A stretch of 64,000 nucleotides of DNA from Flavobacteriaceae bacterium (lineage in GTDB: Bacteria > Bacteroidota > Bacteroidia > Flavobacteriales > Flavobacteriaceae), in contig JAQWGN010000016.1 of the NCBI GenBank assembly GCA_029238215.1, positions 26,853 through 90,852 on the forward strand, read 5' to 3'. The notes under the pieces are model-generated. The model did not search any database. It was not told the DNA's origin and worked only from the letters and a program-made list of their open reading frames with translations. Below, piece after piece: positions 1 through 64,000 of this stretch (positions within the stretch are counted from its first letter, which is position 1; every line of letters begins with the position of its first letter). The translations under genes were made by a program, and so were the position numbers.

Positions 1-59
1 CGTACGCCGTGGGATTTAATCCATTGGTCAACCGATTGTTGCGCATCTTGAATATTCAT
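1..59 (-). CDS. MazG-like nucleotide pyrophosphohydrolase, N-terminal fragment
   Basis: Only the first 19 codons are inside the window; the gene continues past the left edge. The visible product begins MNIQDAQQSVDQWIKSHGV, which matches the start of the short Bacteroidetes MazG-like nucleotide pyrophosphohydrolases (all-alpha NTP-PPase fold) as I remember them. These enzymes hydrolyse NTPs or dNTPs to monophosphates and pyrophosphate. Its start codon overlaps the dtd stop as ATGA, so it is probably translationally coupled as the last visible member of the pheA-to-dtd gene string. The catalytic EExxE region lies outside the window, so the family call rests on the N-terminus and on the position next to dtd. 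Confidence 0.6.
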   Translation of the reverse strand, partial: MNIQDAQQSVDQWIKSHGV

Positions 60-511
60 AAGTTTTTATTTTTAGAATCAATCGAAATCGTGACAGGTCC
101 GTCGTTTATTAGTTCTATTTGCATGTCTGCACCAAAAATACCGTGCTTCACTGGTTTTCCCATAACATGCCTTGCTTTTTCTAAGAACTGTTCGTACAAG
201 GGTACCGCAATCTCATGCCGTGCAGCATTGGTATACGATGGTCGATTTCCTTTTTTGGTTTTGGCAAAAAGAGTAAATTGACTTACAACCAATAGTTCGC
301 CATCCAATTCCAAAACACTGTTGTTCATCAATTCCTTTTCATCGTTAAAAATACGCATGTTAACGATTTTATTAAGCAACCAATCTATGTCTTCAGAAGT
401 ATCTCTTTGTGTAATTCCCAATAGCACGACTAATCCCGGTCCAATACTATTTACATGGGTTTGATTGGCGGTTACTTTGGCTTGGCTTACACGTTGTATT
501 ATTGCTCTCAT
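56..511 (-). CDS. dtd: D-aminoacyl-tRNA deacylase
   Basis: The product hydrolyses D-aminoacyl-tRNA (and Gly-tRNAAla) in the cytoplasm and so recycles mischarged tRNA. The family's two signature motifs are present: SQFTLFA (SQxT) in the middle and NDGPVT (GPxT) near the C-terminus. At 151 residues the length is normal. I start it at the ATG at 511 (MRAIIQRV), not at the upstream in-frame ATG at 520, because family members begin with MRAVIQRV and because this start overlaps the rsgA stop as ATGA. It sits between rsgA and a MazG-like gene in one co-directional string. Confidence 0.96.
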   Translation of the reverse strand: MRAIIQRVSQAKVTANQTHVNSIGPGLVVLLGITQRDTSEDIDWLLNKIVNMRIFNDEKELMNNSVLELDGELLVVSQFTLFAKTKKGNRPSYTNAARHEIAVPLYEQFLEKARHVMGKPVKHGIFGADMQIELINDGPVTISIDSKNKNL

Positions 512-1455
512 GAATCCCAAAAATCGGTTCGATAATGCTGGTCTTCACCCTCTAACATTTGCACATAGCTTTTGTACCGTGAAGACGCTATTTCTTCATT
601 TGCCACGGCTTCTTTAATCGCACATTTTGGTTCGTCTAGGTGTAAACAGTTGTTGAATTTACAATGGTCTTTTCTAGAGAAAAACTCACGGAAATAATCT
701 CCAATTTCTTCTTTCTCCATATTCACCACACCAAATCCTCGAATGCCTGGAGTATCAACAATACGTGCTTCAAAATCCAAATCATGCATTTCGGCAAAGG
801 TAGTGGTGTGCTGCCCTTGCTGGTGTTGGGAAGAAATGGCTGCTGTTTTGATTTCTAATCCAGGAGCAAGGCTATTCACTAGTGTAGATTTTCCCACGCC
901 ACTATGTCCAGAAAGCATACAGGTTTTTCCTTTCATCCAACGCTTCACCTTGTCTAAGTTTGTCCCTTGAAGCGCCGATATTTCTACACACGTATAGCCA
1001 ATGGCAGTGTACAAGTCTCGCAACTGATGCATTTGTTCGGTTTCTTCATTGCTGTATACATCCTCTTTGTTAAACAACAAAATGGTTTCAATATCGTAAG
1101 CCTCGGCCGTAGCTAAAAATCGATCGATGAACGCGGGATATGTTGGAGGGTTATTTACTGTCACCAACAAAAAAGCACGGTCTATATTGGCTGCAATAAT
1201 GTGAATTTGCTTAGACAGGTTTACCGACTTTCGAACAATATAGTTTTTTCGCTCATGAATGTGCGTTATCACTCCCTGAGTGCCATCTTGAGTTTTCTCA
1301 ATTGAAACATCAACAACATCACCAACGGCAACAGGGTTGGTGCTTGTTAAGCCCTCAATACGAAATTTCCCCTTAATACGACAGGGAATAAGTGCGCCTT
1401 GGGCATCCTTTACATGATACCAGCTACCCGTTGATTTGTACACGACTCCTGTCAT
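508..1455 (-). CDS. rsgA: Ribosome small-subunit biogenesis GTPase RsgA
   Basis: This is a circularly permuted GTPase that acts in late 30S maturation. Seen in the sequence: an N-terminal OB-fold region (about 1-75), then the permuted G motifs in the order G4 NKED (129-132), G1 GHSGVGKS (183-190), the switch region around TTTF (217-220) and G3 DTPG (234-237). A C-terminal zinc knuckle follows with C265, C270, H272 and C278. The 315 residues match the family. It overlaps dtd by four bases (ATGA) and lies 34 bp downstream of the DAHP synthase gene, so it may be co-transcribed with the aromatic operon although it has no role in that pathway. Confidence 0.97.
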   Translation of the reverse strand: MTGVVYKSTGSWYHVKDAQGALIPCRIKGKFRIEGLTSTNPVAVGDVVDVSIEKTQDGTQGVITHIHERKNYIVRKSVNLSKQIHIIAANIDRAFLLVTVNNPPTYPAFIDRFLATAEAYDIETILLFNKEDVYSNEETEQMHQLRDLYTAIGYTCVEISALQGTNLDKVKRWMKGKTCMLSGHSGVGKSTLVNSLAPGLEIKTAAISSQHQQGQHTTTFAEMHDLDFEARIVDTPGIRGFGVVNMEKEEIGDYFREFFSRKDHCKFNNCLHLDEPKCAIKEAVANEEIASSRYKSYVQMLEGEDQHYRTDFWDS

Positions 1456-1489
1456 AGCACCAAATTAACGGATTTCTGGGTCATATGCA

Positions 1490-2572
1490 CTATTTGTTGA
1501 TTATCTCCTCTTGGTGATTGATTGATTCTTGGTGAATTGCCTTAAAAATGCGCAAGATAAATTCCTCGCTTAACCCTCTTTCATCACCATCTAAAATCAT
1601 TTTACCCAAAATTTCATTCCAACGCTTGGATTGTAATACGGCTACATTGTGGTCTTTTTTGAGCGACCCAATATCATTGGCAACTTTCATGCGCTTACTC
1701 AAACTTTCTAGTAAACTTGCATCAATCACGTCAATTTGAGTACGAAGCGTATTCAGTTTGTTTTTGTATGCTGCATCGTCATCGGTTTCTTTTCGGATTT
1801 TTAAATCCTCCATCATTTTCACAAGCGTATCAGGCGTAATTTGTTGTGATGCATCACTCCATGCATTGTCTGGATCCCAATGAGATTCAACCATAAGACC
1901 ATCAAAGTTGAGGTCCAAAGCCGTTTGACATATATCTTGTAAGATATCTCTACGACCAGCAATATGTGAGGGATCGCAAATTAATGGCAAGTCTGGAAAG
2001 CGATTTTGTAGCTCAACTACAATTTGCCACTCCGGATTGTTACGGTATTTTGTTTTTTCATAGGTAGAAAATCCACGGTGGATAACCCCTAAGTTTTTGA
2101 TGTTGGCCGTGTACAAACGCTCAATACCACCAAGCCATAATGCCAAGTCAGGATTTACTGGGTTTTTTACCAATACAATTTTATCGGTTCCCTCAAGGGC
2201 ATCTGCAATCTCTTGTACGATAAATGGACTTACTGTTGAGCGTGCGCCAATCCATAAAATATCAATATCGTGTTCTAGTGCTAGCTGTACGTGGGCGCGG
2301 TTGGCAACCTCCGTACATGTTAACAATCCAGTTTCTTCTTTTACACGTTGCAACCACTTTAGACCAATGGCACCAACACCTTCAAAGTTTCCTGGGCGTG
2401 TACGAGGCTTCCATATTCCTGCACGATATGCAGTAACATCGGTGTCTTTTAATTGGTGTGCAATTTTCAGCACTTGTTCTTCTGTTTCGGCACTACAAGG
2501 GCCTGCGATTACTAGTGGGTGGTCAAGCTCAAAATTATTGAGCCATTGACGCATTTTTGGATTGTTTTCCAT
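1490..2572 (-). CDS. Bifunctional DAHP synthase / chorismate mutase
   Basis: The N-terminal part (about 1-260) is a KdsA-like type I-beta DAHP synthase that joins PEP and erythrose 4-phosphate; it contains GPCSAETEEQ and the GIWKPRTRPGNFEGVG segment. The C-terminal part (about 270-355) is an AroQ-type helical chorismate mutase. Fusion of the two is usual in Bacteroidetes and lets prephenate or chorismate feedback act on the entry enzyme. It is the fourth gene of the aromatic operon, 8 bp after tyrA, and supplies chorismate conversion to prephenate for tyrA and pheA. The 360-residue length is as expected for the fusion. Confidence 0.96.
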   Translation of the reverse strand: MENNPKMRQWLNNFELDHPLVIAGPCSAETEEQVLKIAHQLKDTDVTAYRAGIWKPRTRPGNFEGVGAIGLKWLQRVKEETGLLTCTEVANRAHVQLALEHDIDILWIGARSTVSPFIVQEIADALEGTDKIVLVKNPVNPDLALWLGGIERLYTANIKNLGVIHRGFSTYEKTKYRNNPEWQIVVELQNRFPDLPLICDPSHIAGRRDILQDICQTALDLNFDGLMVESHWDPDNAWSDASQQITPDTLVKMMEDLKIRKETDDDAAYKNKLNTLRTQIDVIDASLLESLSKRMKVANDIGSLKKDHNVAVLQSKRWNEILGKMILDGDERGLSEEFILRIFKAIHQESINHQEEIINK

Positions 2573-2580
2573 GGTTGTAT

Positions 2581-3426
2581 TTATTTACGATCTAAAATTG
2601 ATTTTATTGTATTGATGTTTTTCATATCAGCAAGTAGCGCATCAAATTCTTCTGCTTGCAGCTTATCTTTAAATTCATTTAGGTTTGAAATGAACTCCTC
2701 CAATGTTTCCAAAACATTTACCCTGTTTTGGGCAAATATGGGTATCCACATTTCGGGGGAACTTTTTGCCAAACGAACCGTTGAGGCAAATCCACTACCT
2801 GCCATATCAAAGATGTTTTGCTCGTCTGTTTCTTTTTCCAATACCGTTTTACCAAGCATAAACGAGGTAATGTGTGATAAATGAGAGACGTAAGCAATGT
2901 GTTTATCATGTGCTACAGCGTCCATATAGCGAATAGTCATTTTGAGTTCTTCAAACAATAAAACGGCGCGCTCAAGAATGTCCTTGCGCGTTTTTTTGCT
3001 TTCGCAAAGCATGATAGTTTTTCCCTTGTACAAATCCAGTGCTGCAGCTTCAGGGCCCGAGTATTCGGTTCCTGCTATCGGATGTGCTGCCAGAAACTGA
3101 TTGCGTTTAGGATGATTCGCAACTGCCGAACATATAGCCGTTTTTGTAGACCCAAAATCTATCACGGTGGTGTCTTCGCCTATACCGTCTAAAATTTGAG
3201 GAAGTAACTTGGCTATGGCTTCAACCGGAATAGACACAAATACCCAATCGGCATCGGAAAGTTCTACTAGACTTCCTTTTTCGTGAATCAATCCAAGAGA
3301 AAGTGCCTTATCAAGCGTGGCTTCTTTTCTACTAATTCCATGAATAACGGCATCGGGGTAGCGTTGTTGGATGTCTAGCGACAACGACCCATTCATCAAT
3401 CCAATACCTACAAAACATACTTTCAT
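2581..3426 (-). CDS. tyrA: Prephenate dehydrogenase
   Basis: The product oxidatively decarboxylates prephenate to 4-hydroxyphenylpyruvate with NAD(P) on the tyrosine branch. The start is the ATG at 3426 (MKVCFVGIG): it overlaps the stop of the upstream aminotransferase as ATGA, and it places the Rossmann GxGxxG loop at residues 7-12. The loop reads GIGLMNGSL where most relatives have GLGLIGGSL, so Ile-Gly has become Met-Asn. The glycines of the GxGxxxG core are otherwise kept. SHLSH in the C-terminal dimerisation domain is typical. The product is 281 residues, with no ACT domain. Confidence 0.94.
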   Translation of the reverse strand: MKVCFVGIGLMNGSLSLDIQQRYPDAVIHGISRKEATLDKALSLGLIHEKGSLVELSDADWVFVSIPVEAIAKLLPQILDGIGEDTTVIDFGSTKTAICSAVANHPKRNQFLAAHPIAGTEYSGPEAAALDLYKGKTIMLCESKKTRKDILERAVLLFEELKMTIRYMDAVAHDKHIAYVSHLSHITSFMLGKTVLEKETDEQNIFDMAGSGFASTVRLAKSSPEMWIPIFAQNRVNVLETLEEFISNLNEFKDKLQAEEFDALLADMKNINTIKSILDRK

Positions 3427-4571
3427 GACTGTATCCGTTTTAGTGCTTCTTCTATCCGTGCTTCGGTAACACAAAGCGAAAAGCGCACATAGCCCTCTCC
3501 TGCCTTTCCAAATATGGTTCCTGGAGCAATAAAAATATGATGCTCGTTAAGCAAGTTGTCTATAAATGCCTCACTCGTTGCAGCTCCGCTAGGCAATTTT
3601 GCCCATACAAACATACCTGCGGTATCTTTTTGAAAGCTTGTTCCCAAGGCCTCGGCTAATTTCCAAATCAATTTCCTCCTGCTGCGGTACACATCATTAA
3701 TTGAATTAAACCAATCTATTCCTTGGCTAAGGGCTGCAATAGCACCTTGCTGTATGCCGTAAAACATCCCCGAGTCCATATTGCTTTTTACTTTTAAAAC
3801 CTGTTGGATGTGGGTTTCATTGCCACATACCATTCCCACACGCCAGCCTGCCATATTGTAAGCCTTGCTTAGGGATTGTAATTCTAAAGCAACATCTTTC
3901 GCTCCTGGAAACCCTAAAATACTCAAGGGTTCGTCGTTAAGAATATGCGCGTAGGGGTTGTCATTGATAATAAGCAAATTGTGTTGTTTAGCAAACGAAA
4001 TCAATGCCTCAAAAAATGCTTTTGTTGCCTTTGCTCCTGTTGGCATATGTGGGTAATTGATCCACATTAATTTCACGCCTGACAAATCGATTTGTGCCAG
4101 AGCTTCTAAGTCGGGCATCCAATTATGTTTTGCACTTAAGGTGTATGGAACCGCACGCGCACCTACCAATTCGGTTACTGAGGCATAGGTGGGGTATCCC
4201 GGATCGGGGATAAGCACGCCATCGCCCTGGTTTAAAAACGCCATGGAAATATGCATAATCCCTTCCTTAGAGCCCATAAGGGGAAGGATTTCTGTTTCGA
4301 GATTCACAGAAACACCAAAGGCTGTTTGGTAGTAGTCCGCAATGGTTTGCCGCAACTCGGGTGTGCCTTGGTAGCTTTGATATTTGTGTGCTGTTGGATG
4401 CGACAGGCTCTGCGTTATGGCATCAAGGACTGCGGTTGGAGGTGCCAAATCTGGACTTCCAATACCCATATTAATCACGTCTTGCCCGTCTGCTACACGC
4501 TGACGCACCTCACGAAGCTTTCGTGAAAAGTAGTATTCTTGGACGCTATGTAATCTGTTTGCAGGTCTCAT
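3423..4571 (-). CDS. Class I/II aminotransferase, probably aromatic
   Basis: This is a fold-type I PLP aminotransferase of 382 residues. The Schiff-base lysine is in LSKAYNMAGWR, and the cofactor asparagine and phosphate-binding segments are recognisable (INDNPYAH). Because it lies between pheA and tyrA and overlaps both (1 bp with pheA, 4 bp with tyrA), its likely job is the last step to phenylalanine and tyrosine from phenylpyruvate and 4-hydroxyphenylpyruvate, or prephenate transamination. The subfamily also resembles LL-DAP and aspartate-type aminotransferases, so the exact substrate is inferred from context only. Confidence 0.9.
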   Translation of the reverse strand: MRPANRLHSVQEYYFSRKLREVRQRVADGQDVINMGIGSPDLAPPTAVLDAITQSLSHPTAHKYQSYQGTPELRQTIADYYQTAFGVSVNLETEILPLMGSKEGIMHISMAFLNQGDGVLIPDPGYPTYASVTELVGARAVPYTLSAKHNWMPDLEALAQIDLSGVKLMWINYPHMPTGAKATKAFFEALISFAKQHNLLIINDNPYAHILNDEPLSILGFPGAKDVALELQSLSKAYNMAGWRVGMVCGNETHIQQVLKVKSNMDSGMFYGIQQGAIAALSQGIDWFNSINDVYRSRRKLIWKLAEALGTSFQKDTAGMFVWAKLPSGAATSEAFIDNLLNEHHIFIAPGTIFGKAGEGYVRFSLCVTEARIEEALKRIQS

Positions 4572-5398
4572 TAGTTTCTTTCGTCTTTGTAGGTCCCCAA
4601 TACTTTTAACGACTCTGTCATAATTTCCAAGAGTTGCAGGGTTTTGGTGTAAAACGCCGCTTCCTCAAAAGTAACATCCACAAAAAAGGAGTACTTCCAT
4701 GGAGTGTCAACCACCGGCATGGATTGAATCTTTGTGAGGTTGAGTTTACAATCGCTCAACACATTGAGTACTGCTGCCAAGCTTCCACGCTTGTGGTCAA
4801 GGACAAATTTTAGCGATGCCTTGTTGATATCATCTGAATCGTTGGGGGTGGTTTTCACCACAACAAAACGAGTGGCATTGTTTGCAATACTGTGAATGTT
4901 TGGTGCAATAATTTCAAGGCCGTACAATGCAGCTGCTGTTTTGGAAGCAATGGCACCAAGTCCAGAGATTTGGTTTGCTGCAATCCGCTGGGCTACCTCG
5001 GCGGTATCGGCATCTTCTATGAGTTTAACGTGCGGGTGGTTGGCAAAGAAATCCTTGCACTGCAAGAGTGCCATGGGGTGTGATGCCACTTCCTTGATTT
5101 CAGAAAGTTGTGTTCCGGGTAATGCCATTAGTTGGTGCTCAATACGAATGTACGCCTCAGCAACAATATGCAAGTTGTGTTTGTCAATTAGCGCATAGTT
5201 GGGAATAATAGACCCTGCAATGGAATTCTCCAAGGCCATAACGCCTACGGGGGCTACTCCTGAAGTTACCGCAGCCACCAGCGCATCGAACGACAGGCAC
5301 TCTTCTAGGGAAATAGCTGCACCAAAGCGCTGTGCCGCTACCTCGTGATGGTAAGAGCCTTTAATTCCTTGTATGGCAATGTTGTTATTCATATGCAT
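4571..5398 (-). CDS. pheA: Prephenate dehydratase with ACT domain
   Basis: The product converts prephenate to phenylpyruvate. The catalytic domain (about 1-180) carries the TRFVVV segment with the active-site threonine. A C-terminal ACT domain (about 190-270) follows that normally binds phenylalanine for feedback; the usual ESRP motif reads QSMP here, so allosteric control may differ. It is the first structural gene of the aromatic operon. Its start abuts the U-tract of an attenuator terminator (5399-5405); a second in-frame ATG two codons on (5392) is equally possible. Expression is probably set by leader-peptide attenuation (5462-5515). Confidence 0.96.
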   Translation of the reverse strand: MHMNNNIAIQGIKGSYHHEVAAQRFGAAISLEECLSFDALVAAVTSGVAPVGVMALENSIAGSIIPNYALIDKHNLHIVAEAYIRIEHQLMALPGTQLSEIKEVASHPMALLQCKDFFANHPHVKLIEDADTAEVAQRIAANQISGLGAIASKTAAALYGLEIIAPNIHSIANNATRFVVVKTTPNDSDDINKASLKFVLDHKRGSLAAVLNVLSDCKLNLTKIQSMPVVDTPWKYSFFVDVTFEEAAFYTKTLQLLEIMTESLKVLGTYKDERN

Positions 5399-5427
5399 AA
5401 AAAAACCCCGAACGTTAGCTCAGGGTT
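5399..5427 (-). terminator. Attenuator terminator of the aromatic operon
   Basis: On the minus strand a hairpin (AACCCTGAG / TTCGGGGTT with wobble pairs, tight loop, 5404-5427) is followed at once by seven U residues, and the T-tract ends at the pheA start codon. It lies 35 bp after the stop of an aromatic-rich leader peptide, which is the classical position of an attenuator. Confidence 0.85.
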
Positions 5428-5461
5428 TTAAATTCGTTTACAAAAACTAATATACGCCCCG

Positions 5462-5515
5462 CTACCTTCCGTTATAGAAGTAATAGAAAGAAGTATAATT
5501 GGTGTTTGTTTTCAT
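5462..5515 (-). CDS. Aromatic-rich leader peptide of the pheA operon
   Basis: A 17-residue ORF, MKTNTNYTSFYYFYNGR, with ATG and a TAG stop, starts just a few bases after the predicted transcription start and lies upstream of a terminator hairpin. Six of residues 7-14 are Tyr or Phe. Such peptides make ribosomes stall when charged tRNA-Tyr or tRNA-Phe is scarce, which lets transcription read through into the biosynthetic genes. The aromatic codons match the pathway encoded downstream. I have not modelled the antiterminator pairing. Confidence 0.82.
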   Translation of the reverse strand: MKTNTNYTSFYYFYNGR

Positions 5516-5523
5516 TTCGAGAA

Positions 5524-5555
5524 CAAAAGTACACGGAAAATCGAAACAACCAAAA
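5524..5555 (-). promoter_or_regulatory. Promoter of the aromatic operon
   Basis: On the minus strand, TTTTG (5551-5555) is followed after exactly 19 bp by TACTTTTG (5524-5531), a perfect Bacteroidetes -33/-7 promoter (TAnnTTTG). It places the RNA start a few bases before the leader-peptide ATG at 5515. Confidence 0.8.
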
Positions 5556-5608
5556 TTTTTTGTAATTTTAGATTGGAATTGACCCCAAATCTATTCTTCT
5601 TTTTGAAA

Positions 5609-5646
5609 AACCTACCTGTAGCACGTAGGTTGCTTTTTCTTTTTTT
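5609..5646 (+). terminator. Rho-independent terminator-like hairpin
   Basis: AACCTAC (5609-5615) pairs with GTAGGTT (5625-5631) around a 9-nt loop, and a T-rich run follows up to 5646. No plus-strand gene precedes it within the divergent gap, so it may end a small RNA or be a leftover. Confidence 0.4.
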
Positions 5647-5672
5647 AGAGTTTTTTTGGGGATGTAGTTTTT

Positions 5673-6455
5673 TTGTTAAACCGATCAAAAGTAATTAATA
5701 ATATAAATACCAATAATTTGAAGATAATTACAATAATTACATTTTTTTGTGTGAGCATGAATTGCTTTAGTCAGAATGCTCAAATTCAAAATATTGCAAA
5801 TCAACTTCTTATCTCCAATGATTATGAAGTCAAAATAAAAGTTATTCATCCAGAAATTGATGGAATAATCGTAGTTCAGCTCTCGACGCCATACAGAGAG
5901 TTTCCAAGCATCATTTTATTAAAAAGGGAGAATGACAACTTTACTCTAATATTTGAATGTCTTGGCCCTGGAATTCAAGATAAACAGTCTAAGCTATTAG
6001 ATTGGCATACAAAGAAATTAGGTGTTGATTTTATAATCGGAGATGGAGTTACAAAAACAAATTTGTTTAATGACAAGCACGTAAAATCAATAATAGAATC
6101 TTCCTCTAAGCAAAAAGGAACTACGATAATAGCTTATGAGCAGTTTTTTCATATGAGTCTTCAAGATCCACACAAAACGTTTGATTTATCTCCGTATACA
6201 ATTGATAAAACTCAATATCAACAATTAGCAAATAAACTTCTTGATAATCGATTCGATACATATCCGATTGATCAGTGTCTTATGTACGATACACCAGAAA
6301 TTATAAAAACTAGCTTTAGTAAAACTAATGACGGCTACGAAATAACAGCAGAGACTAGTAATGCGCAAATTTGGACTTACACTTTTAACGGCATTGATGA
6401 ACAGAATCAATATTTGATAAACAAAATAATATCAGTTCATAACAGTATAAATTAA
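5673..6455 (+). CDS. Hypothetical secreted protein
   Basis: I do not recognise a family. The product of up to 260 residues has an N-terminal basic stretch followed by a hydrophobic segment (about 17-31) ending at CFSQ, which fits a Sec signal peptide cleaved before QNAQIQ. The open frame has no ATG before residue 29, so the start is uncertain: the TTG at 5673 or another non-ATG codon is needed to keep the signal peptide. The gene is AT-rich compared with its neighbours and is followed by a GCTAG-type repeat also found after the next gene. Both suggest a recently acquired orphan. Confidence 0.6.
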   Translation: MLNRSKVINNINTNNLKIITIITFFCVSMNCFSQNAQIQNIANQLLISNDYEVKIKVIHPEIDGIIVVQLSTPYREFPSIILLKRENDNFTLIFECLGPGIQDKQSKLLDWHTKKLGVDFIIGDGVTKTNLFNDKHVKSIIESSSKQKGTTIIAYEQFFHMSLQDPHKTFDLSPYTIDKTQYQQLANKLLDNRFDTYPIDQCLMYDTPEIIKTSFSKTNDGYEITAETSNAQIWTYTFNGIDEQNQYLINKIISVHNSIN

Positions 6456-6457
6456 AT

Positions 6458-6490
6458 CCCCAGCTAGTGCGAGGTTTCACCTCTTACCAA
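6458..6490 (+). repeat. Degenerate intergenic repeat, copy 1
   Basis: The stretch contains GCTAGTGCGAGGTTTCACCTC and TACCAA. It resembles the element at 7125-7159 (GCTAGYGYGAGGYT core, then CCT and TACCAA). GAGGT-TTC-ACCTC can form a hairpin. Each copy lies immediately after a hypothetical gene. Confidence 0.5.
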
Positions 6491-6511
6491 GAAAAAACAA
6501 ATACTTAAAAG

Positions 6512-7114
6512 ATGAAAAAAATATTCATAATTCTTTCAATAATTTTTGGGTTTATAATTTTGATTATGTTCAATAATAATCCAGTGTCTAAAAAAGAATT
6601 AGAAAAATCTGAAGGCAAAGTTTCATCTGTTGACATTAAAAAAAATCAATTTGAGGGAAGGGTTTTTGAAGCAGGGTTGGATAATCTTTTTAACACAAAA
6701 GAAAAATGCGCATTTTATTTTGAATGTGATTGTTGCAGTGATACGCTAATATTTGTTAATAGCAATGATTACTATTTAATAAGTTATTGCATGTCCGATA
6801 TTAATTTGACCAAAGGAAAGTTTTTTGTGTCTGACAGTTTAGTAAAGATAGTTTCAGATGGCACATTGGTTTCTAAAACTCACAATTGGGAGTTGGAAGT
6901 CAATCCAAAAGCTGAGCCAAAATATTTTATTAAAGATACTATTCATAATAAATACGAATTTGAATTTAAAATAGAACGTTGTGATGGAGACATGTTAGTG
7001 AGTGAAACTAAAGGAGGTAAATTATACATTGCTGTTGAAACAAAAAGAAACTTTGAAATCGAATTCAAAAGGCTTAAAAAGTATGGCTTTGATAGTTACA
7101 TAAAACTAAATTAA
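6512..7114 (+). CDS. Hypothetical membrane-anchored protein
   Basis: The 200-residue product starts with KK and a single hydrophobic helix (about 4-20), then a soluble domain of mixed strands with a CDCC cluster (about residues 74-77). The N-terminus could be a membrane anchor or an uncleaved signal; no lipobox cysteine is in the right place. I recognise no domain. The gene is AT-rich, starts with ATG 57 bp after the preceding hypothetical gene, and is bracketed by the two copies of the GCTAG-type repeat. The arrangement looks like independent small cassettes, not a functional operon. Confidence 0.65.
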   Translation: MKKIFIILSIIFGFIILIMFNNNPVSKKELEKSEGKVSSVDIKKNQFEGRVFEAGLDNLFNTKEKCAFYFECDCCSDTLIFVNSNDYYLISYCMSDINLTKGKFFVSDSLVKIVSDGTLVSKTHNWELEVNPKAEPKYFIKDTIHNKYEFEFKIERCDGDMLVSETKGGKLYIAVETKRNFEIEFKRLKKYGFDSYIKLN

Positions 7115-7124
7115 GTGTTAGTGC

Positions 7125-7159
7125 CACCCGCTAGCGTGAGGCTCTACCTAGAGTACCAA
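7125..7159 (+). repeat. Degenerate intergenic repeat, copy 2
   Basis: This second copy has CCCGCTAGCGTGAGGCTCTACC followed by AGAGTACCAA; CTCTACCTAGAG can fold. It aligns with 6458-6490 at most positions, with a 2-base insertion near the end. Confidence 0.5.
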
Positions 7160-7189
7160 TTAAAACAACAACCCTTAAACCCCAAAAAC

Positions 7190-7375
7190 ATGAACGAAAT
7201 AAACGGAAAAAAGAAAACCGAAAATGCCATAGGCGGGCTAGTCTTTGTCGGCTGCTTGATGTTGGGCGTAGGCTTTGGCTTTATCCAAGGTGCTGTGCAT
7301 ATAGGTGCGCTAATTGGTCTAGGTGTTGGCTTTATAGCCAAGGCTGCCGTAGCTGCCTATTATAAAGACAAATAA
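7190..7375 (+). CDS. Small two-helix membrane protein
   Basis: The likely product is 61 residues, starting at the ATG at 7190 (MNEINGKKK). The open frame extends upstream to 7115, but that part lies in the intergenic repeat and has no natural start. Two glycine-rich hydrophobic helices (about 15-34 and 37-55) are separated by a short loop, and the protein ends with YYKDK. The composition (GxGxGF repeats) is that of a small inner-membrane protein of unknown role. It converges on metF. Confidence 0.55.
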   Translation: MNEINGKKKTENAIGGLVFVGCLMLGVGFGFIQGAVHIGALIGLGVGFIAKAAVAAYYKDK

Positions 7376-7378
7376 GCA

Positions 7379-8335
7379 CTAAAAAACAGTACTAGCCACC
7401 TTGTGGATGTTGTCCGATTTCCCCATGGAGTAGTAATGCAGAAAAGGAATATTAGCAGCTACAAGCTCCTTACTTTGATTGATACACCACTCAATACCTA
7501 CCTGACGAACGTCTTCTTTGGTTTTAGCTTTTAGCACTTCTTTAATCAGCGCTTCGGGTAAATCTACATGAAACCGATGCGGAATCATGTTAAGCTGTTT
7601 TTTGGTTGCCAATGGCTTTAATCCCGGAATAATAGGAACCGTTATACCGGCAGCACGGCAATTTTCTACAAACGCAAAATACTTGCTGTTATCAAAAAAC
7701 ATTTGGGTAACAACATAGTCTGCCCCTGCTTCAATTTTTTTCTTTAAAAAGTGAATGTCACTTTCCATATTGGGGGCTTCCATATGCTTTTCGGGATACC
7801 CAGCCACACCAATGCAAAAATCTGTTTTGGCTGTATTCAGAATGTTTTCATCCAAATAGGTGCCATTATTCATATCCGTAATTTGTTTTACCAAGTCCAC
7901 GGCATAGGCATTGCCTTTGGGTTCGGGTTTAAAGTAGGTTTCTGATTTTACGGCATCGCCACGCAAGGCAACTACATTATCAATTCCCAAAAAACCCATA
8001 TCGATTAAAAAGTTCTCGGTGTCTTCACGGTCAAAACCTCCACACAATACGTGCGGAATGGCATCTACCTGATACTTATTTTGAATGGCAGCACAAATCC
8101 CAACAGTTCCGGGTCGCTTGCGTACCACACGTTTTTCTAACAAGCCACTGGGAAGCTCCTTAAAGTCGTATTCCTCACGATGGTAAGTAACGTCAATAAA
8201 GGGCGGGTTAAACTCCATTAATGGATCGATGTTATCGAAAATGGTTTGGATGTTTTGTCCTTTTAAAGGCGGCAAAATCTCAAACGAAAAAAGCGTTTTT
8301 CCTGCTGCTTGATTAATGTGTTCTGTTACTTTCAT
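7379..8335 (-). CDS. metF: Methylenetetrahydrofolate reductase
   Basis: This FAD enzyme reduces 5,10-methylene-THF to 5-methyl-THF, the methyl donor for MetH. The N-terminus FSFEILPPLKG and the FAD and folate segments (DVTYHREE, ALRGD, GVAGYPEKH, TQMFFDN) are characteristic. At 318 residues it is of the bacterial single-domain type. It is the last gene of the SAM-riboswitch-led methionine operon, one base after the metH C-terminal gene, which fits its role of feeding that enzyme. Confidence 0.97.
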   Translation of the reverse strand: MKVTEHINQAAGKTLFSFEILPPLKGQNIQTIFDNIDPLMEFNPPFIDVTYHREEYDFKELPSGLLEKRVVRKRPGTVGICAAIQNKYQVDAIPHVLCGGFDREDTENFLIDMGFLGIDNVVALRGDAVKSETYFKPEPKGNAYAVDLVKQITDMNNGTYLDENILNTAKTDFCIGVAGYPEKHMEAPNMESDIHFLKKKIEAGADYVVTQMFFDNSKYFAFVENCRAAGITVPIIPGLKPLATKKQLNMIPHRFHVDLPEALIKEVLKAKTKEDVRQVGIEWCINQSKELVAANIPFLHYYSMGKSDNIHKVASTVF

Positions 8336-8336
8336 T

Positions 8337-11003
8337 TTAATAATTTAGGTTGGGGTGAAGCCACTTTGTAGCCTTCTCTAGGGTTATTCCTTTTCTTGTT
8401 GCAAAATCTTTTACTTGGTCCTTAGCTATTTTACCAAGACCAAAATACGTGGCTTCGGGATGGGCAAAATAATAGCCCGATACCGATGCGGCAGGCCACA
8501 TGGCCAAACTCTCTGTAAGTTCCACGCCAATGCGCTTGTCCACTTCTAGGAGTTCCCAGATTGTTTCTTTCTCTAAATGGTCTGGGCATGCCGGATAGCC
8601 CGGTGCTGGACGAATCCCTTTATAGGCTTCTTTAATTAGATCTTGGTTTGTAAGCGTTTCATCGGGTTGATACCCCCAATAGGTGGTCCGTACTTCCTTG
8701 TGTAAAAACTCGGCAAAGGCCTCTGCAAAACGATCAGACAACGCCTTAATCATGATGCTGCTATAATCGTCGTTATTCTTTTCAAAATCCTTGGCAAGTT
8801 CGGCAGTTCCAAAGCCCGTGGAGACACAAAAGCATCCCATATAATCCTGTATATTCGAGTTCTTTGGAGCTATATAATCCGATAAAGCACGGTAAGGCCT
8901 CCCCTTACTTTTAAGCAATTGTTGACGAAGGGTTCTAAAAAAATACGGTTTTGAATCACTCAAAACTTCAATGTCGTCTTGGTCGTTGCTATTGGCTTTA
9001 AAAAGTCCAAAAACAGCTTTAGCTTGAAGTAGTTTCCCATCAATTATCTGACGTAACATTATTTGGGCGTCCTCGAACAACTGTGTTGCTTGCTCTCCTA
9101 CTACCTTATCCGAAAGAATTTCGGGGTAGTGCCCATGCAGGTCCCATGAACGGAAAAACGGAGTCCAATCGATATAATCAACCAAATCCGCTAAGTCTTG
9201 ATCCAATTGATGAATTCCTAGTTGATTGGGGATAACGGGCGGGTGTGTTTTGAAATCGGCTTGAAAACGGCTGGCGCGGGCGGTAGCTAACGGCACATAA
9301 GTCTTGTGCTCGGTACGTTTCTCAAAGCGATTTCTCACATCTTCATACTCCGTCTTTATCGCTTCCTCATAGGCTTTGTGGGTTGAAGGTTTTAGTAATT
9401 TACCCACAACAGTAACGGCACGAGAAGCATCGTTGACATGAATGACCGTGTGGTCGTATTGCGGTGCAATTTTAACAGCGGTATGCGCACGAGAAGTCGT
9501 AGCTCCTCCAATCAATACAGGGATTTTATGCCCCGTTTTGTTGAGTTCTTTTACCAAAAATACCATTTCATCGAGTGAGGGTGTAATGAGCCCAGAAAGT
9601 CCGATAACATCAACGTTTTCGGCTAATGCGGTTTCAATAATGCGTTCGGGAGGTACCATTACACCCAAGTCTATAATGTCGTAATTATTACACCCTAAGA
9701 CCACGCTTACAATGTTTTTACCAATGTCATGAACATCCCCTTTTACAGTCGCCATCAAAATTTTACCTGCGGCTTCGGGCTTGCCTGATTGTGCTGCTTC
9801 AATAAAAGGTAGTAAATGAGCTACTGCTTTTTTCATTACCCGTGCAGATTTCACAACTTGTGGCAAGAACATTTTTCCACTTCCAAACAAGTCTCCAACA
9901 ACATTCATACCCGTCATTAAAGAACCCTCAATAACCTCAATAGGAGCATTCGCCGCCAGACGAGCTTCTTCAACGTCCTCAACAACAAATTGGTCGATTC
10001 CTTTTACAAGGGAATGTGTAATCCGCTCTTGTAAGGGGAGTTCTCTCCAGCTCAGATCACTTTTTGATTTTACTTTTGGACCGCCTTTGACCTGTTCAGC
10101 AAAATCGAGAAGCCGCTCTGTAGCATCATCTCTTCGATTAAGCAGTACATCCTCTACACGCTCAAGCAATTCTTTCGGAATCTCGTCATAAACCTCCAAC
10201 ATGGTCGGGTTTACAATGCCCATGGTCATTCCGTTTTGGATGGCATGGTACAAAAATGATGCATGCATGGCTTCGCGCACCGTGTTGTTCCCCCTAAATG
10301 AAAAAGATACATTACTAACACCCCCGCTTACATTGGCATGGGGTAAGTTTTCTCGAATCCACTTGGTTGCCTTAAAAAAATCTAAGGCATTGGTTTTGTG
10401 TTCTTCCATTCCTGTTGCAACAGGAAAAATGTTGGGATCAAAAATAATATCTTGAGGAGGAAAACCGACTTCGTTCACTAAAATATCATACGACCGTTTG
10501 CAGATTTCAATACGTCTATCGTAGTTGTCTGCTTGACCATTTTCGTCAAACGCCATCACAATAACGGCAGCGCCGTAGCGGCGAATACTTTTCGCTTGAC
10601 GGATAAAAATTTCTTCCCCTTCTTTTAGGCTTATGGAGTTAACAACACACTTCCCCTGAACAACTTGTAAACCGGCTTCAATGATGTCCCATTTTGAGCT
10701 ATCAATCATAATAGGAATACGAGCGATATCAGGCTCCGCCTGAATAAGGTTTAGAAAGCGTTTCATGGCTGTAGCGCCATCAATCATGCCTTCGTCCATG
10801 TTCACATCCAAAATTTGAGCACCACCTTCCACTTGATCACGTGCAATTTCAAGTGCAGTTTCAAAATCATCTTGTTCAATGAGCCGTAAAAACCGGCGAG
10901 AACCTGTAACGTTAGTTCGTTCGCCAACATTGACAAAAAGTGCATCTGGGCGTATGATTAAAGGCTCCAGTCCTGAAAGCATTAAACAGTTTGAATTAGA
11001 CAT
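8337..11003 (-). CDS. metH: Cobalamin-dependent methionine synthase, pterin/B12/activation part
   Basis: This gene encodes the folate-binding, cobalamin-binding and AdoMet-activation domains of MetH. In order: a pterin-binding domain with [14 protein letters not shown] near the N-terminus, a B12 cap and a Rossmann domain with GDVHDIGKN (the DxHxxG cobalamin histidine), then the activation domain with [12 protein letters not shown] and [10 protein letters not shown]. The start is the ATG at 11003 (MSNSNCLML), which overlaps the N-terminal metH gene by 8 bp; the longer frame to 11042 lies inside that gene. Together the two products rebuild a full MetH, so this is a split enzyme and not a pseudogene. 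Confidence 0.96.
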
Positions 11004-11997
11004 CTTGAGTAATCGCTCTAGGTTTATAAATTTGGGCAGCATCGGCTATTAGACGAATGTGTTCTGGTGTGGAACCACAACAGCCTCCAATAATGTTTAT
11101 CAATTGATCTGACATATATGGCTCTAACAAGGCGCACATTTCTTCAGGACTTTGATCGTATTCGCCAAAGGCATTGGGAAGTCCTGCGTTGGGGTGGGCA
11201 GAAACAAAGCAATCACTTAGCTGACTAAGGCGTTGCACATAGGGTTTTAACTGGTCTGCGCCCAAGGCGCAATTAAACCCAACACTTAACAAATCGATAT
11301 GGCTAATCGAAACCAAGAATGCCTCAACGGTTTGCCCAGAAAGCGTACGCCCCGAAGCATCGGTAATGGTTCCGCTGACCATGACGGGAATGGTGTTGCT
11401 GAGTTCCTCTTTTAATTCATCAATAGCAAATAATGCCGCTTTTGCATTTAACGTATCGAAAACAGTTTCTACCATAAGGATATCTGCTCCACCTTCAATA
11501 AGTCCTAAGGCCTGTTGGCGGTAAGCCAGCTTCAATTCGTCAAAAGTAATGGCTCGATACCCTGGGTCATTTACATCGGGAGACATACTTGCGGTTTTGT
11601 TTGTTGGACCAATAGAGCCCGCAACAAAACGTGGTTTACTAGGATCTTTAGCCGTAAAATCATCGGCTGCTTTTCGGGCAATTTGAGCAGAAGCCACATT
11701 GAGCTCAGTAACTACATCCTCAAGTGCATAGTCTGCCATAGCAATGGTAGTGGATGAGAAGGTGTTTGTTTCAATAATATCGGCACCTGCTGCTAAATAT
11801 TTAGCGTGAACATCGTAAATGGCTTTTGGCTGTGTGATTGACAATAAATCATTGTTGCCGATAAGCGGTATATGATGCTCTTGAAATCTAGTTCCCCGAA
11901 AATCTTCTTCCTTGAATGCATATGCTTGTAGCATGGTACCCATGGCACCATCCAACACCAAAATGCGCGCTTCTAAAAGGTTCTTTATATTACTCAC
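10996..11997 (-). CDS. metH: Methionine synthase homocysteine-binding subunit
   Basis: The product is a stand-alone homocysteine S-methyltransferase domain of 333 residues. The zinc-binding cysteines that activate homocysteine are present: one in GFNCALG and two in [10 protein letters not shown]. The opening [14 protein letters not shown] motif ([12 protein letters not shown]) is clear. It lies directly upstream of, and overlaps, the gene for the remaining MetH domains. Splitting MetH at this junction is known in Bacteroidetes. It overlaps metZ by four bases on its upstream side, so coupling is tight along this operon. Confidence 0.95.
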
Positions 11998-13172
11998 GAG
12001 ATTGCTTCAAGGGCTCCTTTAACATCTTTGATAACATCTTCTGGATGTTCCAATCCTACAGAAATACGGATAAGCCCGTCTGTGATATCTACTGCCAAAA
12101 GGTCTGCCTCACTAAGTTTACTGTGTGTGGATAGCGCAGGCTGTGTAACAATCGTTCGAGTGTCACCTAAGTTTGAGGATCGCGAACAAAGTTTCACAGC
12201 ATCAATAAATTGTTTTCCGCCTTCTAAGCCTCCCTTAACCTGAAAGGCAATAATATTGCCGCCCCGTTTCATTTGCTTTTTGGCAATCTCATTTTGAGGA
12301 TGTGTGGCATGAAAAGGATAACGAACCTCTTCAACTGCAGGGTGGCTCTCTAAAAAACTGAGAACTTGTTCGGCATTGTCACAATGGCGATCTACACGTA
12401 CCGCTAAAGTTTCTAGGCTTTTTGAAAGCGTCCAAGCAGTAAATGGAGACATGGATGGACCTGTGTTTCTAGCAAACAAATAGATTTCACGAATCAAGTC
12501 ACTACGTCCCACAGTTACACCGCCTAATACACGACCTTGACCATCGATTAACTTGGTTGCCGAATGAATAACCAAATCTGCACCAAAAGCAATAGGTTGT
12601 TGCAAGTAAGGTGTTGCAAAACAATTGTCAACGACCAAGATCAAATTGTGCTTTTTAGCCAATGCTCCTAAGCGTTCCAGATCGAGCACCTGCAATCCAG
12701 GGTTTGTAGGAGACTCCGCATAAATCATTTTAGTTGAGGGTGTTATTAACTCCTCAAAACGGTCTAAATCCGTTACATCAAAGTACGTGGTAGAGATATT
12801 CCACTTGGGAAAATACTTGGTAAATAATGCGTGTGTAGCACCAAAAACAGCCCTAGCCGATAGTATATGATCACCGCTATTAAGTAATGCCGCAAAAGTT
12901 CCAAAAACAGCAGCCATACCTGTAGCAAAAGCGTACCCGTCTGCTGCACCCTCCATTTTACAAATTTTTTGTACAAATTCTGTGGTGTTTGGATTGGTAA
13001 ATCGGCTGTAGATGTTTTTTTCATTCTCCTCGGCAAACGAAGCACGCATGTCTTCAGCGTCATCAAAGACAAAACTTGAGGTTAAATAAACAGGGACACT
13101 GTGCTCGGCATGTTGGGTGCGTTCGGACTGTGTACGAATCGCATCGGTTTCAAATTTATTTTTTTGGGACAT
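11994..13172 (-). CDS. metZ: O-succinylhomoserine sulfhydrylase / trans-sulfuration enzyme
   Basis: This is a Cys/Met-metabolism PLP enzyme of 392 residues. The PLP lysine is in IHSATKLIDGQGR, and SRFTNPN and ATGMAA bind the cofactor phosphate as in the family. The closest type is O-succinylhomoserine (or O-acetylhomoserine) sulfhydrylase making homocysteine from sulfide; cystathionine synthase or lyase activity cannot be excluded from sequence alone. A second paralogue, metY, is in the same operon. It is coupled to metH (overlap 4 bp) and overlaps the OsmC-like gene by 17 bp. Confidence 0.88.
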   Translation of the reverse strand: MSQKNKFETDAIRTQSERTQHAEHSVPVYLTSSFVFDDAEDMRASFAEENEKNIYSRFTNPNTTEFVQKICKMEGAADGYAFATGMAAVFGTFAALLNSGDHILSARAVFGATHALFTKYFPKWNISTTYFDVTDLDRFEELITPSTKMIYAESPTNPGLQVLDLERLGALAKKHNLILVVDNCFATPYLQQPIAFGADLVIHSATKLIDGQGRVLGGVTVGRSDLIREIYLFARNTGPSMSPFTAWTLSKSLETLAVRVDRHCDNAEQVLSFLESHPAVEEVRYPFHATHPQNEIAKKQMKRGGNIIAFQVKGGLEGGKQFIDAVKLCSRSSNLGDTRTIVTQPALSTHSKLSEADLLAVDITDGLIRISVGLEHPEDVIKDVKGALEAIS

Positions 13173-13584
13173 ATGCTTTATTATTTACCTCAACAGAAAA
13201 AGTGATTTCAGCCGTAGCTGCAAGGGTCATAGATACAGAACAATACTTGGTAAACGACAAGTTTGCAGCGCGGTATATTTTTTCTGGCTTTACATCGCCA
13301 GTAACACATACTGTAGCATGTATTTTAGTAAAAAGAGATGGTACAGAAGCACTCTCACGTGAGCCATCTACATGAATTTTTAAGGACTTAAACGTTATTT
13401 TTTGTTTGTTTAAAATAGCAACAATATCAATGCTTGAACAACCCGCAACACCCATTAGCAAAAGCTCCATGGGGCTTGCGCCTTTTGGTGATTCTACAGC
13501 CTTATTATCAATATCTATTTGATAGTCTCTGTCATTTTTAATACTAGAATGATATCCAGCATGATGGGTTAATGTTACATTCAT
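13156..13584 (-). CDS. OsmC-family protein
   Basis: The 142-residue product has the OsmC/Ohr fold pattern: an N-terminal strand region, then PKGASPMELLLMGVAGCSSIDI with one of the family's redox cysteines, and a later CVTGDV segment that carries the second. OsmC-type proteins reduce organic hydroperoxides or handle persulfides. Its place between metX and metZ, overlapping both, suggests a link with sulfide or homocysteine chemistry, but that is inference. Its start (ATG 13584) overlaps the metX stop as ATGA. Confidence 0.88.
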   Translation of the reverse strand: MNVTLTHHAGYHSSIKNDRDYQIDIDNKAVESPKGASPMELLLMGVAGCSSIDIVAILNKQKITFKSLKIHVDGSRESASVPSLFTKIHATVCVTGDVKPEKIYRAANLSFTKYCSVSMTLAATAEITFSVEVNNKAYVPKK

Positions 13585-14558
13585 AGTGTTGTTGTAATGG
13601 GTTTAAACACTTCTTGCAACAACGTATTTACTTGATCGTATTCGATTAGAAAAGCATCGTGACCATGAATTGACGTTATTGTTTTAAAAAAAACATTTGG
13701 TTTTACATTCATCAAGCGTCGATATGTTTCTCGATTATCTTGATGGGTGAAAAATAAATCTGTATCAATAGAAACGATGTAAATATTACTCTTTACCTGA
13801 GCAATACATTCCTCTAGCGTTCCACGGTCTTTACAAATGTCTACCGTTCCTAATAAATGATTCATTGCAATGTAGGCGCGGGCATCAAAACGATCGGCTA
13901 ATTTATCTCCGTGATGCAACAACCATGTTTCTACATTGTATCGATTTAGCTTTGGATGGATTGTCCTTCCAAATCGAGATTTAAATGATTGTGGTGTACG
14001 ATAACAAAGCATGGCATGAATCCGTGCGTCTTCGAGTGGATTCTTGGAATTTTCTAACAACCGATCTTGAAGTAATACATTAGCCAAAATCCAGTCGGAT
14101 GATTCCCAATGGCAAGCAACAGGTATTACATTATGAATGAATTCGGGATATGACACAGCCATTTCCCAAGCCAAAGCACCACCAATTGAGCCACCAATTA
14201 CTGCAAAAAGCTCAGAAACACCCAAATTGTTAAGTGCCAGTTTAAATGCTTCTGAGACATCTCGTAAAACCCAATCTTTATAATCTTCTAAAAAACTACC
14301 ATCAAATCCGTTACCAGGAAAGTTGAAGGCAATGATACTATACACTTCTGTATCAATGAGTTTTTTAGGCCCTATAACATCACGCCACCATCCTTCGTCT
14401 CCAGTAACTTCAGCGTTTCCTGTAAGCGAATGATTTACCAAAACCACAGGAGCATTATCCAAAGGCTGACCAAAAACTTGATACGTCAGCGTTATTGGAA
14501 CAATCCCACCCGATTGTAACTGGAAAGATGAAAGTGTATGTGATTTTAGCGAGGACAT
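13581..14558 (-). CDS. metX: Homoserine O-acetyltransferase
   Basis: This alpha/beta-hydrolase acylates homoserine with acetyl-CoA, the first committed step of methionine synthesis. The nucleophile serine lies in IGGSIGGALAWE, the oxyanion segment in NHSLTGN, the catalytic aspartate probably in SIDTDLFF, and the histidine in GHDAFLIE near the C-terminus. At 325 residues it is slightly short for the family but has all elements. It lies 17 bp downstream of metY, which uses its product. Confidence 0.95.
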   Translation of the reverse strand: MSSLKSHTLSSFQLQSGGIVPITLTYQVFGQPLDNAPVVLVNHSLTGNAEVTGDEGWWRDVIGPKKLIDTEVYSIIAFNFPGNGFDGSFLEDYKDWVLRDVSEAFKLALNNLGVSELFAVIGGSIGGALAWEMAVSYPEFIHNVIPVACHWESSDWILANVLLQDRLLENSKNPLEDARIHAMLCYRTPQSFKSRFGRTIHPKLNRYNVETWLLHHGDKLADRFDARAYIAMNHLLGTVDICKDRGTLEECIAQVKSNIYIVSIDTDLFFTHQDNRETYRRLMNVKPNVFFKTITSIHGHDAFLIEYDQVNTLLQEVFKPITTTL

Positions 14559-14575
14559 AAAATTACTTTCTTAAT

Positions 14576-15850
14576 TTATAAGGTGTTAAATGCTTCTTGC
14601 AAGTCTGCTTTAAGATCTTGAATATCTTCCAAGCCTACAGAAAGACGAATCAGGTCATTAGTTACCCCAGTGTCTTCTTGCTGTTCTGGCGTAAGCTGTT
14701 GATGCGTCGTACTTGCATTGTGAATAATTAGTGATTTTGAATCTCCAAAATTTGCAAGCAAAGAGAATAGTTTTGTGTTATCTGCAATTTTCTTAGCAGC
14801 CTCAAATCCACCTTTAGCACCAAACGTGATTACACCACTATTCCCTTTAGGCAGGTATTGTTGTGCTAATGCATTGTATTTACTTGACTTCAAACCAGGA
14901 TAATTTACCCATTCAACGGCATCATTTTCACTTAACCATTCCGCCAGTTCAAGGGCATTTTGGCTATGTTTCTGCATTCTCACTGCTAGAGTTTCTAGGC
15001 CTTGAATAATTTGAAAGGAATTAAACGGGCTAATGGCAGCACCTAAATCACGAAGTCCTTCTATGCGAACACGAGCGATATAGGCGGCTGGGCCTAATAC
15101 TTCATGATAATTTAATCCGTGGTATGAAGGAGATGGTGAGGTGAATTCTGGGAATTTCCCACTTGACCAATCAAAAGTACCGGCGTCAATAATAACACCA
15201 CCCATAGAAGTTCCATTTCCATTAATATACTTCGTTAGAGAATGGATTACAATGTGTGCGCCATGCTCAATAGGGTTTAGTAACGCTGGTGTAGCTACTG
15301 TATTGTCGACCATAAAAGGAATTTTATGGGCATTAGCTACTTTAGATATTGCTGCCAAATCCAATACATCCAGCTTTGGATTACCAAGTGACTCGGCAAA
15401 AATTAAGCGTGTATTTTCCTGAACAGCTTTGTCGAAATTGGAAACATCATTTGGATCAACAAATGTTGTTGTGATACCAAATCTGGGTAACATTGATTTG
15501 AACATATTGTAAGATCCTCCGTACAAACTGTTGGAAGCTACAATATGATCCCCTGCTTTTAAGAATGTTAAAATTCCTGTAGAAGCAGCCGCTGTACCAG
15601 AACAGGTTGCCACTGCAGCAATACCGCCTTCCAAACTAGCCATACGCTGTTCAAGCACATCGGTAGTTGGGTTATTTAGACGGGTATAAATATACCCTGG
15701 TTCTGCAAGTGCAAATAAATTTGCAGCGTGCTCAGCATTGTTAAATACATAAGAAGTAGATTGATATAATGGTACCGCTCTAGTTCCTTGTGTTTTGGTT
15801 ACATCGTGCCCAACATGTAGGGCTTTAGTTGAAAATTTAGAATCACTCAT
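14576..15850 (-). CDS. metY: O-acetylhomoserine aminocarboxypropyltransferase (sulfhydrylase)
   Basis: This 424-residue PLP enzyme of the Cys/Met-metabolism family makes homocysteine from O-acetylhomoserine and sulfide. The length and N-terminus (FSTKALHVGHD) match MetY, with TRLNNPTTDVLEQR and the Schiff-base lysine in IHSLTKYINGNG. It follows metK by one base and precedes metX, so the acetylated route appears to be the main one here. The second sulfhydrylase-like gene, metZ, is downstream in the same operon. Confidence 0.95.
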   Translation of the reverse strand: MSDSKFSTKALHVGHDVTKTQGTRAVPLYQSTSYVFNNAEHAANLFALAEPGYIYTRLNNPTTDVLEQRMASLEGGIAAVATCSGTAAASTGILTFLKAGDHIVASNSLYGGSYNMFKSMLPRFGITTTFVDPNDVSNFDKAVQENTRLIFAESLGNPKLDVLDLAAISKVANAHKIPFMVDNTVATPALLNPIEHGAHIVIHSLTKYINGNGTSMGGVIIDAGTFDWSSGKFPEFTSPSPSYHGLNYHEVLGPAAYIARVRIEGLRDLGAAISPFNSFQIIQGLETLAVRMQKHSQNALELAEWLSENDAVEWVNYPGLKSSKYNALAQQYLPKGNSGVITFGAKGGFEAAKKIADNTKLFSLLANFGDSKSLIIHNASTTHQQLTPEQQEDTGVTNDLIRLSVGLEDIQDLKADLQEAFNTL

Positions 15851-15851
15851 A

Positions 15852-17108
15852 TTATGTTGTTAAAAATTTATTTTTGAATAATGGTACTAAATCGAGTTTC
15901 TCCCAAGTAAATAACTCTACTTCACAGTCAATACGACCATTGTAAGGAGACTCGAATGTTTTCTTTACTATTTTAGGTTCTCTACCCATATGACCATAGG
16001 CAGCGGTTTCTTCATAGATTGGGTTACGAAGTTTGAGTCGTTGCTCAATTCCATAAGGAGTTAAGTCAATAAGTTTGGCTAATTCCTGCGCAATTGTTGT
16101 GTCTGCATGATCTGTTTTAGCTGTACCATAGGTGTTGATAAAAATAGAGGTTGGTTTTGCTACTCCAATGGCATAACTAAGCTGTACTAAAGCCTCCTTG
16201 CAAATTCCTGCCGCAACTAAATTTTTTGCAATATGACGTGCTGCATAAGCCGCGCTTCTATCCACTTTAGATGGATCCTTACCACTAAAAGCTCCACCTC
16301 CATGGGCGCCTTTACCACCATAGGTGTCAACAATTATTTTTCGTCCTGTTAATCCGGTATCGCCATGTGGCCCTCCGATAACAAACTTACCTGTTGGGTT
16401 AATATGATATTCAATTTCTTTGGTAAATAAGGCTTGGATATGTGCAGGATAGCTTGCTATCACTTCAGGAATGACACGTTCAATTAAATCCTTACGAATT
16501 TTGGCAAGCATTTTCTCGTCTTCATCAAATGCATCATGCTGGGTTGAAATTACAATTGTTGCTACACGGAGAGGAGTATGATCATCCTTGTATTCTAACG
16601 TAACTTGTGATTTGGCATCAGGTCGTAAATAGGGAATTACAGTCTTATCACGCCTAAAATCGGATAATACGCGCATAATCGTATGGGCAATATCCAACGC
16701 CAATGGCATGTAATTTTCAGTTTCATTACTTGCGTAACCAAACATAATCCCTTGATCACCTGCTCCTTGTTGAATTTCATTACCTCGATCTACGCCTTGA
16801 TTAATATCTGCGGATTGCTCATGAATTAAAGAAATTACCCCACAAGAATTTCCAGAAAACTGATAGGCATCTTTGGTATATCCAATACGATTAATTGTAT
16901 TTCGTGTAATGGTTTGAATATCCAAGTAGGTTTTGCTTTTAACCTCTCCAGCTACTATCGCTTGTCCGGTAGTAACAAGTGTTTCGCAAGCTACCTTGCT
17001 TGAAGGGTCAAAGGCAATAAAATGATCTAATAATGCATCGCTAATTCTGTCAGCGACCTTATCGGGGTGTCCTTCTCCTACGGACTCAGATGTGAAAAAA
17101 TATGACAT
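15852..17108 (-). CDS. metK: S-adenosylmethionine synthetase
   Basis: The product makes SAM from methionine and ATP. Signature segments are all present: [13 protein letters not shown] at the N-terminus, [12 protein letters not shown], and the glycine-rich P-loop-like [16 protein letters not shown] start it at the ATG at 17108 ([13 protein letters not shown]), since the frame to 17144 lies in the leader RNA and family members begin at this point. It is the first gene of the methionine operon and sits just downstream of a SAM-II-type riboswitch, so SAM probably represses its own synthesis and the whole set to metF. Confidence 0.97.
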
Positions 17109-17153
17109 TGCATGCTTTTTTGTAGAAAAGAGACTGATAAGCACTCATAAAAA

Positions 17154-17208
17154 GCAAGCTGGTTTAGCAGTTTTTTTGAGAGGTTGCAATCAGTCAAATC
17201 CTTCCTCT
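17154..17208 (-). promoter_or_regulatory. SAM-II (SAM-alpha) riboswitch
   Basis: On the minus strand AGAGG (17208-17204) pairs with CCTCT across the conserved loop GGATTTGACTGATTGCAA; an A-rich linker and TGCTAAACC (17169-17161) follow. This reproduces the SAM-II pattern I know from the solved aptamer: short P1, an AUUU..UUGCAA loop, and a downstream GCUAAA strand that forms the pseudoknot. It lies between a perfect promoter and metK. SAM-I was considered, but its multi-helix junction is absent. Confidence 0.8.
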
Positions 17209-17217
17209 AATGAGTTG

Positions 17218-17248
17218 CAAATATACAACAACTCTAACAATAACAAAA
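17218..17248 (-). promoter_or_regulatory. Promoter of the metK operon
   Basis: Minus-strand TTTTG (17244-17248), 18 bp, then TATATTTG (17218-17225), an exact TAnnTTTG -7 element. Transcription would begin just upstream of the SAM-II aptamer. Confidence 0.75.
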
Positions 17249-17252
17249 TACT

Positions 17253-18239
17253 TTAACGAAAACTAAACGATACGCCGAAGTTTAATGTGTTGTATTCTTG
17301 AATTGTATATTGAACGAATGTCTTTAGTACAAAAAAGCTAAAACGAATTCCAACAACCCCGTGGGTACCAGTGTAAGTTTGTTCTATACTTATTGGATCA
17401 TTGAGTGATATGTTTGTATTATCGACAAATCCCACCGTATAATTTCCTAACATATCCATGTTTGCAGTTCCTTTACTGTACCCAAAACCAGCCATAACAC
17501 TTACAATAGGCAAGTCAATTGAAGCCGTTAATTGTGTAAGGAAAGCACCAACATCATAGGTTACTTTTTGATCGGGATTGGCCGAACTCAGCTCATAGGA
17601 TGAGCTCAACTTAGAATAAGAAGCTAGTGCAGAAACATTAAGCGGAAGCTTGTCCAAAGGACCAAAATATTGCATTAGATTATGCTTAAGTCCAAAACCA
17701 TACATGCTAAACTCAACGCCTGAGTTTTCAATATTTGGCACATAACGCACAATTAAATCTGTATCAAAAAATAAGCCAACACCAAGTTGGGCATAAGGCG
17801 TAATAAACGAATTTGAAATAAGATCGTCTTCAATACCTCCAGGCATGGTCACGGTTTCATCTATGCCTGTTCCGGGCAGGGTATACGTAAAATCGGTAGA
17901 TTGGCTTGGGCCAAAAATACTACTGGCTGTTGGTTTATCACTCGTTAAACTTGTAAGTCCCAAACCTTCAATATCAATTTTTTTAGCGGCATCTGGTACT
18001 CGTGGATAGACAAGTCCGATGGTGAAATCAACACCAAGTTTTTTGTGTGTTTTTGCAGTTGTAAGCCATCCATTACTAAGACTATGGGTTAGCGATTGCC
18101 CTAAAGGAGCAGTATAAGCATCTGCCAATATATTATAGTCTTCTTCTGAAGCCTTTAAAAGATTAGCTAAATCGTCGAATAATTGTGCTGAAGAAAATGT
18201 AGTAGCAAGCAGTGCGAAAAATAAAAACAATTGTTTCAT
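17253..18239 (-). CDS. Outer-membrane beta-barrel-like protein (DUF6588-type)
   Basis: The 328-residue product has a clear signal peptide (MKQLFLFFALLATTFSSAQ) and alternating amphipathic strands ending in the aromatic-rich FGVSFSFR, a typical outer-membrane C-terminal strand. The pattern recalls the Bacteroidetes family now labelled DUF6588, but I cannot run the search. No ligand can be assigned. It is the last gene of a string with the TonB-type gene upstream (30 bp gap), and its stop is just outside the metK promoter. Confidence 0.8.
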   Translation of the reverse strand: MKQLFLFFALLATTFSSAQLFDDLANLLKASEEDYNILADAYTAPLGQSLTHSLSNGWLTTAKTHKKLGVDFTIGLVYPRVPDAAKKIDIEGLGLTSLTSDKPTASSIFGPSQSTDFTYTLPGTGIDETVTMPGGIEDDLISNSFITPYAQLGVGLFFDTDLIVRYVPNIENSGVEFSMYGFGLKHNLMQYFGPLDKLPLNVSALASYSKLSSSYELSSANPDQKVTYDVGAFLTQLTASIDLPIVSVMAGFGYSKGTANMDMLGNYTVGFVDNTNISLNDPISIEQTYTGTHGVVGIRFSFFVLKTFVQYTIQEYNTLNFGVSFSFR

Positions 18240-18269
18240 AACAAATAAGTTTGGATATACAAATATAGG

Positions 18270-20939
18270 TTAAATGATGTATTTAAGAGTGAAATAAATA
18301 TATCTAGGCTGAATCATGTACAGCGTAGTGTTTTGTATAATTCCTGAAAAATTATCCTTGTTGATACTTGAATTTTGTAACACATTATTCGCCTGAATGC
18401 TAAACTCCCACGGACTGTCTATCTTATTGTATATAAGAGACATCGTCAAATCATCATAGGTGTTTAATGAAGTACTCCCTAAGCGGTAATCAAAATAACT
18501 GTATTCCGCAAGGAAGATAAATCCTTTTAAAAATGCAGCATCTATTCCTAAAAATGGACGTTCAGTAATGAAATGACGTACTTGATCTTGATCCTTAGAA
18601 CGATTGATATTATAACTATAACCAAGGGTAACATTTGGTGCAGCTTTAAAGTTTGATGCAATACTTGCGCTCCCAAATTGAGTGAAATAATCAAAACGAC
18701 GCAATGCATCATTAACAATATTATACGATGTGTTTTTATCTGCTCGTAGTGTAAAGCTAGTTTTTACATTATTAAATCTTTTTTGCAACCTTCCCCTCAG
18801 GCTGATGCTTTCCTCAGCTTTTGGGGCGTTAAACGGGGAGGACTCACGGTTTATACCATTTAATGTGTTTACGGTTTTGAATGTATCAAACTTTTTACGG
18901 TAGTTTAAACGAACAAATATGTTCGTGAAGTTGAACATATTAAAATTAAAATAATTGAGCGTAAAATTGTTAAAATAGGCAGGGTTAAGTTCAGGATTTC
19001 CAATATACAACCTGTTGTAATTGTTAAAGGTATATGCCGCTCCAAGTCTGCTAACATCTGAATATTGTAATTGCGCTTTGTAGGTAAAACGCAAGGTTTC
19101 CGAATTACGTAGTTGATAGCTAATCCAAACATCAGGTAGCAGCCTTGTTTCGTTCGTATTTCTAGTGTTCTCCTGATAGGTATTAATATCATACTTGTGC
19201 AAGGTAAGCCCTGGGTTAAAGGTTAGCTTGCCTTTTTTTACACGGTAGCGTAAGGCGGTATACAGGTCCGAAAATTGGTGACGGGCGTTGTTATTTAGGT
19301 ACTGCTCTTGAAACACACGAAATTCATCGTTTTCAAAATCTCCCATATTAGAATCATAGTCTTGTGATACTTGAGTTGTTCCAAGTGTAACATTTAAACT
19401 TGCCAAGTTGCTAAGCATGTAATAGTACTCCAGTCTTCCTTCGAGTTTATGGGTTTTAGTAAACCGATTTTGTTGTACCATATAATCCTCGGCCTGTGGA
19501 GTCAGTGGAAGAATATTGCGAAATAATATACGTTCTTTCTGAAGCCTGTATGTGGGGTTTTCCTCTTGAATAGCATGTTGTAGTTCTAAGGCAAAAATGT
19601 GCTGTTCATTTAAGGTTAAATAGGCATTAAGGTTTTGATTGAGCTGCCGCGGCGTTTGAGTACGGTAAGAGGTTATATCTTCTTGTCTTAAAGAAGTTGA
19701 TGTTATAGCGCTATACTCTTCCTCTTCGGCAGTACGATAAAAAATATCGTATTCAAATTGAAAATTCGGATTGGCATTGTATAGGGTAGAAAACTTATAT
19801 AATTGGGAGGTGTTTACTTGATCAATGTCATTATCTGTTACTTCTGTTACACCTGTTGAAGTAAAGGTCCGTTCCCTAACAGATTGTATTGTAGTGTTGT
19901 TTTTTGACACAATAGCAAAGCCCGAAAAATCTAGACCTTCTTTTGGAGAATGCGAAAAATTGGTTGCTGCAAAATCATTTTCGATAGCAGCAGCATTGTT
20001 GTTTTGTAAGTTGGTTAGGCCAACATCATTGGTTTGAATATTAATAGATGACCCGCTACGGTTGCTCTGGTTTCTAAATCCACCTGTAAAACGAAAATAG
20101 TCACGTCGGGTAAATGGATTATCTCCAACATTATTGCTGTTACCCAAAAAATTTATACTTGTTTTGGGACTATAATAAAACACTTTTGGGTTGAGTAAAA
20201 AGCGTTCATCCTTACCCCCGCCAGCGGCTAGCTCACCAAACCAAAAGGCATCTTTACCGTCTTTAAGCTTAATGTTTATAGCCATACGATCGTCGTTGTT
20301 AGTGACATTGCTAAGCTGTGAAATTTCATTAAAGTTTTTTAGCACTTGTACTTTGTCAATGGCATTAGCAGGAATGTTTTCTGTGGCAATTTTTGAATCT
20401 CCGTCAAAAAAATCTTTCCCCTCAACCATCACTTTTGAAACTTTACGTCCTTCTACTTCAATCTCACCATTTTCATTAATTTCAATACCAGGTAAATTTT
20501 CAAGAACATCGCGTAATTTTCGTTCTGAACCGGTATTAAATGAATCTGCATTATATACGATAGTATCTCCTTGAATTGATACCGGCATTTCGTAGGTGAC
20601 CTCAACAGCATCAAGTTGTTCTGTAAGTTCATAAAGAACAATGGCTTCATTTAAATCGTATTGGGATTTACGCTCTAACTCCACAGGCTTGAAGCCCAAA
20701 TAAGAAATTTTAATCTGGTATGGAACGTCTTTTTTTATTCCTATTGAAAACTTGCCCTCTAAATCTGAAATGGCAAAGCTGTCCATCCGATGTGTTAGTT
20801 GGTTTTCGGCAACAACATTAGCCGTAGAAATCGCTACGCCCAAACTGTCTAAAACCACTCCTTCAAATCGTATGTTTTGCCCCCAAACTAGAACAGAAAA
20901 CATACAAGAAACACTAGCTATTAAAGAGTTATTTTTCAT
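18270..20939 (-). CDS. TonB-dependent-receptor-like outer-membrane protein
   Basis: The 889-residue product starts with a signal peptide (ending VWGQ) and a carboxypeptidase-regulatory-like domain (about 22-105; GVVLDSLGVAISTANV). A plug-like region (about 110-230) with VLENLPGIEINENGEIEVEG follows, then a long beta-barrel. This is the layout of Bacteroidetes TonB-receptor-like proteins without a clear TonB box. It lies 7 bp downstream of a GLPGLI-family gene, and such pairs are common in flavobacteria. The role is probably peptide, metal or antimicrobial-related transport, but the substrate is unknown. Confidence 0.88.
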   Translation of the reverse strand: MKNNSLIASVSCMFSVLVWGQNIRFEGVVLDSLGVAISTANVVAENQLTHRMDSFAISDLEGKFSIGIKKDVPYQIKISYLGFKPVELERKSQYDLNEAIVLYELTEQLDAVEVTYEMPVSIQGDTIVYNADSFNTGSERKLRDVLENLPGIEINENGEIEVEGRKVSKVMVEGKDFFDGDSKIATENIPANAIDKVQVLKNFNEISQLSNVTNNDDRMAINIKLKDGKDAFWFGELAAGGGKDERFLLNPKVFYYSPKTSINFLGNSNNVGDNPFTRRDYFRFTGGFRNQSNRSGSSINIQTNDVGLTNLQNNNAAAIENDFAATNFSHSPKEGLDFSGFAIVSKNNTTIQSVRERTFTSTGVTEVTDNDIDQVNTSQLYKFSTLYNANPNFQFEYDIFYRTAEEEEYSAITSTSLRQEDITSYRTQTPRQLNQNLNAYLTLNEQHIFALELQHAIQEENPTYRLQKERILFRNILPLTPQAEDYMVQQNRFTKTHKLEGRLEYYYMLSNLASLNVTLGTTQVSQDYDSNMGDFENDEFRVFQEQYLNNNARHQFSDLYTALRYRVKKGKLTFNPGLTLHKYDINTYQENTRNTNETRLLPDVWISYQLRNSETLRFTYKAQLQYSDVSRLGAAYTFNNYNRLYIGNPELNPAYFNNFTLNYFNFNMFNFTNIFVRLNYRKKFDTFKTVNTLNGINRESSPFNAPKAEESISLRGRLQKRFNNVKTSFTLRADKNTSYNIVNDALRRFDYFTQFGSASIASNFKAAPNVTLGYSYNINRSKDQDQVRHFITERPFLGIDAAFLKGFIFLAEYSYFDYRLGSTSLNTYDDLTMSLIYNKIDSPWEFSIQANNVLQNSSINKDNFSGIIQNTTLYMIQPRYIYFTLKYII

Positions 20940-20946
20940 TTTATTC

Positions 20947-21771
20947 TTAACGAATTCTGAGTCGATTATTCGAATCCCCGCTTCTGTTATTGTTGTAACG
21001 TGAACGCATCTGTTGAATCTTTTCTTCTCTAATTTTATAAAATTCTTTTCCAGTAACTTTTTTTCCTTTTGTAGGTGGGTCTAATGGTATCTTTTCTGTA
21101 ACATTCATTTGAACCGATGTGCACAACAGCGTCTTATTCCCGTCCTGAACCATTAAAATCAGACCTGGCAACCCAACATACTTTTCAGGGCCAGCAGCAA
21201 TAGGAATATCAGGCGTAAACCATACTGAAACAGTAACAGGTATTTTATCTGGTTTTTTTTGGGCTTCTCCATCCTTGTCGCCTCCAAAAGGAATTTGGCT
21301 TGAAGGTGGGACTTGCATTTCGGTATATGTAGCCTGGTAAGCAGTATAATTTCCTATTTGTTTAGAAGCCCCTGTGAACGTCCATTGAGGTTGCTTTAGG
21401 TTTCGGATTATAAGAAATACTTTCCCAAACATTTCTTGCTGGACGGTTTGTTTCTTTGAAGCAAGATTGGTGTGTGTTATTTTAGAATTGCTTGTGCCAA
21501 AGCCTCTAAAGTTGGATTTTCCGGTCCATTGATTAGAAGCCTCTAGCTTTTCTTCTTTTTTGTATATCGATTCCTCGCGATTTAGATGTAAATAAAAAAT
21601 TTGAGGCTCAGACATGCGCTTTTTAATTCTATCGGCAACCGCTTTTGGCATGGTAGCGTTTTTACTAAAATCATATTTCTGATTTACTTTAACAGCATAT
21701 GTAGCCTTTATTTGCTGGGTAAAACCAGCCATAGAAATAAAAGCAAAACAAATAATTAATAGCAACTTCAT
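20947..21771 (-). CDS. GLPGLI family protein
   Basis: The 274-residue secreted protein carries the family-naming motif in YVGLPGLILMV (about residues 194-204) and a signal peptide at residues 1-18 (KLLLIICFAFISMAGFTQ). GLPGLI proteins are found in Bacteroidetes, usually beside a TonB-receptor-like gene as here. Their biochemical role is not established. The C-terminus is Arg/Asn-rich (NNNRSGDSNNRLRIR). It is the first gene of the three-gene outer-membrane string and is divergent from the deoxynucleoside kinase. Confidence 0.92.
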   Translation of the reverse strand: MKLLLIICFAFISMAGFTQQIKATYAVKVNQKYDFSKNATMPKAVADRIKKRMSEPQIFYLHLNREESIYKKEEKLEASNQWTGKSNFRGFGTSNSKITHTNLASKKQTVQQEMFGKVFLIIRNLKQPQWTFTGASKQIGNYTAYQATYTEMQVPPSSQIPFGGDKDGEAQKKPDKIPVTVSVWFTPDIPIAAGPEKYVGLPGLILMVQDGNKTLLCTSVQMNVTEKIPLDPPTKGKKVTGKEFYKIREEKIQQMRSRYNNNRSGDSNNRLRIR

Positions 21772-21905
21772 TTATTGAAATTTAAGTAAAAATAACCATC
21801 CTGTAAATGATTCTTAAATGTAAGTTTGGATAATGAGCAATTAGTTTCCTATTTAGAATATTTTTTTGCCAAAGATACCTATATTTAAAGCTATAAATTT
21901 TCACT

Positions 21906-22526
21906 ATGCATATCGCTATTGCAGGTAACATCGGAGCTGGTAAAACCAGCTTAACTGAACTACTACACAAACATTATGGCTGGGAAGCGCTTTACGAAGA
22001 CGTTGTCGAAAACCCCTATCTCGATGACTTTTATGCTGAGATGGAACGCTGGTCATTTAACTTGCAAGTCTATTTTCTAAACAGTCGGTTTCGTCAAATT
22101 TTAGAAATTCACAAAAAGGGTAATGATGTGGTTCAAGACCGTTCTATCTACGAAGATGCGCATATTTTTGCCCCCAACCTCCATGCCATGGGGCTTATGA
22201 CACACCGAGATTTCAGTAATTATTCTGCTGTATTCGATTTGATGGAATCGTTGGTTAAGGGGCCAGACTTAATGATTTATCTTAGAAGTTCAATCTCAAA
22301 TTTAGTGTCTCAGATTCACAAGCGTGGTCGTGAATATGAAAATTCAATTAGCATTGACTATCTGAGTCGTCTTAACGAACGTTATGAGGCTTGGGCACAC
22401 AATTACGACAAAGGGAAGCTACTAATCATTGATGTAGACGACCTAAACTTTGTTGATCAAAAAGAAGATCTTGGTGTGGTGATTGAAAAAATAGATGCCG
22501 AACTAAGCGGACTATTTACATCCTAA
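21906..22526 (+). CDS. Deoxynucleoside kinase
   Basis: This 206-residue P-loop kinase of the dNK/dCK/dGK family phosphorylates deoxynucleosides for salvage. The Walker A motif is GNIGAGKTS (residues 7-15) and the DRS substrate motif is in VQDRSIYEDAHIF. The arginine-rich lid is in QIHKRGREYE. The gene stands alone on the plus strand and its end overlaps the 3' end of hppA by 11 bp in convergent orientation. Specificity (dA, dG or dC) cannot be told from the sequence. Confidence 0.93.
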   Translation: MHIAIAGNIGAGKTSLTELLHKHYGWEALYEDVVENPYLDDFYAEMERWSFNLQVYFLNSRFRQILEIHKKGNDVVQDRSIYEDAHIFAPNLHAMGLMTHRDFSNYSAVFDLMESLVKGPDLMIYLRSSISNLVSQIHKRGREYENSISIDYLSRLNERYEAWAHNYDKGKLLIIDVDDLNFVDQKEDLGVVIEKIDAELSGLFTS

Positions 22527-24855
22527 GCGTTTTTTCAGCAGTAGCTAAAGACATTTTTACTTCCTCTTCACTACCCTTAAATACTTGTACTTTCTCAATT
22601 TCTTTGCCGTTTTCAACTGAAACAACCGTAATTGTTCCTTTTGCAAACCCTTCGTCTGTACGCTCTATATGGACGTCAACGTGAATGGGCTCGGATGATT
22701 CGCTATGACCATCGCCTAAAAGCGGCGCAAGTACCAAGCCTATAAGGCATGTAAGTTTAATCAAGATGTTCATAGATGGTCCTGAAGTGTCTTTAAATGG
22801 ATCTCCAACAGTATCTCCAGTAACGGCTGCCTTGTGGGCATCGCTCCCTTTGTATGTCATCTCTCCATCAATTTCAACACCAGCCTCAAAGGATTTTTTT
22901 GCGTTATCCCAAGCGCCACCTGCATTGTTTTGAAAAATAGCCCACATAACACCAGAAACACAGACTCCAGCCATATAGCCTCCTAAAGGTTCAGCGCCAA
23001 AAAGAAGACCAATAATAATTGGTGTGATAATGGTAATTAAACCCGGAATAAGCATTTCTCTTAATGCTGCCTTTGTTGAAATATCAACACACTTTGCATA
23101 TTCTGGCTTTCCCTTTCCTTCTAAAATTCCTGGAATTTCTTTAAACTGTCGACGAACTTCTTGAACCATTTCCATTGCTGCTTTCCCAACAGATTGCATT
23201 GCAAGCGCAGAAAATACTACTGGAATCATCCCGCCAACAAACAACATGGCCAACACATCAGCCTTAAAAATATTAATTCCGTCAATACCTGTAAACTTTA
23301 CAAAAGCCGCAAAAAGCGCCAAGGCCGTAAGCGCAGCAGATGCAATAGCAAAACCCTTACCAACTGCTGCAGTGGTATTTCCTACAGAATCTAATATATC
23401 AGTACGTTCACGAACCTCTGGGTTTAATTCACTCATTTCAGCTACTCCGCCAGCGTTATCTGCAATAGGGCCAAAAGCATCGATCGCAAGTTGCATGGCT
23501 GTAGTTGCCATCATTGCAGAAGCTGCTAAGGCTACCCCGTAGAATCCTGCCAAAGCATACGATCCATAAATTGCAGCCGCAAACAAAATAACTGATAAAA
23601 ATGTCGACTTCATACCAACGGCTAACCCAGCAATAATATTGGTTGCTGCACCCGTTGAGCTATTTTGTACGATTTCCATAACTGGTTTTTTTCCTAGCGA
23701 TGTATAATATGCCGTTACTACAGAAATAAGCGCCCCTACTGCCAAACCAATACAAGCAGCCCAAAAAACATTAATTGATGGAACAGCTATAATTCCTTCA
23801 CCAAAAAAGTTCATAGAAAGCGTTGCTGGAAGCATCCAGTCAATAAAAAACCAACTCGCAGCTAAAGTTATTAAGATTGCTGCCCAATTCCCAGTATCAA
23901 GTGCGCGTTGTACTTCAGGTTCTTTAACATCATTACTCTTAATTTTTACAAAAAATGTTCCAACAATAGAAGCCAAAATACCTACGCCTGCAATTACCAA
24001 AGGAAGAAGAATTGGACCCATACCGTTAAAGGAAACAAGGGCAGTACCTGCATCAAGCATGTCTTTAATAACATAATTACCAAGAACCATCGCTGCAAGT
24101 ACTGTGGCAACATACGAACCAAAAAGGTCAGCACCCATTCCGGCTACGTCACCTACATTATCTCCTACATTATCAGCAATAGTTGCAGGATTACGAGGGT
24201 CGTCTTCTGGAATACCAGCCTCTACTTTTCCTACTAAGTCTGCACCTACATCAGCAGCTTTGGTATAAATACCTCCACCAACACGAGCAAAAAGCGCAAT
24301 AGACTCAGCGCCTAAAGAGAACCCGGCCAGTGTTTCTAAAACAATAGTCATTTGAGTATAAAAACTACCCCCTTGATTCATGAACTGTCCAATAAAAAAC
24401 AAAAACAATAAGCTAAGTCCTAAAACGGCCAATCCAGCAACTCCTAAGCCCATAACTGTTCCTCCATTAAATGAAACTTTTAAAGCATTAGGTAAACTTG
24501 TTTTTGCAGCTTCTGCAGTTCTAGCATTTGCGTCTGTTGCAATACGCATTCCTATATTTCCAGCAAATGCACTAAAAAATGCACCAAAAATAAATGCAGG
24601 AACTATCATCCAATGTGTAGTGTCTACTAATAAAGAAATCCCGTAGAGTGCACCAGAAGCAATAAGAACAAAAATCACCAACAGGCGATATTCAGCCCCT
24701 AAAAACGCGAGGGCTCCTTCTTTAATTGCACTAGCAATTTCGACCATCTTGGCGTCTCCAGGAGATTGACTACGCACCCATTTAGCTTTGAACAGCATAA
24801 TAATTAAACCTAAAACAGCAAGAACTACAGGTAAATAAAAAACAAATGAATTCAT
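22516..24855 (-). CDS. hppA: Membrane-bound sodium/proton-pumping pyrophosphatase
   Basis: The 779-residue integral membrane enzyme with about 16 helices hydrolyses pyrophosphate and pumps H+ or Na+. The substrate-binding segments are intact: DVGADLVGKVEAGIPEDD and NPATIADNVGDNVGD, and DNAGGVAEMS later. At the position that separates K+-dependent from K+-independent types it reads GNTTAAVGK (alanine), which indicates the K+-dependent class. A roughly 60-residue soluble tail after the last helix (IHVDVHIERTDEG and on) is an extra compared with plant V-PPases. The pumped ion cannot be decided by eye. Confidence 0.96.
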   Translation of the reverse strand: MNSFVFYLPVVLAVLGLIIMLFKAKWVRSQSPGDAKMVEIASAIKEGALAFLGAEYRLLVIFVLIASGALYGISLLVDTTHWMIVPAFIFGAFFSAFAGNIGMRIATDANARTAEAAKTSLPNALKVSFNGGTVMGLGVAGLAVLGLSLLFLFFIGQFMNQGGSFYTQMTIVLETLAGFSLGAESIALFARVGGGIYTKAADVGADLVGKVEAGIPEDDPRNPATIADNVGDNVGDVAGMGADLFGSYVATVLAAMVLGNYVIKDMLDAGTALVSFNGMGPILLPLVIAGVGILASIVGTFFVKIKSNDVKEPEVQRALDTGNWAAILITLAASWFFIDWMLPATLSMNFFGEGIIAVPSINVFWAACIGLAVGALISVVTAYYTSLGKKPVMEIVQNSSTGAATNIIAGLAVGMKSTFLSVILFAAAIYGSYALAGFYGVALAASAMMATTAMQLAIDAFGPIADNAGGVAEMSELNPEVRERTDILDSVGNTTAAVGKGFAIASAALTALALFAAFVKFTGIDGINIFKADVLAMLFVGGMIPVVFSALAMQSVGKAAMEMVQEVRRQFKEIPGILEGKGKPEYAKCVDISTKAALREMLIPGLITIITPIIIGLLFGAEPLGGYMAGVCVSGVMWAIFQNNAGGAWDNAKKSFEAGVEIDGEMTYKGSDAHKAAVTGDTVGDPFKDTSGPSMNILIKLTCLIGLVLAPLLGDGHSESSEPIHVDVHIERTDEGFAKGTITVVSVENGKEIEKVQVFKGSEEEVKMSLATAEKTLRM

Positions 24856-24874
24856 GTAAAAATATTAGTAATGG

Positions 24875-25849
24875 TTACTTTAAAACTTGTTTTACTGCGC
24901 GTATGACATCTTCATGGTTAGGCAACCACTCAGCCAATAGAACCGGTGAGTATGGTGCTGGTGTATCTGCAGTATTGATTTTTTGTATTGGTGCATCTAG
25001 ATAATCAAAAGCTTGGTTTTGAACTTGGTATGTTATTTCAGTAGAAATATTTCCAAAGGGCCATGATTCTTCCAAAATAACCAATCGATTCGTTTTTTTA
25101 ACCGATTCAATGATGGTGTTTATATCTAGAGGTCGTATGGTTCGTAAGTCAATAAGCTCACACGAAATATTTTCTTTAGCCAATGCTTCTGTGGCTTTTT
25201 GAGCTTCTTTTAATATTTTACCAAAAGATACAAGGGTTACGTCAGTACCTGCTTGCTTTATTTCAGCAACTCCAATAGGTAAAACGTATTCTCCATCTGG
25301 AACCTCACATTTATCTCCGTACATCTGTTCAGACTCCATAAAAATAACAGGGTCATCGTCGCGAATAGCAGCCTTTAAAAGCCCTTTGGCATCGTATGGA
25401 TTGGATGGAACAATTACTTTTAAACCCGGACAGTTGGCATACCAACTCTCAAAAGCCTGCGAATGTGTAGCTGCCAATTGACCTGCAGAAGCGGTAGGAC
25501 CGCGAAAAACAATTGGGCAAGGAAATTGACCACCAGACATTTGACGAATTTTGGCCGCATTATTGATGATTTGATCAATGCCAACTAAGGCAAAGTTAAA
25601 GGTCATGAACTCAATAATGGGACGGTTTCCTGTCATGGTAGAACCAACGCCTATACCTGCAAAACCAAGCTCGGATATTGGGGTGTCAATTACACGCTTT
25701 TCACCAAATTCATCGAGCATGCCTTTAGAAGCTTTATAGGCCCCATTGTATTCGGCAACTTCCTCTCCCATTAAATAAATGCTATCGTCAAGGCGCATCT
25801 CCTCAGACATGGCTTCACATATTGCTTCACGAAATTGTATAGTCCTCAT
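24875..25849 (-). CDS. pdhB: Pyruvate dehydrogenase E1 component, beta subunit
   Basis: The 324-residue transketolase-like beta subunit pairs with an E1-alpha that is not in this window. Landmarks: MRTIQFREAICEAMSEEM at the start, VIDTPISELGFAGIGVGS, and FRGPTASAGQLAATHSQ. The true start is the ATG at 25849, since the extra 23 codons upstream lie over the promoter (TAnnTTTG at 25867-25874). A branched-chain 2-oxoacid substrate is possible in principle, but the sequence is of the PDH type. It is divergent from etfB and 19 bp upstream of hppA. Confidence 0.92.
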   Translation of the reverse strand: MRTIQFREAICEAMSEEMRLDDSIYLMGEEVAEYNGAYKASKGMLDEFGEKRVIDTPISELGFAGIGVGSTMTGNRPIIEFMTFNFALVGIDQIINNAAKIRQMSGGQFPCPIVFRGPTASAGQLAATHSQAFESWYANCPGLKVIVPSNPYDAKGLLKAAIRDDDPVIFMESEQMYGDKCEVPDGEYVLPIGVAEIKQAGTDVTLVSFGKILKEAQKATEALAKENISCELIDLRTIRPLDINTIIESVKKTNRLVILEESWPFGNISTEITYQVQNQAFDYLDAPIQKINTADTPAPYSPVLLAEWLPNHEDVIRAVKQVLK

Positions 25850-25866
25850 AGCTGGTTTAAGAGGCG

Positions 25867-25898
25867 CAAAAGTACTAATAAAATACCCAAAAGCAAAA
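25867..25898 (-). promoter_or_regulatory. pdhB promoter
   Basis: Minus-strand TTTTG (25894-25898), exactly 19 bp, then TACTTTTG (25867-25874). Both elements fit the Bacteroidetes consensus, and the -7 box is 17 bp before the chosen pdhB ATG. Confidence 0.75.
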
Positions 25899-25967
25899 GA
25901 CTTGAATTTATTATGCACGCATAATAGTTTGATTTTTTTTATACCTTTGTTTATAAATTGAAATGGT

Positions 25968-26714
25968 ATGAATATTTTAGTGTGTATAAGTCACGTTCCC
26001 GACACTACATCAAAGATAAATTTTGTAATGGACAACACCCTATTCAAATCCAAAGGAGTACAGTATATTATAAATCCTAACGACGAATTTGGACTTACTA
26101 GGGCTATTTGGTTTAAAGAGAAACATGGAGCAACCGTACATGTCATTCATGTAGGGACTGCTGCTGCTGACCCAACCCTAAGAAAATGTTTGGCTATAGG
26201 AGCTGACAAAGCATATCGCATAGACACGCCTGCTCACGACGGAAATCATGTCGCTCATGAACTGGCTGCTTTCTTAAAAACCAATTCTCATGATTTGATT
26301 ATTGCTGGACGAGAATCCATTGACTATAATGGCGGAATGGTTCCTGGAATATTAGCAGGTATATTAAACATGCCATTTATTCCAAATTGTGTAGGATTAG
26401 AAATTGATGGCAATACTGCAACTGGCGAAAGAGAAATAGATGGTGGGCGCGAAAAATTAAAAGGAACCCTACCCATGGTAATTGGCGGTCAAAAAGGACT
26501 CGTGGAAGAATCCGATCTCAAAATCCCAAACATGCGTGGAATCATGCAAGCACGACAAAAACCGTTTGAAGTAATTCCTTCTAGCAATGCTATGGCGCTA
26601 ACCAAAGAAGTTTCTTTTGAAAAGCCTGCTCCCAAAGCAGCCGTTAAACTTGTTCCTGCTGATGATATTGATCAACTTATTGAACTCTTACATAAAGAAG
26701 CTAACGTAATTTAA
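25968..26714 (+). CDS. etfB: Electron transfer flavoprotein beta subunit
   Basis: The 248-residue EtfB binds AMP structurally and forms a heterodimer with EtfA to carry electrons from acyl-CoA dehydrogenases to the quinone pool. MNILVCISHVPDTTSKINF and the segment DLIIAGRESIDYNGGMVPG are typical, as is the later DGGREKLKGTLPMVIGGQKGL. The gene is followed 6 bp later by etfA. A TACCTTTG -7 box (25942-25949) lies just upstream, though no good -33 partner is at the right distance. Confidence 0.96.
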   Translation: MNILVCISHVPDTTSKINFVMDNTLFKSKGVQYIINPNDEFGLTRAIWFKEKHGATVHVIHVGTAAADPTLRKCLAIGADKAYRIDTPAHDGNHVAHELAAFLKTNSHDLIIAGRESIDYNGGMVPGILAGILNMPFIPNCVGLEIDGNTATGEREIDGGREKLKGTLPMVIGGQKGLVEESDLKIPNMRGIMQARQKPFEVIPSSNAMALTKEVSFEKPAPKAAVKLVPADDIDQLIELLHKEANVI

Positions 26715-26720
26715 ATCCTC

Positions 26721-27677
26721 ATGTCTGTACTTGTCATTATTGAAACCGAAAAAAACAAACTCAAACGCAATGCTGCTGAAGTAGCTTCTTACGGCGTTGG
26801 TCTCGCTGCTGACTTAAAAACAAGCTGTTCTGCGATAGCTTTTCATTCCGATAACGCTGATAGCCTCGGGCAGTTTGGTATATCAAAAGTAGCCGTAGTT
26901 TCCAATGTGCCAATGCATTTTGATGCCAATACCTATGCCGATACCATTGCGCAGCATGTACAGCAAATTAAGGCAACGCATCTAATTGTAAGCAGCAGTG
27001 CCGACGCTAAGTTTCTTGCACCCCTGTTAGCAGCCAAACTAAACGCTGCCTATGTGCCTAATGTAGTGGCTTTACCAAGTGCTACAAATCCATTGACTGT
27101 AAAGCGAACTGCATTTACCAACAAGGCTTTTGCCAATACAACGATTGAAGGAAGCTGTTCTATTATTGGTGTTGGAAATAACACTTTTGGAGCTATTGAA
27201 AACCCTGTTTCTTGTGATGTACAGTCCGTAGTTTACAACCCCTCAACATCATTGCTTGAACAAGTTTCCATTGAAAAAGAAACGGGAAAAGCTACCATTG
27301 CCGATGCCGATGTTGTGGTATCGGGAGGTAGAGGGCTTAAGGGACCTGAAAACTGGCATTTGATTGAGGAATTAGCCGAAGTTTTGGATGCCGCAACGGC
27401 CTGTTCAAAACCTGTTTCTGACATGGGATGGCGTTCGCATGACGAGCACGTTGGGCAAACCGGAAAACCCGTTTCTACCAATTTATACATTGCAATAGGT
27501 ATTTCGGGAGCCATTCAGCATCTTGCTGGTGTAAACGCCTCTAAAGTTAAGGTGGTTATTAACTCTGATCCTGAAGCTCCTTTCTTTAAAGCTGCAGACT
27601 ATGGCGTTGTGGGAGACGCTTTTGAAGTAGTCCCTGAATTAATCAAAAAGTTAAAAGCATTTAAAGCGCTTGGTTAA
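26721..27677 (+). CDS. etfA: Electron transfer flavoprotein alpha subunit
   Basis: The 318-residue EtfA has the C-terminal FAD domain: VVSGGRGLKGPENW, then MGWRSHDEHVGQTGKPV and ISGAIQHLAGV, all of which contact FAD in known structures. The N-terminal domain pairs with EtfB. It is co-transcribed with etfB. The usual electron donors (acyl-CoA dehydrogenases) are not in this window. The length is normal for Bacteroidetes. Confidence 0.96.
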   Translation: MSVLVIIETEKNKLKRNAAEVASYGVGLAADLKTSCSAIAFHSDNADSLGQFGISKVAVVSNVPMHFDANTYADTIAQHVQQIKATHLIVSSSADAKFLAPLLAAKLNAAYVPNVVALPSATNPLTVKRTAFTNKAFANTTIEGSCSIIGVGNNTFGAIENPVSCDVQSVVYNPSTSLLEQVSIEKETGKATIADADVVVSGGRGLKGPENWHLIEELAEVLDAATACSKPVSDMGWRSHDEHVGQTGKPVSTNLYIAIGISGAIQHLAGVNASKVKVVINSDPEAPFFKAADYGVVGDAFEVVPELIKKLKAFKALG

Positions 27678-27722
27678 TCTTTGAATTTTGTATTTTAGGC
27701 TTAATTTTGTCAGCATTACGTC

Positions 27723-28313
27723 ATGAGCCTAATCGAACTTCGTGTAAATCGCATATCATACAGCCAAAATCAGAGCGGGGCCTATGCTATGGTCCTTGAT
27801 GAAGTGGATGGTAAACGAAAACTTCCTGTAGTGATTGGTGAGTTTGAAGCACAGTCTGTTGCCGTCGCCTTAGATAAAGACATTAAGCCTCATCGGCCAT
27901 TTACCCATGATTTGTTTAAAAACTTTGCTTATCGATTTGACATTGTTATTAAACGAGTCATTATAACGAAACTTGTTGATGGTGTGTTTTATTCAAGTCT
28001 TATATGTGAACGTGATAAAATTGAAGAAATTATAGACTCGCGTACTTCAGACGCAATTGCCCTAGCACTTCGCTTTAAAGCACCCATTTTTACACATGAA
28101 AATGTTTTGGATCAGGCTGGAGTCATTTTTGATAAAGACGACATCCCTGTTACTGATGAAACCAAAGACGAATTATCCCATACTGAATATTCAGATTTAT
28201 CGACGCAAGAGCTGGAAGAAGCCATCAAAAAAGCCGTTAAAAAAGAAGACTATGAAATGGCCGCACGGTTTCGGGACGAAATCTCTAAACGCGCTAACAA
28301 ATCGGATAAATAA
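27723..28313 (+). CDS. Bifunctional nuclease domain (DUF151) protein with UVR motif
   Basis: The N-terminal DUF151/BFN domain (about 1-130; YAMVLDEVDGKRKLPVVIGE, SRTSDAIALALRF) is followed by an acidic linker and a C-terminal UvrB/UvrC helical motif (ELEEAIKKAVKKEDYEMAA, about 160-190). This pairing is common in Bacteroidetes. Nuclease activity of the plant homologue has been reported, but the bacterial role is unclear; the UVR motif suggests a protein contact. It follows etfA by 45 bp and is probably in the same transcript. Confidence 0.88.
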   Translation: MSLIELRVNRISYSQNQSGAYAMVLDEVDGKRKLPVVIGEFEAQSVAVALDKDIKPHRPFTHDLFKNFAYRFDIVIKRVIITKLVDGVFYSSLICERDKIEEIIDSRTSDAIALALRFKAPIFTHENVLDQAGVIFDKDDIPVTDETKDELSHTEYSDLSTQELEEAIKKAVKKEDYEMAARFRDEISKRANKSDK

Positions 28314-28325
28314 TGCCATTATTAG

Positions 28326-28451
28326 CACTTACTAAATAGCCAATCATTGTCCATCAAGCATGCGTCAATCGTAATTTTCAAAGGTATTATGGGGCTCTTA
28401 TCCCTTGCTTTGGCTAATTTATTTAGCTCAAATCGAAAGGCTTTTTTGTAA
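28326..28451 (+). pseudogene. Relic of a NupC-type nucleoside transporter
   Basis: No intact gene lies between 28314 and 28570, but the frame from 28326 to the stop at 28449-28451 reads ...GIMGLLSLALANLFSSNRKAF. That strongly recalls the conserved N-terminus of concentrative nucleoside transporters (RGLLGM..LL.IAFLFSSNRKAI). There is no further transporter sequence, so most of the gene has been deleted. In related genomes, as I recall, a transporter gene sits between the DUF151 gene and thyA, which fits. The match is to about 22 residues only. Confidence 0.45.
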
Positions 28452-28494
28452 GTACCCTCGCCTTATTGCTTTCGATGCAGTTGGACTAAAATAG

Positions 28495-28522
28495 TTGAAA
28501 ACCTTTTGAAAAAGTATTTTTG
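28495..28522 (+). promoter_or_regulatory. thyA promoter
   Basis: TTG (28495-28497), 17 bp, then TATTTTTG (28515-28522), an exact TAnnTTTG box, 48 bp before the thyA ATG. The spacing is 2 bp shorter than the commonest one. Confidence 0.55.
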
Positions 28523-28570
28523 CAATTGTATAAAATCTAAACCTAGATTATATTTTTACAAAAACAAACC

Positions 28571-29395
28571 ATGCAACAGTATTTAGATTTGGTACGTCGG
28601 GCTCTTGATGAGGGCGCCGTTAAAGGAGATAGAACGGGGACAGGGACACATAGTGTTTTTGGGCATCAAATGCGGTTTGACCTCTCTAAAGGCTTTCCAT
28701 TAGTCACCACTAAAAAAATTCACCTTAAGTCTATAATTTATGAACTGCTATGGTTTATTAAAGGAGATACCAATATTGACTACCTCACAGAAAATGGGGT
28801 CCGCATTTGGAACGAATGGGCAGACGAAAAAGGAAATCTTGGTCCAGTTTATGGTCACCAATGGCGTAATTGGAACAGCGAAAACATTGATCAATTGACC
28901 AATGTAATAGAAACATTAAAAACCAATCCCAACAGTCGCAGAATGCTGGTTTCGGCTTGGAACCCAAGTGTACTGCCCGACACATCAAAATCATTTGAAG
29001 AAAACGTTGCCAATGGCAAAGCCGCCCTACCGCCTTGCCATGCGTTTTTTCAGTTTTATGTTGCCGATGGTAAACTGTCGTGTCAACTGTATCAACGCAG
29101 TGCGGATATTTTCTTGGGTGTCCCTTTTAATATTGCATCCTATGCGCTGCTAACTGAAATGATAGCGCAAGTTTGCGGACTAAAAGCTGGAGAATTTATT
29201 CACACACTTGGCGATGCGCATATTTACTCCAATCACATGGATCAAGTTGCATTGCAGCTAAGCCGTGAAACTAAACCCCTTCCAACACTAAAGCTTAACC
29301 CAGAAATTACAGATTTATTTGCTTTCAATTACGAAGATATTGAAATCCTTAACTACGACCCCCACCCTGGTATTAAAGGAATGGTAGCCGTTTAA
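28571..29395 (+). CDS. thyA: Thymidylate synthase
   Basis: The 274-residue ThyA methylates dUMP to dTMP using methylene-THF. The nucleophile cysteine is in [12 protein letters not shown] and the dUMP-binding arginines in [14 protein letters not shown]. The opening residues ([23 protein letters not shown]) and the terminal MVAV-type end (GIKGMVAV) are canonical. It is followed 10 bp later by the dihydrofolate reductase fusion gene, which recycles the dihydrofolate that it produces. Confidence 0.97.
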
Positions 29396-29405
29396 TCCAC
29401 ATTCT

Positions 29406-30308
29406 ATGTTTCGCAAAAAAAAGAACCAATCCACTATTGAACCGCAACAAGTAGCTCTTGTTGAACATGCGCAAAAACGCATTGCACAAAAAAAACGGTT
29501 CCATACCCATCTACTCATTTCATTGTTTGTTGTGTTTTTTTCTATGGTTCTCAATTTTGCTTTTGATTATAAAATTGAATTGATGCCTTTTAACACGTAT
29601 TGGGCATTTGCTGTTGGAGCACTACTGGGTATTTTACTACTCATTCATTTTTTACGTGTTTTTGTTTTTTACTCCTTTATGGGAAAGGTTTGGGAGATGG
29701 AACAAATGGAGTTTTTACTTGACAAGCAAGCCATAAAAGTAGAAAAGCTAAAACGAGCTATGGATAAAGAAGCTGCTTTAAAAGCAAATGCAGAGTGGCA
29801 ACGTGAGAATCAAAATAAAAAAGTCACCATGATTGCCGCAGCTGGTGAAAACAATGCCTTAGGTAAAGACAATCAACTTATCTGGTATTTATCAGACGAT
29901 TTAAAACATTTCAAGAATCTAACCAAAGGGCATCATGTGATTATGGGTAGAAAAACTTTTGAGTCTATGCCCAAAGCACTTCCAAACCGCACCAACGTTA
30001 TTATTACCCGTCAAAAAGATTATAAGGCTGAAAATGCACATGTTGTACACTCATTAGAGGCCGCATTGGCTTTTGTAGAAGATGATGAACAACCATTCAT
30101 AATTGGTGGAGGTGAAATTTATCGTCAGGGGTTGGATTATGCCGACAGCATTGAATTAACTCGTGTGCATGAAGAATTTGAAGCCGATACATTTTTTCCA
30201 GAAATAGATTCGGCCAAGTGGCGTGAAGTTTGGCGTGAAAATCACGATAAGGACGAAAAACACAAACACGCATTTTCATTTATTAGATACGAAAAAATAC
30301 ACGCATGA
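29406..30308 (+). CDS. 2TM-domain / dihydrofolate reductase fusion
   Basis: One uninterrupted 300-residue frame encodes two parts. Residues about 1-125 form a 2TM domain with two helices (about 37-55 and 62-88) and a trailing coiled segment (MGKVWEMEQMEFLLDKQ). Residues about 138-300 are a complete dihydrofolate reductase (MIAAAGENNALGKDN, IWYLSDDL, HHVIMGRKTFESMP, FIIGGGEIYRQ). The active-site acid is kept in DDL, while the usual Pro before it is Ser. In relatives the two are usually separate neighbouring genes, as I recall. An internal ATG (29828) would give a soluble DHFR, so both forms may be made. The last 4 bp overlap fabD. Confidence 0.92.
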   Translation: MFRKKKNQSTIEPQQVALVEHAQKRIAQKKRFHTHLLISLFVVFFSMVLNFAFDYKIELMPFNTYWAFAVGALLGILLLIHFLRVFVFYSFMGKVWEMEQMEFLLDKQAIKVEKLKRAMDKEAALKANAEWQRENQNKKVTMIAAAGENNALGKDNQLIWYLSDDLKHFKNLTKGHHVIMGRKTFESMPKALPNRTNVIITRQKDYKAENAHVVHSLEAALAFVEDDEQPFIIGGGEIYRQGLDYADSIELTRVHEEFEADTFFPEIDSAKWREVWRENHDKDEKHKHAFSFIRYEKIHA

Positions 30309-31186
30309 ATGTAGCAATGTTTCCGGGTCAAGGGGCCCAATTTGTTGGAATGGGTAAAGACCTTTTTGAAAAAAGTCCACATGCCAAAGAACGCTTTAAT
30401 GCAGCCAATGCAATACTAGGGTTTTCCATTACTGATATTATGTTTGAAGGAGATGTAGATGCTTTAAAACAAACTCAAGTGACGCAACCTGCCATTTTCT
30501 TGCATTCGGTAATAAGCTACGAACTAGCGCAAAAATCTAATCCTGATATGGCTGCTGGACATTCGCTAGGCGAGTTTTCTGCACTTACTTCAATGGGTGC
30601 TTTATCTTTTGAGGATGGGTTAAAGCTTGTTTCAAAACGCGCACTTGCCATGCAAGCCGCTTGTGATCTTACTAAAGGAACTATGGCTGCTGTATTGGCT
30701 TTGGCTGACAATATCGTGGAAGATACTTGTGCGGCTTTAGACGGGGTAGTAGTAGCTGCTAATTACAACTGCCCAGGGCAATTGGTAATTTCAGGAGAAT
30801 ATACTGCCGTTGAAGCTGCCTGTGAAGTGCTAAAAGAAAAAGGTGCAAAAAGAGCCCTAATACTCCCTGTGGGTGGTGCGTTTCATTCTCCGTTAATGGA
30901 GCCTGCACGAGAAGAATTGGCAAAGGCAATTTTAGAAACGAGCTTGAATACACCCAGTTGTCCAATATATCAAAACGTTACGGCTGCGCCTACACAAGAC
31001 CCGGCGTTGATTCAAGAAAATCTAATTGCGCAGCTTACTGGCCCCGTAAAATGGACGCAAACCATCCAACACATGCGACAAGACGGTGCGCAAGTGTTTA
31101 CAGAATATGGTCCAGGTAAAGTATTACAAGGATTGGTGCGAAAAATTGACAGCGAGGCTGAAGTACAATCTGCCCTATTGGACTAA
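30305..31186 (+). CDS. fabD: Malonyl-CoA:ACP transacylase
   Basis: The 293-residue enzyme loads malonate on ACP for fatty-acid synthesis. The nucleophile serine is in GHSLGEFSAL, the catalytic histidine in GGAFHSPLM, and the start MFPGQGAQFVGMG is typical. It overlaps the DHFR fusion by four bases (ATGA), so it belongs to the thyA string. Its last four bases overlap the end of the convergent aminotransferase gene. Confidence 0.97.
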   Translation: MNVAMFPGQGAQFVGMGKDLFEKSPHAKERFNAANAILGFSITDIMFEGDVDALKQTQVTQPAIFLHSVISYELAQKSNPDMAAGHSLGEFSALTSMGALSFEDGLKLVSKRALAMQAACDLTKGTMAAVLALADNIVEDTCAALDGVVVAANYNCPGQLVISGEYTAVEAACEVLKEKGAKRALILPVGGAFHSPLMEPAREELAKAILETSLNTPSCPIYQNVTAAPTQDPALIQENLIAQLTGPVKWTQTIQHMRQDGAQVFTEYGPGKVLQGLVRKIDSEAEVQSALLD

Positions 31187-32313
31187 TCCAAATACGCTAG
31201 AATCGTTTTACAGATAAATTGGATTTGTTCTTCGTCCAACTCACTGTGCATGGGCAAGGAAATAACCTCATGAATTAATTGGTTGGTAACCTCAAAGTTT
31301 TCTTCTTTATACCGCGTGTCAACATAGGCTTTTTGAAGGTGCAATGGAATGGGGTAATACACCCCACACGGGATTTGATGTTCCTGTAAGTGCTTTACCA
31401 AATTATCACGATCTGCATTTATAATACGTAAGGTATACTGATGATACACATGGGAATCACAGTCTCCAGAAGTTACAGGTGTATTGATGTTTGAATGACC
31501 TTGAAGCAATTGCGTGTAACGAATAGCAGCCCATTTGCGTCGCTCATTATACACGTCAAGCAATTTCAATTTTTCATTTAAAACCACAGCTTGTAGGCTA
31601 TCAAGTCGAGAATTTACACCTACCACATCATGGTGATATCGGGTATACATCCCATGATTAACAATGCCTCTAATGGTATGCGCTAAGTCGTCATCATTGG
31701 TAAAAATAGCACCACCATCGCCGTAGCATCCCAAGTTTTTAGATGGAAAAAAAGAAGTTGAAGCCACATGACCAATACTTCCTGTTTTTACTTTCTCCCC
31801 TTTTTTATTCGTGTGTGTTGAACCAATCCCTTGGGCATTATCTTCAATTACAAATAAGTTGTGTTTTTCAGCAATATCCATAATGCGATCCATATCTGCT
31901 GCTTGTCCAAATAGATGAACGGGGACGATCGCTTTAGTATTTGGCGTAATGGCCTTTTCAATGGCTTTGGGGTCTATGTTAAAGGTATCTGGAAGCACAT
32001 CAACCAATACAGGTGTAAGTCCTAAAAGAGCAATGACCTCAACAGTCGCTGCAAAGGTAAAATCAGCCGTGATAACTTCATCGCCTGGCTTTAAACCCAG
32101 TCCCATCATGGCTACTTGAAGGGCGTCCGTTCCATTGGCACAAGGGATTACGTGTTTTACACCTAAATATGCCTCAAGACTCGCTTGAAAACTTTTAACA
32201 GCAGGGCCGTTGATAAATTGAGCTGAGGATAAAACCTCTTGCATACCTTTATCGACTTGTGGCTTTATAAATTGATACTGGGTCTGTAGGTCGACCATTT
32301 GTATTTTTCGCAT
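31183..32313 (-). CDS. DegT/DnrJ/EryC1-type sugar aminotransferase
   Basis: The 376-residue PLP enzyme of the DegT/WecE group forms amino sugars for surface polysaccharides. The PLP lysine lies in FFPSKNLGCYGDGGAI, and the cofactor aspartate in VIEDNAQGIGS. ANGTDALQVA binds the phosphate. It faces fabD convergently and is divergent from the KDO transferase gene, so it stands alone. The nucleotide-sugar substrate cannot be told from the sequence. An LPS or O-antigen role is plausible given waaA next door. Confidence 0.93.
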   Translation of the reverse strand: MRKIQMVDLQTQYQFIKPQVDKGMQEVLSSAQFINGPAVKSFQASLEAYLGVKHVIPCANGTDALQVAMMGLGLKPGDEVITADFTFAATVEVIALLGLTPVLVDVLPDTFNIDPKAIEKAITPNTKAIVPVHLFGQAADMDRIMDIAEKHNLFVIEDNAQGIGSTHTNKKGEKVKTGSIGHVASTSFFPSKNLGCYGDGGAIFTNDDDLAHTIRGIVNHGMYTRYHHDVVGVNSRLDSLQAVVLNEKLKLLDVYNERRKWAAIRYTQLLQGHSNINTPVTSGDCDSHVYHQYTLRIINADRDNLVKHLQEHQIPCGVYYPIPLHLQKAYVDTRYKEENFEVTNQLIHEVISLPMHSELDEEQIQFICKTILAYLD

Positions 32314-32381
32314 CGCATTTTATTGATGGCTCAAAATTACAAAAAACAAATGCCTCTTGACGAAATAAGTATCTTTGACCC

Positions 32382-33605
32382 ATGTCTTTTTTGTATTCCA
32401 TTTCCGTATCCGTTGCAAAAGCCTTAGCTCCTCTCGTAGCGACATCTGCAAAAGCGACTGCTTTTGTAAAAGGGCGGCGGGAACTATGGGATCAAATCCA
32501 TAATATTCCAAAAGACAAGAAAGTAGTTTGGATGCATTCCGCCTCCCTAGGGGAATATGAACAAGGGCTGCCCGTTTTGCAGGAATTAAAAACCAAAAAT
32601 CCTAACTATTTTTACTTGGTAACTTTTTTTTCGCCTTCTGGTTATGAGGTGCGCAAGAATCATGGGGTTGCTGATCTAACAACCTATTTACCATGGGACA
32701 CCAAATCGGATATTAAGCGATTTGTAGAGCACGTCAATCCAGCCATGGTCCTTTTTGTGAAGTACGAGTTTTGGCCAAATTTAATTCGTGAATTGCATCG
32801 AAAAGAAGTTGTATTATACCTAATTGCGGGAGTCTTTCGTGCCAACCAACTGTTTTTTAAACCTTGGGGGAAAACACAGCGCAAATTACTAGCTAGTTTC
32901 AAGCATTTATTTGTTCAAAACGGTAATTCCCTAAAACTACTTCAACAAATAGGGTTAAATAACGCTACTATTTCAGGGGATACTCGTTTTGATCGTGTGG
33001 GTGCAACAAAAGAACCTTTAGTATTTATGGAAACTTTTGTGGGTACACGCAACTGTATTGTAGTTGGTAGTTCGTGGCCCGAAGATGAGGCTGTGTTCTT
33101 AGATGCTGTAAAACAGACCCCTTCTAACTGGTGTTGGCTTATTGCACCACATGAAATGCACGAAGAAAAACTTAGTCATTTGATAGAGCAATTGCCGAAA
33201 GGATCTCTAAGATTTTCCGAAAATGAATCGCCTAATTTTGCTGATTGCCCGGTATTGGTTTTGGATACAGTTGGTCTGTTAAGTCGCTGTTATCCGTATG
33301 CATCTATAGCCTACGTGGGTGGTGGCATGGGTACTTCTGGGCTGCATAATATTTTGGAACCCGCTGCCGATGGGATTCCTATTCTTATTGGAAAGAATTA
33401 CAGTAAATTCCCAGAAGCCAAAGCCCTTATCGATTTGGGTGGAGTGGTATCCGTTCATGATTCCAATTCCTGTACCTACCAAATAAAAACCCTTATTGAA
33501 GACGAAAGCATACGCTTACAACAAGGTGCTATAAACAACCAATACGTTTTGGAAAACCAAGGCGCTACACAAAAAACCTTACGCCTACTTAATAAAGCCT
33601 TATGA
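32382..33605 (+). CDS. waaA: 3-deoxy-D-manno-octulosonic acid transferase
   Basis: The 407-residue GT30 glycosyltransferase (KdtA/WaaA) transfers KDO to lipid A at the inner membrane. It has the N-terminal membrane-proximal helix, the conserved WMHSASLGEYEQGLP (the catalytic acid is the Glu of GEY), LVTFFSPSGYEV, and YVGGGMGTSGLHNILEP in the C-terminal nucleotide-binding half. The length is normal. Its stop overlaps a 56-codon ORF as ATGA. Confidence 0.95.
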   Translation: MSFLYSISVSVAKALAPLVATSAKATAFVKGRRELWDQIHNIPKDKKVVWMHSASLGEYEQGLPVLQELKTKNPNYFYLVTFFSPSGYEVRKNHGVADLTTYLPWDTKSDIKRFVEHVNPAMVLFVKYEFWPNLIRELHRKEVVLYLIAGVFRANQLFFKPWGKTQRKLLASFKHLFVQNGNSLKLLQQIGLNNATISGDTRFDRVGATKEPLVFMETFVGTRNCIVVGSSWPEDEAVFLDAVKQTPSNWCWLIAPHEMHEEKLSHLIEQLPKGSLRFSENESPNFADCPVLVLDTVGLLSRCYPYASIAYVGGGMGTSGLHNILEPAADGIPILIGKNYSKFPEAKALIDLGGVVSVHDSNSCTYQIKTLIEDESIRLQQGAINNQYVLENQGATQKTLRLLNKAL

Positions 33606-33772
33606 TTTGTATTCCTGCCCAAATACCCGATGAGCTCTGTGCCATAGACGATGAGCTAAAAGCCATTTACCACAGCAAAGACAGTATTTGCGTTTGGGTG
33701 TTTAAAACCCGAACCGATCGAAACAGTTTTATGGAACAAACTGCTGGAATGGACAAAGAAACACGTGTTTAA
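33602..33772 (+). CDS. Small unknown protein coupled to waaA
   Basis: This 56-residue frame starts with an ATG that overlaps the waaA stop (ATGA), the same coupling seen throughout this genome. The product MICIPAQIPDELCAIDDELK and its continuation is acidic at first and then basic, has no membrane segment, and belongs to no family I recognise. It ends 14 bp before the convergent sugar-transporter gene. The overlap supports translation, but the short length leaves doubt. Confidence 0.5.
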   Translation: MICIPAQIPDELCAIDDELKAIYHSKDSICVWVFKTRTDRNSFMEQTAGMDKETRV

Positions 33773-33786
33773 TACGTTCTTATACT

Positions 33787-35205
33787 TTATTTCTTCCAAA
33801 TTCCTTCCATCTCTTCTAAAGTTTTCCCTTTAGTTTCAGGAACATATTTCCAAACAAACCACATAGCCAATAAGGACATGATACCATAAACCCAGTATGC
33901 AAAACCGTGATTAAATTGTTCTATCAAATCTGAATTATCATTCATCATAGGGAATGTTAAAGACACCAAATAATTAGAAATCCATTGCGCCGCTACAGCA
34001 ACTGCCATGGCTTTTCCCCTAATTTTATTAGGGAAAATTTCTGAAAGCAATACCCAAACCACTGGTCCCCAACTCAAAGCAAAACTTGCCACATACAACA
34101 TCATGCAGCCTAAAGCTAAATAACCTGTTGCACCAGAAAAGAATACAAAACCAAGCGCTAGCATAGCTACAGCCATTCCTAAAGCACCAATAAGCATTAG
34201 TGGTTTTCTTCCGTAGTTATCTACTGTTTTTACGGCTATAATGGTAAATAAGAAGTTTACGATTCCCACAATAATGGTTAATAGTAAGGCGCCATCTGTA
34301 TTAGGGTCTATAGATTTAAAGATTTCCGGAGCATAATACAACACCACATTTATTCCAACAAATTGTTGGAAAACGGAAAGTAAAACACCTATGATTATGA
34401 TACCCCATCCATAGGACAACAACTTTCCAGAAGTTTCCACAACAGAGCTTTTTATTTCAGCTAAAATTTTATTTCCTTCTTGTTCTCCATTTACTTTTAT
34501 AAGTACATCTAATGCTTCTTCTGGTTTGTTTTTCAACATTAAAGAACGTGGTGTGTCTGGCACAAAAAATAATAGGCCTAAAAATAATCCAGCAGGAATA
34601 ACTTCCGAAGCAAACATCCATCTCCAGCCTACTGCATTTAGCCATGCATCAGAACCTCCCCCTTTAGAAATAAAATAGTTTACAAAATAAACCACCATAA
34701 AACCACCAACAATGGCCAATTGATTAAAAGACACCAATTTCCCTCTACTTTTTGCTGGGGCTATTTCAGCTATATATAGCGGTGATAACATAGATGCTAA
34801 TCCAACACCTATACCTCCAAGTATTCTATAGCATATAAAAATTGTGGAAAATGTATGGTCTAACTCTCCAATTGGTTTAATAAACATTTCTGGCATAGCA
34901 GAACCTAAAGCTGATATTAAAAATAATATTGCAGCTAGAATAAGTCCTTTTTTTCTACCCAGCTTTTTACTGACAAGTCCACCAAAAATTCCTCCAATGA
35001 TACACCCAATTAAGGCACTTGCTACTAAAAACCCTTTAAATGCACTTGCTGCTCCTTCTGATAACCCTTTGGGGGTGACAAAAAAGCTATCTAAAGAACC
35101 TACAGTTCCAGAAATTACACCTGTGTCATATCCAAACAATAGCCCGCCAAGTGTTGCTACTAATGTGAGTTTAATTAAATACCTTGAATTGGTTGATGTT
35201 TCCAT
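33787..35205 (-). CDS. Sugar/H+ symporter, probably for xylose
   Basis: The 472-residue MFS sugar-porter has 12 helices. Seen: the RxGRK-type loops KKLGRKKGL and DNYGRKPL, the GGIGVGLASMLSPLYIAE segment, QQFVGINVVLYYAPEIF, and the C-terminal PETKGKTLEEME. These are the marks of the XylE/GLUT family. As the last gene of the xyl operon (27 bp after xylA), its substrate is probably xylose. It ends convergently with waaA and its small partner. Confidence 0.93.
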   Translation of the reverse strand: METSTNSRYLIKLTLVATLGGLLFGYDTGVISGTVGSLDSFFVTPKGLSEGAASAFKGFLVASALIGCIIGGIFGGLVSKKLGRKKGLILAAILFLISALGSAMPEMFIKPIGELDHTFSTIFICYRILGGIGVGLASMLSPLYIAEIAPAKSRGKLVSFNQLAIVGGFMVVYFVNYFISKGGGSDAWLNAVGWRWMFASEVIPAGLFLGLLFFVPDTPRSLMLKNKPEEALDVLIKVNGEQEGNKILAEIKSSVVETSGKLLSYGWGIIIIGVLLSVFQQFVGINVVLYYAPEIFKSIDPNTDGALLLTIIVGIVNFLFTIIAVKTVDNYGRKPLMLIGALGMAVAMLALGFVFFSGATGYLALGCMMLYVASFALSWGPVVWVLLSEIFPNKIRGKAMAVAVAAQWISNYLVSLTFPMMNDNSDLIEQFNHGFAYWVYGIMSLLAMWFVWKYVPETKGKTLEEMEGIWKK

Positions 35206-35231
35206 AATGCTTATTTTAATTTTTGCTTTTT

Positions 35232-36557
35232 TTATATGTATTGATTTATAATATTCTCAAACAACTCTTGTTTCCCACTTTGTAGTTGTAGTTCACCGTT
35301 TTCTTGTGCAAGTTTATATAAATCTTGCAATCCTAATTTTCCATTTTCAAAGTCTTTTCCTTTGCCAGAATCAAAAGAACGATAACGTTCTTGTCTCAAC
35401 TTTTCATAAGGAGAAGACGTTATGATTTTATCTGCAATAAGTAATGCGCGTGCAAAAGTATCCGCACCTCCAATATGTGCATGGAATACATCATCCATAT
35501 CTGTTGAGTTTCTTCTTATTTTAGCATCGAAGTTTACACCTCCCCCTTGTAAACCTCCCGCTTTTAGGAAAACTAACATCGCCTCGGTAGTTTCTTGAAT
35601 ATTATTTGGAAACTGATCCGTATCCCATCCGTTTTGATAATCGCCTCTATTGGCATCTAAACTTCCTAGCATCCCTGCTTTTGCAGCGGTTTCCATTTCA
35701 TGCTGAAAGGTATGTTGTGCCAAAGTAGCATGGTTTACCTCAATATTTATTTTGAAATCTTTGTCTAAACCATACTCCTTTAAGAAACCGATGGCTGTTG
35801 CCGTATCAAAATCGTATTGATGTTTGGATGGTTCCATGGGTTTTGGTTCAATAAAGAAATTTCCTTTAAAGCCTTGTGATCTTGCGTAATCTCTGCACAT
35901 GGCTAAAAACTGCCCCATATGATCCAGTTCTCTACCCATATCCGTATTAAGTAAAGACATATACCCTTCACGGCCACCCCAGAATACGTAGTTTTCTCCG
36001 TCTAATTTTATAGTGGCGTCCAAGGCCAATTTAATTTGTCCTCCAGCTCTAGCAACCACATTAAAATCTGGGTTAGTAGAAGCACCATTCATATATCGTG
36101 GATTTGAAAAACAGTTTGCTGTTCCCCATAGTAATTTAGCTCCAGAAGCGGTTTGCTTTTCCTTTAAATAATCGGTAATCGTGGCTAATCTACTTTCTGA
36201 CTCTGCAAAGGTTTGACCTTCTTGAATTAAATCAAAATCGTGAAAGCAGTAGTATCCGAATCCCATTTTTGTGATGAATTCAAAAGCAGCATCCGCTTTA
36301 TCTTTTGCTGCCTGAATAGCATCTGATGATTGGTCCCAAGCAAAATTTTGAGTCCCTGGGCCAAATGGATCACTCCCTTGTCCACAGAAGGTATGCCAAT
36401 AGGCTACCGAAAATTTAAAATGCTCGCGCATGGTTTTGCCCGCTACTATTTGATCTGGATTGTAATATTTAAATGCTAACGGATTGTCTGAATTCTTGCC
36501 TTCAAACTTTATATCTCCAATTCCTTTAAAGTATTCTGTGTTTCCTAAAATTGCCAT
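35232..36557 (-). CDS. xylA: Xylose isomerase
   Basis: The 441-residue metal-dependent aldose-ketose isomerase converts D-xylose to D-xylulose. The active-site histidine lies in [15 protein letters not shown], and metal ligands are in [18 protein letters not shown] and in the [17 protein letters not shown] and [16 protein letters not shown] segments. [15 protein letters not shown] is a family hallmark. It lies 18 bp after xylB in the same operon. Confidence 0.97.
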
Positions 36558-36575
36558 GATGTTGATTTTTTATTT

Positions 36576-38063
36576 TTATTCTTTATTTAATATGAGTTCT
36601 AATTCGATTTTCCAGTTTTGATACGCTTTTAAATAAGCTTCTTTATCTTTAAATGGCATAAAGGTCATTACGTGATCATTATCCATTATTGATTTACCAA
36701 AACTTTCAAAATCGCCTTTATGTAAGTTTGCTGCGCGTGCAGCACCAATAGCTCCTGTCGTGTTATAAATTTCTATTTCTTGTCCGATTAATGTTGCTAC
36801 GGTATTTGCAAATATTTCTGAACGGAATAAATTATCGTTTCCTGCTCTTATTACTTTGGCCTGAATACCATCAGATTTCAATAATTCTATTCCAAAAACA
36901 AACGAAAATGCAATCCCTTCTAGAGCTGCTCTGCACATATGCCCTTTATGGTGGTTATTTAGATTGAGGTTTGCAATACGTGTACCAATTTCTTTATTAT
37001 TTAGCATACGTTCTGACCCATTTCCAAAAGGAATTAAACAGACACCATCAGAACCTATTGGAATTTCTGACGCTAAGTTGTTCATCTCTTCATAAGAGCT
37101 TACCGCCAAATTATTCAGCAACCAACGGTATTGAATGCCTGCTCCATTAATGCATAATAATTTACCTATTCGGACGTCTGCTCCTTTTTTGTAATTAACA
37201 TGTGCAAAATTGTTAACTCGAGCACTTTCTTTTACAGATAGGCTATCGGTTACGGCGTATACCACTCCCGATGTTCCGCCTGTGGCTGCTACTTCTCCTG
37301 GGTTAAAAACATTTAAGGATAAGGCATTATTGGGCTGGTCTCCAGCTCTGTAATAAATGGGTGTCCCCGCTGCTATGCCAGTTGCTGCTTCTCCTTTTTC
37401 ATCAACGACAGCTTGTAAACCAAACGTATCTACAATTTCTGGAACCAGTGCTTTATCAATACCATAATGCTCTAATAAAAAATCAGCTACTGAGTCTTTT
37501 TTGAAATCCCAAAAAATCCCTTCAGATAAGCCAGATATGGTCGTATTTATACTATTCGAAAATTTATACGCCACATAGTCTCCAGGAAGCATGAACTTAT
37601 AAATCTTTTTATAAATTTCTGGCTCATTCTCTTTCACCCATTTTAATTTTGAGGCTGTAAAATTTGCAGGTGAGTTTAAAAGATTTGAAGCACAGGTTTC
37701 TTGTCCAATGGTTTCGAACGCTTTGTTACCAATTTCTACCGCACGACTATCACACCAGATAATACTTTTTCTAAGCGGATTGCCTTCGTTGTCTACAATC
37801 ACCAATCCGTGCATTTGATAGGATATGCCAATCCCTTTTATTTGGGTTCTTGATATGTTATGTTGTTGTTTTAGTCTAGTTATCGCTTTACAAATATGTT
37901 TCCACCAATCTTCTGGTTTTTGTTCTGCCCATCCATTTTGCTTCGCGAACATACCCATCTCTTCTTCAGGCTCTTGAACAACACCTAGGCTTTTACCTGT
38001 TGCTATTTCAACCAAAGCTGCTTTGATGCTTGAACTGCCAAGATCTAATCCTAAATGATACAT
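36576..38063 (-). CDS. xylB: Xylulokinase
   Basis: The 495-residue FGGY-family kinase phosphorylates D-xylulose. It opens with LGLDLGSSSIKAALVE (phosphate-1 loop), has the substrate-binding SYQMHGLVIVD and the catalytic-aspartate region YRAGDQPNNALSLNV, and the ATP-binding TGGTSGVVYAV. The context (regulator upstream, xylA and transporter downstream) supports xylulose as substrate. The gap to the regulator gene is 2 bp, so the pair is tightly co-expressed. Confidence 0.95.
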   Translation of the reverse strand: MYHLGLDLGSSSIKAALVEIATGKSLGVVQEPEEEMGMFAKQNGWAEQKPEDWWKHICKAITRLKQQHNISRTQIKGIGISYQMHGLVIVDNEGNPLRKSIIWCDSRAVEIGNKAFETIGQETCASNLLNSPANFTASKLKWVKENEPEIYKKIYKFMLPGDYVAYKFSNSINTTISGLSEGIFWDFKKDSVADFLLEHYGIDKALVPEIVDTFGLQAVVDEKGEAATGIAAGTPIYYRAGDQPNNALSLNVFNPGEVAATGGTSGVVYAVTDSLSVKESARVNNFAHVNYKKGADVRIGKLLCINGAGIQYRWLLNNLAVSSYEEMNNLASEIPIGSDGVCLIPFGNGSERMLNNKEIGTRIANLNLNNHHKGHMCRAALEGIAFSFVFGIELLKSDGIQAKVIRAGNDNLFRSEIFANTVATLIGQEIEIYNTTGAIGAARAANLHKGDFESFGKSIMDNDHVMTFMPFKDKEAYLKAYQNWKIELELILNKE

Positions 38064-38065
38064 AA

Positions 38066-39079
38066 TTATAATGAGTTTCTTAATATTAGTTTGGTAGGAA
38101 CATAATACTGCATAGGTTCTCCTTTAGTAATAAATTCCGCAGCTTTAGTCCCTAAAGCGTTAAAGTCAGTTGAAATCACTGAAATACCCTTATAAATAAA
38201 TTTTTTCATTGGAGTTTCGTTATACGATAAAAAGCCAACATCAACCCCTGGCTCAAATTTCATAATTCTGCATTGTTCCAAAAATTGTCCTAGAATCCTA
38301 TCGCTTACACTCATGTAGGCGATGCCTTTTTCAATATTAAAATCCTTTGCGTTGGTTATTATATTATACTTAAAATGAAAGGTTTCGCAAAAATCTTTAA
38401 AGGCACTGACTGTCTCTTTTGGGTGATTTGTGAACGTTGGATATATAAAGTGAATGGCCTTATACTTTTTAAACAAATCTGCAGATTGTGATAAAGTCTC
38501 ATATACTGATTTGCCAAAATCTTGAAAAACAAAATTATTTTGCGCCCCCCTATTAATATCCCAATCTATAAGTAATAACTTATCGTTATCTATTTCAGAA
38601 ATAACATCGCGAATATCTTTATGATTAAAATTCATAACCACATACTTATAATATTTCCCTTTGCTATTGGTTAAAATCGTCTTAAAATTTTCTAGATTGT
38701 AATGATGGAATTGTACATCGGTTATAATATTCTTTGGCAAATTATTAATGAAGGAATGGTACAAAACTTCTTTATAAGCCTTAAAAGTATCGAGTACTAA
38801 AAGTACTTTCATAATCTTTCTTGCTACGTAATACCCCTTATTTGGAACAGACTCAATAACATCATGTTCTTTTAAAATGGAATAGGCCTTAAAAACGGTG
38901 TCTCTAGATAATCGACAGCTTGTACAGATTGAGTTGACAGAAGGCAGTGCATCCCCAATAGATAATTCATTATTGGCAATAGCATCGTTAATGGCATTTA
39001 CTAATTGCTGATACTTTGGAACATTACTAGCATGATCAACCGTGAAAAAAAATTCTTTATTTAGTATGCTAACATCCAT
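38066..39079 (-). CDS. GntR-type regulator with sugar-binding domain (xylose operon)
   Basis: The 337-residue regulator joins an N-terminal GntR winged helix (about 18-85; PKYQQLVNAINDAIANNEL, LPSVNSICTSCRLSRDTVFK) to a C-terminal periplasmic-binding-protein-like domain (about 89-337) as in LacI proteins. This architecture is frequent in Bacteroidetes sugar operons. It is the first gene of the operon, so it is likely autoregulated by xylose or a phosphorylated form. A perfect promoter (39099-39130) precedes it. No clear palindromic operator stands out. Confidence 0.9.
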   Translation of the reverse strand: MDVSILNKEFFFTVDHASNVPKYQQLVNAINDAIANNELSIGDALPSVNSICTSCRLSRDTVFKAYSILKEHDVIESVPNKGYYVARKIMKVLLVLDTFKAYKEVLYHSFINNLPKNIITDVQFHHYNLENFKTILTNSKGKYYKYVVMNFNHKDIRDVISEIDNDKLLLIDWDINRGAQNNFVFQDFGKSVYETLSQSADLFKKYKAIHFIYPTFTNHPKETVSAFKDFCETFHFKYNIITNAKDFNIEKGIAYMSVSDRILGQFLEQCRIMKFEPGVDVGFLSYNETPMKKFIYKGISVISTDFNALGTKAAEFITKGEPMQYYVPTKLILRNSL

Positions 39080-39098
39080 TCTGTACTGTTCTGGTAGG

Positions 39099-39130
39099 CA
39101 AACATAACTAAATATAAATATTGAGGCAAA
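39099..39130 (-). promoter_or_regulatory. Promoter of the xylose operon
   Basis: Minus-strand TTTG (39127-39130), 20 bp, then TATGTTTG (39099-39106), a perfect TAnnTTTG box, about 20 bp before the regulator ATG. Confidence 0.75.
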
Positions 39131-39210
39131 AAAATCTACATTAATTTAACAATTGATGAGCTTAATTTTCTTTCATGAAAAGGATTAAAACAGGTGCCGC
39201 TATACTGCAT

Positions 39211-39240
39211 AAAAAAACCCCAACAACTGTTGAGGTTTTT
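39211..39240 (-). terminator. Terminator of tRNA-Leu
   Basis: On the minus strand AACCTCAAC pairs with GTTGGGGTT and is followed by seven T residues. It lies directly after the tRNA-Leu 3' end. The hairpin is nearly symmetrical with T or A tracts on both sides, so it could act in both directions, also for the xyl side. Confidence 0.8.
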
Positions 39241-39242
39241 TG

Positions 39243-39324
39243 TGCGGGTGAAGGGACTCGAACCCCCAAGCCGTTAAGCACTAGATCCTAAGTCTAGCGT
39301 GTCTACCAATTTCACCACACCCGC
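39243..39324 (-). tRNA. tRNA-Leu (anticodon UAG)
   Basis: The minus strand folds into a full cloverleaf: acceptor GCGGGTG/CACCCGC, a long class II variable arm, T-loop GTTCGAGTC, and an anticodon loop ACTTAGGAT with UAG. The CCA end is not encoded. The long variable region and anticodon identify leucine. It stands alone with its own terminator. Confidence 0.95.
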
Positions 39325-39416
39325 ATTAGGACGGCAAATATAAGGATGTTTCCCAAATTCATAGACACTTTCTTATCGTATCGCAATTTTATACCTTCGC
39401 CTTTCATTTCACAACC

Positions 39417-40814
39417 ATGAATTCATTCGCTGCTTACATACAGACGCACAAAAATCGTTTTTTAGACGAGCTTTTTTCTCTTATTCGAATTCCATCCATT
39501 AGTGCTGATTCAACCTATATACCACACATGCATGAAGCCGCAACTGCCGTTACTAAGGCACTGCAAGACGCAGGATGTACGCACACGGAGCTTTGTCCCA
39601 CAAAGGGGTTTCCTATTGTGTATGGTGAGAAAATTATCGACCCTACCCTACCCACGGTGTTGGTGTATGGACATTACGACGTACAACCGCCAGACCCGTT
39701 GGAACTTTGGGACAACGATCCTTTTGACCCAATTATCAAGAAAACAGCCATCCATCCCGAAGGAGCCATTTTTGCGCGTGGGTCGTGTGACGATAAAGGG
39801 CAGATGTTTATGCACATCAAGGCTCTTGAAGTAATGGAACAAAACGGTGGACTTCCTTGTAATATTAAGTTTATGATTGAAGGAGAGGAAGAAGTGGGAA
39901 GCGATAACCTCGAGCTTTTTGTGCGTGAAAACATCGATAAACTTGCAAATGATGTTATCCTTATTTCTGATACGGGGATGCTTGCCAATGATATTCCCTC
40001 GATTACAACAGGATTACGAGGCCTAAGCTACGTAGAAGTGGAAGTGACGGGTCCAAACCGTGATTTGCACTCTGGATTGTATGGTGGTGCAGTAGCCAAC
40101 CCCATCAATATCCTTACTAAAATGATTGCCTCACTACACGATGAAAAAAATCACATTACTATTCCTGGATTTTATGATAAAGTAGAAGTACTAAGCCAAG
40201 CAGCACGCAATGAAATGGGAACCATTCCGTTTTCTAAAGCTGACTACGAAAATGCACTTGATATTGAAACCGTATATGGCGAAGAAGGGTACACCACCCT
40301 AGAACGAAAATCTATTCGGCCAACACTTGATGTGAACGGCATTTGGGGAGGCTACATTGGAGAAGGTGCTAAAACCGTTATTCCAAGTAAGGCCTATGCC
40401 AAAATCTCCATGCGTTTGGTTCCCAACCAATCATCAGATGAAATTACAGCACTATTTACAAAATACTTTGAGTCAATTGCCCCCAAAGGAGTTAGAGTAA
40501 AAGTAACACCACACCATGGCGGAGAGGCCTATGTAATGCAACCCGATGGATTAGAGTTTCAAGCCGCCAAAAAAGCCTATTTAGAAACCTTTGGCAAAGC
40601 ACCATTACCCGTACGCGATGGGGGAAGCATACCCATTGTAGCACTTTTTGAAGAAACGCTAAAAAGTAAAACGGTATTAATGGGATTTGGTCTGGATAGC
40701 GATGCTATTCATTCGCCAAATGAGCACTTTGGCGTATTTAATTTTATTCGAGGTATAGAAACCATCCCCCATTTTTACACGCACTTTACTGATTTGTATC
40801 AAGCAAATCGATAA
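39417..40814 (+). CDS. M20-family dipeptidase
   Basis: This 465-residue zinc dipeptidase belongs to the M20 (carnosinase/CPG2-like) group. Metal ligands are recognisable in VYGHYDVQP, ARGSCDDKGQ, the general-base pair in EGEEEVGS, ISDTGML, and the final histidine in SPNEHFGVFNF. The lid or dimerisation domain lies at about 190-350 with DLHSGLYGG. No signal peptide is visible, so it is cytoplasmic. It converges with hemW, overlapping by 29 bp. Confidence 0.94.
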   Translation: MNSFAAYIQTHKNRFLDELFSLIRIPSISADSTYIPHMHEAATAVTKALQDAGCTHTELCPTKGFPIVYGEKIIDPTLPTVLVYGHYDVQPPDPLELWDNDPFDPIIKKTAIHPEGAIFARGSCDDKGQMFMHIKALEVMEQNGGLPCNIKFMIEGEEEVGSDNLELFVRENIDKLANDVILISDTGMLANDIPSITTGLRGLSYVEVEVTGPNRDLHSGLYGGAVANPINILTKMIASLHDEKNHITIPGFYDKVEVLSQAARNEMGTIPFSKADYENALDIETVYGEEGYTTLERKSIRPTLDVNGIWGGYIGEGAKTVIPSKAYAKISMRLVPNQSSDEITALFTKYFESIAPKGVRVKVTPHHGGEAYVMQPDGLEFQAAKKAYLETFGKAPLPVRDGGSIPIVALFEETLKSKTVLMGFGLDSDAIHSPNEHFGVFNFIRGIETIPHFYTHFTDLYQANR

Positions 40815-41928
40815 GGAATAAATCGGCAGAAATGCCATCAGCAACAAAAGCACCTTTTGGCGTAGCTTTTAGAGAATCTCCGTCAATATATAATAAACCC
40901 TCTTGAATAAAGCGTTGGGATTGTTGCTCCAAATGAATGCGGTAACGCTCACCCAGTTGTTGCTCCATGGTACAAAGCGATACTCCCCATGAGGCACGAA
41001 GTCCAATCATAATCGATTCATTATACCGATCTATCACGCTAAGTTTTTCTATAGTTTGTGGAATTTCATCAGTGGTAATTTTCTTCATATATAGTGCATT
41101 GTTACTAATGTTCCAATAACGATGCACGCCATCAAACCCATGTGCCGAAGGGCCAATACCCAAATAGGGCTTTCCCTGCCAATAGGCCGTATTGTTTTTG
41201 GAGCGATAACCGGGTTTTCCAAAACTAGAAAGCTCATAATGTTCATACCCCTTTTGAGTTAGGGTATCAACCAAATATAAAAACTGGTCTTCCACTGCAG
41301 ACTCGTCCAAAAGCGTCACTACTCCCTTACGCACAAAACGCTCTAAGGCTGTTTTAGGCTCAAGAGTAAGGGCATACGACGAAATATGAGGCACATCCAG
41401 TGAAAGCGCAATTTTTAAGTTCTCTTCCCAGTCAGCAAAAGTAGTATGTGGCGTTCCGTATAATAAGTCTATGGACACATTATCAAAAAGTGCACGTGAC
41501 CATTGAACAGACTCTAACGCTTGTTGGCTGTTATGAGCACGATTCATAAGCCTAAGTTCTGTTTCGTGAAACGATTGTATCCCAATTGACAAACGGTTTA
41601 TTCCGGCCTGTTTAATATCTTTTAGGTACGCTTGGGTTAAATCATCTGGATTTACTTCGAGTGTAATTTCGGGCTTTTGTACTACCGTATACAGTTTATG
41701 CACTTCGTTTATAAGTGCTGTAAGTTCTTGAGCAGTAAGTAACGAAGGGGTGCCTCCTCCAAAATAGATTGTTTCAACAGGAGCTTTCACTTGGAATTTC
41801 CTAAGCTTGAGTTCTTGTGATATGGCAGCTACCATTTGAGTTTTATGGCGAATACTTGTCGAAAAATGAAAATTGCAATAATGACAGGCCTTTTTACAAA
41901 AAGGAATGTGAAGGTAAATTCCCGACAT
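40786..41928 (-). CDS. hemW: Radical-SAM heme chaperone HemW
   Basis: The 380-residue radical SAM protein has the cluster motif CKKACHYC (C11, C15, C18) followed by the FGGGTPSLL SAM-binding segment and the HemN C-terminal domain (SVIDRYNESIMIGLR). HemW delivers heme to respiratory proteins. The name is often confused with the coproporphyrinogen dehydrogenase HemN, but the length and motif spacing fit HemW. It starts 2 bp after ruvC in the same direction. Confidence 0.94.
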   Translation of the reverse strand: MSGIYLHIPFCKKACHYCNFHFSTSIRHKTQMVAAISQELKLRKFQVKAPVETIYFGGGTPSLLTAQELTALINEVHKLYTVVQKPEITLEVNPDDLTQAYLKDIKQAGINRLSIGIQSFHETELRLMNRAHNSQQALESVQWSRALFDNVSIDLLYGTPHTTFADWEENLKIALSLDVPHISSYALTLEPKTALERFVRKGVVTLLDESAVEDQFLYLVDTLTQKGYEHYELSSFGKPGYRSKNNTAYWQGKPYLGIGPSAHGFDGVHRYWNISNNALYMKKITTDEIPQTIEKLSVIDRYNESIMIGLRASWGVSLCTMEQQLGERYRIHLEQQSQRFIQEGLLYIDGDSLKATPKGAFVADGISADLFLIDLLDTNQ

Positions 41929-41930
41929 AG

Positions 41931-42482
41931 TTATTTTTTAATCCGATGTGCCTCTTTTTCCACAAAAGATGCCCATCCAGAATAATTTTTATCACTTTCC
42001 TGACTGGGGTTGTAATAATGGCAAACTGCAGCTGCTAGTCCATCGGTAGCGTCTAAGTTTTTGGGGAGTTCGGGTAAATGAAGAATTTGTTGAAGCATTT
42101 TGGCTACTTGTTCTTTGGAAGCGTTTCCATTTCCAGTAATAGCCATTTTAATTTTTCTAGGCGAATATTCGGAAACAGCAAGATCATGTGCAATTCCTGC
42201 GGCTATGGCTACTCCTTGGGCACGCCCTAATTTTAACATAGACTGCACATTCTTTCCAAAAAACGGAGCTTCCAAAGCCATTTCATCTGGGTTATATGTT
42301 GCTATAAGTTCGGTTGTGCGGGCGTAAATATGCCCCAGGCGAATATAATGGTTGTCGTATTTACTAAGCTTTAATTCATTGAGTTGAAGGCAGGTTAGTT
42401 TTTTACCATCAATCTGTAAAACCCCAAACCCCATAATGGTAGTTCCTGGATCAACTCCTAAAATAATACGTGGTTTTGGCAT
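41931..42482 (-). CDS. ruvC: Holliday-junction resolvase RuvC
   Basis: The 183-residue RNase-H-fold nuclease resolves Holliday junctions with RuvAB. Catalytic acids are visible in ILGVDPGTTIMGFG, in MALEAPFFG, and in LDATDGLAAAVCHYY. The family K-rich segment SPRKIKMAITGNGNASKEQV contacts DNA. It is upstream of hemW and follows the lipoprotein gene by 22 bp. Confidence 0.96.
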   Translation of the reverse strand: MPKPRIILGVDPGTTIMGFGVLQIDGKKLTCLQLNELKLSKYDNHYIRLGHIYARTTELIATYNPDEMALEAPFFGKNVQSMLKLGRAQGVAIAAGIAHDLAVSEYSPRKIKMAITGNGNASKEQVAKMLQQILHLPELPKNLDATDGLAAAVCHYYNPSQESDKNYSGWASFVEKEAHRIKK

Positions 42483-42504
42483 ATGTAAAAATAGAGAATT
42501 ACCG

Positions 42505-42945
42505 TTATTTGGTTATGTATACAGGAAGGGTCCAAGTCACTTCAACTGGAACCTCTAAGTTTGTTTTAAATGCTGGTGTTAGGCGTGGCAGATCGCTAAG
42601 CGTCTCAGAAACAAGAGGTAATACCAGTTTATGTAAATACGAAGTGTCTTGTTTTGCTGCGTCCAGCATGTACAACTGACCTGTCGTGTCTACTTTAAGC
42701 GTTATAAACAGTGTATCCACTCCTAATGGTATTGATGGGCGAATGTGTTGAAATTTAGTAGCTAAGCTGCCTTGTAACATTGTAGTAAAACATGTCCAAT
42801 TGGCCACAGGATCTTCTTCTAAACAGTCTGGGTATCGAGGGGGTTCATCGAGAGATGTCCAACTTAAGTCTGGTAGCTGTGGTTTAGGTTGTGTACAACT
42901 TACAACAAACAAAAAGGTAACAATAGATATCCGTATAACTTTCAC
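42505..42945 (-). CDS. Lipoprotein with TonB-C-terminal-like region
   Basis: The 146-residue product has a lipobox (FLFVVSC, Cys at residue 17), so it is probably a lipoprotein. The rest includes EPPRYPDC and a segment in which a strand pair with VDTLFITLKVDTTGQL resembles the C-terminal domain of Bacteroidetes TonB energy transducers. It lacks the long periplasmic linker and the membrane anchor of a real TonB. The function is unknown. It may share a transcript with ruvC and hemW. Confidence 0.7.
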   Translation of the reverse strand: MKVIRISIVTFLFVVSCTQPKPQLPDLSWTSLDEPPRYPDCLEEDPVANWTCFTTMLQGSLATKFQHIRPSIPLGVDTLFITLKVDTTGQLYMLDAAKQDTSYLHKLVLPLVSETLSDLPRLTPAFKTNLEVPVEVTWTLPVYITK

Positions 42946-43100
42946 GGGTTTAAATTACGATTAATCCCTGAAAAAATCATTTACTTTGGTAAAGACCTAT
43001 ATTTTGAATTCAAATCTTAGTTAGAATCTTTAAAATCACAAAAGTAAAAAAATCAAGAACTTCGTTATTTATTCGAAAAAATAATTTGTAAATTTAGTAG

Positions 43101-43595
43101 ATGGATATTCTATTACTGCTCTTGGGTTTAGTGCTAATTATGGTTGGACTAGCAGGAAGTTTTCTGCCTATAATCCCAGGACCCTTAACCAGTTGGCTTG
43201 GGCTACTTTCACTTCATTACACCAATAAAATCCCACAAGATTGGGGTTTTTTGAGTTGGACACTAGCAATAGCATTACTAATAATGGCATTGGATTACTT
43301 CATACCGATCTGGGGAACTAAAGCGTTAGGAGGAACTAAAGCTGGTGCAGTAGGATCAACTATTGGTTTAATTGTAGGGTTGTTTTTTCCGCCTATAGGG
43401 ATTATGGTAGGTCCTTTTGTGGGAGCTTTTGCAGGAGAATTAAGTAAGAACTCTAATAAGAAAGTAGCGCTACGTGCAGCATTTGGGTCATTCTTAGGAT
43501 TTCTTTCAGGAGTTCTATTAAAGTTTATTGTGTCGTTTGTCTACCTGTTGTTTTTTGTTTCAGCAGCTTGGAAGGGGTTCGATTACCTATTTTAA
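43101..43595 (+). CDS. DUF456 family membrane protein
   Basis: The 164-residue glycine-rich membrane protein has four to five helices and the pattern GLAGSFLPIIPGPLTSWLG, then GLIVGLFFPPIGIMVGPFVG and FAGEL, as in DUF456. No function is known for the family. Its stop is part of a 10-bp inverted repeat (43576-43602), and it converges on the Cas9-like locus. Confidence 0.85.
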   Translation: MDILLLLLGLVLIMVGLAGSFLPIIPGPLTSWLGLLSLHYTNKIPQDWGFLSWTLAIALLIMALDYFIPIWGTKALGGTKAGAVGSTIGLIVGLFFPPIGIMVGPFVGAFAGELSKNSNKKVALRAAFGSFLGFLSGVLLKFIVSFVYLLFFVSAAWKGFDYLF

Positions 43596-43602
43596 TCGAA
43601 CC
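43576..43602. terminator. Long hairpin between DUF456 and the repeat units
   Basis: GGTTCGATTA (43576-43585) and TAATCGAACC (43593-43602) form a perfect 10-bp stem with a 7-nt loop. It includes the DUF456 stop. There is no T-tract on either side, so it is a weak terminator or an RNA 3'-end stabiliser. On the minus strand it would sit at the 3' end of the second repeat-containing RNA. Confidence 0.5.
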
Positions 43603-43621
43603 AGAGGCAAAGGAAGTACGG

Positions 43622-43692
43622 TATATTTCAAATCACAATACTATACTTATTCAAAATATTTTACCGAAATCGTTATATCAAATCACAATAAA
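43622..43692 (-). CRISPR. Degenerate two-unit crRNA-like repeat downstream of the dead Cas9
   Basis: On the minus strand the 13-mer TATTGTGATTTGA occurs at 43690-43678 and again at 43640-43628, exactly 50 bp apart, each followed by a TATA-rich stretch. ATTGTGAT is fully complementary to ATCACAAT in the anti-repeat of the tracrRNA-like gene at 47130. After a 2x2 mismatch the first unit pairs a further GAT with ATC. Inside the first unit, TTTG (43682-43679) and TATTTTG (43658-43652), 20 bp apart, look like the in-repeat promoters of type II-C arrays. From there to the next repeat only about 11 bp remain, too short for a normal 20-30-nt spacer. The unit at 43690 follows the cas9-like stop by 38 bp. 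Confidence 0.55.
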
Positions 43693-43728
43693 TTTTAACT
43701 AAACAAAACGATAAAACTAATACTTCCT

Positions 43729-46700
43729 TTATTGCATCTCTGGAACTTTTAAAAGTTTATAAAATGGAGTTATATTCCCTAGTACATCAATCGAAATCTT
43801 AAACGGATTATGTGTTTTCCATCCTGTTTTTCTTTCTCCAAAATTTAAAATACGCACATAATTAGGATATGTTTGGTCATATACATCTAGGTTGTAAATA
43901 TGTCTAAACTCATAATATTTACTAGAAATTCGTTGTACTTTATAAACGTGTTCCCAAAGGCTGGTACCCGCTTCCAAACGCTCAAATATTTCTTTCTGAC
44001 TCAATCCTAAGATAAAACAGTCGTTAATGTGTAATGTAGAAATAATCATACGCCCTTCACTAGGAAGCTGGTATAGCGATTCTTTTTCACGAATTCTTCT
44101 TACAGCCTCCCAAAAAGAAACTATGTGTTCTTGAAAGCTATTGTCTATCGCTTGATAAATCATCACATGATGATTATTTCTAGGGTTTACATATTTATTT
44201 TGACCCTTACTCACTTGTACAGCGTTTCCAACATTCTCTCGAACCCTAACACTGCGAACGGGGACTGGGTCACCATTTTTATTTGGTAAGAAAACTTTTG
44301 ATTCCCAACCTGTATCTGTTTGTTTTATCAAGGCGTCTTTGGGAATTTTCCCATTTATAAAGCCTCCCTCAAGGTCAATTTGATCATAAATCAGTTCACG
44401 GATAGAGTAATCAACAATCTTACTGATTTGTTTAGCAGTGGACAGCGTACTTATTGACTTTTTAATATGGTAAGACTCAACACCATCTGGTGTAGTTCGC
44501 TTTCCATAATAACTGTCCTTGTGCAATTTCCCTTTAGGAGACAATCCATCCTTTAAAGAGTTTGACTGAACAATTTTTCGAACAACTTGGTTGTTAATGT
44601 CTATTGAAACCGAAATGTTATTATAGGCTTGAAGCACATCACTAGTAAACCGTTTCCAGGGAGTTGGAAAAACCCCTCTGTATGGTAGTGGTTCATACCT
44701 GTTCCAATGGCGTAATTCTTCAAGAAACGAGGGTTTGTTTAAAGCAGTAACTAATGCATTAAGCGCATATTCTCGTGTATTGAAATATCGTGGTTTTTGA
44801 TTAAACGCCTCTAGGTTACTAATCCCCCATTTTCTACGAATGCTACTAATTGCATTTCCGCGAGTGGCAACAACATCGCCGCATACTCGAGAAAGATAAT
44901 TTTTAACTTTAATGGCCAAGTGATGTTGATCGTTAAACTCTCGACTTATAGAATCAACTGAATAGACTGATGAAATAAAGTGTCTGAATTTGTGATAAGA
45001 AACATTTTTAGCAGATCCCTTGAGCAATTGCTCTAATACTCGGGTTTTTACTTGCTCCCATTCACCTGAAGCTTGCTCACTAAAGTACTCGTACGGGGTT
45101 TTATTTAATATATTCTGCTTAAATGAAGACATACATAAGGCCTTATTCTTATCAGAATCATTAAAAAACCTACTCCAAGGTTGGATATACACGATTGACA
45201 CTTTGTCGGTAAACAGGTCTTCAATAGTAATTGGAGTATCTGTATATGGACATGTTTTGTTCCATTCTAGCCAAAGTTTATACTTAAACAAATTGGTATG
45301 CGTGGGGTTCTGCTCTGCCTCTAAAACCTCATTATGAATTTTGGGAAGTGTGTGTTCTCTGTATTTCTTTGAAATATAGAGGGATTTCCGATACTTAGCA
45401 TTTACCTTAACTTCATTAGACAGCACAAATTTAACCTGGTCTATAGCGCCGTGTTCACTTATCAACTGATTTATAAGTTTTCTTAATTCAAAAATGGGCT
45501 TCTGAGCTACGGGCTTAAGGCTACGTAAAATCTTGTGATTCTCTTCAGGGCTAATTGGTAAAAAATCTTCATTTTCCTGATTTAACAGATAGAGTTTGTT
45601 TTGATTTAACTTAAAATTAAATGCGTTTTCAAAATCAGACAACCAATCCATAACATGAATATCCTTTTCTTCGATTGTGGCTTGGATAAAATACTCTATA
45701 GACTCTTGTTTTGATTTATTCAAACTATTCCACCGCTGTTGTCCAATTGCGTTTTTAACCCCCCCTAAAATGATTGCTGTTTGGGTAGGATGCCCTTCTT
45801 TTAGGTAATCTAAAATTGAAGTAGCAGCTTTCATGCTTAATTTTCCAGTTCCCGGCTTTAACTTAATTGAAGCAACTGTTTTTGCTTTTACAGCCGAGAG
45901 TTTCCATTTTTCTCTAAGGCGTTGCTCAAGCATGTCTTTATTTGAATAAAAATGTAGATCATGCCATAATTCATGTTGTTCATTTTTGGAAAAATCTAAA
46001 ACCTTAGAGCCAAAAGCATTATTTCTACTAAGCTGAACAAGTGTGTGGGATAAAAAAAGCTTTGCGCTGTCATCGTAGTTAAACGCATATGGATCATCAA
46101 TTTCTAGGGCTACACGCACTTTTTTAAACAAAAAACTAGAAAACTGAAGCGCAATCTTAAGTGCTACTTCACGCTGATCTGGCGTTAAGTTTTTACCATA
46201 TAGTTTAATGGTATTAACCCAACAATACAACTCATACAGTTCGTGCATGGGGTGGCTTAGCCACATCAACTGCTTGTTCTTTTCAAAAGGGCAAGTAGCT
46301 AATGAACCTCTAGATCTTTTATAGGAAGCGGTACGCTGATAAAACAACAGTCCTTTATCCCTGTTTTCACCTAATAATTCCGCTATAAAATCTTCATTTA
46401 ATGCTTTATGATACTGCTGTTGCTTGTTAAGTAAGGCTTCAATCTCTTCAAGAAACATTGTTCTGTTAAGGTAACGGTTTCGAATACGGGTTGATTGATA
46501 TGTATAAGAAGCCTCTTTTTCAGGAAGAAGTGTATTTAAATATTCCCCCAAATACAAATCATCCAAATGCGCATTGGTTTGGTTTATTCCCAACCGATTT
46601 GCGTTTGGAAGCCCGTTATAAAGCACCTTAGCCGTAGAGTCATCCTGCATGCTAGACATTACTTTTCCCCTACGTTGGGTTAAATGATATAGAATACGAC

Positions 46701-47100
46701 CTATCTCAAGAGAAGACAATTTTTCATGAACCCCTTTAGCGCGTAATGCATACGGGTTTAAGGCAAACCATTGGTCCATTTTTGAGGATTGACTTTTATT
46801 TGCTTGCCCTAACTGCCACTTATATAGCGCGTTTTGGGTTAATGGACAAAATCCTTTTTTTGCCAAAAAGAAAAGCACTTTTTTCTTTCTGTTATTTTTT
46901 CTAAAATATACATTTCTAGAATTCCGTATTTGTGTTCGAAGCGTTGATGCAGACTTTTCACGATCGCCCTCTCCAAGCCGATCAACAAAAGAAGAAAAAA
47001 TCCGAGTACCCATAGAAACTATCCTAGGATTTGTTGATTGCTGCACAAGCGACCATCCAATAGATTCTGTTCCGATATGAATTCCTAAGATTTGTTTCAC
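43729..47100 (-). CDS. cas9: Nuclease-dead type II-C Cas9 homologue
   Basis: The 1123-residue protein aligns end to end with Bacteroidetes Cas9: RuvC-I (ILGIHIGTESIGW, 4-16), bridge helix (about 50-85; RNSRNVYFRKNNRKKK), REC lobe (about 85-530), RuvC-II (VKFVLSNEVK, 556-565), HNH (CPYTDTPITIEDLF, 617-630, to NKTPYEYF), RuvC-III (about 730-790), and WED/PAM-interacting region with NNHHVMIYQ and SFWEAVRR. Every catalytic position is changed: RuvC D to H8, E to V559, H to Y778, D to N781; HNH D to V637 and H to Y638. The HNH Asn (N652) remains. The frame has no stop or shift. The start is GTG at 47100, with an in-frame stop five codons upstream. No cas1, cas2 or csn2 is nearby. I infer an RNA-guided DNA binder without cleavage. 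Confidence 0.93.
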   Translation of the reverse strand: MKQILGIHIGTESIGWSLVQQSTNPRIVSMGTRIFSSFVDRLGEGDREKSASTLRTQIRNSRNVYFRKNNRKKKVLFFLAKKGFCPLTQNALYKWQLGQANKSQSSKMDQWFALNPYALRAKGVHEKLSSLEIGRILYHLTQRRGKVMSSMQDDSTAKVLYNGLPNANRLGINQTNAHLDDLYLGEYLNTLLPEKEASYTYQSTRIRNRYLNRTMFLEEIEALLNKQQQYHKALNEDFIAELLGENRDKGLLFYQRTASYKRSRGSLATCPFEKNKQLMWLSHPMHELYELYCWVNTIKLYGKNLTPDQREVALKIALQFSSFLFKKVRVALEIDDPYAFNYDDSAKLFLSHTLVQLSRNNAFGSKVLDFSKNEQHELWHDLHFYSNKDMLEQRLREKWKLSAVKAKTVASIKLKPGTGKLSMKAATSILDYLKEGHPTQTAIILGGVKNAIGQQRWNSLNKSKQESIEYFIQATIEEKDIHVMDWLSDFENAFNFKLNQNKLYLLNQENEDFLPISPEENHKILRSLKPVAQKPIFELRKLINQLISEHGAIDQVKFVLSNEVKVNAKYRKSLYISKKYREHTLPKIHNEVLEAEQNPTHTNLFKYKLWLEWNKTCPYTDTPITIEDLFTDKVSIVYIQPWSRFFNDSDKNKALCMSSFKQNILNKTPYEYFSEQASGEWEQVKTRVLEQLLKGSAKNVSYHKFRHFISSVYSVDSISREFNDQHHLAIKVKNYLSRVCGDVVATRGNAISSIRRKWGISNLEAFNQKPRYFNTREYALNALVTALNKPSFLEELRHWNRYEPLPYRGVFPTPWKRFTSDVLQAYNNISVSIDINNQVVRKIVQSNSLKDGLSPKGKLHKDSYYGKRTTPDGVESYHIKKSISTLSTAKQISKIVDYSIRELIYDQIDLEGGFINGKIPKDALIKQTDTGWESKVFLPNKNGDPVPVRSVRVRENVGNAVQVSKGQNKYVNPRNNHHVMIYQAIDNSFQEHIVSFWEAVRRIREKESLYQLPSEGRMIISTLHINDCFILGLSQKEIFERLEAGTSLWEHVYKVQRISSKYYEFRHIYNLDVYDQTYPNYVRILNFGERKTGWKTHNPFKISIDVLGNITPFYKLLKVPEMQ

Positions 47101-47123
47101 TTTAAAATTTTTTTATATATTTG
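47091..47123 (+). promoter_or_regulatory. Promoter of the tracrRNA-like gene
   Basis: TTTG (47091-47094), 21 bp, then TATATTTG (47116-47123), a perfect TAnnTTTG. The -33 element lies inside the first codons of the divergent cas9-like gene. The RNA would start at about 47127-47131, just before the anti-repeat. Confidence 0.75.
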
Positions 47124-47129
47124 GATAAT

Positions 47130-47196
47130 CTTATCACAATAAGGCATTAGCCGCGGATAATTATCCAGTGTCCCGCTTAGGTGGGACTTTTTTTTT
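47130..47196 (+). ncRNA. tracrRNA-like small RNA
   Basis: The RNA would contain, in order, the anti-repeat TTATCACAAT (47131-47140), AAGGC-ATTA-GCCG (hairpin GGC/GCC), the self-complementary GGATAATTATCC (47155-47166), and a 7-bp terminator hairpin (47170-47187) with nine T (47188-47196). ACAATAAGGC followed by GCCGC closely matches the core of the Neisseria meningitidis tracrRNA (CUACAAUAAGGC...GCCGC), a II-C reference. It is divergent from the cas9-like gene and has its own promoter. The anti-repeat is complementary to the repeat units at 43628-43690. At about 67 nt it is short because it starts directly at the anti-repeat. Confidence 0.8.
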
Positions 47197-47271
47197 ACTC
47201 TTTTTTTAAATTTCCTAGGGTTTAGGTCGAGAATTCCCGACCATACCCAAGGAGTAGCATAACAATCAAAG

Positions 47272-47307
47272 CAAAAAAATAAAACGGTTCATTGCTACTT
47301 ATGAACC
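47272..47307 (-). terminator. Second minus-strand terminator upstream of the cas9-like gene
   Basis: GGTTCAT / ATGAACC (47286-47307) is a perfect 7-bp stem, followed on the minus strand by GTTTTATTTTTTT. No ORF lies between it and the terminator at 47436. The rest of 47197-47435 holds no gene that I can support. Confidence 0.6.
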
Positions 47308-47428
47308 TATAAAAAAGGGCAAAAAAGGTTGTTGAGGTAAAATCACTGTTAATGGGTTATTTACTCCCTACGACACAAAGGTGATTTGATTCATAAAAAA
47401 GCCATCAGACTCAAAAGAAAAACAAGAG

Positions 47429-47464
47429 AAAAAGGGGTTAACAAGCCTAAACGGCTCTTTAACC
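47429..47464 (-). terminator. Terminator of the SurA/PpiD-like gene
   Basis: On the minus strand GGTTAA..AGCC pairs with GGCT..TTAACC (6 + 4 bp, with a 2-nt mismatch; 47436-47464) and a short T run follows. It lies about 60 bp after the chaperone stop. Confidence 0.65.
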
Positions 47465-47521
47465 TTAAAAAAAAAGGGGGGTAATCTAGTGTAAGAAAAA
47501 AGCTACAAAAACCCGCTGAAA

Positions 47522-49630
47522 TTAATAATAAAGCGAACGATTATCTGTAATGTCAAATGAAACCTTTACAGCATCGTCTACTTTTTGAGCAATGTTTTGT
47601 TTCGCAGCATTTGCAATAGAAGCTTTATATCCCGCATAATTTGATAAAGCTGCTGCAGGTGTCGTAGCCTTTAATTCAACCATAAACACACCGGTATTGC
47701 CAACAATGGGTTCGGAAGTTGTTCCAGGTGTTAAACCAAAACTTCTGCCAACTACATTTGGCTCTTGTGCCGATCCGGCCAACATGCTCGTATTGCGATT
47801 AATCGCATTTGCAGTACTTACCGTTTGTTTAAATTGTGTAGCAACCTCAGCAAGTGAAGTAAATCCTTTAAGCTGCTTTAGCAGCATCTCTTGCTTTTTT
47901 TCTTTAATAACTAAGGGGCTAACAGCAGTGATAACTTCTTCCACATCAGGAAGGCCTTCAGCTTTGACAGATGAAATCTGCACAATAATATACCCTCCAG
48001 TTGTTAGGGCAAATCGCTTGACTGCCAACTCAGAGGTATTCTCTTCAAATGCCCAACGGATAACTTGACGCTGTGATCCTAGTAACGGCAATGATTCGTC
48101 CAAAGCTTTAATGTCATCTACATCTTTTACGATATAATTTTTCAACTTAGATTGCTCTAAAAAATCAGCTTCTTGTACGTCGAGCTCAAACTGTGTAGCA
48201 GCAGTAAACACTTGATTACTAGTTGCTTCAGAAGGAATCAATTTTTTTGAAATTGTAGCTAATTTTACTACATCATTTTTATCTTGAATTTCAATAACAT
48301 GAAATCCAAATTCAGTTTCAACAACTCCAAATGCCCCAACGCGATTAGAAAATACAAAATCACTGAAAGGTGCGACCATATCGCCACGAACGAATTCAGG
48401 TAACTCGCCTCCTCTTGATGCAGAAGGACCATCTGAGTTCTCACGCGCCAATTGAGCAAAGTCACTTCCGCGTTTCGCTTTTCTTAGTAGTGCATTAGCT
48501 TCTTTTCTTGCAGTAGCCTTTGTTCGTGTAATCGTTTCAGCTGCACGAGAAGCCCCCTTAAACGAAACAAGAATATGACGTGCCTTAACTTTTCCATTTT
48601 TTTGGCGTGAAACAAGACGTGTAATATTGCTGTAGCCGTTGTCTTCGTAAGGACCAAACACTTCACCTTTGGGGAGATTAAATAACGTACTCGCATAGTT
48701 TCCAGAAAGTTCCGTTTTACTAACAAAACTATCGTTGTATGGAAGATCTGAGTATTCTCCAACAAATGAAGCAATAGAAGCCTCTTCAACGCTTGCAAGT
48801 GACGGAAATGTTTCTTCTTGTTTAGAAACCTCATTAAACAAGGTACGTTCGGAAAGCAAATTACGTAATTCGTTTTCGATAAGTACTTTATCATCTGGTG
48901 TTGGATCTTCAGAAAACTGTACGTAGCGTAAGCTTCTTGATGCCTCTCTTTTGTATTTATCGCTGTTTTTTGCAATATATGCTGCAATATCTTTTTTGGT
49001 AATTTTTACCAAGCTGTCTGAAATTACTGCGTAAGGAATGCGCACGTAATCAATATCAACAAGATCATTTTGTAAGGCATAAGACTGTTGAGCTTCAAAA
49101 TTTGTAACATTGAGACCTACATTAACCATATCTTGGTATTGTTGAACACGTAAGTTGCTTTTGATGGATGCTTCTTGCGCTTTCCATTGATCGAAGCCTT
49201 GCGGATTATTTCTGCTTAAATCAATAATAAAATCGGTGAATTTTTCGGGATCAAATAACCCATCTTCACCCTGAAATTGTGGGTCTGAAGAAAAATTGGG
49301 ATCCGTTTTCAAAAATTGTTCAATGTGTTCTTTTCCAATAAAAAGTCCCAATGCGTCAAGTGCTTGCTCGTAGGCCTTTGTGTTTGACGATTGTTCATAG
49401 GCGTAATTAACGGCTTGCATAGAGCTCATACGATAACTGCGTTCCGCAAAATCAACTTGCTGGCTAAATGCATCAATTCCTACTTCCGCATCTCCTACTA
49501 CAAGAACAGGATCTTGACTTGTAGATGTATTTCCATCAAAAACTCCTGTAAATACGAACGCTAAAAGCGCCATACCAATAATGAAAATTAAAACTAATGA
49601 ACGCTCTCTGATTTTACCTAATATAGCCAT
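47522..49630 (-). CDS. Membrane-anchored peptidyl-prolyl isomerase (PpiD/SurA-like)
   Basis: The 702-residue chaperone has one N-terminal membrane helix (about 12-32), a SurA_N-like helical region, and a parvulin domain (about 345-450) with KARHILVSFKG, FAQLARENSDGPSASRGGELPEF and FGFHVIEI. A second degenerate parvulin-like region follows. The domain faces the periplasm and helps outer-membrane protein folding. It is the last gene of the coaX-to-here string. The gap to the CorC-like gene is 55 bp. Confidence 0.92.
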   Translation of the reverse strand: MAILGKIRERSLVLIFIIGMALLAFVFTGVFDGNTSTSQDPVLVVGDAEVGIDAFSQQVDFAERSYRMSSMQAVNYAYEQSSNTKAYEQALDALGLFIGKEHIEQFLKTDPNFSSDPQFQGEDGLFDPEKFTDFIIDLSRNNPQGFDQWKAQEASIKSNLRVQQYQDMVNVGLNVTNFEAQQSYALQNDLVDIDYVRIPYAVISDSLVKITKKDIAAYIAKNSDKYKREASRSLRYVQFSEDPTPDDKVLIENELRNLLSERTLFNEVSKQEETFPSLASVEEASIASFVGEYSDLPYNDSFVSKTELSGNYASTLFNLPKGEVFGPYEDNGYSNITRLVSRQKNGKVKARHILVSFKGASRAAETITRTKATARKEANALLRKAKRGSDFAQLARENSDGPSASRGGELPEFVRGDMVAPFSDFVFSNRVGAFGVVETEFGFHVIEIQDKNDVVKLATISKKLIPSEATSNQVFTAATQFELDVQEADFLEQSKLKNYIVKDVDDIKALDESLPLLGSQRQVIRWAFEENTSELAVKRFALTTGGYIIVQISSVKAEGLPDVEEVITAVSPLVIKEKKQEMLLKQLKGFTSLAEVATQFKQTVSTANAINRNTSMLAGSAQEPNVVGRSFGLTPGTTSEPIVGNTGVFMVELKATTPAAALSNYAGYKASIANAAKQNIAQKVDDAVKVSFDITDNRSLYY

Positions 49631-49685
49631 GGGTTGTTATTTAGACTGCTTGCGAAAATACAATTAAAATAAAGAAATTAAAATG

Positions 49686-50948
49686 CTAATTCACATACAC
49701 TTTCACCAAATCCACTTTGGTGTTTGACACCTCTAACATTTCGAATGTAAATCCATCGAGAATAACACGAGCTCCTTCTTGTGGAATATCCGCAGTGTGA
49801 TGGACTATTAGACCTCCTAGGGTCTCGTAAGAATCTGATAAGGGTAGTGAAAGATCATATTCACTGTTAATTTCATCTATTTCAATTCGTGCTGAAAACG
49901 TAAATGAGCCGTCATTGTGGGCTATTGCAACATTCGTTACCGTATCATGTTCGTCTTCAATTTCTCCAAAAAGTTCCTCAATAATATCTTCAAGGGTAAG
50001 CATCCCTGCAGTACCGCCATATTCATCTAAAACTACAGCAATACTAACGCGCTTCTTTACAAGTAAATTAAAAACGTCTTGAATACGCATGGTTTCTGGA
50101 ATCCATTCAACTGCCATAATTATTGCGTGCAATGACTTGGGCTTTTTAAACATATCAAAGGCATGTACATATCCAATAATATTATCCATGGATTGTGCAT
50201 AAATTAAAATCTTAGAGAATCCGGTAGAGGAAAAAATTTCTACCAATTTTGATGGTTTTTCATAGCGATCAATAGCAACCATTTCAGCGCGAGGGACCAT
50301 GACTTCACGTGCTTTTAAATTGGTAAAAGATAGTGCGTTGTGAAAAAGCTGAAGTTCCGCATCTCGATCCTGTTCGTTTACGGTTTGTATGTGTTCAGAA
50401 ACAAAATCTCCAAGTTCAATCTTGCTGAATGCAATAGACTCTTCTTGTCTAGGCAAACGAAAAAAGCGATATAAGATTCCATCTGAAAACCGCAATATTG
50501 CCCAAGAAACAGGCTTCATTAGTTGAAAAAAGACATAGGCGGGAAGGACAAAAAGACTTAAAAATTGATTTGCATAAATTTGAAAAAACACCTTGGGTAA
50601 AAACTCTGCAGTAATAAGTATTACCGCTGTAGAAATTAGCGTTTGATAAAAAATAATGTGCAGGGGTAATGAGGATAAGGTAGCGTACTCGGGGAATAAT
50701 TGGCTAACGATAAGATCACCTGCAAAAATCCCATAAACTACCAAAGCAATATTGTTACCTACAAGCATAGAAACAATAAATCGCGATGGGCTTTGCGTAA
50801 TAGTTTTTAGCAATGAGCCAAATCCTTTACGCTGTGTTTTTTGAATTTCAAGCCTAATTTTATTTGAGGAAACAAACGCAATCTCCATCCCGGAAAAAAA
50901 TGCCGACAACAATAAACTAACAAGTAAAACCGTAAGGGCTACAGACAT
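49686..50948 (-). CDS. CorC/HlyC-type membrane protein (CNNM, CBS domains; GldE-like)
   Basis: The 420-residue product has a CNNM/DUF21 membrane domain with four helices (about 1-160; SAFFSGMEIAFVSSNKIRLE), two CBS domains (about 205-335; VMVPRAEMVAID, VAVVLDEYGGTAGMLTLEDI) and a C-terminal CorC/HlyC domain. Related proteins export Mg2+ or Co2+. In flavobacteria, GldE of the gliding-motility machinery is a member of this family, but I cannot separate it from the general type by eye. Confidence 0.9.
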   Translation of the reverse strand: MSVALTVLLVSLLLSAFFSGMEIAFVSSNKIRLEIQKTQRKGFGSLLKTITQSPSRFIVSMLVGNNIALVVYGIFAGDLIVSQLFPEYATLSSLPLHIIFYQTLISTAVILITAEFLPKVFFQIYANQFLSLFVLPAYVFFQLMKPVSWAILRFSDGILYRFFRLPRQEESIAFSKIELGDFVSEHIQTVNEQDRDAELQLFHNALSFTNLKAREVMVPRAEMVAIDRYEKPSKLVEIFSSTGFSKILIYAQSMDNIIGYVHAFDMFKKPKSLHAIIMAVEWIPETMRIQDVFNLLVKKRVSIAVVLDEYGGTAGMLTLEDIIEELFGEIEDEHDTVTNVAIAHNDGSFTFSARIEIDEINSEYDLSLPLSDSYETLGGLIVHHTADIPQEGARVILDGFTFEMLEVSNTKVDLVKVYVN

Positions 50949-50957
50949 TGATGGTAC

Positions 50958-51152
50958 TTATGATTCTTTGCGCTTTTCAAGTTTTATTCGATAGCGTCTA
51001 CGGATGTAAAACATAAAAAAGGCAATTGCTGAAATGGCAATATCGAGTGCTGTTCTGGCTTCTTCGGATCCAAGAAAATATAAGACTCTAAACAAAAACA
51101 ATCCGCCAAATACTAGGTAAATAATTTCGGATATTCTATAAAATTTAATCAT
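50958..51152 (-). CDS. Small two-helix membrane protein
   Basis: The 64-residue product has two hydrophobic helices (about 8-28 and 34-50) and a basic tail (RRRYRIKLEKRKES) that should face the cytoplasm. Its start overlaps the lptC stop as ATGA, and it precedes the CorC-like gene by 9 bp. I recognise no family; conserved position between lptC and a CorC-like gene would support a real gene. Confidence 0.7.
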   Translation of the reverse strand: MIKFYRISEIIYLVFGGLFLFRVLYFLGSEEARTALDIAISAIAFFMFYIRRRYRIKLEKRKES

Positions 51153-51703
51153 TGTGCTTCTTTTACAAGGACACTACCAATAAGGGGTCCAGTGGTTATT
51201 TTATTAAAAGACCTGCTTGCATCTAAGGTTGTTGCAGCAATGTCGTATTCTTGATTTTTAAAGGTAAAGTTTTCTTCTGTAAAAACCCATTCTCTATTTA
51301 CATCCCAATACAACTGATTGGTTTTTAAATCCGCTCCTTCTGGAGTAGTAATATGAACATTCCCTTGAAGGTCTACTACATCTGTGCGTGTATACATGAT
51401 GCCATAGTCTGCCTTAACATAGGTTTCTTTATCATTTTGGTCATAAAAAACGACCTCTAAACCTTGTGGAAATTCAGAGTATGGAAAGGGTTGATTGGTA
51501 TAATCAACATTCTTAGGTGCTGTCAAAATTGCTAATGTCTGTGCAGAGTCGGTATAAACAACACGTATGGTGTCGGCCTCCCCAACAGGAAGTGCATCAA
51601 ATTGGTTGATGCGTTTCACCTCTTCAAAATTATTTTTGCACGAAAGGGTAAGCAAAGCCAACAGGCTAAATGTGTAATTTTTGGCAATGCTGTTTGGGTA
51701 CAT
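51149..51703 (-). CDS. lptC: LPS export protein LptC
   Basis: The 184-residue product begins at the ATG at 51703, one base after the TPR stop; the open frame upstream to 51964 only shadows the TPR gene. An N-terminal hydrophobic segment ends in TLSC, which looks like a lipoprotein signal in place of the usual single anchor. Beta-strand repeats (GIMYTRTDVVDLQGNVHITT, GADLKTNQLYWD, NQEYDIAATTLDAS) match LptC/OstA folds. It links LptBFG to LptA in LPS transport. LptC with a lipobox is common in Bacteroidetes. Confidence 0.88.
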   Translation of the reverse strand: MYPNSIAKNYTFSLLALLTLSCKNNFEEVKRINQFDALPVGEADTIRVVYTDSAQTLAILTAPKNVDYTNQPFPYSEFPQGLEVVFYDQNDKETYVKADYGIMYTRTDVVDLQGNVHITTPEGADLKTNQLYWDVNREWVFTEENFTFKNQEYDIAATTLDASRSFNKITTGPLIGSVLVKEAQ

Positions 51704-51704
51704 A

Positions 51705-53084
51705 TTACAATTCAGGTACAGTAACGCTATCATTAATCCAGCAAGAAAACTTGATAGTTTCACCGGAATTTCCTTCTGTAAAAATATCGGTTTTACTCGG
51801 TGCTCTACCTTCGTAACTAACCGCCATTTTAAGTGCTGTTTTCTTAGTTCCTGGGTCAACAGTTGCTGCACGTCGGGCTGTCTTTGCAGCCAACCAATAC
51901 ACAGCGCGTTTTTCAAATTGAGAATTCCCGCAGTCATTTGCGCTAGAAGCGTACAAGTTGGCAATCAGCATATAGGCTTTACCCATGGAAGGCTGATTTT
52001 TAAGCGCTCTAAGTGCATACGATCGTGATTTACTTTTGTAGCCACGTGCTTTAAACTTAACGGCAATCTTATACAGTATTGAAGCTTTACGATATTGATC
52101 TTGTTCTAAAGTTAATGACTCCTCATAGTAAGCCAAAGCCCCTTGACTATCGCCTGCTTTGTCTTTAAGCAATCCTAAGTAATAGGCAGAATTTGCAGAT
52201 GGATTAATCGCATGTAATGCTTCAACAAGCTCTACGAACAATGGATCATCAGAACATTCCTTGGCATCCATTCTGCTTGCTGCACGGTTTAACCATACAC
52301 TATCCGATTTATTTGCTTCAAAGTTTTTACGGTAAAGCGGAATTAGATTCTCACAACTCGACTCTTTAGAAATAATCGCATCAAGATTATTTGAATAGGT
52401 AGAGAAGGCATATACATTGGTCTCATAAACACGTTTATTGCGCTGTTCCCGCGACGTTAATGGCTCTCCTGAATCTAGTTTGTTAAGAATAACATCCAGC
52501 TTTTTAGCTAAATTGGTTTGTTCCAATTCAAATTTCTCAGAAATTTCTTCGTATTTGTTGAATAAGTCTTCAGCGGTCTTAGCGCCATTTTTATAAAGCT
52601 GATACGACGTTTTAAAATAGGTATACAACCGCTTTGGGCTTTTAAAACTCTTAGGATCTTCGTTAAAGGCTTTATCAAAAACATCAAACGCCTCTTGTTG
52701 TGTACCAAGGTCATAATCAATCATACTCTGCGCCTTAGAGGAAAGGATATTCCCTACTTCATTTACACCTCGTTTACTGATAGGAAAATGGGTGTACCAG
52801 TCATCGTACAATGCGGCAAGCTCTGATTTAAATGCGGCTTGGTCTGCTGCCGTAGCGTTTTTAATTTTGTGTTTAAGGATTAATTCTCCGTACTTAAAAG
52901 TAGCGACGTTAATTTCCGGACAGGTAGTAACTACCTCTTTCCATGGTGCGTACGCTGAATCGTAATTTTTAACTTTAGCAAATTCTGCAAAAATAGATAG
53001 GTTTGTGGGGCATGTACTTTTATCACCCTGAGCAATGGTATACGTTCCAATGCTTAAAATCAAAAATAGAATAATGTTTTTCAT
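51705..53084 (-). CDS. Secreted TPR-repeat protein
   Basis: The 459-residue periplasmic or outer-membrane protein has a signal peptide (IILFLILSIGTYTIAQ) and TPR repeats, clearest at about 290-410 (AYYLGLLKDKAGDSQGALAYYEESL, ILYKIAVKFKARGYKSKSRSYALRALKNQPS). The Bacteroidetes position between an outer-membrane barrel and lptC suggests envelope assembly, but the role is unknown. It is 8 bp downstream of the outer-membrane protein gene. Confidence 0.88.
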   Translation of the reverse strand: MKNIILFLILSIGTYTIAQGDKSTCPTNLSIFAEFAKVKNYDSAYAPWKEVVTTCPEINVATFKYGELILKHKIKNATAADQAAFKSELAALYDDWYTHFPISKRGVNEVGNILSSKAQSMIDYDLGTQQEAFDVFDKAFNEDPKSFKSPKRLYTYFKTSYQLYKNGAKTAEDLFNKYEEISEKFELEQTNLAKKLDVILNKLDSGEPLTSREQRNKRVYETNVYAFSTYSNNLDAIISKESSCENLIPLYRKNFEANKSDSVWLNRAASRMDAKECSDDPLFVELVEALHAINPSANSAYYLGLLKDKAGDSQGALAYYEESLTLEQDQYRKASILYKIAVKFKARGYKSKSRSYALRALKNQPSMGKAYMLIANLYASSANDCGNSQFEKRAVYWLAAKTARRAATVDPGTKKTALKMAVSYEGRAPSKTDIFTEGNSGETIKFSCWINDSVTVPEL

Positions 53085-53092
53085 GATAATTG

Positions 53093-54337
53093 TTAATCGT
53101 ATTTTCTTTTAATAAACCATACATCGCTAAGTGAAAAGCCTAGCATTATATTGGTGTAATTTTCTTTCACCAACCCGGCATCCAAAGTTCCTAATTGACC
53201 CAATTCTACGCCAATATTGATTTTTGATAACCCGCTCATTGGTAAGCCTAATCCAAAGTTTATGCCAAAATCTTTAATTGTTTGGTTTTGGATATTAAGT
53301 CCCGTGTTTTCCAATCGAATACCTGCTCTGTATACAATGCGGCTTAAGTAATTTGTAAACGAGTCGTATTTAGGAATATAAAAACCGCCTAAAGACATGC
53401 GAGATACGGATTCATAGTTTACATCGGGGCTAGGGTCTAAATCATTCGTGATTCCAGTACTAGCCGATAAATAGCTTGCTCCAACAAACCATTTGTGATC
53501 CTCTCCAATACCAATTCCCAACGATGTTTCTGAAGGAAGCTTGTTTGCTATTTCAGCTAAGTTCCCCAAATTCATTTCACTAAAAGACCCCAGACCACCT
53601 GTGGTAGTTATTGTTGCTATGGATCTAGTATTTACACTATTCAACGATGCCTTAGGGGTGTGAGAAATCGAGAATTGCATCTTGTACTTTGAAAAAACAG
53701 AGCGCTCGTAGTGCGCTCCAAAGGTATAGTGGATGCCACTTAACTCTGAGCGTGAAAACACGCGAGTATCGAGCTGAACTTCAGAAAAATTCCGTGTAAA
53801 TGTTTTCTCGGTTAACCCAAAATTATAATTGGCACTTAGCCCTAGACTAAGCCCCTCATAAGGGGTTACTGCCACGGCTAAAAACGTGCTATTCAATCCC
53901 CCAGAACCTTCAAAAAAATTAGTGTAATCTACACCCTCAACCACGCCTGTGGTATTAATTCGATAACCTGTTGCCGTCTTTGGTTTTAAACCAAAGCTAA
54001 ACACAAAATGTTTGGTAGGCACACTTAAAGCCAAATAGTTTAATGACGCTGTTTCCGTATTTGCTGTGCTGTTGTTTCCTTGTTGAGCAGATGACTTATA
54101 CCCTACTCCGACCCGATACTGCACAAACTTTAGTTTCCCCAAAGTAGCTGGATTTTCAAAACTAAACTGCGTGCTATCCGCATAAACGCTAACACCTCCC
54201 ATGGCGTTGTTTTCTGATGTTCTGTTGTTTACAGCTTGTCCTAGACCAAAATAGGAATACGGTGATAAGGAAGCGTTCTGTGAAAAACCACTTGAAGCAA
54301 GGGCTATAAAAATTATAGTGAGGTATTTATTCTTCAT
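53093..54337 (-). CDS. Outer-membrane porin-like protein
   Basis: The 414-residue product has a signal peptide ending FSQ, then ASLSPYSYFGLGQ, a pattern typical of Bacteroidetes OmpP1/FadL-like or PorV-like barrels: an N-terminal GMGGVSVYADSTQFSFENPA-like stretch and many amphipathic strands. The last residues DVWFIKRKYD do not show a classical terminal Phe. It overlaps coaX by 11 bp. The ligand is unknown. Confidence 0.85.
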   Translation of the reverse strand: MKNKYLTIIFIALASSGFSQNASLSPYSYFGLGQAVNNRTSENNAMGGVSVYADSTQFSFENPATLGKLKFVQYRVGVGYKSSAQQGNNSTANTETASLNYLALSVPTKHFVFSFGLKPKTATGYRINTTGVVEGVDYTNFFEGSGGLNSTFLAVAVTPYEGLSLGLSANYNFGLTEKTFTRNFSEVQLDTRVFSRSELSGIHYTFGAHYERSVFSKYKMQFSISHTPKASLNSVNTRSIATITTTGGLGSFSEMNLGNLAEIANKLPSETSLGIGIGEDHKWFVGASYLSASTGITNDLDPSPDVNYESVSRMSLGGFYIPKYDSFTNYLSRIVYRAGIRLENTGLNIQNQTIKDFGINFGLGLPMSGLSKINIGVELGQLGTLDAGLVKENYTNIMLGFSLSDVWFIKRKYD

Positions 54338-55070
54338 AAAAAATGTTGAACATCAGCAGGTGTTGTAAACCTCTAAGTATTAAATGTGTGTCGGCAAAGA
54401 TGGTATTTTTTATTTTTTTATTCAAGGAATCAGCATCACCGCCTGTTAAAATTATGGTAAAATTGCCATATGCTTGCGTAAAAGCTTTTATATGTGTGTT
54501 AATTTCTGCCAAAACTCCCCCTTCTACACCTAGTAAAATGCTATCTGTTGTATTTGTGCCTATTGTCGGAATTGCAGTAGAAGGATCTAATAAAGGTAAT
54601 TTTTCCGTAAAAAGATGCATGGCGTGGTAACGCATTTTCCTTCCTGGCGCAATAATTCCGCCCAAATGCTGCGCCTCGGCGTTAATAAAATCAAAGGTAA
54701 TGCAGCTGCCGGCATCAATAACCAACACGGGGGTTTTCGGGTAGCATAGCAGGGCACCTGCCATGGCTGCTCTACGGTCTGCCCCCAATGTATTGATGTC
54801 CTTATAGTCAGAAGTAAAGGGATATCGGGTGTTTTCGTCTAATAAATGAACCTCGCAAGAGGTTGGCAACAGTTTTTGAATGCGCTTGGCCGATGCGCCA
54901 ACGCTACTTATCATTACAACTGAGAATGGGTTTCCTTGATGGAAAGTTGTCCATGCTGAGGCTTCCCAATCCGTGCATACACCAGTGCTTATAAGGGTGT
55001 TATTATCAAAATACCCATACTTTGTTTGGGTATTGCCAACATCAATAACTAACTGCTTGGTGTGTCTCAT
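54327..55070 (-). CDS. coaX: Type III pantothenate kinase
   Basis: The 247-residue ASKHA-fold kinase makes 4-phosphopantothenate in CoA synthesis. Seen: DVGNTQTKYG at the N-terminus (phosphate loop), GADRRAAMAGAL, the substrate loop DAGSCITFDFI, GGIIAPGRKMRYHAMH, and the C-terminal LTGGDAD. It is the first gene of the coaX-to-PpiD string and is divergent from tRNA-Phe. Confidence 0.95.
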   Translation of the reverse strand: MRHTKQLVIDVGNTQTKYGYFDNNTLISTGVCTDWEASAWTTFHQGNPFSVVMISSVGASAKRIQKLLPTSCEVHLLDENTRYPFTSDYKDINTLGADRRAAMAGALLCYPKTPVLVIDAGSCITFDFINAEAQHLGGIIAPGRKMRYHAMHLFTEKLPLLDPSTAIPTIGTNTTDSILLGVEGGVLAEINTHIKAFTQAYGNFTIILTGGDADSLNKKIKNTIFADTHLILRGLQHLLMFNIFYEE

Positions 55071-55151
55071 AAACGGTAAAAGTAGAAGTTTTTTTTGTAG
55101 CTCCTTGCCAGTTGTAGGAAAGCAAGTATATTTGTGCTTGCATTTTTGCAG

Positions 55152-55224
55152 GGTACCTTAGCTCAGTTGGTAGAGCAAAGGACTGAAAATCCTTGTGTCC
55201 CTGGTTCGATTCCTGGAGGTACCA
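55152..55224 (+). tRNA. tRNA-Phe (anticodon GAA), integration site
   Basis: The 73-nt cloverleaf has acceptor GGTACCT/AGGTACC, D arm GCTCAGTTGGTAGAGC, anticodon stem-loop AAGGA-CTGAAAA-TCCTT with GAA, and T loop TTCGATT with one U-U mismatch in the T stem. CCA is not encoded. An integrase gene follows 138 bp downstream, so its 3' end is the likely attachment site of the element to the right. Confidence 0.95.
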
Positions 55225-55231
55225 CTTTAAC

Positions 55232-55275
55232 AACTCCCTAATAAACTGATAATCATTGATTTAGGGAGTTTTTTT
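55232..55275 (+). terminator. Terminator of tRNA-Phe
   Basis: AACTCCCTAA pairs with TTAGGGAGTT across an 18-nt loop, and seven T residues follow. It ends the tRNA transcript before the integrase region. Confidence 0.8.
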
Positions 55276-55276
55276 A

Positions 55277-55356
55277 TGTTCTTATTTCAAAAAAGAACAA
55301 CATTAAGAACAATTTAACAGTTCAATTTGTATCTTTATGGGGTGGATTTAAGAACA
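55277..55356. repeat. Four copies of AAGAACA before the integrase
   Basis: AAGAACA occurs at 55293-55299, 55305-55311 and 55350-55356, and inverted as TGTTCTT at 55277-55283. The first two direct copies are 12 bp apart. They lie between the tRNA terminator and the integrase start, the place where arm-type integrase or excisionase sites are usually found. Confidence 0.5.
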
Positions 55357-55361
55357 TTACA

Positions 55362-56942
55362 TTGAGTATCTTCTATAAACTTAATTACCTCAAAAAGAAA
55401 GAACTTTACTCTGTTGATGATAAGGTAGGGATACAAATTGTCTACTATTTTGATAAAAAGAGAATCTCCTTTTCTACTAACATAAATGTAAAAATAAAGG
55501 ACTGGGATGACCATTGGAGAAACAAAAGAACAAACGAACCTGTTCTTTCATCAGACAAGGATTTCAAAACAAAGAACATACTCCTACTCCAAAAGTGGAT
55601 GGAGATAAAAGATGTCATTTTTGAAATAAGAAAAAATGACATGGTTCCCTCTACTGATTTAGTTAAATCCTACATGAGAAGGGAATCCTCCATTAAACTC
55701 AACAAATCAGGTGGTGAAATTCATTTTGAGATGTTTTTGAACAAATATTTAAAGTGGATTAATTCTCCTAAATACCTTGTTGAAACGAGAAACTCCATAT
55801 CATATGTAAGAAGTGTAGTTGGGTCAGTAACCGATATTATTCGGTTTACCAAAGAGTACCAAGTGAAGAATTCAATAAAACTTCTCCCCTCAGACATAGA
55901 CAAAAACTTTACTAATGAACTCATTATCTACTCAGATAAAAGAGGATTACAACCTTCAACGATAAAGAAAAGAATAAAGGTTCTTGTGATGTTTGGAAAA
56001 TGGTTAGAGGAAAATCATGGAGTTAAAATGATTGTCCACAAACCCAAACGAGATAAGGATAAGGATAAAGAAATTCTATTTTTGAAAGATGATGAATTAG
56101 TCAAACTTCACGAGTTTAAAGGATTTGAATACAACAGAAAAGAGTTTCATAATCACTATCCCAAGAATGTTCATAAAATCGAATTTTTTGAAGATATAGT
56201 TAAGAATGGTAAAGTAAAAAAATACACCTCCTATGAAGTTTACAAAGACCTACTTCTGATGTTATGTGGTCTGGGATTGAGATATATTGATGGTGTCAAT
56301 TTAAAGATGATTCATTTTAAAGAACTTGACAAAAGAACCAAGAAGGACAGAAAAGATTCCTTTGTTAAAGGTGAGTTCGTCTTAACACCTCAAAAAACGA
56401 GTGTTGTAGTTAGAATCCCCAACACTCCATTAACTTGGGAGATTTACAAAAAGTATTCTTCTGGAAAAGGAGTAGACGATTATTTGTTTCCAAGAACAAG
56501 ATTTGGAAACTCTATATCAAACACAAAGTTCAACAAACACATAAAAGAAATAAGTAGAATAGTTGGATTGAATAGAGTAATCATGAAACCCAAGTATGAT
56601 TGGAACAATCAAGTTATTGAGGGGACTGACAACACCAAAAGATTACACCAAGTTATAACATCACACATTGGAAGAAAAACAATGATTAGAACATATGTAG
56701 ATGTAGGTTATGATAGGAAAACTATTATGAGTATAACTGGGATTCAAAACTACAAAACCCTTGATGTCTACTACGAAACATCAGAAAGAGATAGATTCAA
56801 ATTCAATAATCTATTACATCAGAATATAGATACTAATCTAAAATCTAATGATGTTGTAGTAGATGAGAAAGATAAACTCTTCGAGATGTATAAAAGAGGT
56901 GACTTAACCTGGGAACAATTAGGTAAACTTATAAATAATTAA
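55362..56942 (+). CDS. Tyrosine recombinase (integrase)
   Basis: The 526-residue integrase has an N-terminal arm-type domain (about 1-90), a SAM-like core-binding domain (about 115-220), and a C-terminal catalytic domain. Visible catalytic parts: box I in LLMLCGLGLRYIDGV (Arg), then TSHIGRKTMIRTYVDVG (His and Arg of box II), and the nucleophile region TLDVYYETS (Tyr). The usual second His in LGH is replaced (TGIQNYKTL). The start codon is TTG at 55362; no ATG fits. It sits beside tRNA-Phe and would drive integration there. The next gene begins 1 bp after its stop. Confidence 0.88.
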   Translation: MSIFYKLNYLKKKELYSVDDKVGIQIVYYFDKKRISFSTNINVKIKDWDDHWRNKRTNEPVLSSDKDFKTKNILLLQKWMEIKDVIFEIRKNDMVPSTDLVKSYMRRESSIKLNKSGGEIHFEMFLNKYLKWINSPKYLVETRNSISYVRSVVGSVTDIIRFTKEYQVKNSIKLLPSDIDKNFTNELIIYSDKRGLQPSTIKKRIKVLVMFGKWLEENHGVKMIVHKPKRDKDKDKEILFLKDDELVKLHEFKGFEYNRKEFHNHYPKNVHKIEFFEDIVKNGKVKKYTSYEVYKDLLLMLCGLGLRYIDGVNLKMIHFKELDKRTKKDRKDSFVKGEFVLTPQKTSVVVRIPNTPLTWEIYKKYSSGKGVDDYLFPRTRFGNSISNTKFNKHIKEISRIVGLNRVIMKPKYDWNNQVIEGTDNTKRLHQVITSHIGRKTMIRTYVDVGYDRKTIMSITGIQNYKTLDVYYETSERDRFKFNNLLHQNIDTNLKSNDVVVDEKDKLFEMYKRGDLTWEQLGKLINN

Positions 56943-56943
56943 A

Positions 56944-57864
56944 ATGTCATTTAATTCGTTAATTATCGGGGAAAAATACTCCAAAAAGGACCTCTCTGAG
57001 ATATTTGATAATTCTAATATTTCGATTGTAAGAGAGGGTATATATAATGTAAGTGATTCTGAATCATTCTTTTTTGTAGACCTTGAAAAGAAAGGGAAAG
57101 AGGAAAGATTTCATTTTGATGACTTTTTTGAAGGTGATTATTTTCATTGGGATTCTCAAACGACTCAACACATAAATACTCCTAAGATTCAAGAGATTGT
57201 TAATGGAGAAAGAACACCACATTTAATGATTAGGATAACACCGAAAATCAAAAATGTAACTCAACCATTTATATACTGTGGTAGATTAAAATATGTTGAA
57301 TATGAGGAGGGAACATCAAAACCAGTCCACATATTATTTCAAAACATAGATTTTCAAGATGATACAGAAAACAAAGAGTTAATTGAAATTTATACCTGGA
57401 AACCAAATAAGATTGGAAAAACTACTAAATCTAAGATTTCCAAACAAGGTATTATTTCTAAGGAGAGAGTAATAAATTATAAGAAACCAAATTCGACTGA
57501 AAGGAGTGGTTTAGTAACTTCAAGAGTTGGTCAAGGATATTATAGACAAATGATAAGAGAGAAGTGGAACAATAGATGTCCAGTTACAGGTTGTGATATA
57601 TTAGGTATTTTAATCTCATCTCACATTCTACCTTGGTCTGAGTGTAATGATGATGAAAGATTAGATGTTGAAAATGGTATCCTTCTTTCACCTAATGTTG
57701 ATTCACTTTTTGATAAACATCTTATCTCATTTACTAACAATGGAGAGATAGTTTTATCAAATAGAGTTACTGAAAAACAACTAAATAGATTAGGTATTCC
57801 AACTGATATTAAGATACCCATCTCAGAGGGAATGAAAAAATATTTAAATAAACACCGTCAATAA
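56944..57864 (+). CDS. HNH endonuclease with DUF3427-like N-terminal region
   Basis: The 306-residue protein has a C-terminal HNH_2-type nuclease (about 185-290): SRVGQGYYRQMIREKWNNRC, CPVTGC, ISSHILPW with the catalytic histidine, and ENGILLSPNVDSLFDKHLISF. The middle part (about 75-150; HWDSQ, PHLMIRITPK, PFIYCGRLKYVEYE) resembles the DUF3427 domain seen at the ends of restriction helicases, which may recognise DNA. The catalytic residues look intact. It is one base downstream of the integrase stop and 7 bp before a Nudix gene, so the three are one operon. A restriction-like defence role is inferred. Confidence 0.82.
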   Translation: MSFNSLIIGEKYSKKDLSEIFDNSNISIVREGIYNVSDSESFFFVDLEKKGKEERFHFDDFFEGDYFHWDSQTTQHINTPKIQEIVNGERTPHLMIRITPKIKNVTQPFIYCGRLKYVEYEEGTSKPVHILFQNIDFQDDTENKELIEIYTWKPNKIGKTTKSKISKQGIISKERVINYKKPNSTERSGLVTSRVGQGYYRQMIREKWNNRCPVTGCDILGILISSHILPWSECNDDERLDVENGILLSPNVDSLFDKHLISFTNNGEIVLSNRVTEKQLNRLGIPTDIKIPISEGMKKYLNKHRQ

Positions 57865-57871
57865 ACAATTA

Positions 57872-58237
57872 ATGATTGATGTTGTTTGTGGAGTAATAAA
57901 GAACGGTGATAAGTATTTAATTACTCAAAGGGGTGATAAAATGAACGAAGGGAAATGGGAATTTCCTGGTGGTAAGGTTAAAGAAAATGAACATCTATAC
58001 GACTCTATCAAACGAGAGTTACTTGAAGAATTAGAGTTAGATGTAACACCAATTCGAAAAATAACAAGTTATACTTTTCAAGATTATAATTTGACATTCA
58101 TCCTCTGTAAACCTCATAACATTTCAAGTATAAAACTTAAAGAACATAAAAATTTGTCTTGGATTGAAAAGAATGATTTCCAAAACTATAATTTCTTAGA
58201 AGGAGATGTATACTTCATTAAGAAATACATCTTTTAA
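57872..58237 (+). CDS. Nudix hydrolase, MutT-like
   Basis: The 121-residue Nudix protein has an intact box: GGKVKENEHLYDSIKREL and LEELEL (GX5EX7REUXEEXGU, with the last Gly replaced). It resembles 8-oxo-dGTP diphosphatase (MutT, CTP pyrophosphohydrolase-like), opening with VVCGVIKNGDKYLITQR. It is the third gene of the integrase-HNH-Nudix string. Whether it sanitises nucleotides or acts with the HNH nuclease is unknown. Confidence 0.88.
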   Translation: MIDVVCGVIKNGDKYLITQRGDKMNEGKWEFPGGKVKENEHLYDSIKRELLEELELDVTPIRKITSYTFQDYNLTFILCKPHNISSIKLKEHKNLSWIEKNDFQNYNFLEGDVYFIKKYIF

Positions 58238-58330
58238 TATTATAATTCCCATATAGAGAAAAAATTGACTCCGATATAAAAACCACTCAGACTAGAGTTT
58301 AGAGAAAAAGTTATTTCTCAGTTACAAGAA

Positions 58331-58421
58331 ACCTCCACTATCAACTCCAACCCCAATGTTTATGGGGGGTTAAATCAAATTATCTTAAATTTGAATCATC
58401 AATTTTGAAGAAAGAATTATG
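58331..58421 (+). repeat. Duplicated gene leader, copy A
   Basis: About 80 of 91 bases match, in inverted orientation, the stretch 61596-61685. Both copies run from ACCTCCACTATC through CCCAATGTTTATG and TTAAATTTGAATCATCAATT to the ATG of the following gene. TAAATTTG (58386-58393) is a perfect -7 box in both. Confidence 0.85.
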
Positions 58422-58673
58422 AACGAGGATATTGAAAAATATGAACAAAAAAAATTACTTAAGTTAAAGAAGACAAATCCTGATGAGTATAAAGTTGAAC
58501 TTGAAAAACTAAATAAAAGGAAGAAAGAACTGAAAAAAGAAACAATCAAATCAAGATATGAATATGTTATAGTTCTTGTATTACTTATCATAAATAAGTC
58601 TTTGAATGGACCACCAATCTTATACTTATTAATAGGTTTTGGTCCTTACTTATTAAAAAAACTTTTAAAGTGA
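58419..58673 (+). CDS. Small coiled-coil/membrane protein
   Basis: The 84-residue product is highly charged at first (about 1-48; repeated Lys/Glu, probably a coiled coil) and ends with one or two hydrophobic stretches (about 49-80). The final KKLLK is basic. I know no family. It starts at the end of duplicated leader copy A, and its stop overlaps the next gene as GTGA, so the two form an operon. Confidence 0.65.
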   Translation: MNEDIEKYEQKKLLKLKKTNPDEYKVELEKLNKRKKELKKETIKSRYEYVIVLVLLIINKSLNGPPILYLLIGFGPYLLKKLLK

Positions 58674-59287
58674 AGTTTTATGTCATAACAATATTATTTT
58701 TAACATTCTATAATTCTGTACAATCTCAACTTATTACAGAAACAGTAGTTCCAAATAAATTTGGAAAATATTTATTTGTAAAAAACCATCAAAAATCACT
58801 TGAAGATTTTAGGTTTAAAATACCGGAAGGATTTGAATACTTAAGGGAAGGTAATGACAACAGTGTTATCAAGATATTTAGAAAAAAAATTTCTTCAAAC
58901 AAATTAGATTTTTTTGGAAAAAAAATCTATTATAATATTGATTTTGGTATAACTGTGTTAAAGTGGAGGGACTATCCAAAATATAAAATGTTATTAAATA
59001 AGTCTGACCTTGAAATAAAAAAGATAATTTTAAATAATTCCAAGTCACGTGATAAAACTGTTGACCCAAATGAGTCTAGATACTTTTACGAAATAAATAA
59101 CAATTTTTGGACAATAGTGGTTACTTGGAGTAATGAGAAGAATTTATATGTAATTATATGTCAAAGTTATTCTAATCAACAAACGATTCAGTTTTCATTT
59201 ATGACGGACTTGGATTTAAAAAATGATATTAATGTTGATGTTAACAATTTAAAATCTTTGATTGATACTTTTGAGTTTGTAAACTGA
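58670..59287 (+). CDS. Hypothetical secreted protein
   Basis: The 205-residue product starts with GTG at 58670, overlapping the preceding stop (GTGA). A signal peptide (FYVITILFLTFYNSVQSQ) is followed by an AT-rich, Lys/Asn-rich mature part with no recognised domain. It shares a leader with the secreted HExxH protein at 60348-61598 through the preceding gene, so the two may be expressed together. Its function is unknown. Confidence 0.7.
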   Translation: MKFYVITILFLTFYNSVQSQLITETVVPNKFGKYLFVKNHQKSLEDFRFKIPEGFEYLREGNDNSVIKIFRKKISSNKLDFFGKKIYYNIDFGITVLKWRDYPKYKMLLNKSDLEIKKIILNNSKSRDKTVDPNESRYFYEINNNFWTIVVTWSNEKNLYVIICQSYSNQQTIQFSFMTDLDLKNDINVDVNNLKSLIDTFEFVN

Positions 59288-59310
59288 TTTTATTATAAAA
59301 CATACTTTCT

Positions 59311-59427
59311 AATCCATTTAAACTCACAGAACCCATTGATGTGAGTGGTTTACAACCATCAATGTATATCTACAATGTAAAAGATGGTAGTGAAGTAAAA
59401 CAAAGTGGAAAAGTTTTGATTGAGTAA
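59311..59427 (+). pseudogene. Fragment of a type IX secretion C-terminal sorting domain
   Basis: The frame from 59311 to the TAA at 59425-59427 reads ...EPIDVSGLQPSMYIYNVKDG and KQSGKVLIE, the unmistakable end of a T9SS type A sorting domain (GLqpGmYiy...GKvlie). No N-terminal passenger remains: upstream there is the end of another gene. It is a relic of a secreted protein gene cut by insertion or deletion. It ends 28 bp before a terminator. Confidence 0.75.
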
Positions 59428-59455
59428 TTAATCTGAATAACTCAAATAATTAGAG

Positions 59456-59487
59456 GGGTAAGTTCCAATAGGTTCTTACCCTTTTTT
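59456..59487 (+). terminator. Terminator after the T9SS relic
   Basis: GGGTAAG (59456-59462) pairs with CTTACCC (59475-59481), with a few more inner pairs, and six T follow. Together with the relic it accounts for most of the gene-free gap 59288-59593; the rest is AT-rich with no clear promoter for the recombinase. Confidence 0.75.
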
Positions 59488-59593
59488 GTTTTCCATTAAT
59501 TCTTAATAAAACCTACAACACATAAACCCCTATTTTATTAGGATATATCACTATTTTGTTGTATATTAAGATTGAAATAAAAAAGGAAACACT

Positions 59594-60205
59594 ATGGGAT
59601 TAAAAATCAAGTATAATAGAACCTCCACCATTCAACAGGAAGGGGAAAGATTCAAGTTAGATAAGGATAGTTACGATTTAACTCTCTTTGATAAGGGTGT
59701 AAGTGGTAAAATACCATTCTCTGAAAGAGAAAAGGGAAGAGAACTCACCCAATTGGTTCAGAACGGTGAAGTTGATGAGGTTGTTGTGGAGGAACTCTCA
59801 CGTTTAGGTAGAAATACCATTGATACACTTACCACTCTTAAATTCTTTGAAGAGAATGGGGTTAATGTGGTTGTAAAGAGTATGGGTAACCTTCAATCTA
59901 TGGTTAATGGGAAGAAGAACCCTATTTGGAATTTAATTACATCAGTAATGAGTTCTCTTTATGAATTAGAAAGAGAGAACATCTTAGAAAGAACTGAGAT
60001 GGGAAGAAAGATGTATGTAATGAATGGTGGGAAACTTGGAAGGAAGATTGGAACTACTGAGAGTAGAAATGATTTCTTAAAGAAAGAGAGAACTCAGAAG
60101 ATTATCTCTCTATTAGATAAAGGTAAATCAGTTCGTGATATCAGTAGTAGGTTGGGAGTATCTCCAAAAACAATTGTTAAGGTTAGGAAGTATGTATTGG
60201 AATAA
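59594..60205 (+). CDS. Serine recombinase (resolvase/invertase)
   Basis: The 203-residue small serine recombinase has the catalytic serine in YNRTST (residues 7-12), the arginines in EELSRLGRNTIDTL, the helix ELERENILERTEMGRKM, and a C-terminal helix-turn-helix (KSVRDISSRLGVSPKTIVKV). That is the full resolvase/invertase layout. It may resolve multimers of the element or invert a segment. The inverted leader copies at 58331 and 61596 flank it, but they are too imperfect to be its obvious sites. Confidence 0.92.
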   Translation: MGLKIKYNRTSTIQQEGERFKLDKDSYDLTLFDKGVSGKIPFSEREKGRELTQLVQNGEVDEVVVEELSRLGRNTIDTLTTLKFFEENGVNVVVKSMGNLQSMVNGKKNPIWNLITSVMSSLYELERENILERTEMGRKMYVMNGGKLGRKIGTTESRNDFLKKERTQKIISLLDKGKSVRDISSRLGVSPKTIVKVRKYVLE

Positions 60206-60347
60206 AAAAGGGTAAGAACTTTTCGTTCCTAACTGTTTTAAACTTATTACAAATTTTTCATGTTTTGAAAGTTCCTCTGACGATTTATTTTTTGAATTTC
60301 TTCTCTCTTTTTCTTTTTCAAACTTCAATATATCTTTATTCATATGA

Positions 60348-61598
60348 TTATTTTAACTTGTTCAATAACTTATTTAATGAATTTAAAAAATCTTCCATAT
60401 ATAATGTGTCGTATTTAGAAAACCCAGGGTACATTATTTCTCCAAAATCCTCTATATTTTTTGAATGTTCTAAATTAAAAACATCATGAAACATCTCGTG
60501 ATATAAGATGTAATATTTTTGTACTGTACTAAAAGAATCCCAACTTTTTTTGTTAATTAATATATCAACTTTACTGTCATCGAACATTCCATAACTAACA
60601 CCATGACTATCACAAGTTAATTCATCCTTATCTAAATTTGAGAATTTGACTGAGAATTCTTCGGGAATAGTTGTACTTATAGAGTTGTTGTTTAAGTCCC
60701 TATAAAACTTCTCAACGAAAATTATTAATTCATCATCAACATCACCATAATTTATTTTGTTAGATTTAGTAGATGAACCATACTTGAGGGATTTTAAAAT
60801 ATATTTAAATTCATTTAAGTCATTTTCTGATTTTTCAGTTGTAAAACCATAATATAAAAGAATATAATCTTCAATAATTGTAACCCAAACATAATAATGT
60901 TTATTGATGTTGTCGTGATAACCATTACACGAGATAAATGGATACCCATTTATAATTTCTTTTTTGAAACTGTTTATGTAAATTCCTCTTGAATTTTCCT
61001 TTATAAAATCGATTAAGTTTGATATTTCAACCTCCGAATCAAAAAAATCATCAACCTCATTTCGATTGTAAAATTCCCCTGTTTCTTCAACACCCAGTGA
61101 TATGATTTTTCCTTTGGATGTAAAATAAACAAGGTTTATTTCTCCTCCATCATGGGTTTCCCAACCAAGAGGTTGTTTTATTTTTAAATCAATTGTAATT
61201 CCATTTTCCAACCCACCTAAATTTAGGTAGTCACCAAGATAGATTTGGTCAAAATCTTTCCAGAATATATCAATAGTATCAACAATTAAATTATTTCTAT
61301 AGTAATAATAACTCCAATTCAAATTGTTTTCAACAAGATAAATGTACTTTCCAGAGTCAATAATTTGTTTAATTAACGTTTGTTTTTTTATTGGTATCCA
61401 GTCAATAGGGACATCATAACTAAATATCATGGTTCTTCCTATCGAAGAAACTGACCTACCAATAGTTCCATTTTCAAAAGAAACTCCATTAATATTTTCA
61501 TTTAATTCAATAGAAGATTGTTGAATTTGATTTATACTAAGTTGTCCAAAAACAATTTCTTGTGTTGTGAAAAGTAACAACAACAATATCCTCTTCAT
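60348..61598 (-). CDS. Secreted putative zinc metallopeptidase
   Basis: The product of about 416 residues has a signal peptide (KRILLLLLFTTQEIVFGQ), an unknown region (about 20-290) and a C-terminal zincin-like core with YHEMFHDVFNLEH (HExxH and a third histidine seven residues on) followed by IMYPGF, like a Met-turn. This fits a zinc protease, though the family is not recognised. I choose the ATG at 61598 (MKRILL), not the one at 61607, because the duplicated leader copy B ends exactly at this ATG, as copy A does at its gene. It is AT-rich and part of the integrated element. Confidence 0.75.
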   Translation of the reverse strand: MKRILLLLLFTTQEIVFGQLSINQIQQSSIELNENINGVSFENGTIGRSVSSIGRTMIFSYDVPIDWIPIKKQTLIKQIIDSGKYIYLVENNLNWSYYYYRNNLIVDTIDIFWKDFDQIYLGDYLNLGGLENGITIDLKIKQPLGWETHDGGEINLVYFTSKGKIISLGVEETGEFYNRNEVDDFFDSEVEISNLIDFIKENSRGIYINSFKKEIINGYPFISCNGYHDNINKHYYVWVTIIEDYILLYYGFTTEKSENDLNEFKYILKSLKYGSSTKSNKINYGDVDDELIIFVEKFYRDLNNNSISTTIPEEFSVKFSNLDKDELTCDSHGVSYGMFDDSKVDILINKKSWDSFSTVQKYYILYHEMFHDVFNLEHSKNIEDFGEIMYPGFSKYDTLYMEDFLNSLNKLLNKLK

Positions 61599-61685
61599 AA
61601 TTCTCACTTCATAATTGATGATTCAAATTTAAGAGAATTTGAGTTAACCCTCATAAACATTGGGATTGAAGTGGATAGTGGAGGT
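61596..61685 (-). repeat. Duplicated gene leader, copy B
   Basis: This is the inverted counterpart of 58331-58421, with the same -7 box (TAAATTTG at 61631-61624) and the same hairpin region around CCCAATGTTTATG. It ends at the ATG of the metallopeptidase gene. Confidence 0.85.
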
Positions 61686-61739
61686 GAATTAACCTGTCAA
61701 ATTTATCTCTGAGAATTTGGTAGTTCAAGAAGAAAAGAT

Positions 61740-61782
61740 AAACCACCTCAACACTTATTTACAGAGTGTTTGTGAGTGGTTT
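61740..61782 (-). terminator. Terminator of the 62953-to-61827 operon
   Basis: AAACCAC (61740-61746) pairs with GTGGTTT (61776-61782) with further inner pairs (AACACT / AGTGTT), and the minus-strand continuation is T-rich. It lies 45 bp after the operon's last stop. Confidence 0.65.
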
Positions 61783-61826
61783 ATTTAGTTTAGTGTGTAA
61801 TCCTTCCTCTTGATTCTTTTGAGTTC

Positions 61827-62003
61827 TTAGGGGTTCTCTGTACTCTCTAATCTTTTAATCTTTTTCTTTAGGTGTTTGATATAACTTTCGTTTCCACTCG
61901 AATAACTACGAGAATGGTATTCTTCCATTCCTTTTAAGTGTTCTTTCCAATCTGTTAATGTGAAATCTTTTATATCATCTGGTAATTCATATACTTTACT
62001 CAT
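61827..62003 (-). CDS. Small unknown protein
   Basis: The 58-residue product (MSKVYELPDDIKDFTLTDWK, then basic) is charged, without a membrane segment, and ends in a basic helix (YIKHLKKKIKRLES). Its ATG overlaps the stop of the 317-residue gene (ATGA), so the two are probably coupled. I recognise no family. Short soluble partners of this kind are common in mobile elements. Confidence 0.6.
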   Translation of the reverse strand: MSKVYELPDDIKDFTLTDWKEHLKGMEEYHSRSYSSGNESYIKHLKKKIKRLESTENP

Positions 62004-62953
62004 AACCTTTGATTTTTAATTGTTTCTATTTCGTTTTCTTGAAGAAGGTTGTTTACCATTTCTTCTTCTTTCTCATCGTTAACTAACTTTTGGATGAAAT
62101 CCTCAACATTTATTGTTTTCAAATCCTCGAGTTCCATATTATCATTGATAGGTTGATTTAATACATCTTTTATTAAATTCTTCCATTCTTCCAAATCTCC
62201 TTTTCTGTAAACGTTACTTATAGGATTGTAATTCCACATATCTTCCAATAACTCTATTTCATTCATCTGATTTGAGTATTTATATTCACTTTCTTTGAAG
62301 ATTACTCTTTGTAAAAGAGGAAATGATTTGTAATCATTTGTGTTTTCATAGGAATTAGGTTCAAAGAACTTCTCACCATATTCCTTTCTGAGTTTATTTA
62401 TCTCATCAAGATTATCAGTTTCATATCTTTTCAAATATTTTTGATATCCTTCCATCCATTCTTGGATGTATTCCTTATCACAATCGGTAAAAGAACTTCC
62501 ACCTCCTTTGTATATACTAATACAATCTCTAACATCGAGAACTTTCAGTTTGTTGGTAAGGTTAATGTTGTAATACCAATCAGTCATTATACTATTACAA
62601 TCACCTTCATTACTTATACATCCATCTGAGTATTTAGTGAAATTGTTATCACCTCTATAACTTTTGTCATTTTCGTAATCTCGAATCATATTCAAAGTTT
62701 CACCTCTTACTATGTATGAGATTTTTCTCCACATATTTTTGATTACCAAATCTCTTTCATTAGAGTTGAGGTTATCTTCATTAACTATTCTTTTGGTTAG
62801 TTCAACTTCTTCATTGATTCTCCATAGGTTATTTCGGAATTCACTTACCATACCTTCTAAATATTCATCAGAAGTTGGGTAACCATCAGAATGACGATAT
62901 ATCTCTTTTGTTCCTAAATCTGTTTCAATTCTTGTAATACATCTTGTACTCAT
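62000..62953 (-). CDS. Hypothetical mobile-element protein (MSTRC-type)
   Basis: The 317-residue protein starts MSTRCITRIETDLGTKEIYR HSDGYP. This opening (MSTRC.....YRH.DGYP) is one that I associate with hypothetical proteins of phages and plasmids across many phyla. The rest is rich in Asp, Glu and Asn, with no catalytic motif I can name. It has no signal peptide. It heads a two-gene operon divergent from the coiled-coil gene at 63153. Confidence 0.7.
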   Translation of the reverse strand: MSTRCITRIETDLGTKEIYRHSDGYPTSDEYLEGMVSEFRNNLWRINEEVELTKRIVNEDNLNSNERDLVIKNMWRKISYIVRGETLNMIRDYENDKSYRGDNNFTKYSDGCISNEGDCNSIMTDWYYNINLTNKLKVLDVRDCISIYKGGGSSFTDCDKEYIQEWMEGYQKYLKRYETDNLDEINKLRKEYGEKFFEPNSYENTNDYKSFPLLQRVIFKESEYKYSNQMNEIELLEDMWNYNPISNVYRKGDLEEWKNLIKDVLNQPINDNMELEDLKTINVEDFIQKLVNDEKEEEMVNNLLQENEIETIKNQRL

Positions 62954-63095
62954 AATCTATTTTGTGTTTTCTACCCACTCGGTTTTAATTAAACTCTCAC
63001 TTGTTATTTGTTGATTAAAAGTGGAGAGGATGAACTCTCAACCAACTCTATTTAATATACGAAATATTATATCCATTTACTATCTAATTAATTTA

Positions 63096-63120
63096 TAGAT
63101 ATAACTTTAAATTATATCTA
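63096..63120. promoter_or_regulatory. Inverted repeat in a divergent promoter region
   Basis: TAGATATAA (63096-63104) and TTATATCTA (63112-63120) are perfect 9-bp arms around a 7-bp centre. The site lies 33 bp before the ATG at 63153 and between two divergent genes, so it may be an operator. The sequence is AT-rich, which raises the chance level. Confidence 0.4.
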
Positions 63121-63152
63121 TTTTTTGATTACATTTACAAAAACTATAACTG

Positions 63153-63641
63153 ATGAAAGGTAGACCTCAATCGGTGAATTATTCTCCTAAAGAATTTCAA
63201 GAACTCTCTCGTGAGGAAAGAGTTTTAAGAGGTAGAATCTCCACTTTGAAGAAAATGATTCAAAGAAGAGAGGATAAAATAGATGAGTTGATGAAACCTG
63301 TTTTAAAGAAAAAATCAGAGGTTAATTCACTCAAAGAAGAGTTAGGAGAACTTAAAACACAAATCAAAGAATTGGGAGTAGAATTTCCAACCTTTAGAGT
63401 TGAGGAATTTCCAACAAAAGGTAAATATTATGTTAGAGGTGTTTGGTATGTTAAAGGAATTAAAAAACAGAAATATTTAGGTTCTACAATTCAGATAAGA
63501 AAAGAACTTAAAATTAAAGTTGATGATGAAACTAAGGGATTGTCAAAATTTGAGTTAGACAAGATTGAAGAACACTTTTTACCCCAACTTCAACTGAACT
63601 TTTGGGAAAAAGAATATGAAGAATTTAAAAAAGACAAATGA
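63153..63641 (+). CDS. Hypothetical coiled-coil protein
   Basis: The 162-residue product has a coiled coil at about 14-75 (charged heptads with Lys, Glu, Leu) and a C-terminal strand region (about 80-120) with KYYVRGVWYVKGIKKQKYLG. That short segment resembles AP2-like or DNA-binding beta modules of mobile elements, but only loosely. Its stop overlaps the next gene as ATGA. The function is unknown. Confidence 0.65.
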   Translation: MKGRPQSVNYSPKEFQELSREERVLRGRISTLKKMIQRREDKIDELMKPVLKKKSEVNSLKEELGELKTQIKELGVEFPTFRVEEFPTKGKYYVRGVWYVKGIKKQKYLGSTIQIRKELKIKVDDETKGLSKFELDKIEEHFLPQLQLNFWEKEYEEFKKDK

Positions 63642-64000
63642 AAGTATTTAAATTAAATAATAAATCGAACCTTCAAGAGGTTGACCAGTTATCTTTCAAA
63701 TTAGAAAAAAACATTCAAGATTTAGTTGAGAAGAATACAGAATCTGTTTTCAATCTAAAATTTATTCAATCTGAACTTTCGGTTGACAAGTACCGAATTG
63801 ACACTCTATGTTATGATAGTGAAACAAACTCATTTGTTATCATTGAATATAAAAAAGGGAGTAGTTATTCTGTAATTGACCAAGGTTACACTTATCTACA
63901 ACTTTTACTAAATAACAAACCAGAGTTTTTGTTGGTACTATCTCAATATTTCAATAAGGTGTTAAAAATAGATGATGTTGACTGGTCACAATCACGAATA
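63638..64000 (+). CDS. PD-(D/E)XK-type nuclease domain protein, N-terminal part
   Basis: The first 121 codons are visible. The region YRIDTLCYD...FVIIEYKKG shows the D...ExK catalytic pattern of restriction-like nucleases, followed by VIDQGYTYLQLLL and DDVDWSQSRI. This matches proteins often labelled DUF91/DUF5655 or type I restriction-like. It overlaps the previous gene as ATGA and runs off the right edge. It is a second potential nuclease of the element. Confidence 0.75.
   Translation, partial: MKVFKLNNKSNLQEVDQLSFKLEKNIQDLVEKNTESVFNLKFIQSELSVDKYRIDTLCYDSETNSFVIIEYKKGSSYSVIDQGYTYLQLLLNNKPEFLLVLSQYFNKVLKIDDVDWSQSRI

Follow-up and report, generated by a model that had tools for sequence, protein, structure and literature searches.

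The window analysed here, a stretch of 64,000 nucleotides from a Flavobacteriaceae bacterium, carries a full-length Cas9 gene, dcas9, whose product has lost catalytic residues in both nuclease sites. As the gene is under strong selection and a predicted small-RNA gene adjoins it, we lean towards the view that dCas9 would work as a domesticated, RNA-guided DNA-binding protein which binds chosen DNA and represses genes without cutting. The features of the locus are listed in Table 1.

Table 1. Features of the dcas9 locus (positions in the window).
Feature	Position	Strand	Basis or content
dcas9, dead Cas9, 1123 aa, GTG start	43729..47100	-	Cas9 profile, fold, catalytic residues
Predicted tracrRNA, divergent from dcas9	47128..47196	+	Matches the RNA beside cas9 of active relatives; kept stems
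Putative tracrRNA -7 promoter box TATATTTG	47116..47123	+	4 nt before the shortened anti-repeat
Second conserved upstream element	47225..47328	-	CCTTTTTTGCCC, hairpin A, 20-nt block TGCTTTGATTGTTATGCTAC, hairpin B
Stem-loop unit 1: arm AGTTAAAATTTA and shortened repeat TTGTGATTTGAT	43671..43710 (core 43677-43700)	-	
Stem-loop unit 2: arm AAGTATAGTA and shortened repeat TTGTGATTTGAA	43627..43648	-	
SurA/PpiD-like peptidyl-prolyl isomerase, upstream syntenic	47522..49630	-	Pfam Rotamase and SurA_N; synteny
DUF456, downstream syntenic, convergent with dcas9	43101..43595	+	PF04306, 125.8 bits; synteny

Catalytic residues and chromosomal locus

The original prediction described an intact Cas9 frame of 1123 residues, and this was confirmed: the frame is open throughout and the Cas9 profile TIGR01865 covers residues 4-1109 of the protein (354.7 bits compared to a cut-off of 100). 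The top PDB match of the AlphaFold2 model (mean pLDDT 79.0, pTM 0.46) in Foldseek was Nme1Cas9 (6je4, E 1.8e-38). It was further claimed that all catalytic residues are lost. Six of the seven positions are indeed replaced (H8, V559, V637, Y638, Y778 and N781), and the same substitutions were seen in the alignment with solved II-C Cas9, but the HNH Asn (N652) is kept as the sole survivor and was retained in all 24 closest homologues. Across 12 active-like relatives, chosen from the 91 listed below P0030, the six columns read D, E, E, H, H and D with no exception. The HNH motif DIDHIIP assumed to be normal did not hold up, as active flavobacterial relatives have E and not D as the acid of this motif (QIEHIHPW).

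The substitutions were also expected to be common to orthologues at the same locus, and the alignment of the 24 clade homologues agrees with this. Column 8 is H, Y or F in 22 of them, uncovered in one (P0021) and D in one (P0017), where the RuvC-I Asp persists. The remaining columns are altered in every one of the 24: V, A or T at 559, V, I, T or A at 637, Y at 638, P, T, S, Y or A at 778 and N, I, V or L at 781. As the six columns are invariant in the aligned active relatives and the replacements are common to orthologues, they are not due to chance. For the bridge helix, six Arg/Lys positions showed full or ≥90% conservation in an alignment restricted to dead proteins, whereas the conservation of the whole helix was lower in the dead proteins (0.59) than in active Cas9 (0.78).

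The dead-type gene order is SurA/PpiD-like gene, dcas9, DUF456, ruvC and hemW-like gene, and this single chromosomal place of dcas9 is common to at least four marine flavobacterial genera. The neighbour genes of the window occurred in 11 of the 80 fetched loci (L043-L050, L100, L108 and L110; L071, with a HemW match of only 22%, was left out), and the Cas9 was of the dead type in all 11. L013 likewise carries a dead-type Cas9, and the dead state extends beyond the 24 clade homologues to remoter relatives that occupy this locus. In a tree computed with the catalytic columns removed, a branch with an SH-aLRT of 99 splits the dead proteins of this locus from 20 active proteins and L096, which has a separate origin. 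Judged by the protein identity of 31-40% between the dead lineages at this one place, the shared dead state is old.

Predicted tracrRNA and repeat-derived stem-loops

The predicted tracrRNA adjoins every full-length dcas9 examined at this locus. It comprises the shortened anti-repeat ATCTTATCACAA, a nexus, a second stem and a terminator with a T-run, with its probable ends placed from the sequence, and it is the same RNA as that found by the cas9 of active relatives, except that the anti-repeat is shortened. Across 14 aligned dead loci 99.5% of the stem cells were paired, compared to 34.8-48.0% for slid versions of the stems. We counted 16 stem cells changed on both sides, a number reached by none of the 500 shuffles. 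The pair-count and pair-type measures were within the range of the shuffles (reached by 156/500 and 500/500, respectively), so that three pairs carry the double changes. The Bacteroidota -7 promoter consensus is TAnnTTTG, and the spacing TTTG-N4-ATCTTATC at the putative promoter box was kept in 7/7 genus rows. An Rfam search gave no match above the gathering score at the dcas9 locus.

The exact 20-nt block of the second upstream element was present only at the dcas9 loci of the genus when 198 genomes were searched. We considered this block as a crRNA, with a pairing energy of -7.1 kcal/mol with the anti-repeat at six of seven genus loci. Shuffled sequences paired equally well (p 0.16, and p 0.64 with the short anti-repeat) and we therefore rejected it as a guide, although the element itself is conserved. 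Pairing between the upstream element and the tracrRNA was not significant compared to shuffles, and the linkers of three other loci paired no better with the anti-repeat than shuffles did (p 0.57-0.9).

In each stem-loop downstream of dcas9, a shortened CRISPR repeat forms the apical half and is complementary to the anti-repeat, likewise shortened. One or two such units are retained at every full-length dcas9 locus examined, and other genera hold a relative of unit 2. Across nine genus loci unit 1 has 34 and unit 2 has 22 invariant columns in a row. For nine chosen loci the duplexes between unit and anti-repeat had energies of -9.2 to -17.3 kcal/mol, and 15 of the 16 cases reached p ≤0.05 relative to shuffled sequences, uncorrected and for related sequences. 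The pairing of unit 2 with the anti-repeat tracks lineage (equalled by 19/720 permutations, six lineages), and the same is true for the outer stems of unit 1 (0/5000 permutations as good, nine rows) and unit 2 (p 0.0002, 15 rows). The arms are partly complementary to the repeat half of their own stem-loop, and the hairpin may account for their conservation. The repeat-derived stem-loops are likely guide-bearing RNAs.

It seems rather doubtful that the stem-loops are instead a Cas9-independent element of CRISPR-repeat descent, such as a terminator, an operator or an antisense RNA at the DUF456 end. The preservation of the outer stems by lineage would suit such an element, as would three genomes (G393, G271 and G285) in which unit 2 or its relative is intact without any Cas9 match; it is also intact in several genomes with only the C-terminal end of Cas9. 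However, the complementarity to the shortened anti-repeat tracks lineage as well, and the units were found at this locus in only 14 of the 397 family genomes (nine genus codes). In seven of these codes Cas9 or a remnant of it is likewise present at the locus, while g233 has only a weak Cas9 match elsewhere in the sample and g219 has none. Furthermore, the cases without Cas9 come from an exact-match search, which is blind to mutated relics.

The search for further parts of a CRISPR system gave the following picture. There is no CRISPR array at the dcas9 locus, and Cas1 was detected in 0/17 genus genomes and 0/7 additional genomes that carry the locus or what is left of it (completeness of ≥90% in five), compared to 9/14 in the control. 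The repeat of the relatives yielded eight scattered matches with 2-3 mismatches in the 17 genus genomes, which are incomplete, against six for the reversed pattern. Completeness of the assembly that contains the window is 88%. A fully complementary crRNA encoded elsewhere was also rejected: TTGTGATAAGAT occurred in the seven dcas9-bearing genomes only at the tracrRNA and, in addition, at one place in G005. No conserved DNA target of the arms was found among local and genomic matches of 10-12 nt. Non-self arm matches were rarer than matches of reversed patterns, with 5 versus 17 in seven genomes, and with 10 versus 15 and 10 versus 30 in four genomes, the number covered by the search with 10- and 11-nt arm patterns. 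Among 20 non-self arm-match loci one pair alone was clearly orthologous. The proposal that this Cas9 has its own guide RNA is thus half supported, by the predicted tracrRNA and the complementary repeat stem-loops, neither of which it mentioned, but not by a conserved target.

The failure to find such a target would also agree with a dead Cas9-tracrRNA particle that does not perform guided DNA binding and, for example, controls its own mRNA, with the tracrRNA antisense to a putative dcas9 leader. The shortened anti-repeat and the weaker constraint on the bridge helix point in the same direction, and the tracrRNA begins near the dcas9 start codon on the opposite strand, beside a further structured element. 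We nevertheless regard this as unlikely, given the units complementary to the anti-repeat at every full-length dcas9 locus examined.

Selection on dcas9 and a possible mode of action

The codon omega values for dcas9 were 0.064 and 0.048; eight neighbour genes gave 0.017-0.121 and active Cas9, in two sets, 0.022-0.035. The gene is under strong purifying selection, in line with the original prediction, and not at a dN/dS near 1. The intact copies share 58-65% protein identity with the copy of the window and have open frames of 1122-1124 codons. One close pair (L050/L100) differs by eight nonsynonymous and seven synonymous changes.

The 17 genus genomes comprise four with intact dcas9, two with a broken frame, one with the gene in pieces, two with the C-terminal part only, one remnant, one deletion and six without a match; breakage, C-terminal remnants and full deletions are frequent in genus and family alike. 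The suggested domestication therefore fits the lost sites and the strong selection, but less so the intact gene in only 4/17 genomes. Frequent frameshifts had been named as a sign of decay, and the frame is broken in two of the 17 (loci L046 and L047). The pieces of these two are ∼99% identical to the intact database proteins P0010 and P0004, so the breaks could stem from assembly errors or strain variation and we do not treat the two copies as pseudogenes. The C-terminal remnants of G007 and G010 gave an omega of 0.087, though most of this divergence may predate the truncations and hence need not mark a selected small protein. G008 has a deletion of dcas9, and mutations have started to appear in its tracrRNA.

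A decaying type II-C relic, from which the array and cas1/cas2 went first and dcas9 and tracrRNA are now leaving, would account for the frequent breakage, for an array and cas1 not being found and for the counts in the close pair, but it is improbable and already disfavoured, because the shared and old dead state, the fixed locus, the separation in the tree, the low omega at 58-65% identity, the open frames of intact copies and the intact relatives of both frame-broken copies argue against mere decay.

If dCas9 acts as an RNA-guided regulator, the tracrRNA and the stem-loop units would be transcribed and base-pairing would occur between the tracrRNA and the repeat half of one unit. This unit would then open and dCas9 would present its arm of 10-12 nt as a short guide, so that the complex could bind DNA and, once bound, repress transcription. 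A natural CRISPR-interference system is a more tentative possibility. Here the Cas9 would have been disarmed a single time in marine Flavobacteriaceae, tracrRNA and repeats would have been shortened jointly and the array would have been reduced to one or two stem-loop mini-crRNAs. The outer stem would set the guide length at 10-12 nt, the opening of the hairpin by the tracrRNA would serve as a switch and the complex would silence a fixed chromosomal target. In side lineages a LuxR-type HTH would have been fused to the C-terminal end of Cas9.

Comparison with known systems

Dead RNA-guided regulators derived from TnpB (TldR) are already known, as are active Cas9 proteins that repress via special RNAs. 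We found no published natural Cas9 that is both dead and selected in the full texts that our search covered, which leave out most subscription journals and bioRxiv. For TldR, a TnpB-derived nuclease-dead repressor, guides of 6 nt suffice (PMC13418256). The dcas9 locus resembles it in the loss of the nuclease site by substitution while the protein is conserved, in a small guide RNA at the locus (here a candidate) and in the non-mobile context. TldR differs in its TnpB descent, its flagellin-gene target and its partner genes, whereas the dcas9 locus has a full-length Cas9 and a predicted tracrRNA. As the protein is a Cas9 by profile and fold, it may act like TldR but is not a TldR.

In Francisella novicida, FnCas9 with tracrRNA and scaRNA is reported to repress a chromosomal gene through 11-bp complementarity (PMC12231574). 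The shared features are a Cas9-tracrRNA pair with a non-canonical RNA and short complementarity, which are predictions at our locus. In contrast, FnCas9 still functions as a nuclease and has a CRISPR locus, and the dcas9 locus has lost nuclease sites and array. In the autorepression of S. pyogenes, the tracr-L form of the tracrRNA guides Cas9 to a promoter, which is thereby bound and repressed (PMC11417352). The tracr-L form is a long, single guide for an active Cas9, whereas the dcas9 locus has a shortened tracrRNA and a separate repeat part.

With type II-C systems of Flavobacteriaceae the locus has the Cas9 architecture, the divergent tracrRNA, the repeat start GTTGTGGTTTGATT and the downstream repeats in common. 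Unlike these it is without array, Cas1 and catalytic residues, and both anti-repeat and repeat are shortened. Engineered dCas9 has lost both nuclease sites and binds without cutting. Both sites are lost in the natural protein too, and its residues suggest that it would bind in the same non-cutting way. The engineered version is a laboratory product with two substitutions, whereas the natural one is old and altered at six positions. If the regulator reading is true, evolution produced a dCas9 long before engineers did, as the natural counterpart of a widely used laboratory tool and a compact repressor with a minimal anti-repeat, and the transition from CRISPR effector to regulator could be tested directly at a single locus for which intact, intermediate and lost states exist.

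Catalytic sites of the protein

A Cas9 profile search of the source assembly (1.67 Mb, 88% complete) returned the dcas9 product as its sole match. The product matches NCBIfam Cas9 with 354.7 bits (cut-off 100) and PADLOC also calls it a Cas9. Its AlphaFold2 model has a mean pLDDT of 79.0 and a pTM of 0.46, and the closest PDB structures are Nme1Cas9.

We aligned the protein with solved II-C Cas9 and, separately, with 41 chosen relatives. The original prediction that all catalytic positions are replaced holds for the RuvC positions (H8, V559, Y778, N781) and for V637 and Y638 of HNH, but not for the HNH Asn (N652), which is retained in all 24 closest homologues (56-91% identity). In the active-like relatives (12/12) the RuvC columns read D, E, H, D and the HNH columns E, H, N. 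The 24 closest homologues share the loss: the catalytic residues of columns 559, 637, 638, 778 and 781 are gone in 24/24. At column 8 the residue is missing from 22; database protein P0017 still has it, and P0021 has no coverage there. P0017 and locus L044, both inside the dead clade, carry the RuvC-I Asp (LGLDIGTES) with the other sites dead, perhaps a reversion. The next tier (P0026-P0030, 39-40% identity) is dead too. Since their substitutions differ and some positions are kept (HNH His in 1/5, RuvC-III Asp in 3/5, column-778 His in 5/5), the catalytic loss looks old and stepwise.

Features with coordinates in the window or in fetched loci (L)
Feature	Position	Strand	Description
dcas9	43729-47100	-	1123 aa, GTG start, no stop in frame
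predicted tracrRNA	47128-47196	+	strand opposite dcas9, between dcas9 and isomerase gene; ATCTTATCACAATAAGGC..GCCG.., terminator hairpin, T-run
structured element upstream of dcas9	47225-47328	-	CCTTTTTTGCCC, hairpin, conserved 20-nt block, hairpin
SAM-II riboswitch	17154-17213	-	70.5 bits
HTH-Cas9 C-terminal fusion (genome G233)	L168:9367-9885		same locus
HTH-Cas9 C-terminal fusion (genome G231)	L169:8714-9292		same locus
dead Cas9 of L096	L096:10001-13348		MAG titled Rhizobium; Cas9 nested among flavobacterial ones

Locus, descent and selection

By Pfam, dcas9 is flanked by a SurA/PpiD-like isomerase gene and on the other side by DUF456. Beyond DUF456 come a gene for a small protein that matches no Pfam family, then ruvC and a radical SAM gene of the HemN type (HemW-like). 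A conserved-motif scan of 84,980 species genomes gave 133 loci, of which the best 80 were kept. Among these 80, the window's neighbour genes are present at 11 (L043-L050, L100, L108, L110), all of the dead type. Of the remaining 69, L096 alone is dead; the other 68 have RuvC-I Asp, RuvC-III Asp and HNH His at every one of these positions that the alignment reaches. L013 (G036; 2.2 Mb, 99% complete) is another dead copy at the locus with 34% identity. Full-length dead copies occur in genus codes g1, g44, g21 and g226, plus L049 and L050; the named relatives that share the locus are all metagenome-assembled genomes, with Flavobacteriaceae, Flavobacteriales, Bacteroidetes or Bacteroidota in their titles, and one comes from the North Sea.

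In a quick 45-row tree with the catalytic columns removed, a branch with SH-aLRT 99 parts the dead proteins of the locus from 20 active ones; the exact place of L108 and L013 is unsure because they are long branches that meet. The dead Cas9 of the locus is one locus in vertical descent. L096 falls inside the active group and is, to judge from this tree, a second origin; its tracrRNA has a full-length anti-repeat and one degenerate CRISPR repeat lies directly downstream. In two Flavobacterium Cas9 (L069, L076) the HNH acid is replaced (QIVHIHPW) and the RuvC motifs are intact, possibly a natural nickase or an alternative HNH.

The dead locus is no immune system. A search for Cas1 gave no match in 17/17 genus genomes and in 7/7 further genomes with the locus or remnants (control: found in 9/14). 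A naive array scan was positive in 57 of the best 80 of 133 loci, including a low-complexity false match in L117, and found a CRISPR array in 0/12 dead ones; repeat-like matches in the genus genomes were at background (8 vs 6).

Within the genus dcas9 is often lost. It is intact in 4/17 genomes (G000, G003, G005, G014), frame-broken in G001 and G004 (intact database proteins are ~99% identical to both), in pieces at gaps and contig ends in G013, reduced to a 145-aa C-terminal frame in G007 and G010, and a remnant in G012. In G008 it is deleted and the tracrRNA sequence remains. A match search, which took no account of gene neighbourhood, found no Cas9 in 6/17.

The dN/dS comparison among orthologues points to purifying selection: omega (codon maximum likelihood, GY+F3X4) came to 0.064 with six loci of the genus (1086 codons) and to 0.048 with five, values that are rough because synonymous changes are near saturation. 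The same method gave 0.017-0.121 for eight neighbouring genes, 0.035 and 0.022 for two sets of active Cas9 and 0.038 for three distant dead Cas9. Divergence at second codon positions (0.17-0.23) is far below that at third positions (0.55-0.59). The close pair L050/L100, compared over two pieces, differs by 8 nonsynonymous and 7 synonymous changes (0.25 for the larger one of the pieces), too few to weigh. Conservation of WED/PI, the C-terminal region and HNH was 0.73, 0.72 and 0.72 in 14 genus proteins compared to 0.68, 0.62 and 0.68 in 20 active ones, and lower across all dead rows (0.57, 0.58, 0.56). The bridge helix scored 0.59 (genus) and 0.47 (all dead) compared to 0.78 (active); in the dead-only alignment its Arg/Lys positions 55, 59, 62, 67, 71 and 72 are all either invariant or conserved at 90% or above.

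Two genomes, G036 and G278, have ahead of dcas9 a small protein that weakly matches a LuxR-type HTH (GerE, E 0.0036 and 0.072). In two others, G231 and G233, an HTH of this type (E 0.00047 and 0.0041) is fused in frame with a C-terminal piece of Cas9; all four scores are under the curated cut-off. Reading by eye, we found further fusions and internal deletions among database proteins: a GerE-like HTH fused in frame to a dead Cas9 end in P0127, P0131, P0136 and P0137, and a dead N-terminus joined to the C-terminus in P0145. Because the search favours in-frame products, these could be either leftovers of deletions or new regulators.

The predicted tracrRNA and the repeat-derived units

The predicted tracrRNA also occurs in active relatives, in the matching position, and there its anti-repeat is longer by at least 11 nt, TCTAATCTTTA before ATCTTATC; in dead loci of this place the upper anti-repeat is missing or replaced. 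A putative -7-like box lies 4 nt ahead of the remaining anti-repeat in 7/7 genus rows, and the tracrRNA sequence was found at every full-length dead copy of the locus with upstream flank. Across 14 loci, three stems drawn from those same sequences are paired in 99.5% of cells (slid versions: 34.8-48.0%). There are 16 double-changed cells, and the covariation score exceeds that of 500/500 shuffles. Two measures counting pairs or pair types were not above shuffles (156 and 500 of 500), and the double changes therefore depend on just three pairs. In the upstream element, the wobble pairs of the last hairpin, inspected by eye, fit the minus strand better, and a T-run follows this hairpin in L048-L050.

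Two copies of TTGTGATTTGAW lie in the 133 bp that separate dcas9 from DUF456, and the 64 kb contain no other exact match (allowing one mismatch the count is 3, the chance level). Compared with nt 2-13 of the active repeat GTTGTGGTTTGATTAAAG, unit 1 has one change and unit 2 has two; in L013 and L108 there are zero changes. Conserved arms precede the repeats, AGTTAAAATTTA in unit 1 and AAGTATAGTA in unit 2. Over nine genus loci unit 1 is invariant across 34 and unit 2 across 22 consecutive columns, compared to 9/33 between them. Unit 1 also occurs in L048, L049, L050 and G357. Each full-length dead copy of the locus that was examined has unit 2 or a related unit beside it.

The shortened repeat and anti-repeat mostly form 7 bp, then an internal loop of 2 nt and a further 2-9 bp, with p ≤0.05 against shuffles in 15/16 duplexes (nine chosen loci). 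Since the shortened halves still pair and own pairs beat swapped ones (19/720 permutations equally good), the two appear to have been shortened together.

A possible guide role and its alternatives

The dead Cas9 first reported is real, and the protein, locus and RNA evidence is stronger than in the original prediction; we hypothesize that it has a regulatory function. The system likely performs RNA-guided DNA binding without cleavage. The tracrRNA would be bound by dCas9 and would anneal to the repeat half of one of the units, releasing the arm as a short guide; the steps beyond RNA pairing are inferred.

Several observations complicate a guide role. The units also form hairpins: the arm is partly complementary to the repeat half of its unit, and the outer stems vary by lineage with complementarity kept (unit 2, p 0.0002, 15 of 22 sources; unit 1, 0/5000, 9 of 13). 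An exact unit-2 pattern search of 397 family genomes gave 16 positives, 14 at the dcas9 locus, and 3 of these 14 (G393, G271, G285) have no Cas9 there or elsewhere by Cas9 search. At their DUF456 loci (L231, L238, L239) unit 2 is intact and no tracrRNA was found in 3 kb. The units may thus serve another role. The 10-12 nt arms have no conserved match elsewhere, and dCas9 may also form a guide-free particle. Non-self arm matches (5/12, 10/14 and 10/14 places) were fewer than for reversed patterns (17, 15 and 30), with clear orthology of the matched loci in one pair (L210/L211) and weak 28-43% matches in three further pairs.

For RNA-guided binding through the arms, known systems offer a comparison. 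A complementarity of 11 bp is enough for FnCas9-scaRNA to repress without cutting (PMC12231574) and a 6 nt guide is enough for TldR (PMC13418256). The arm length of the units falls within the guide range described there.
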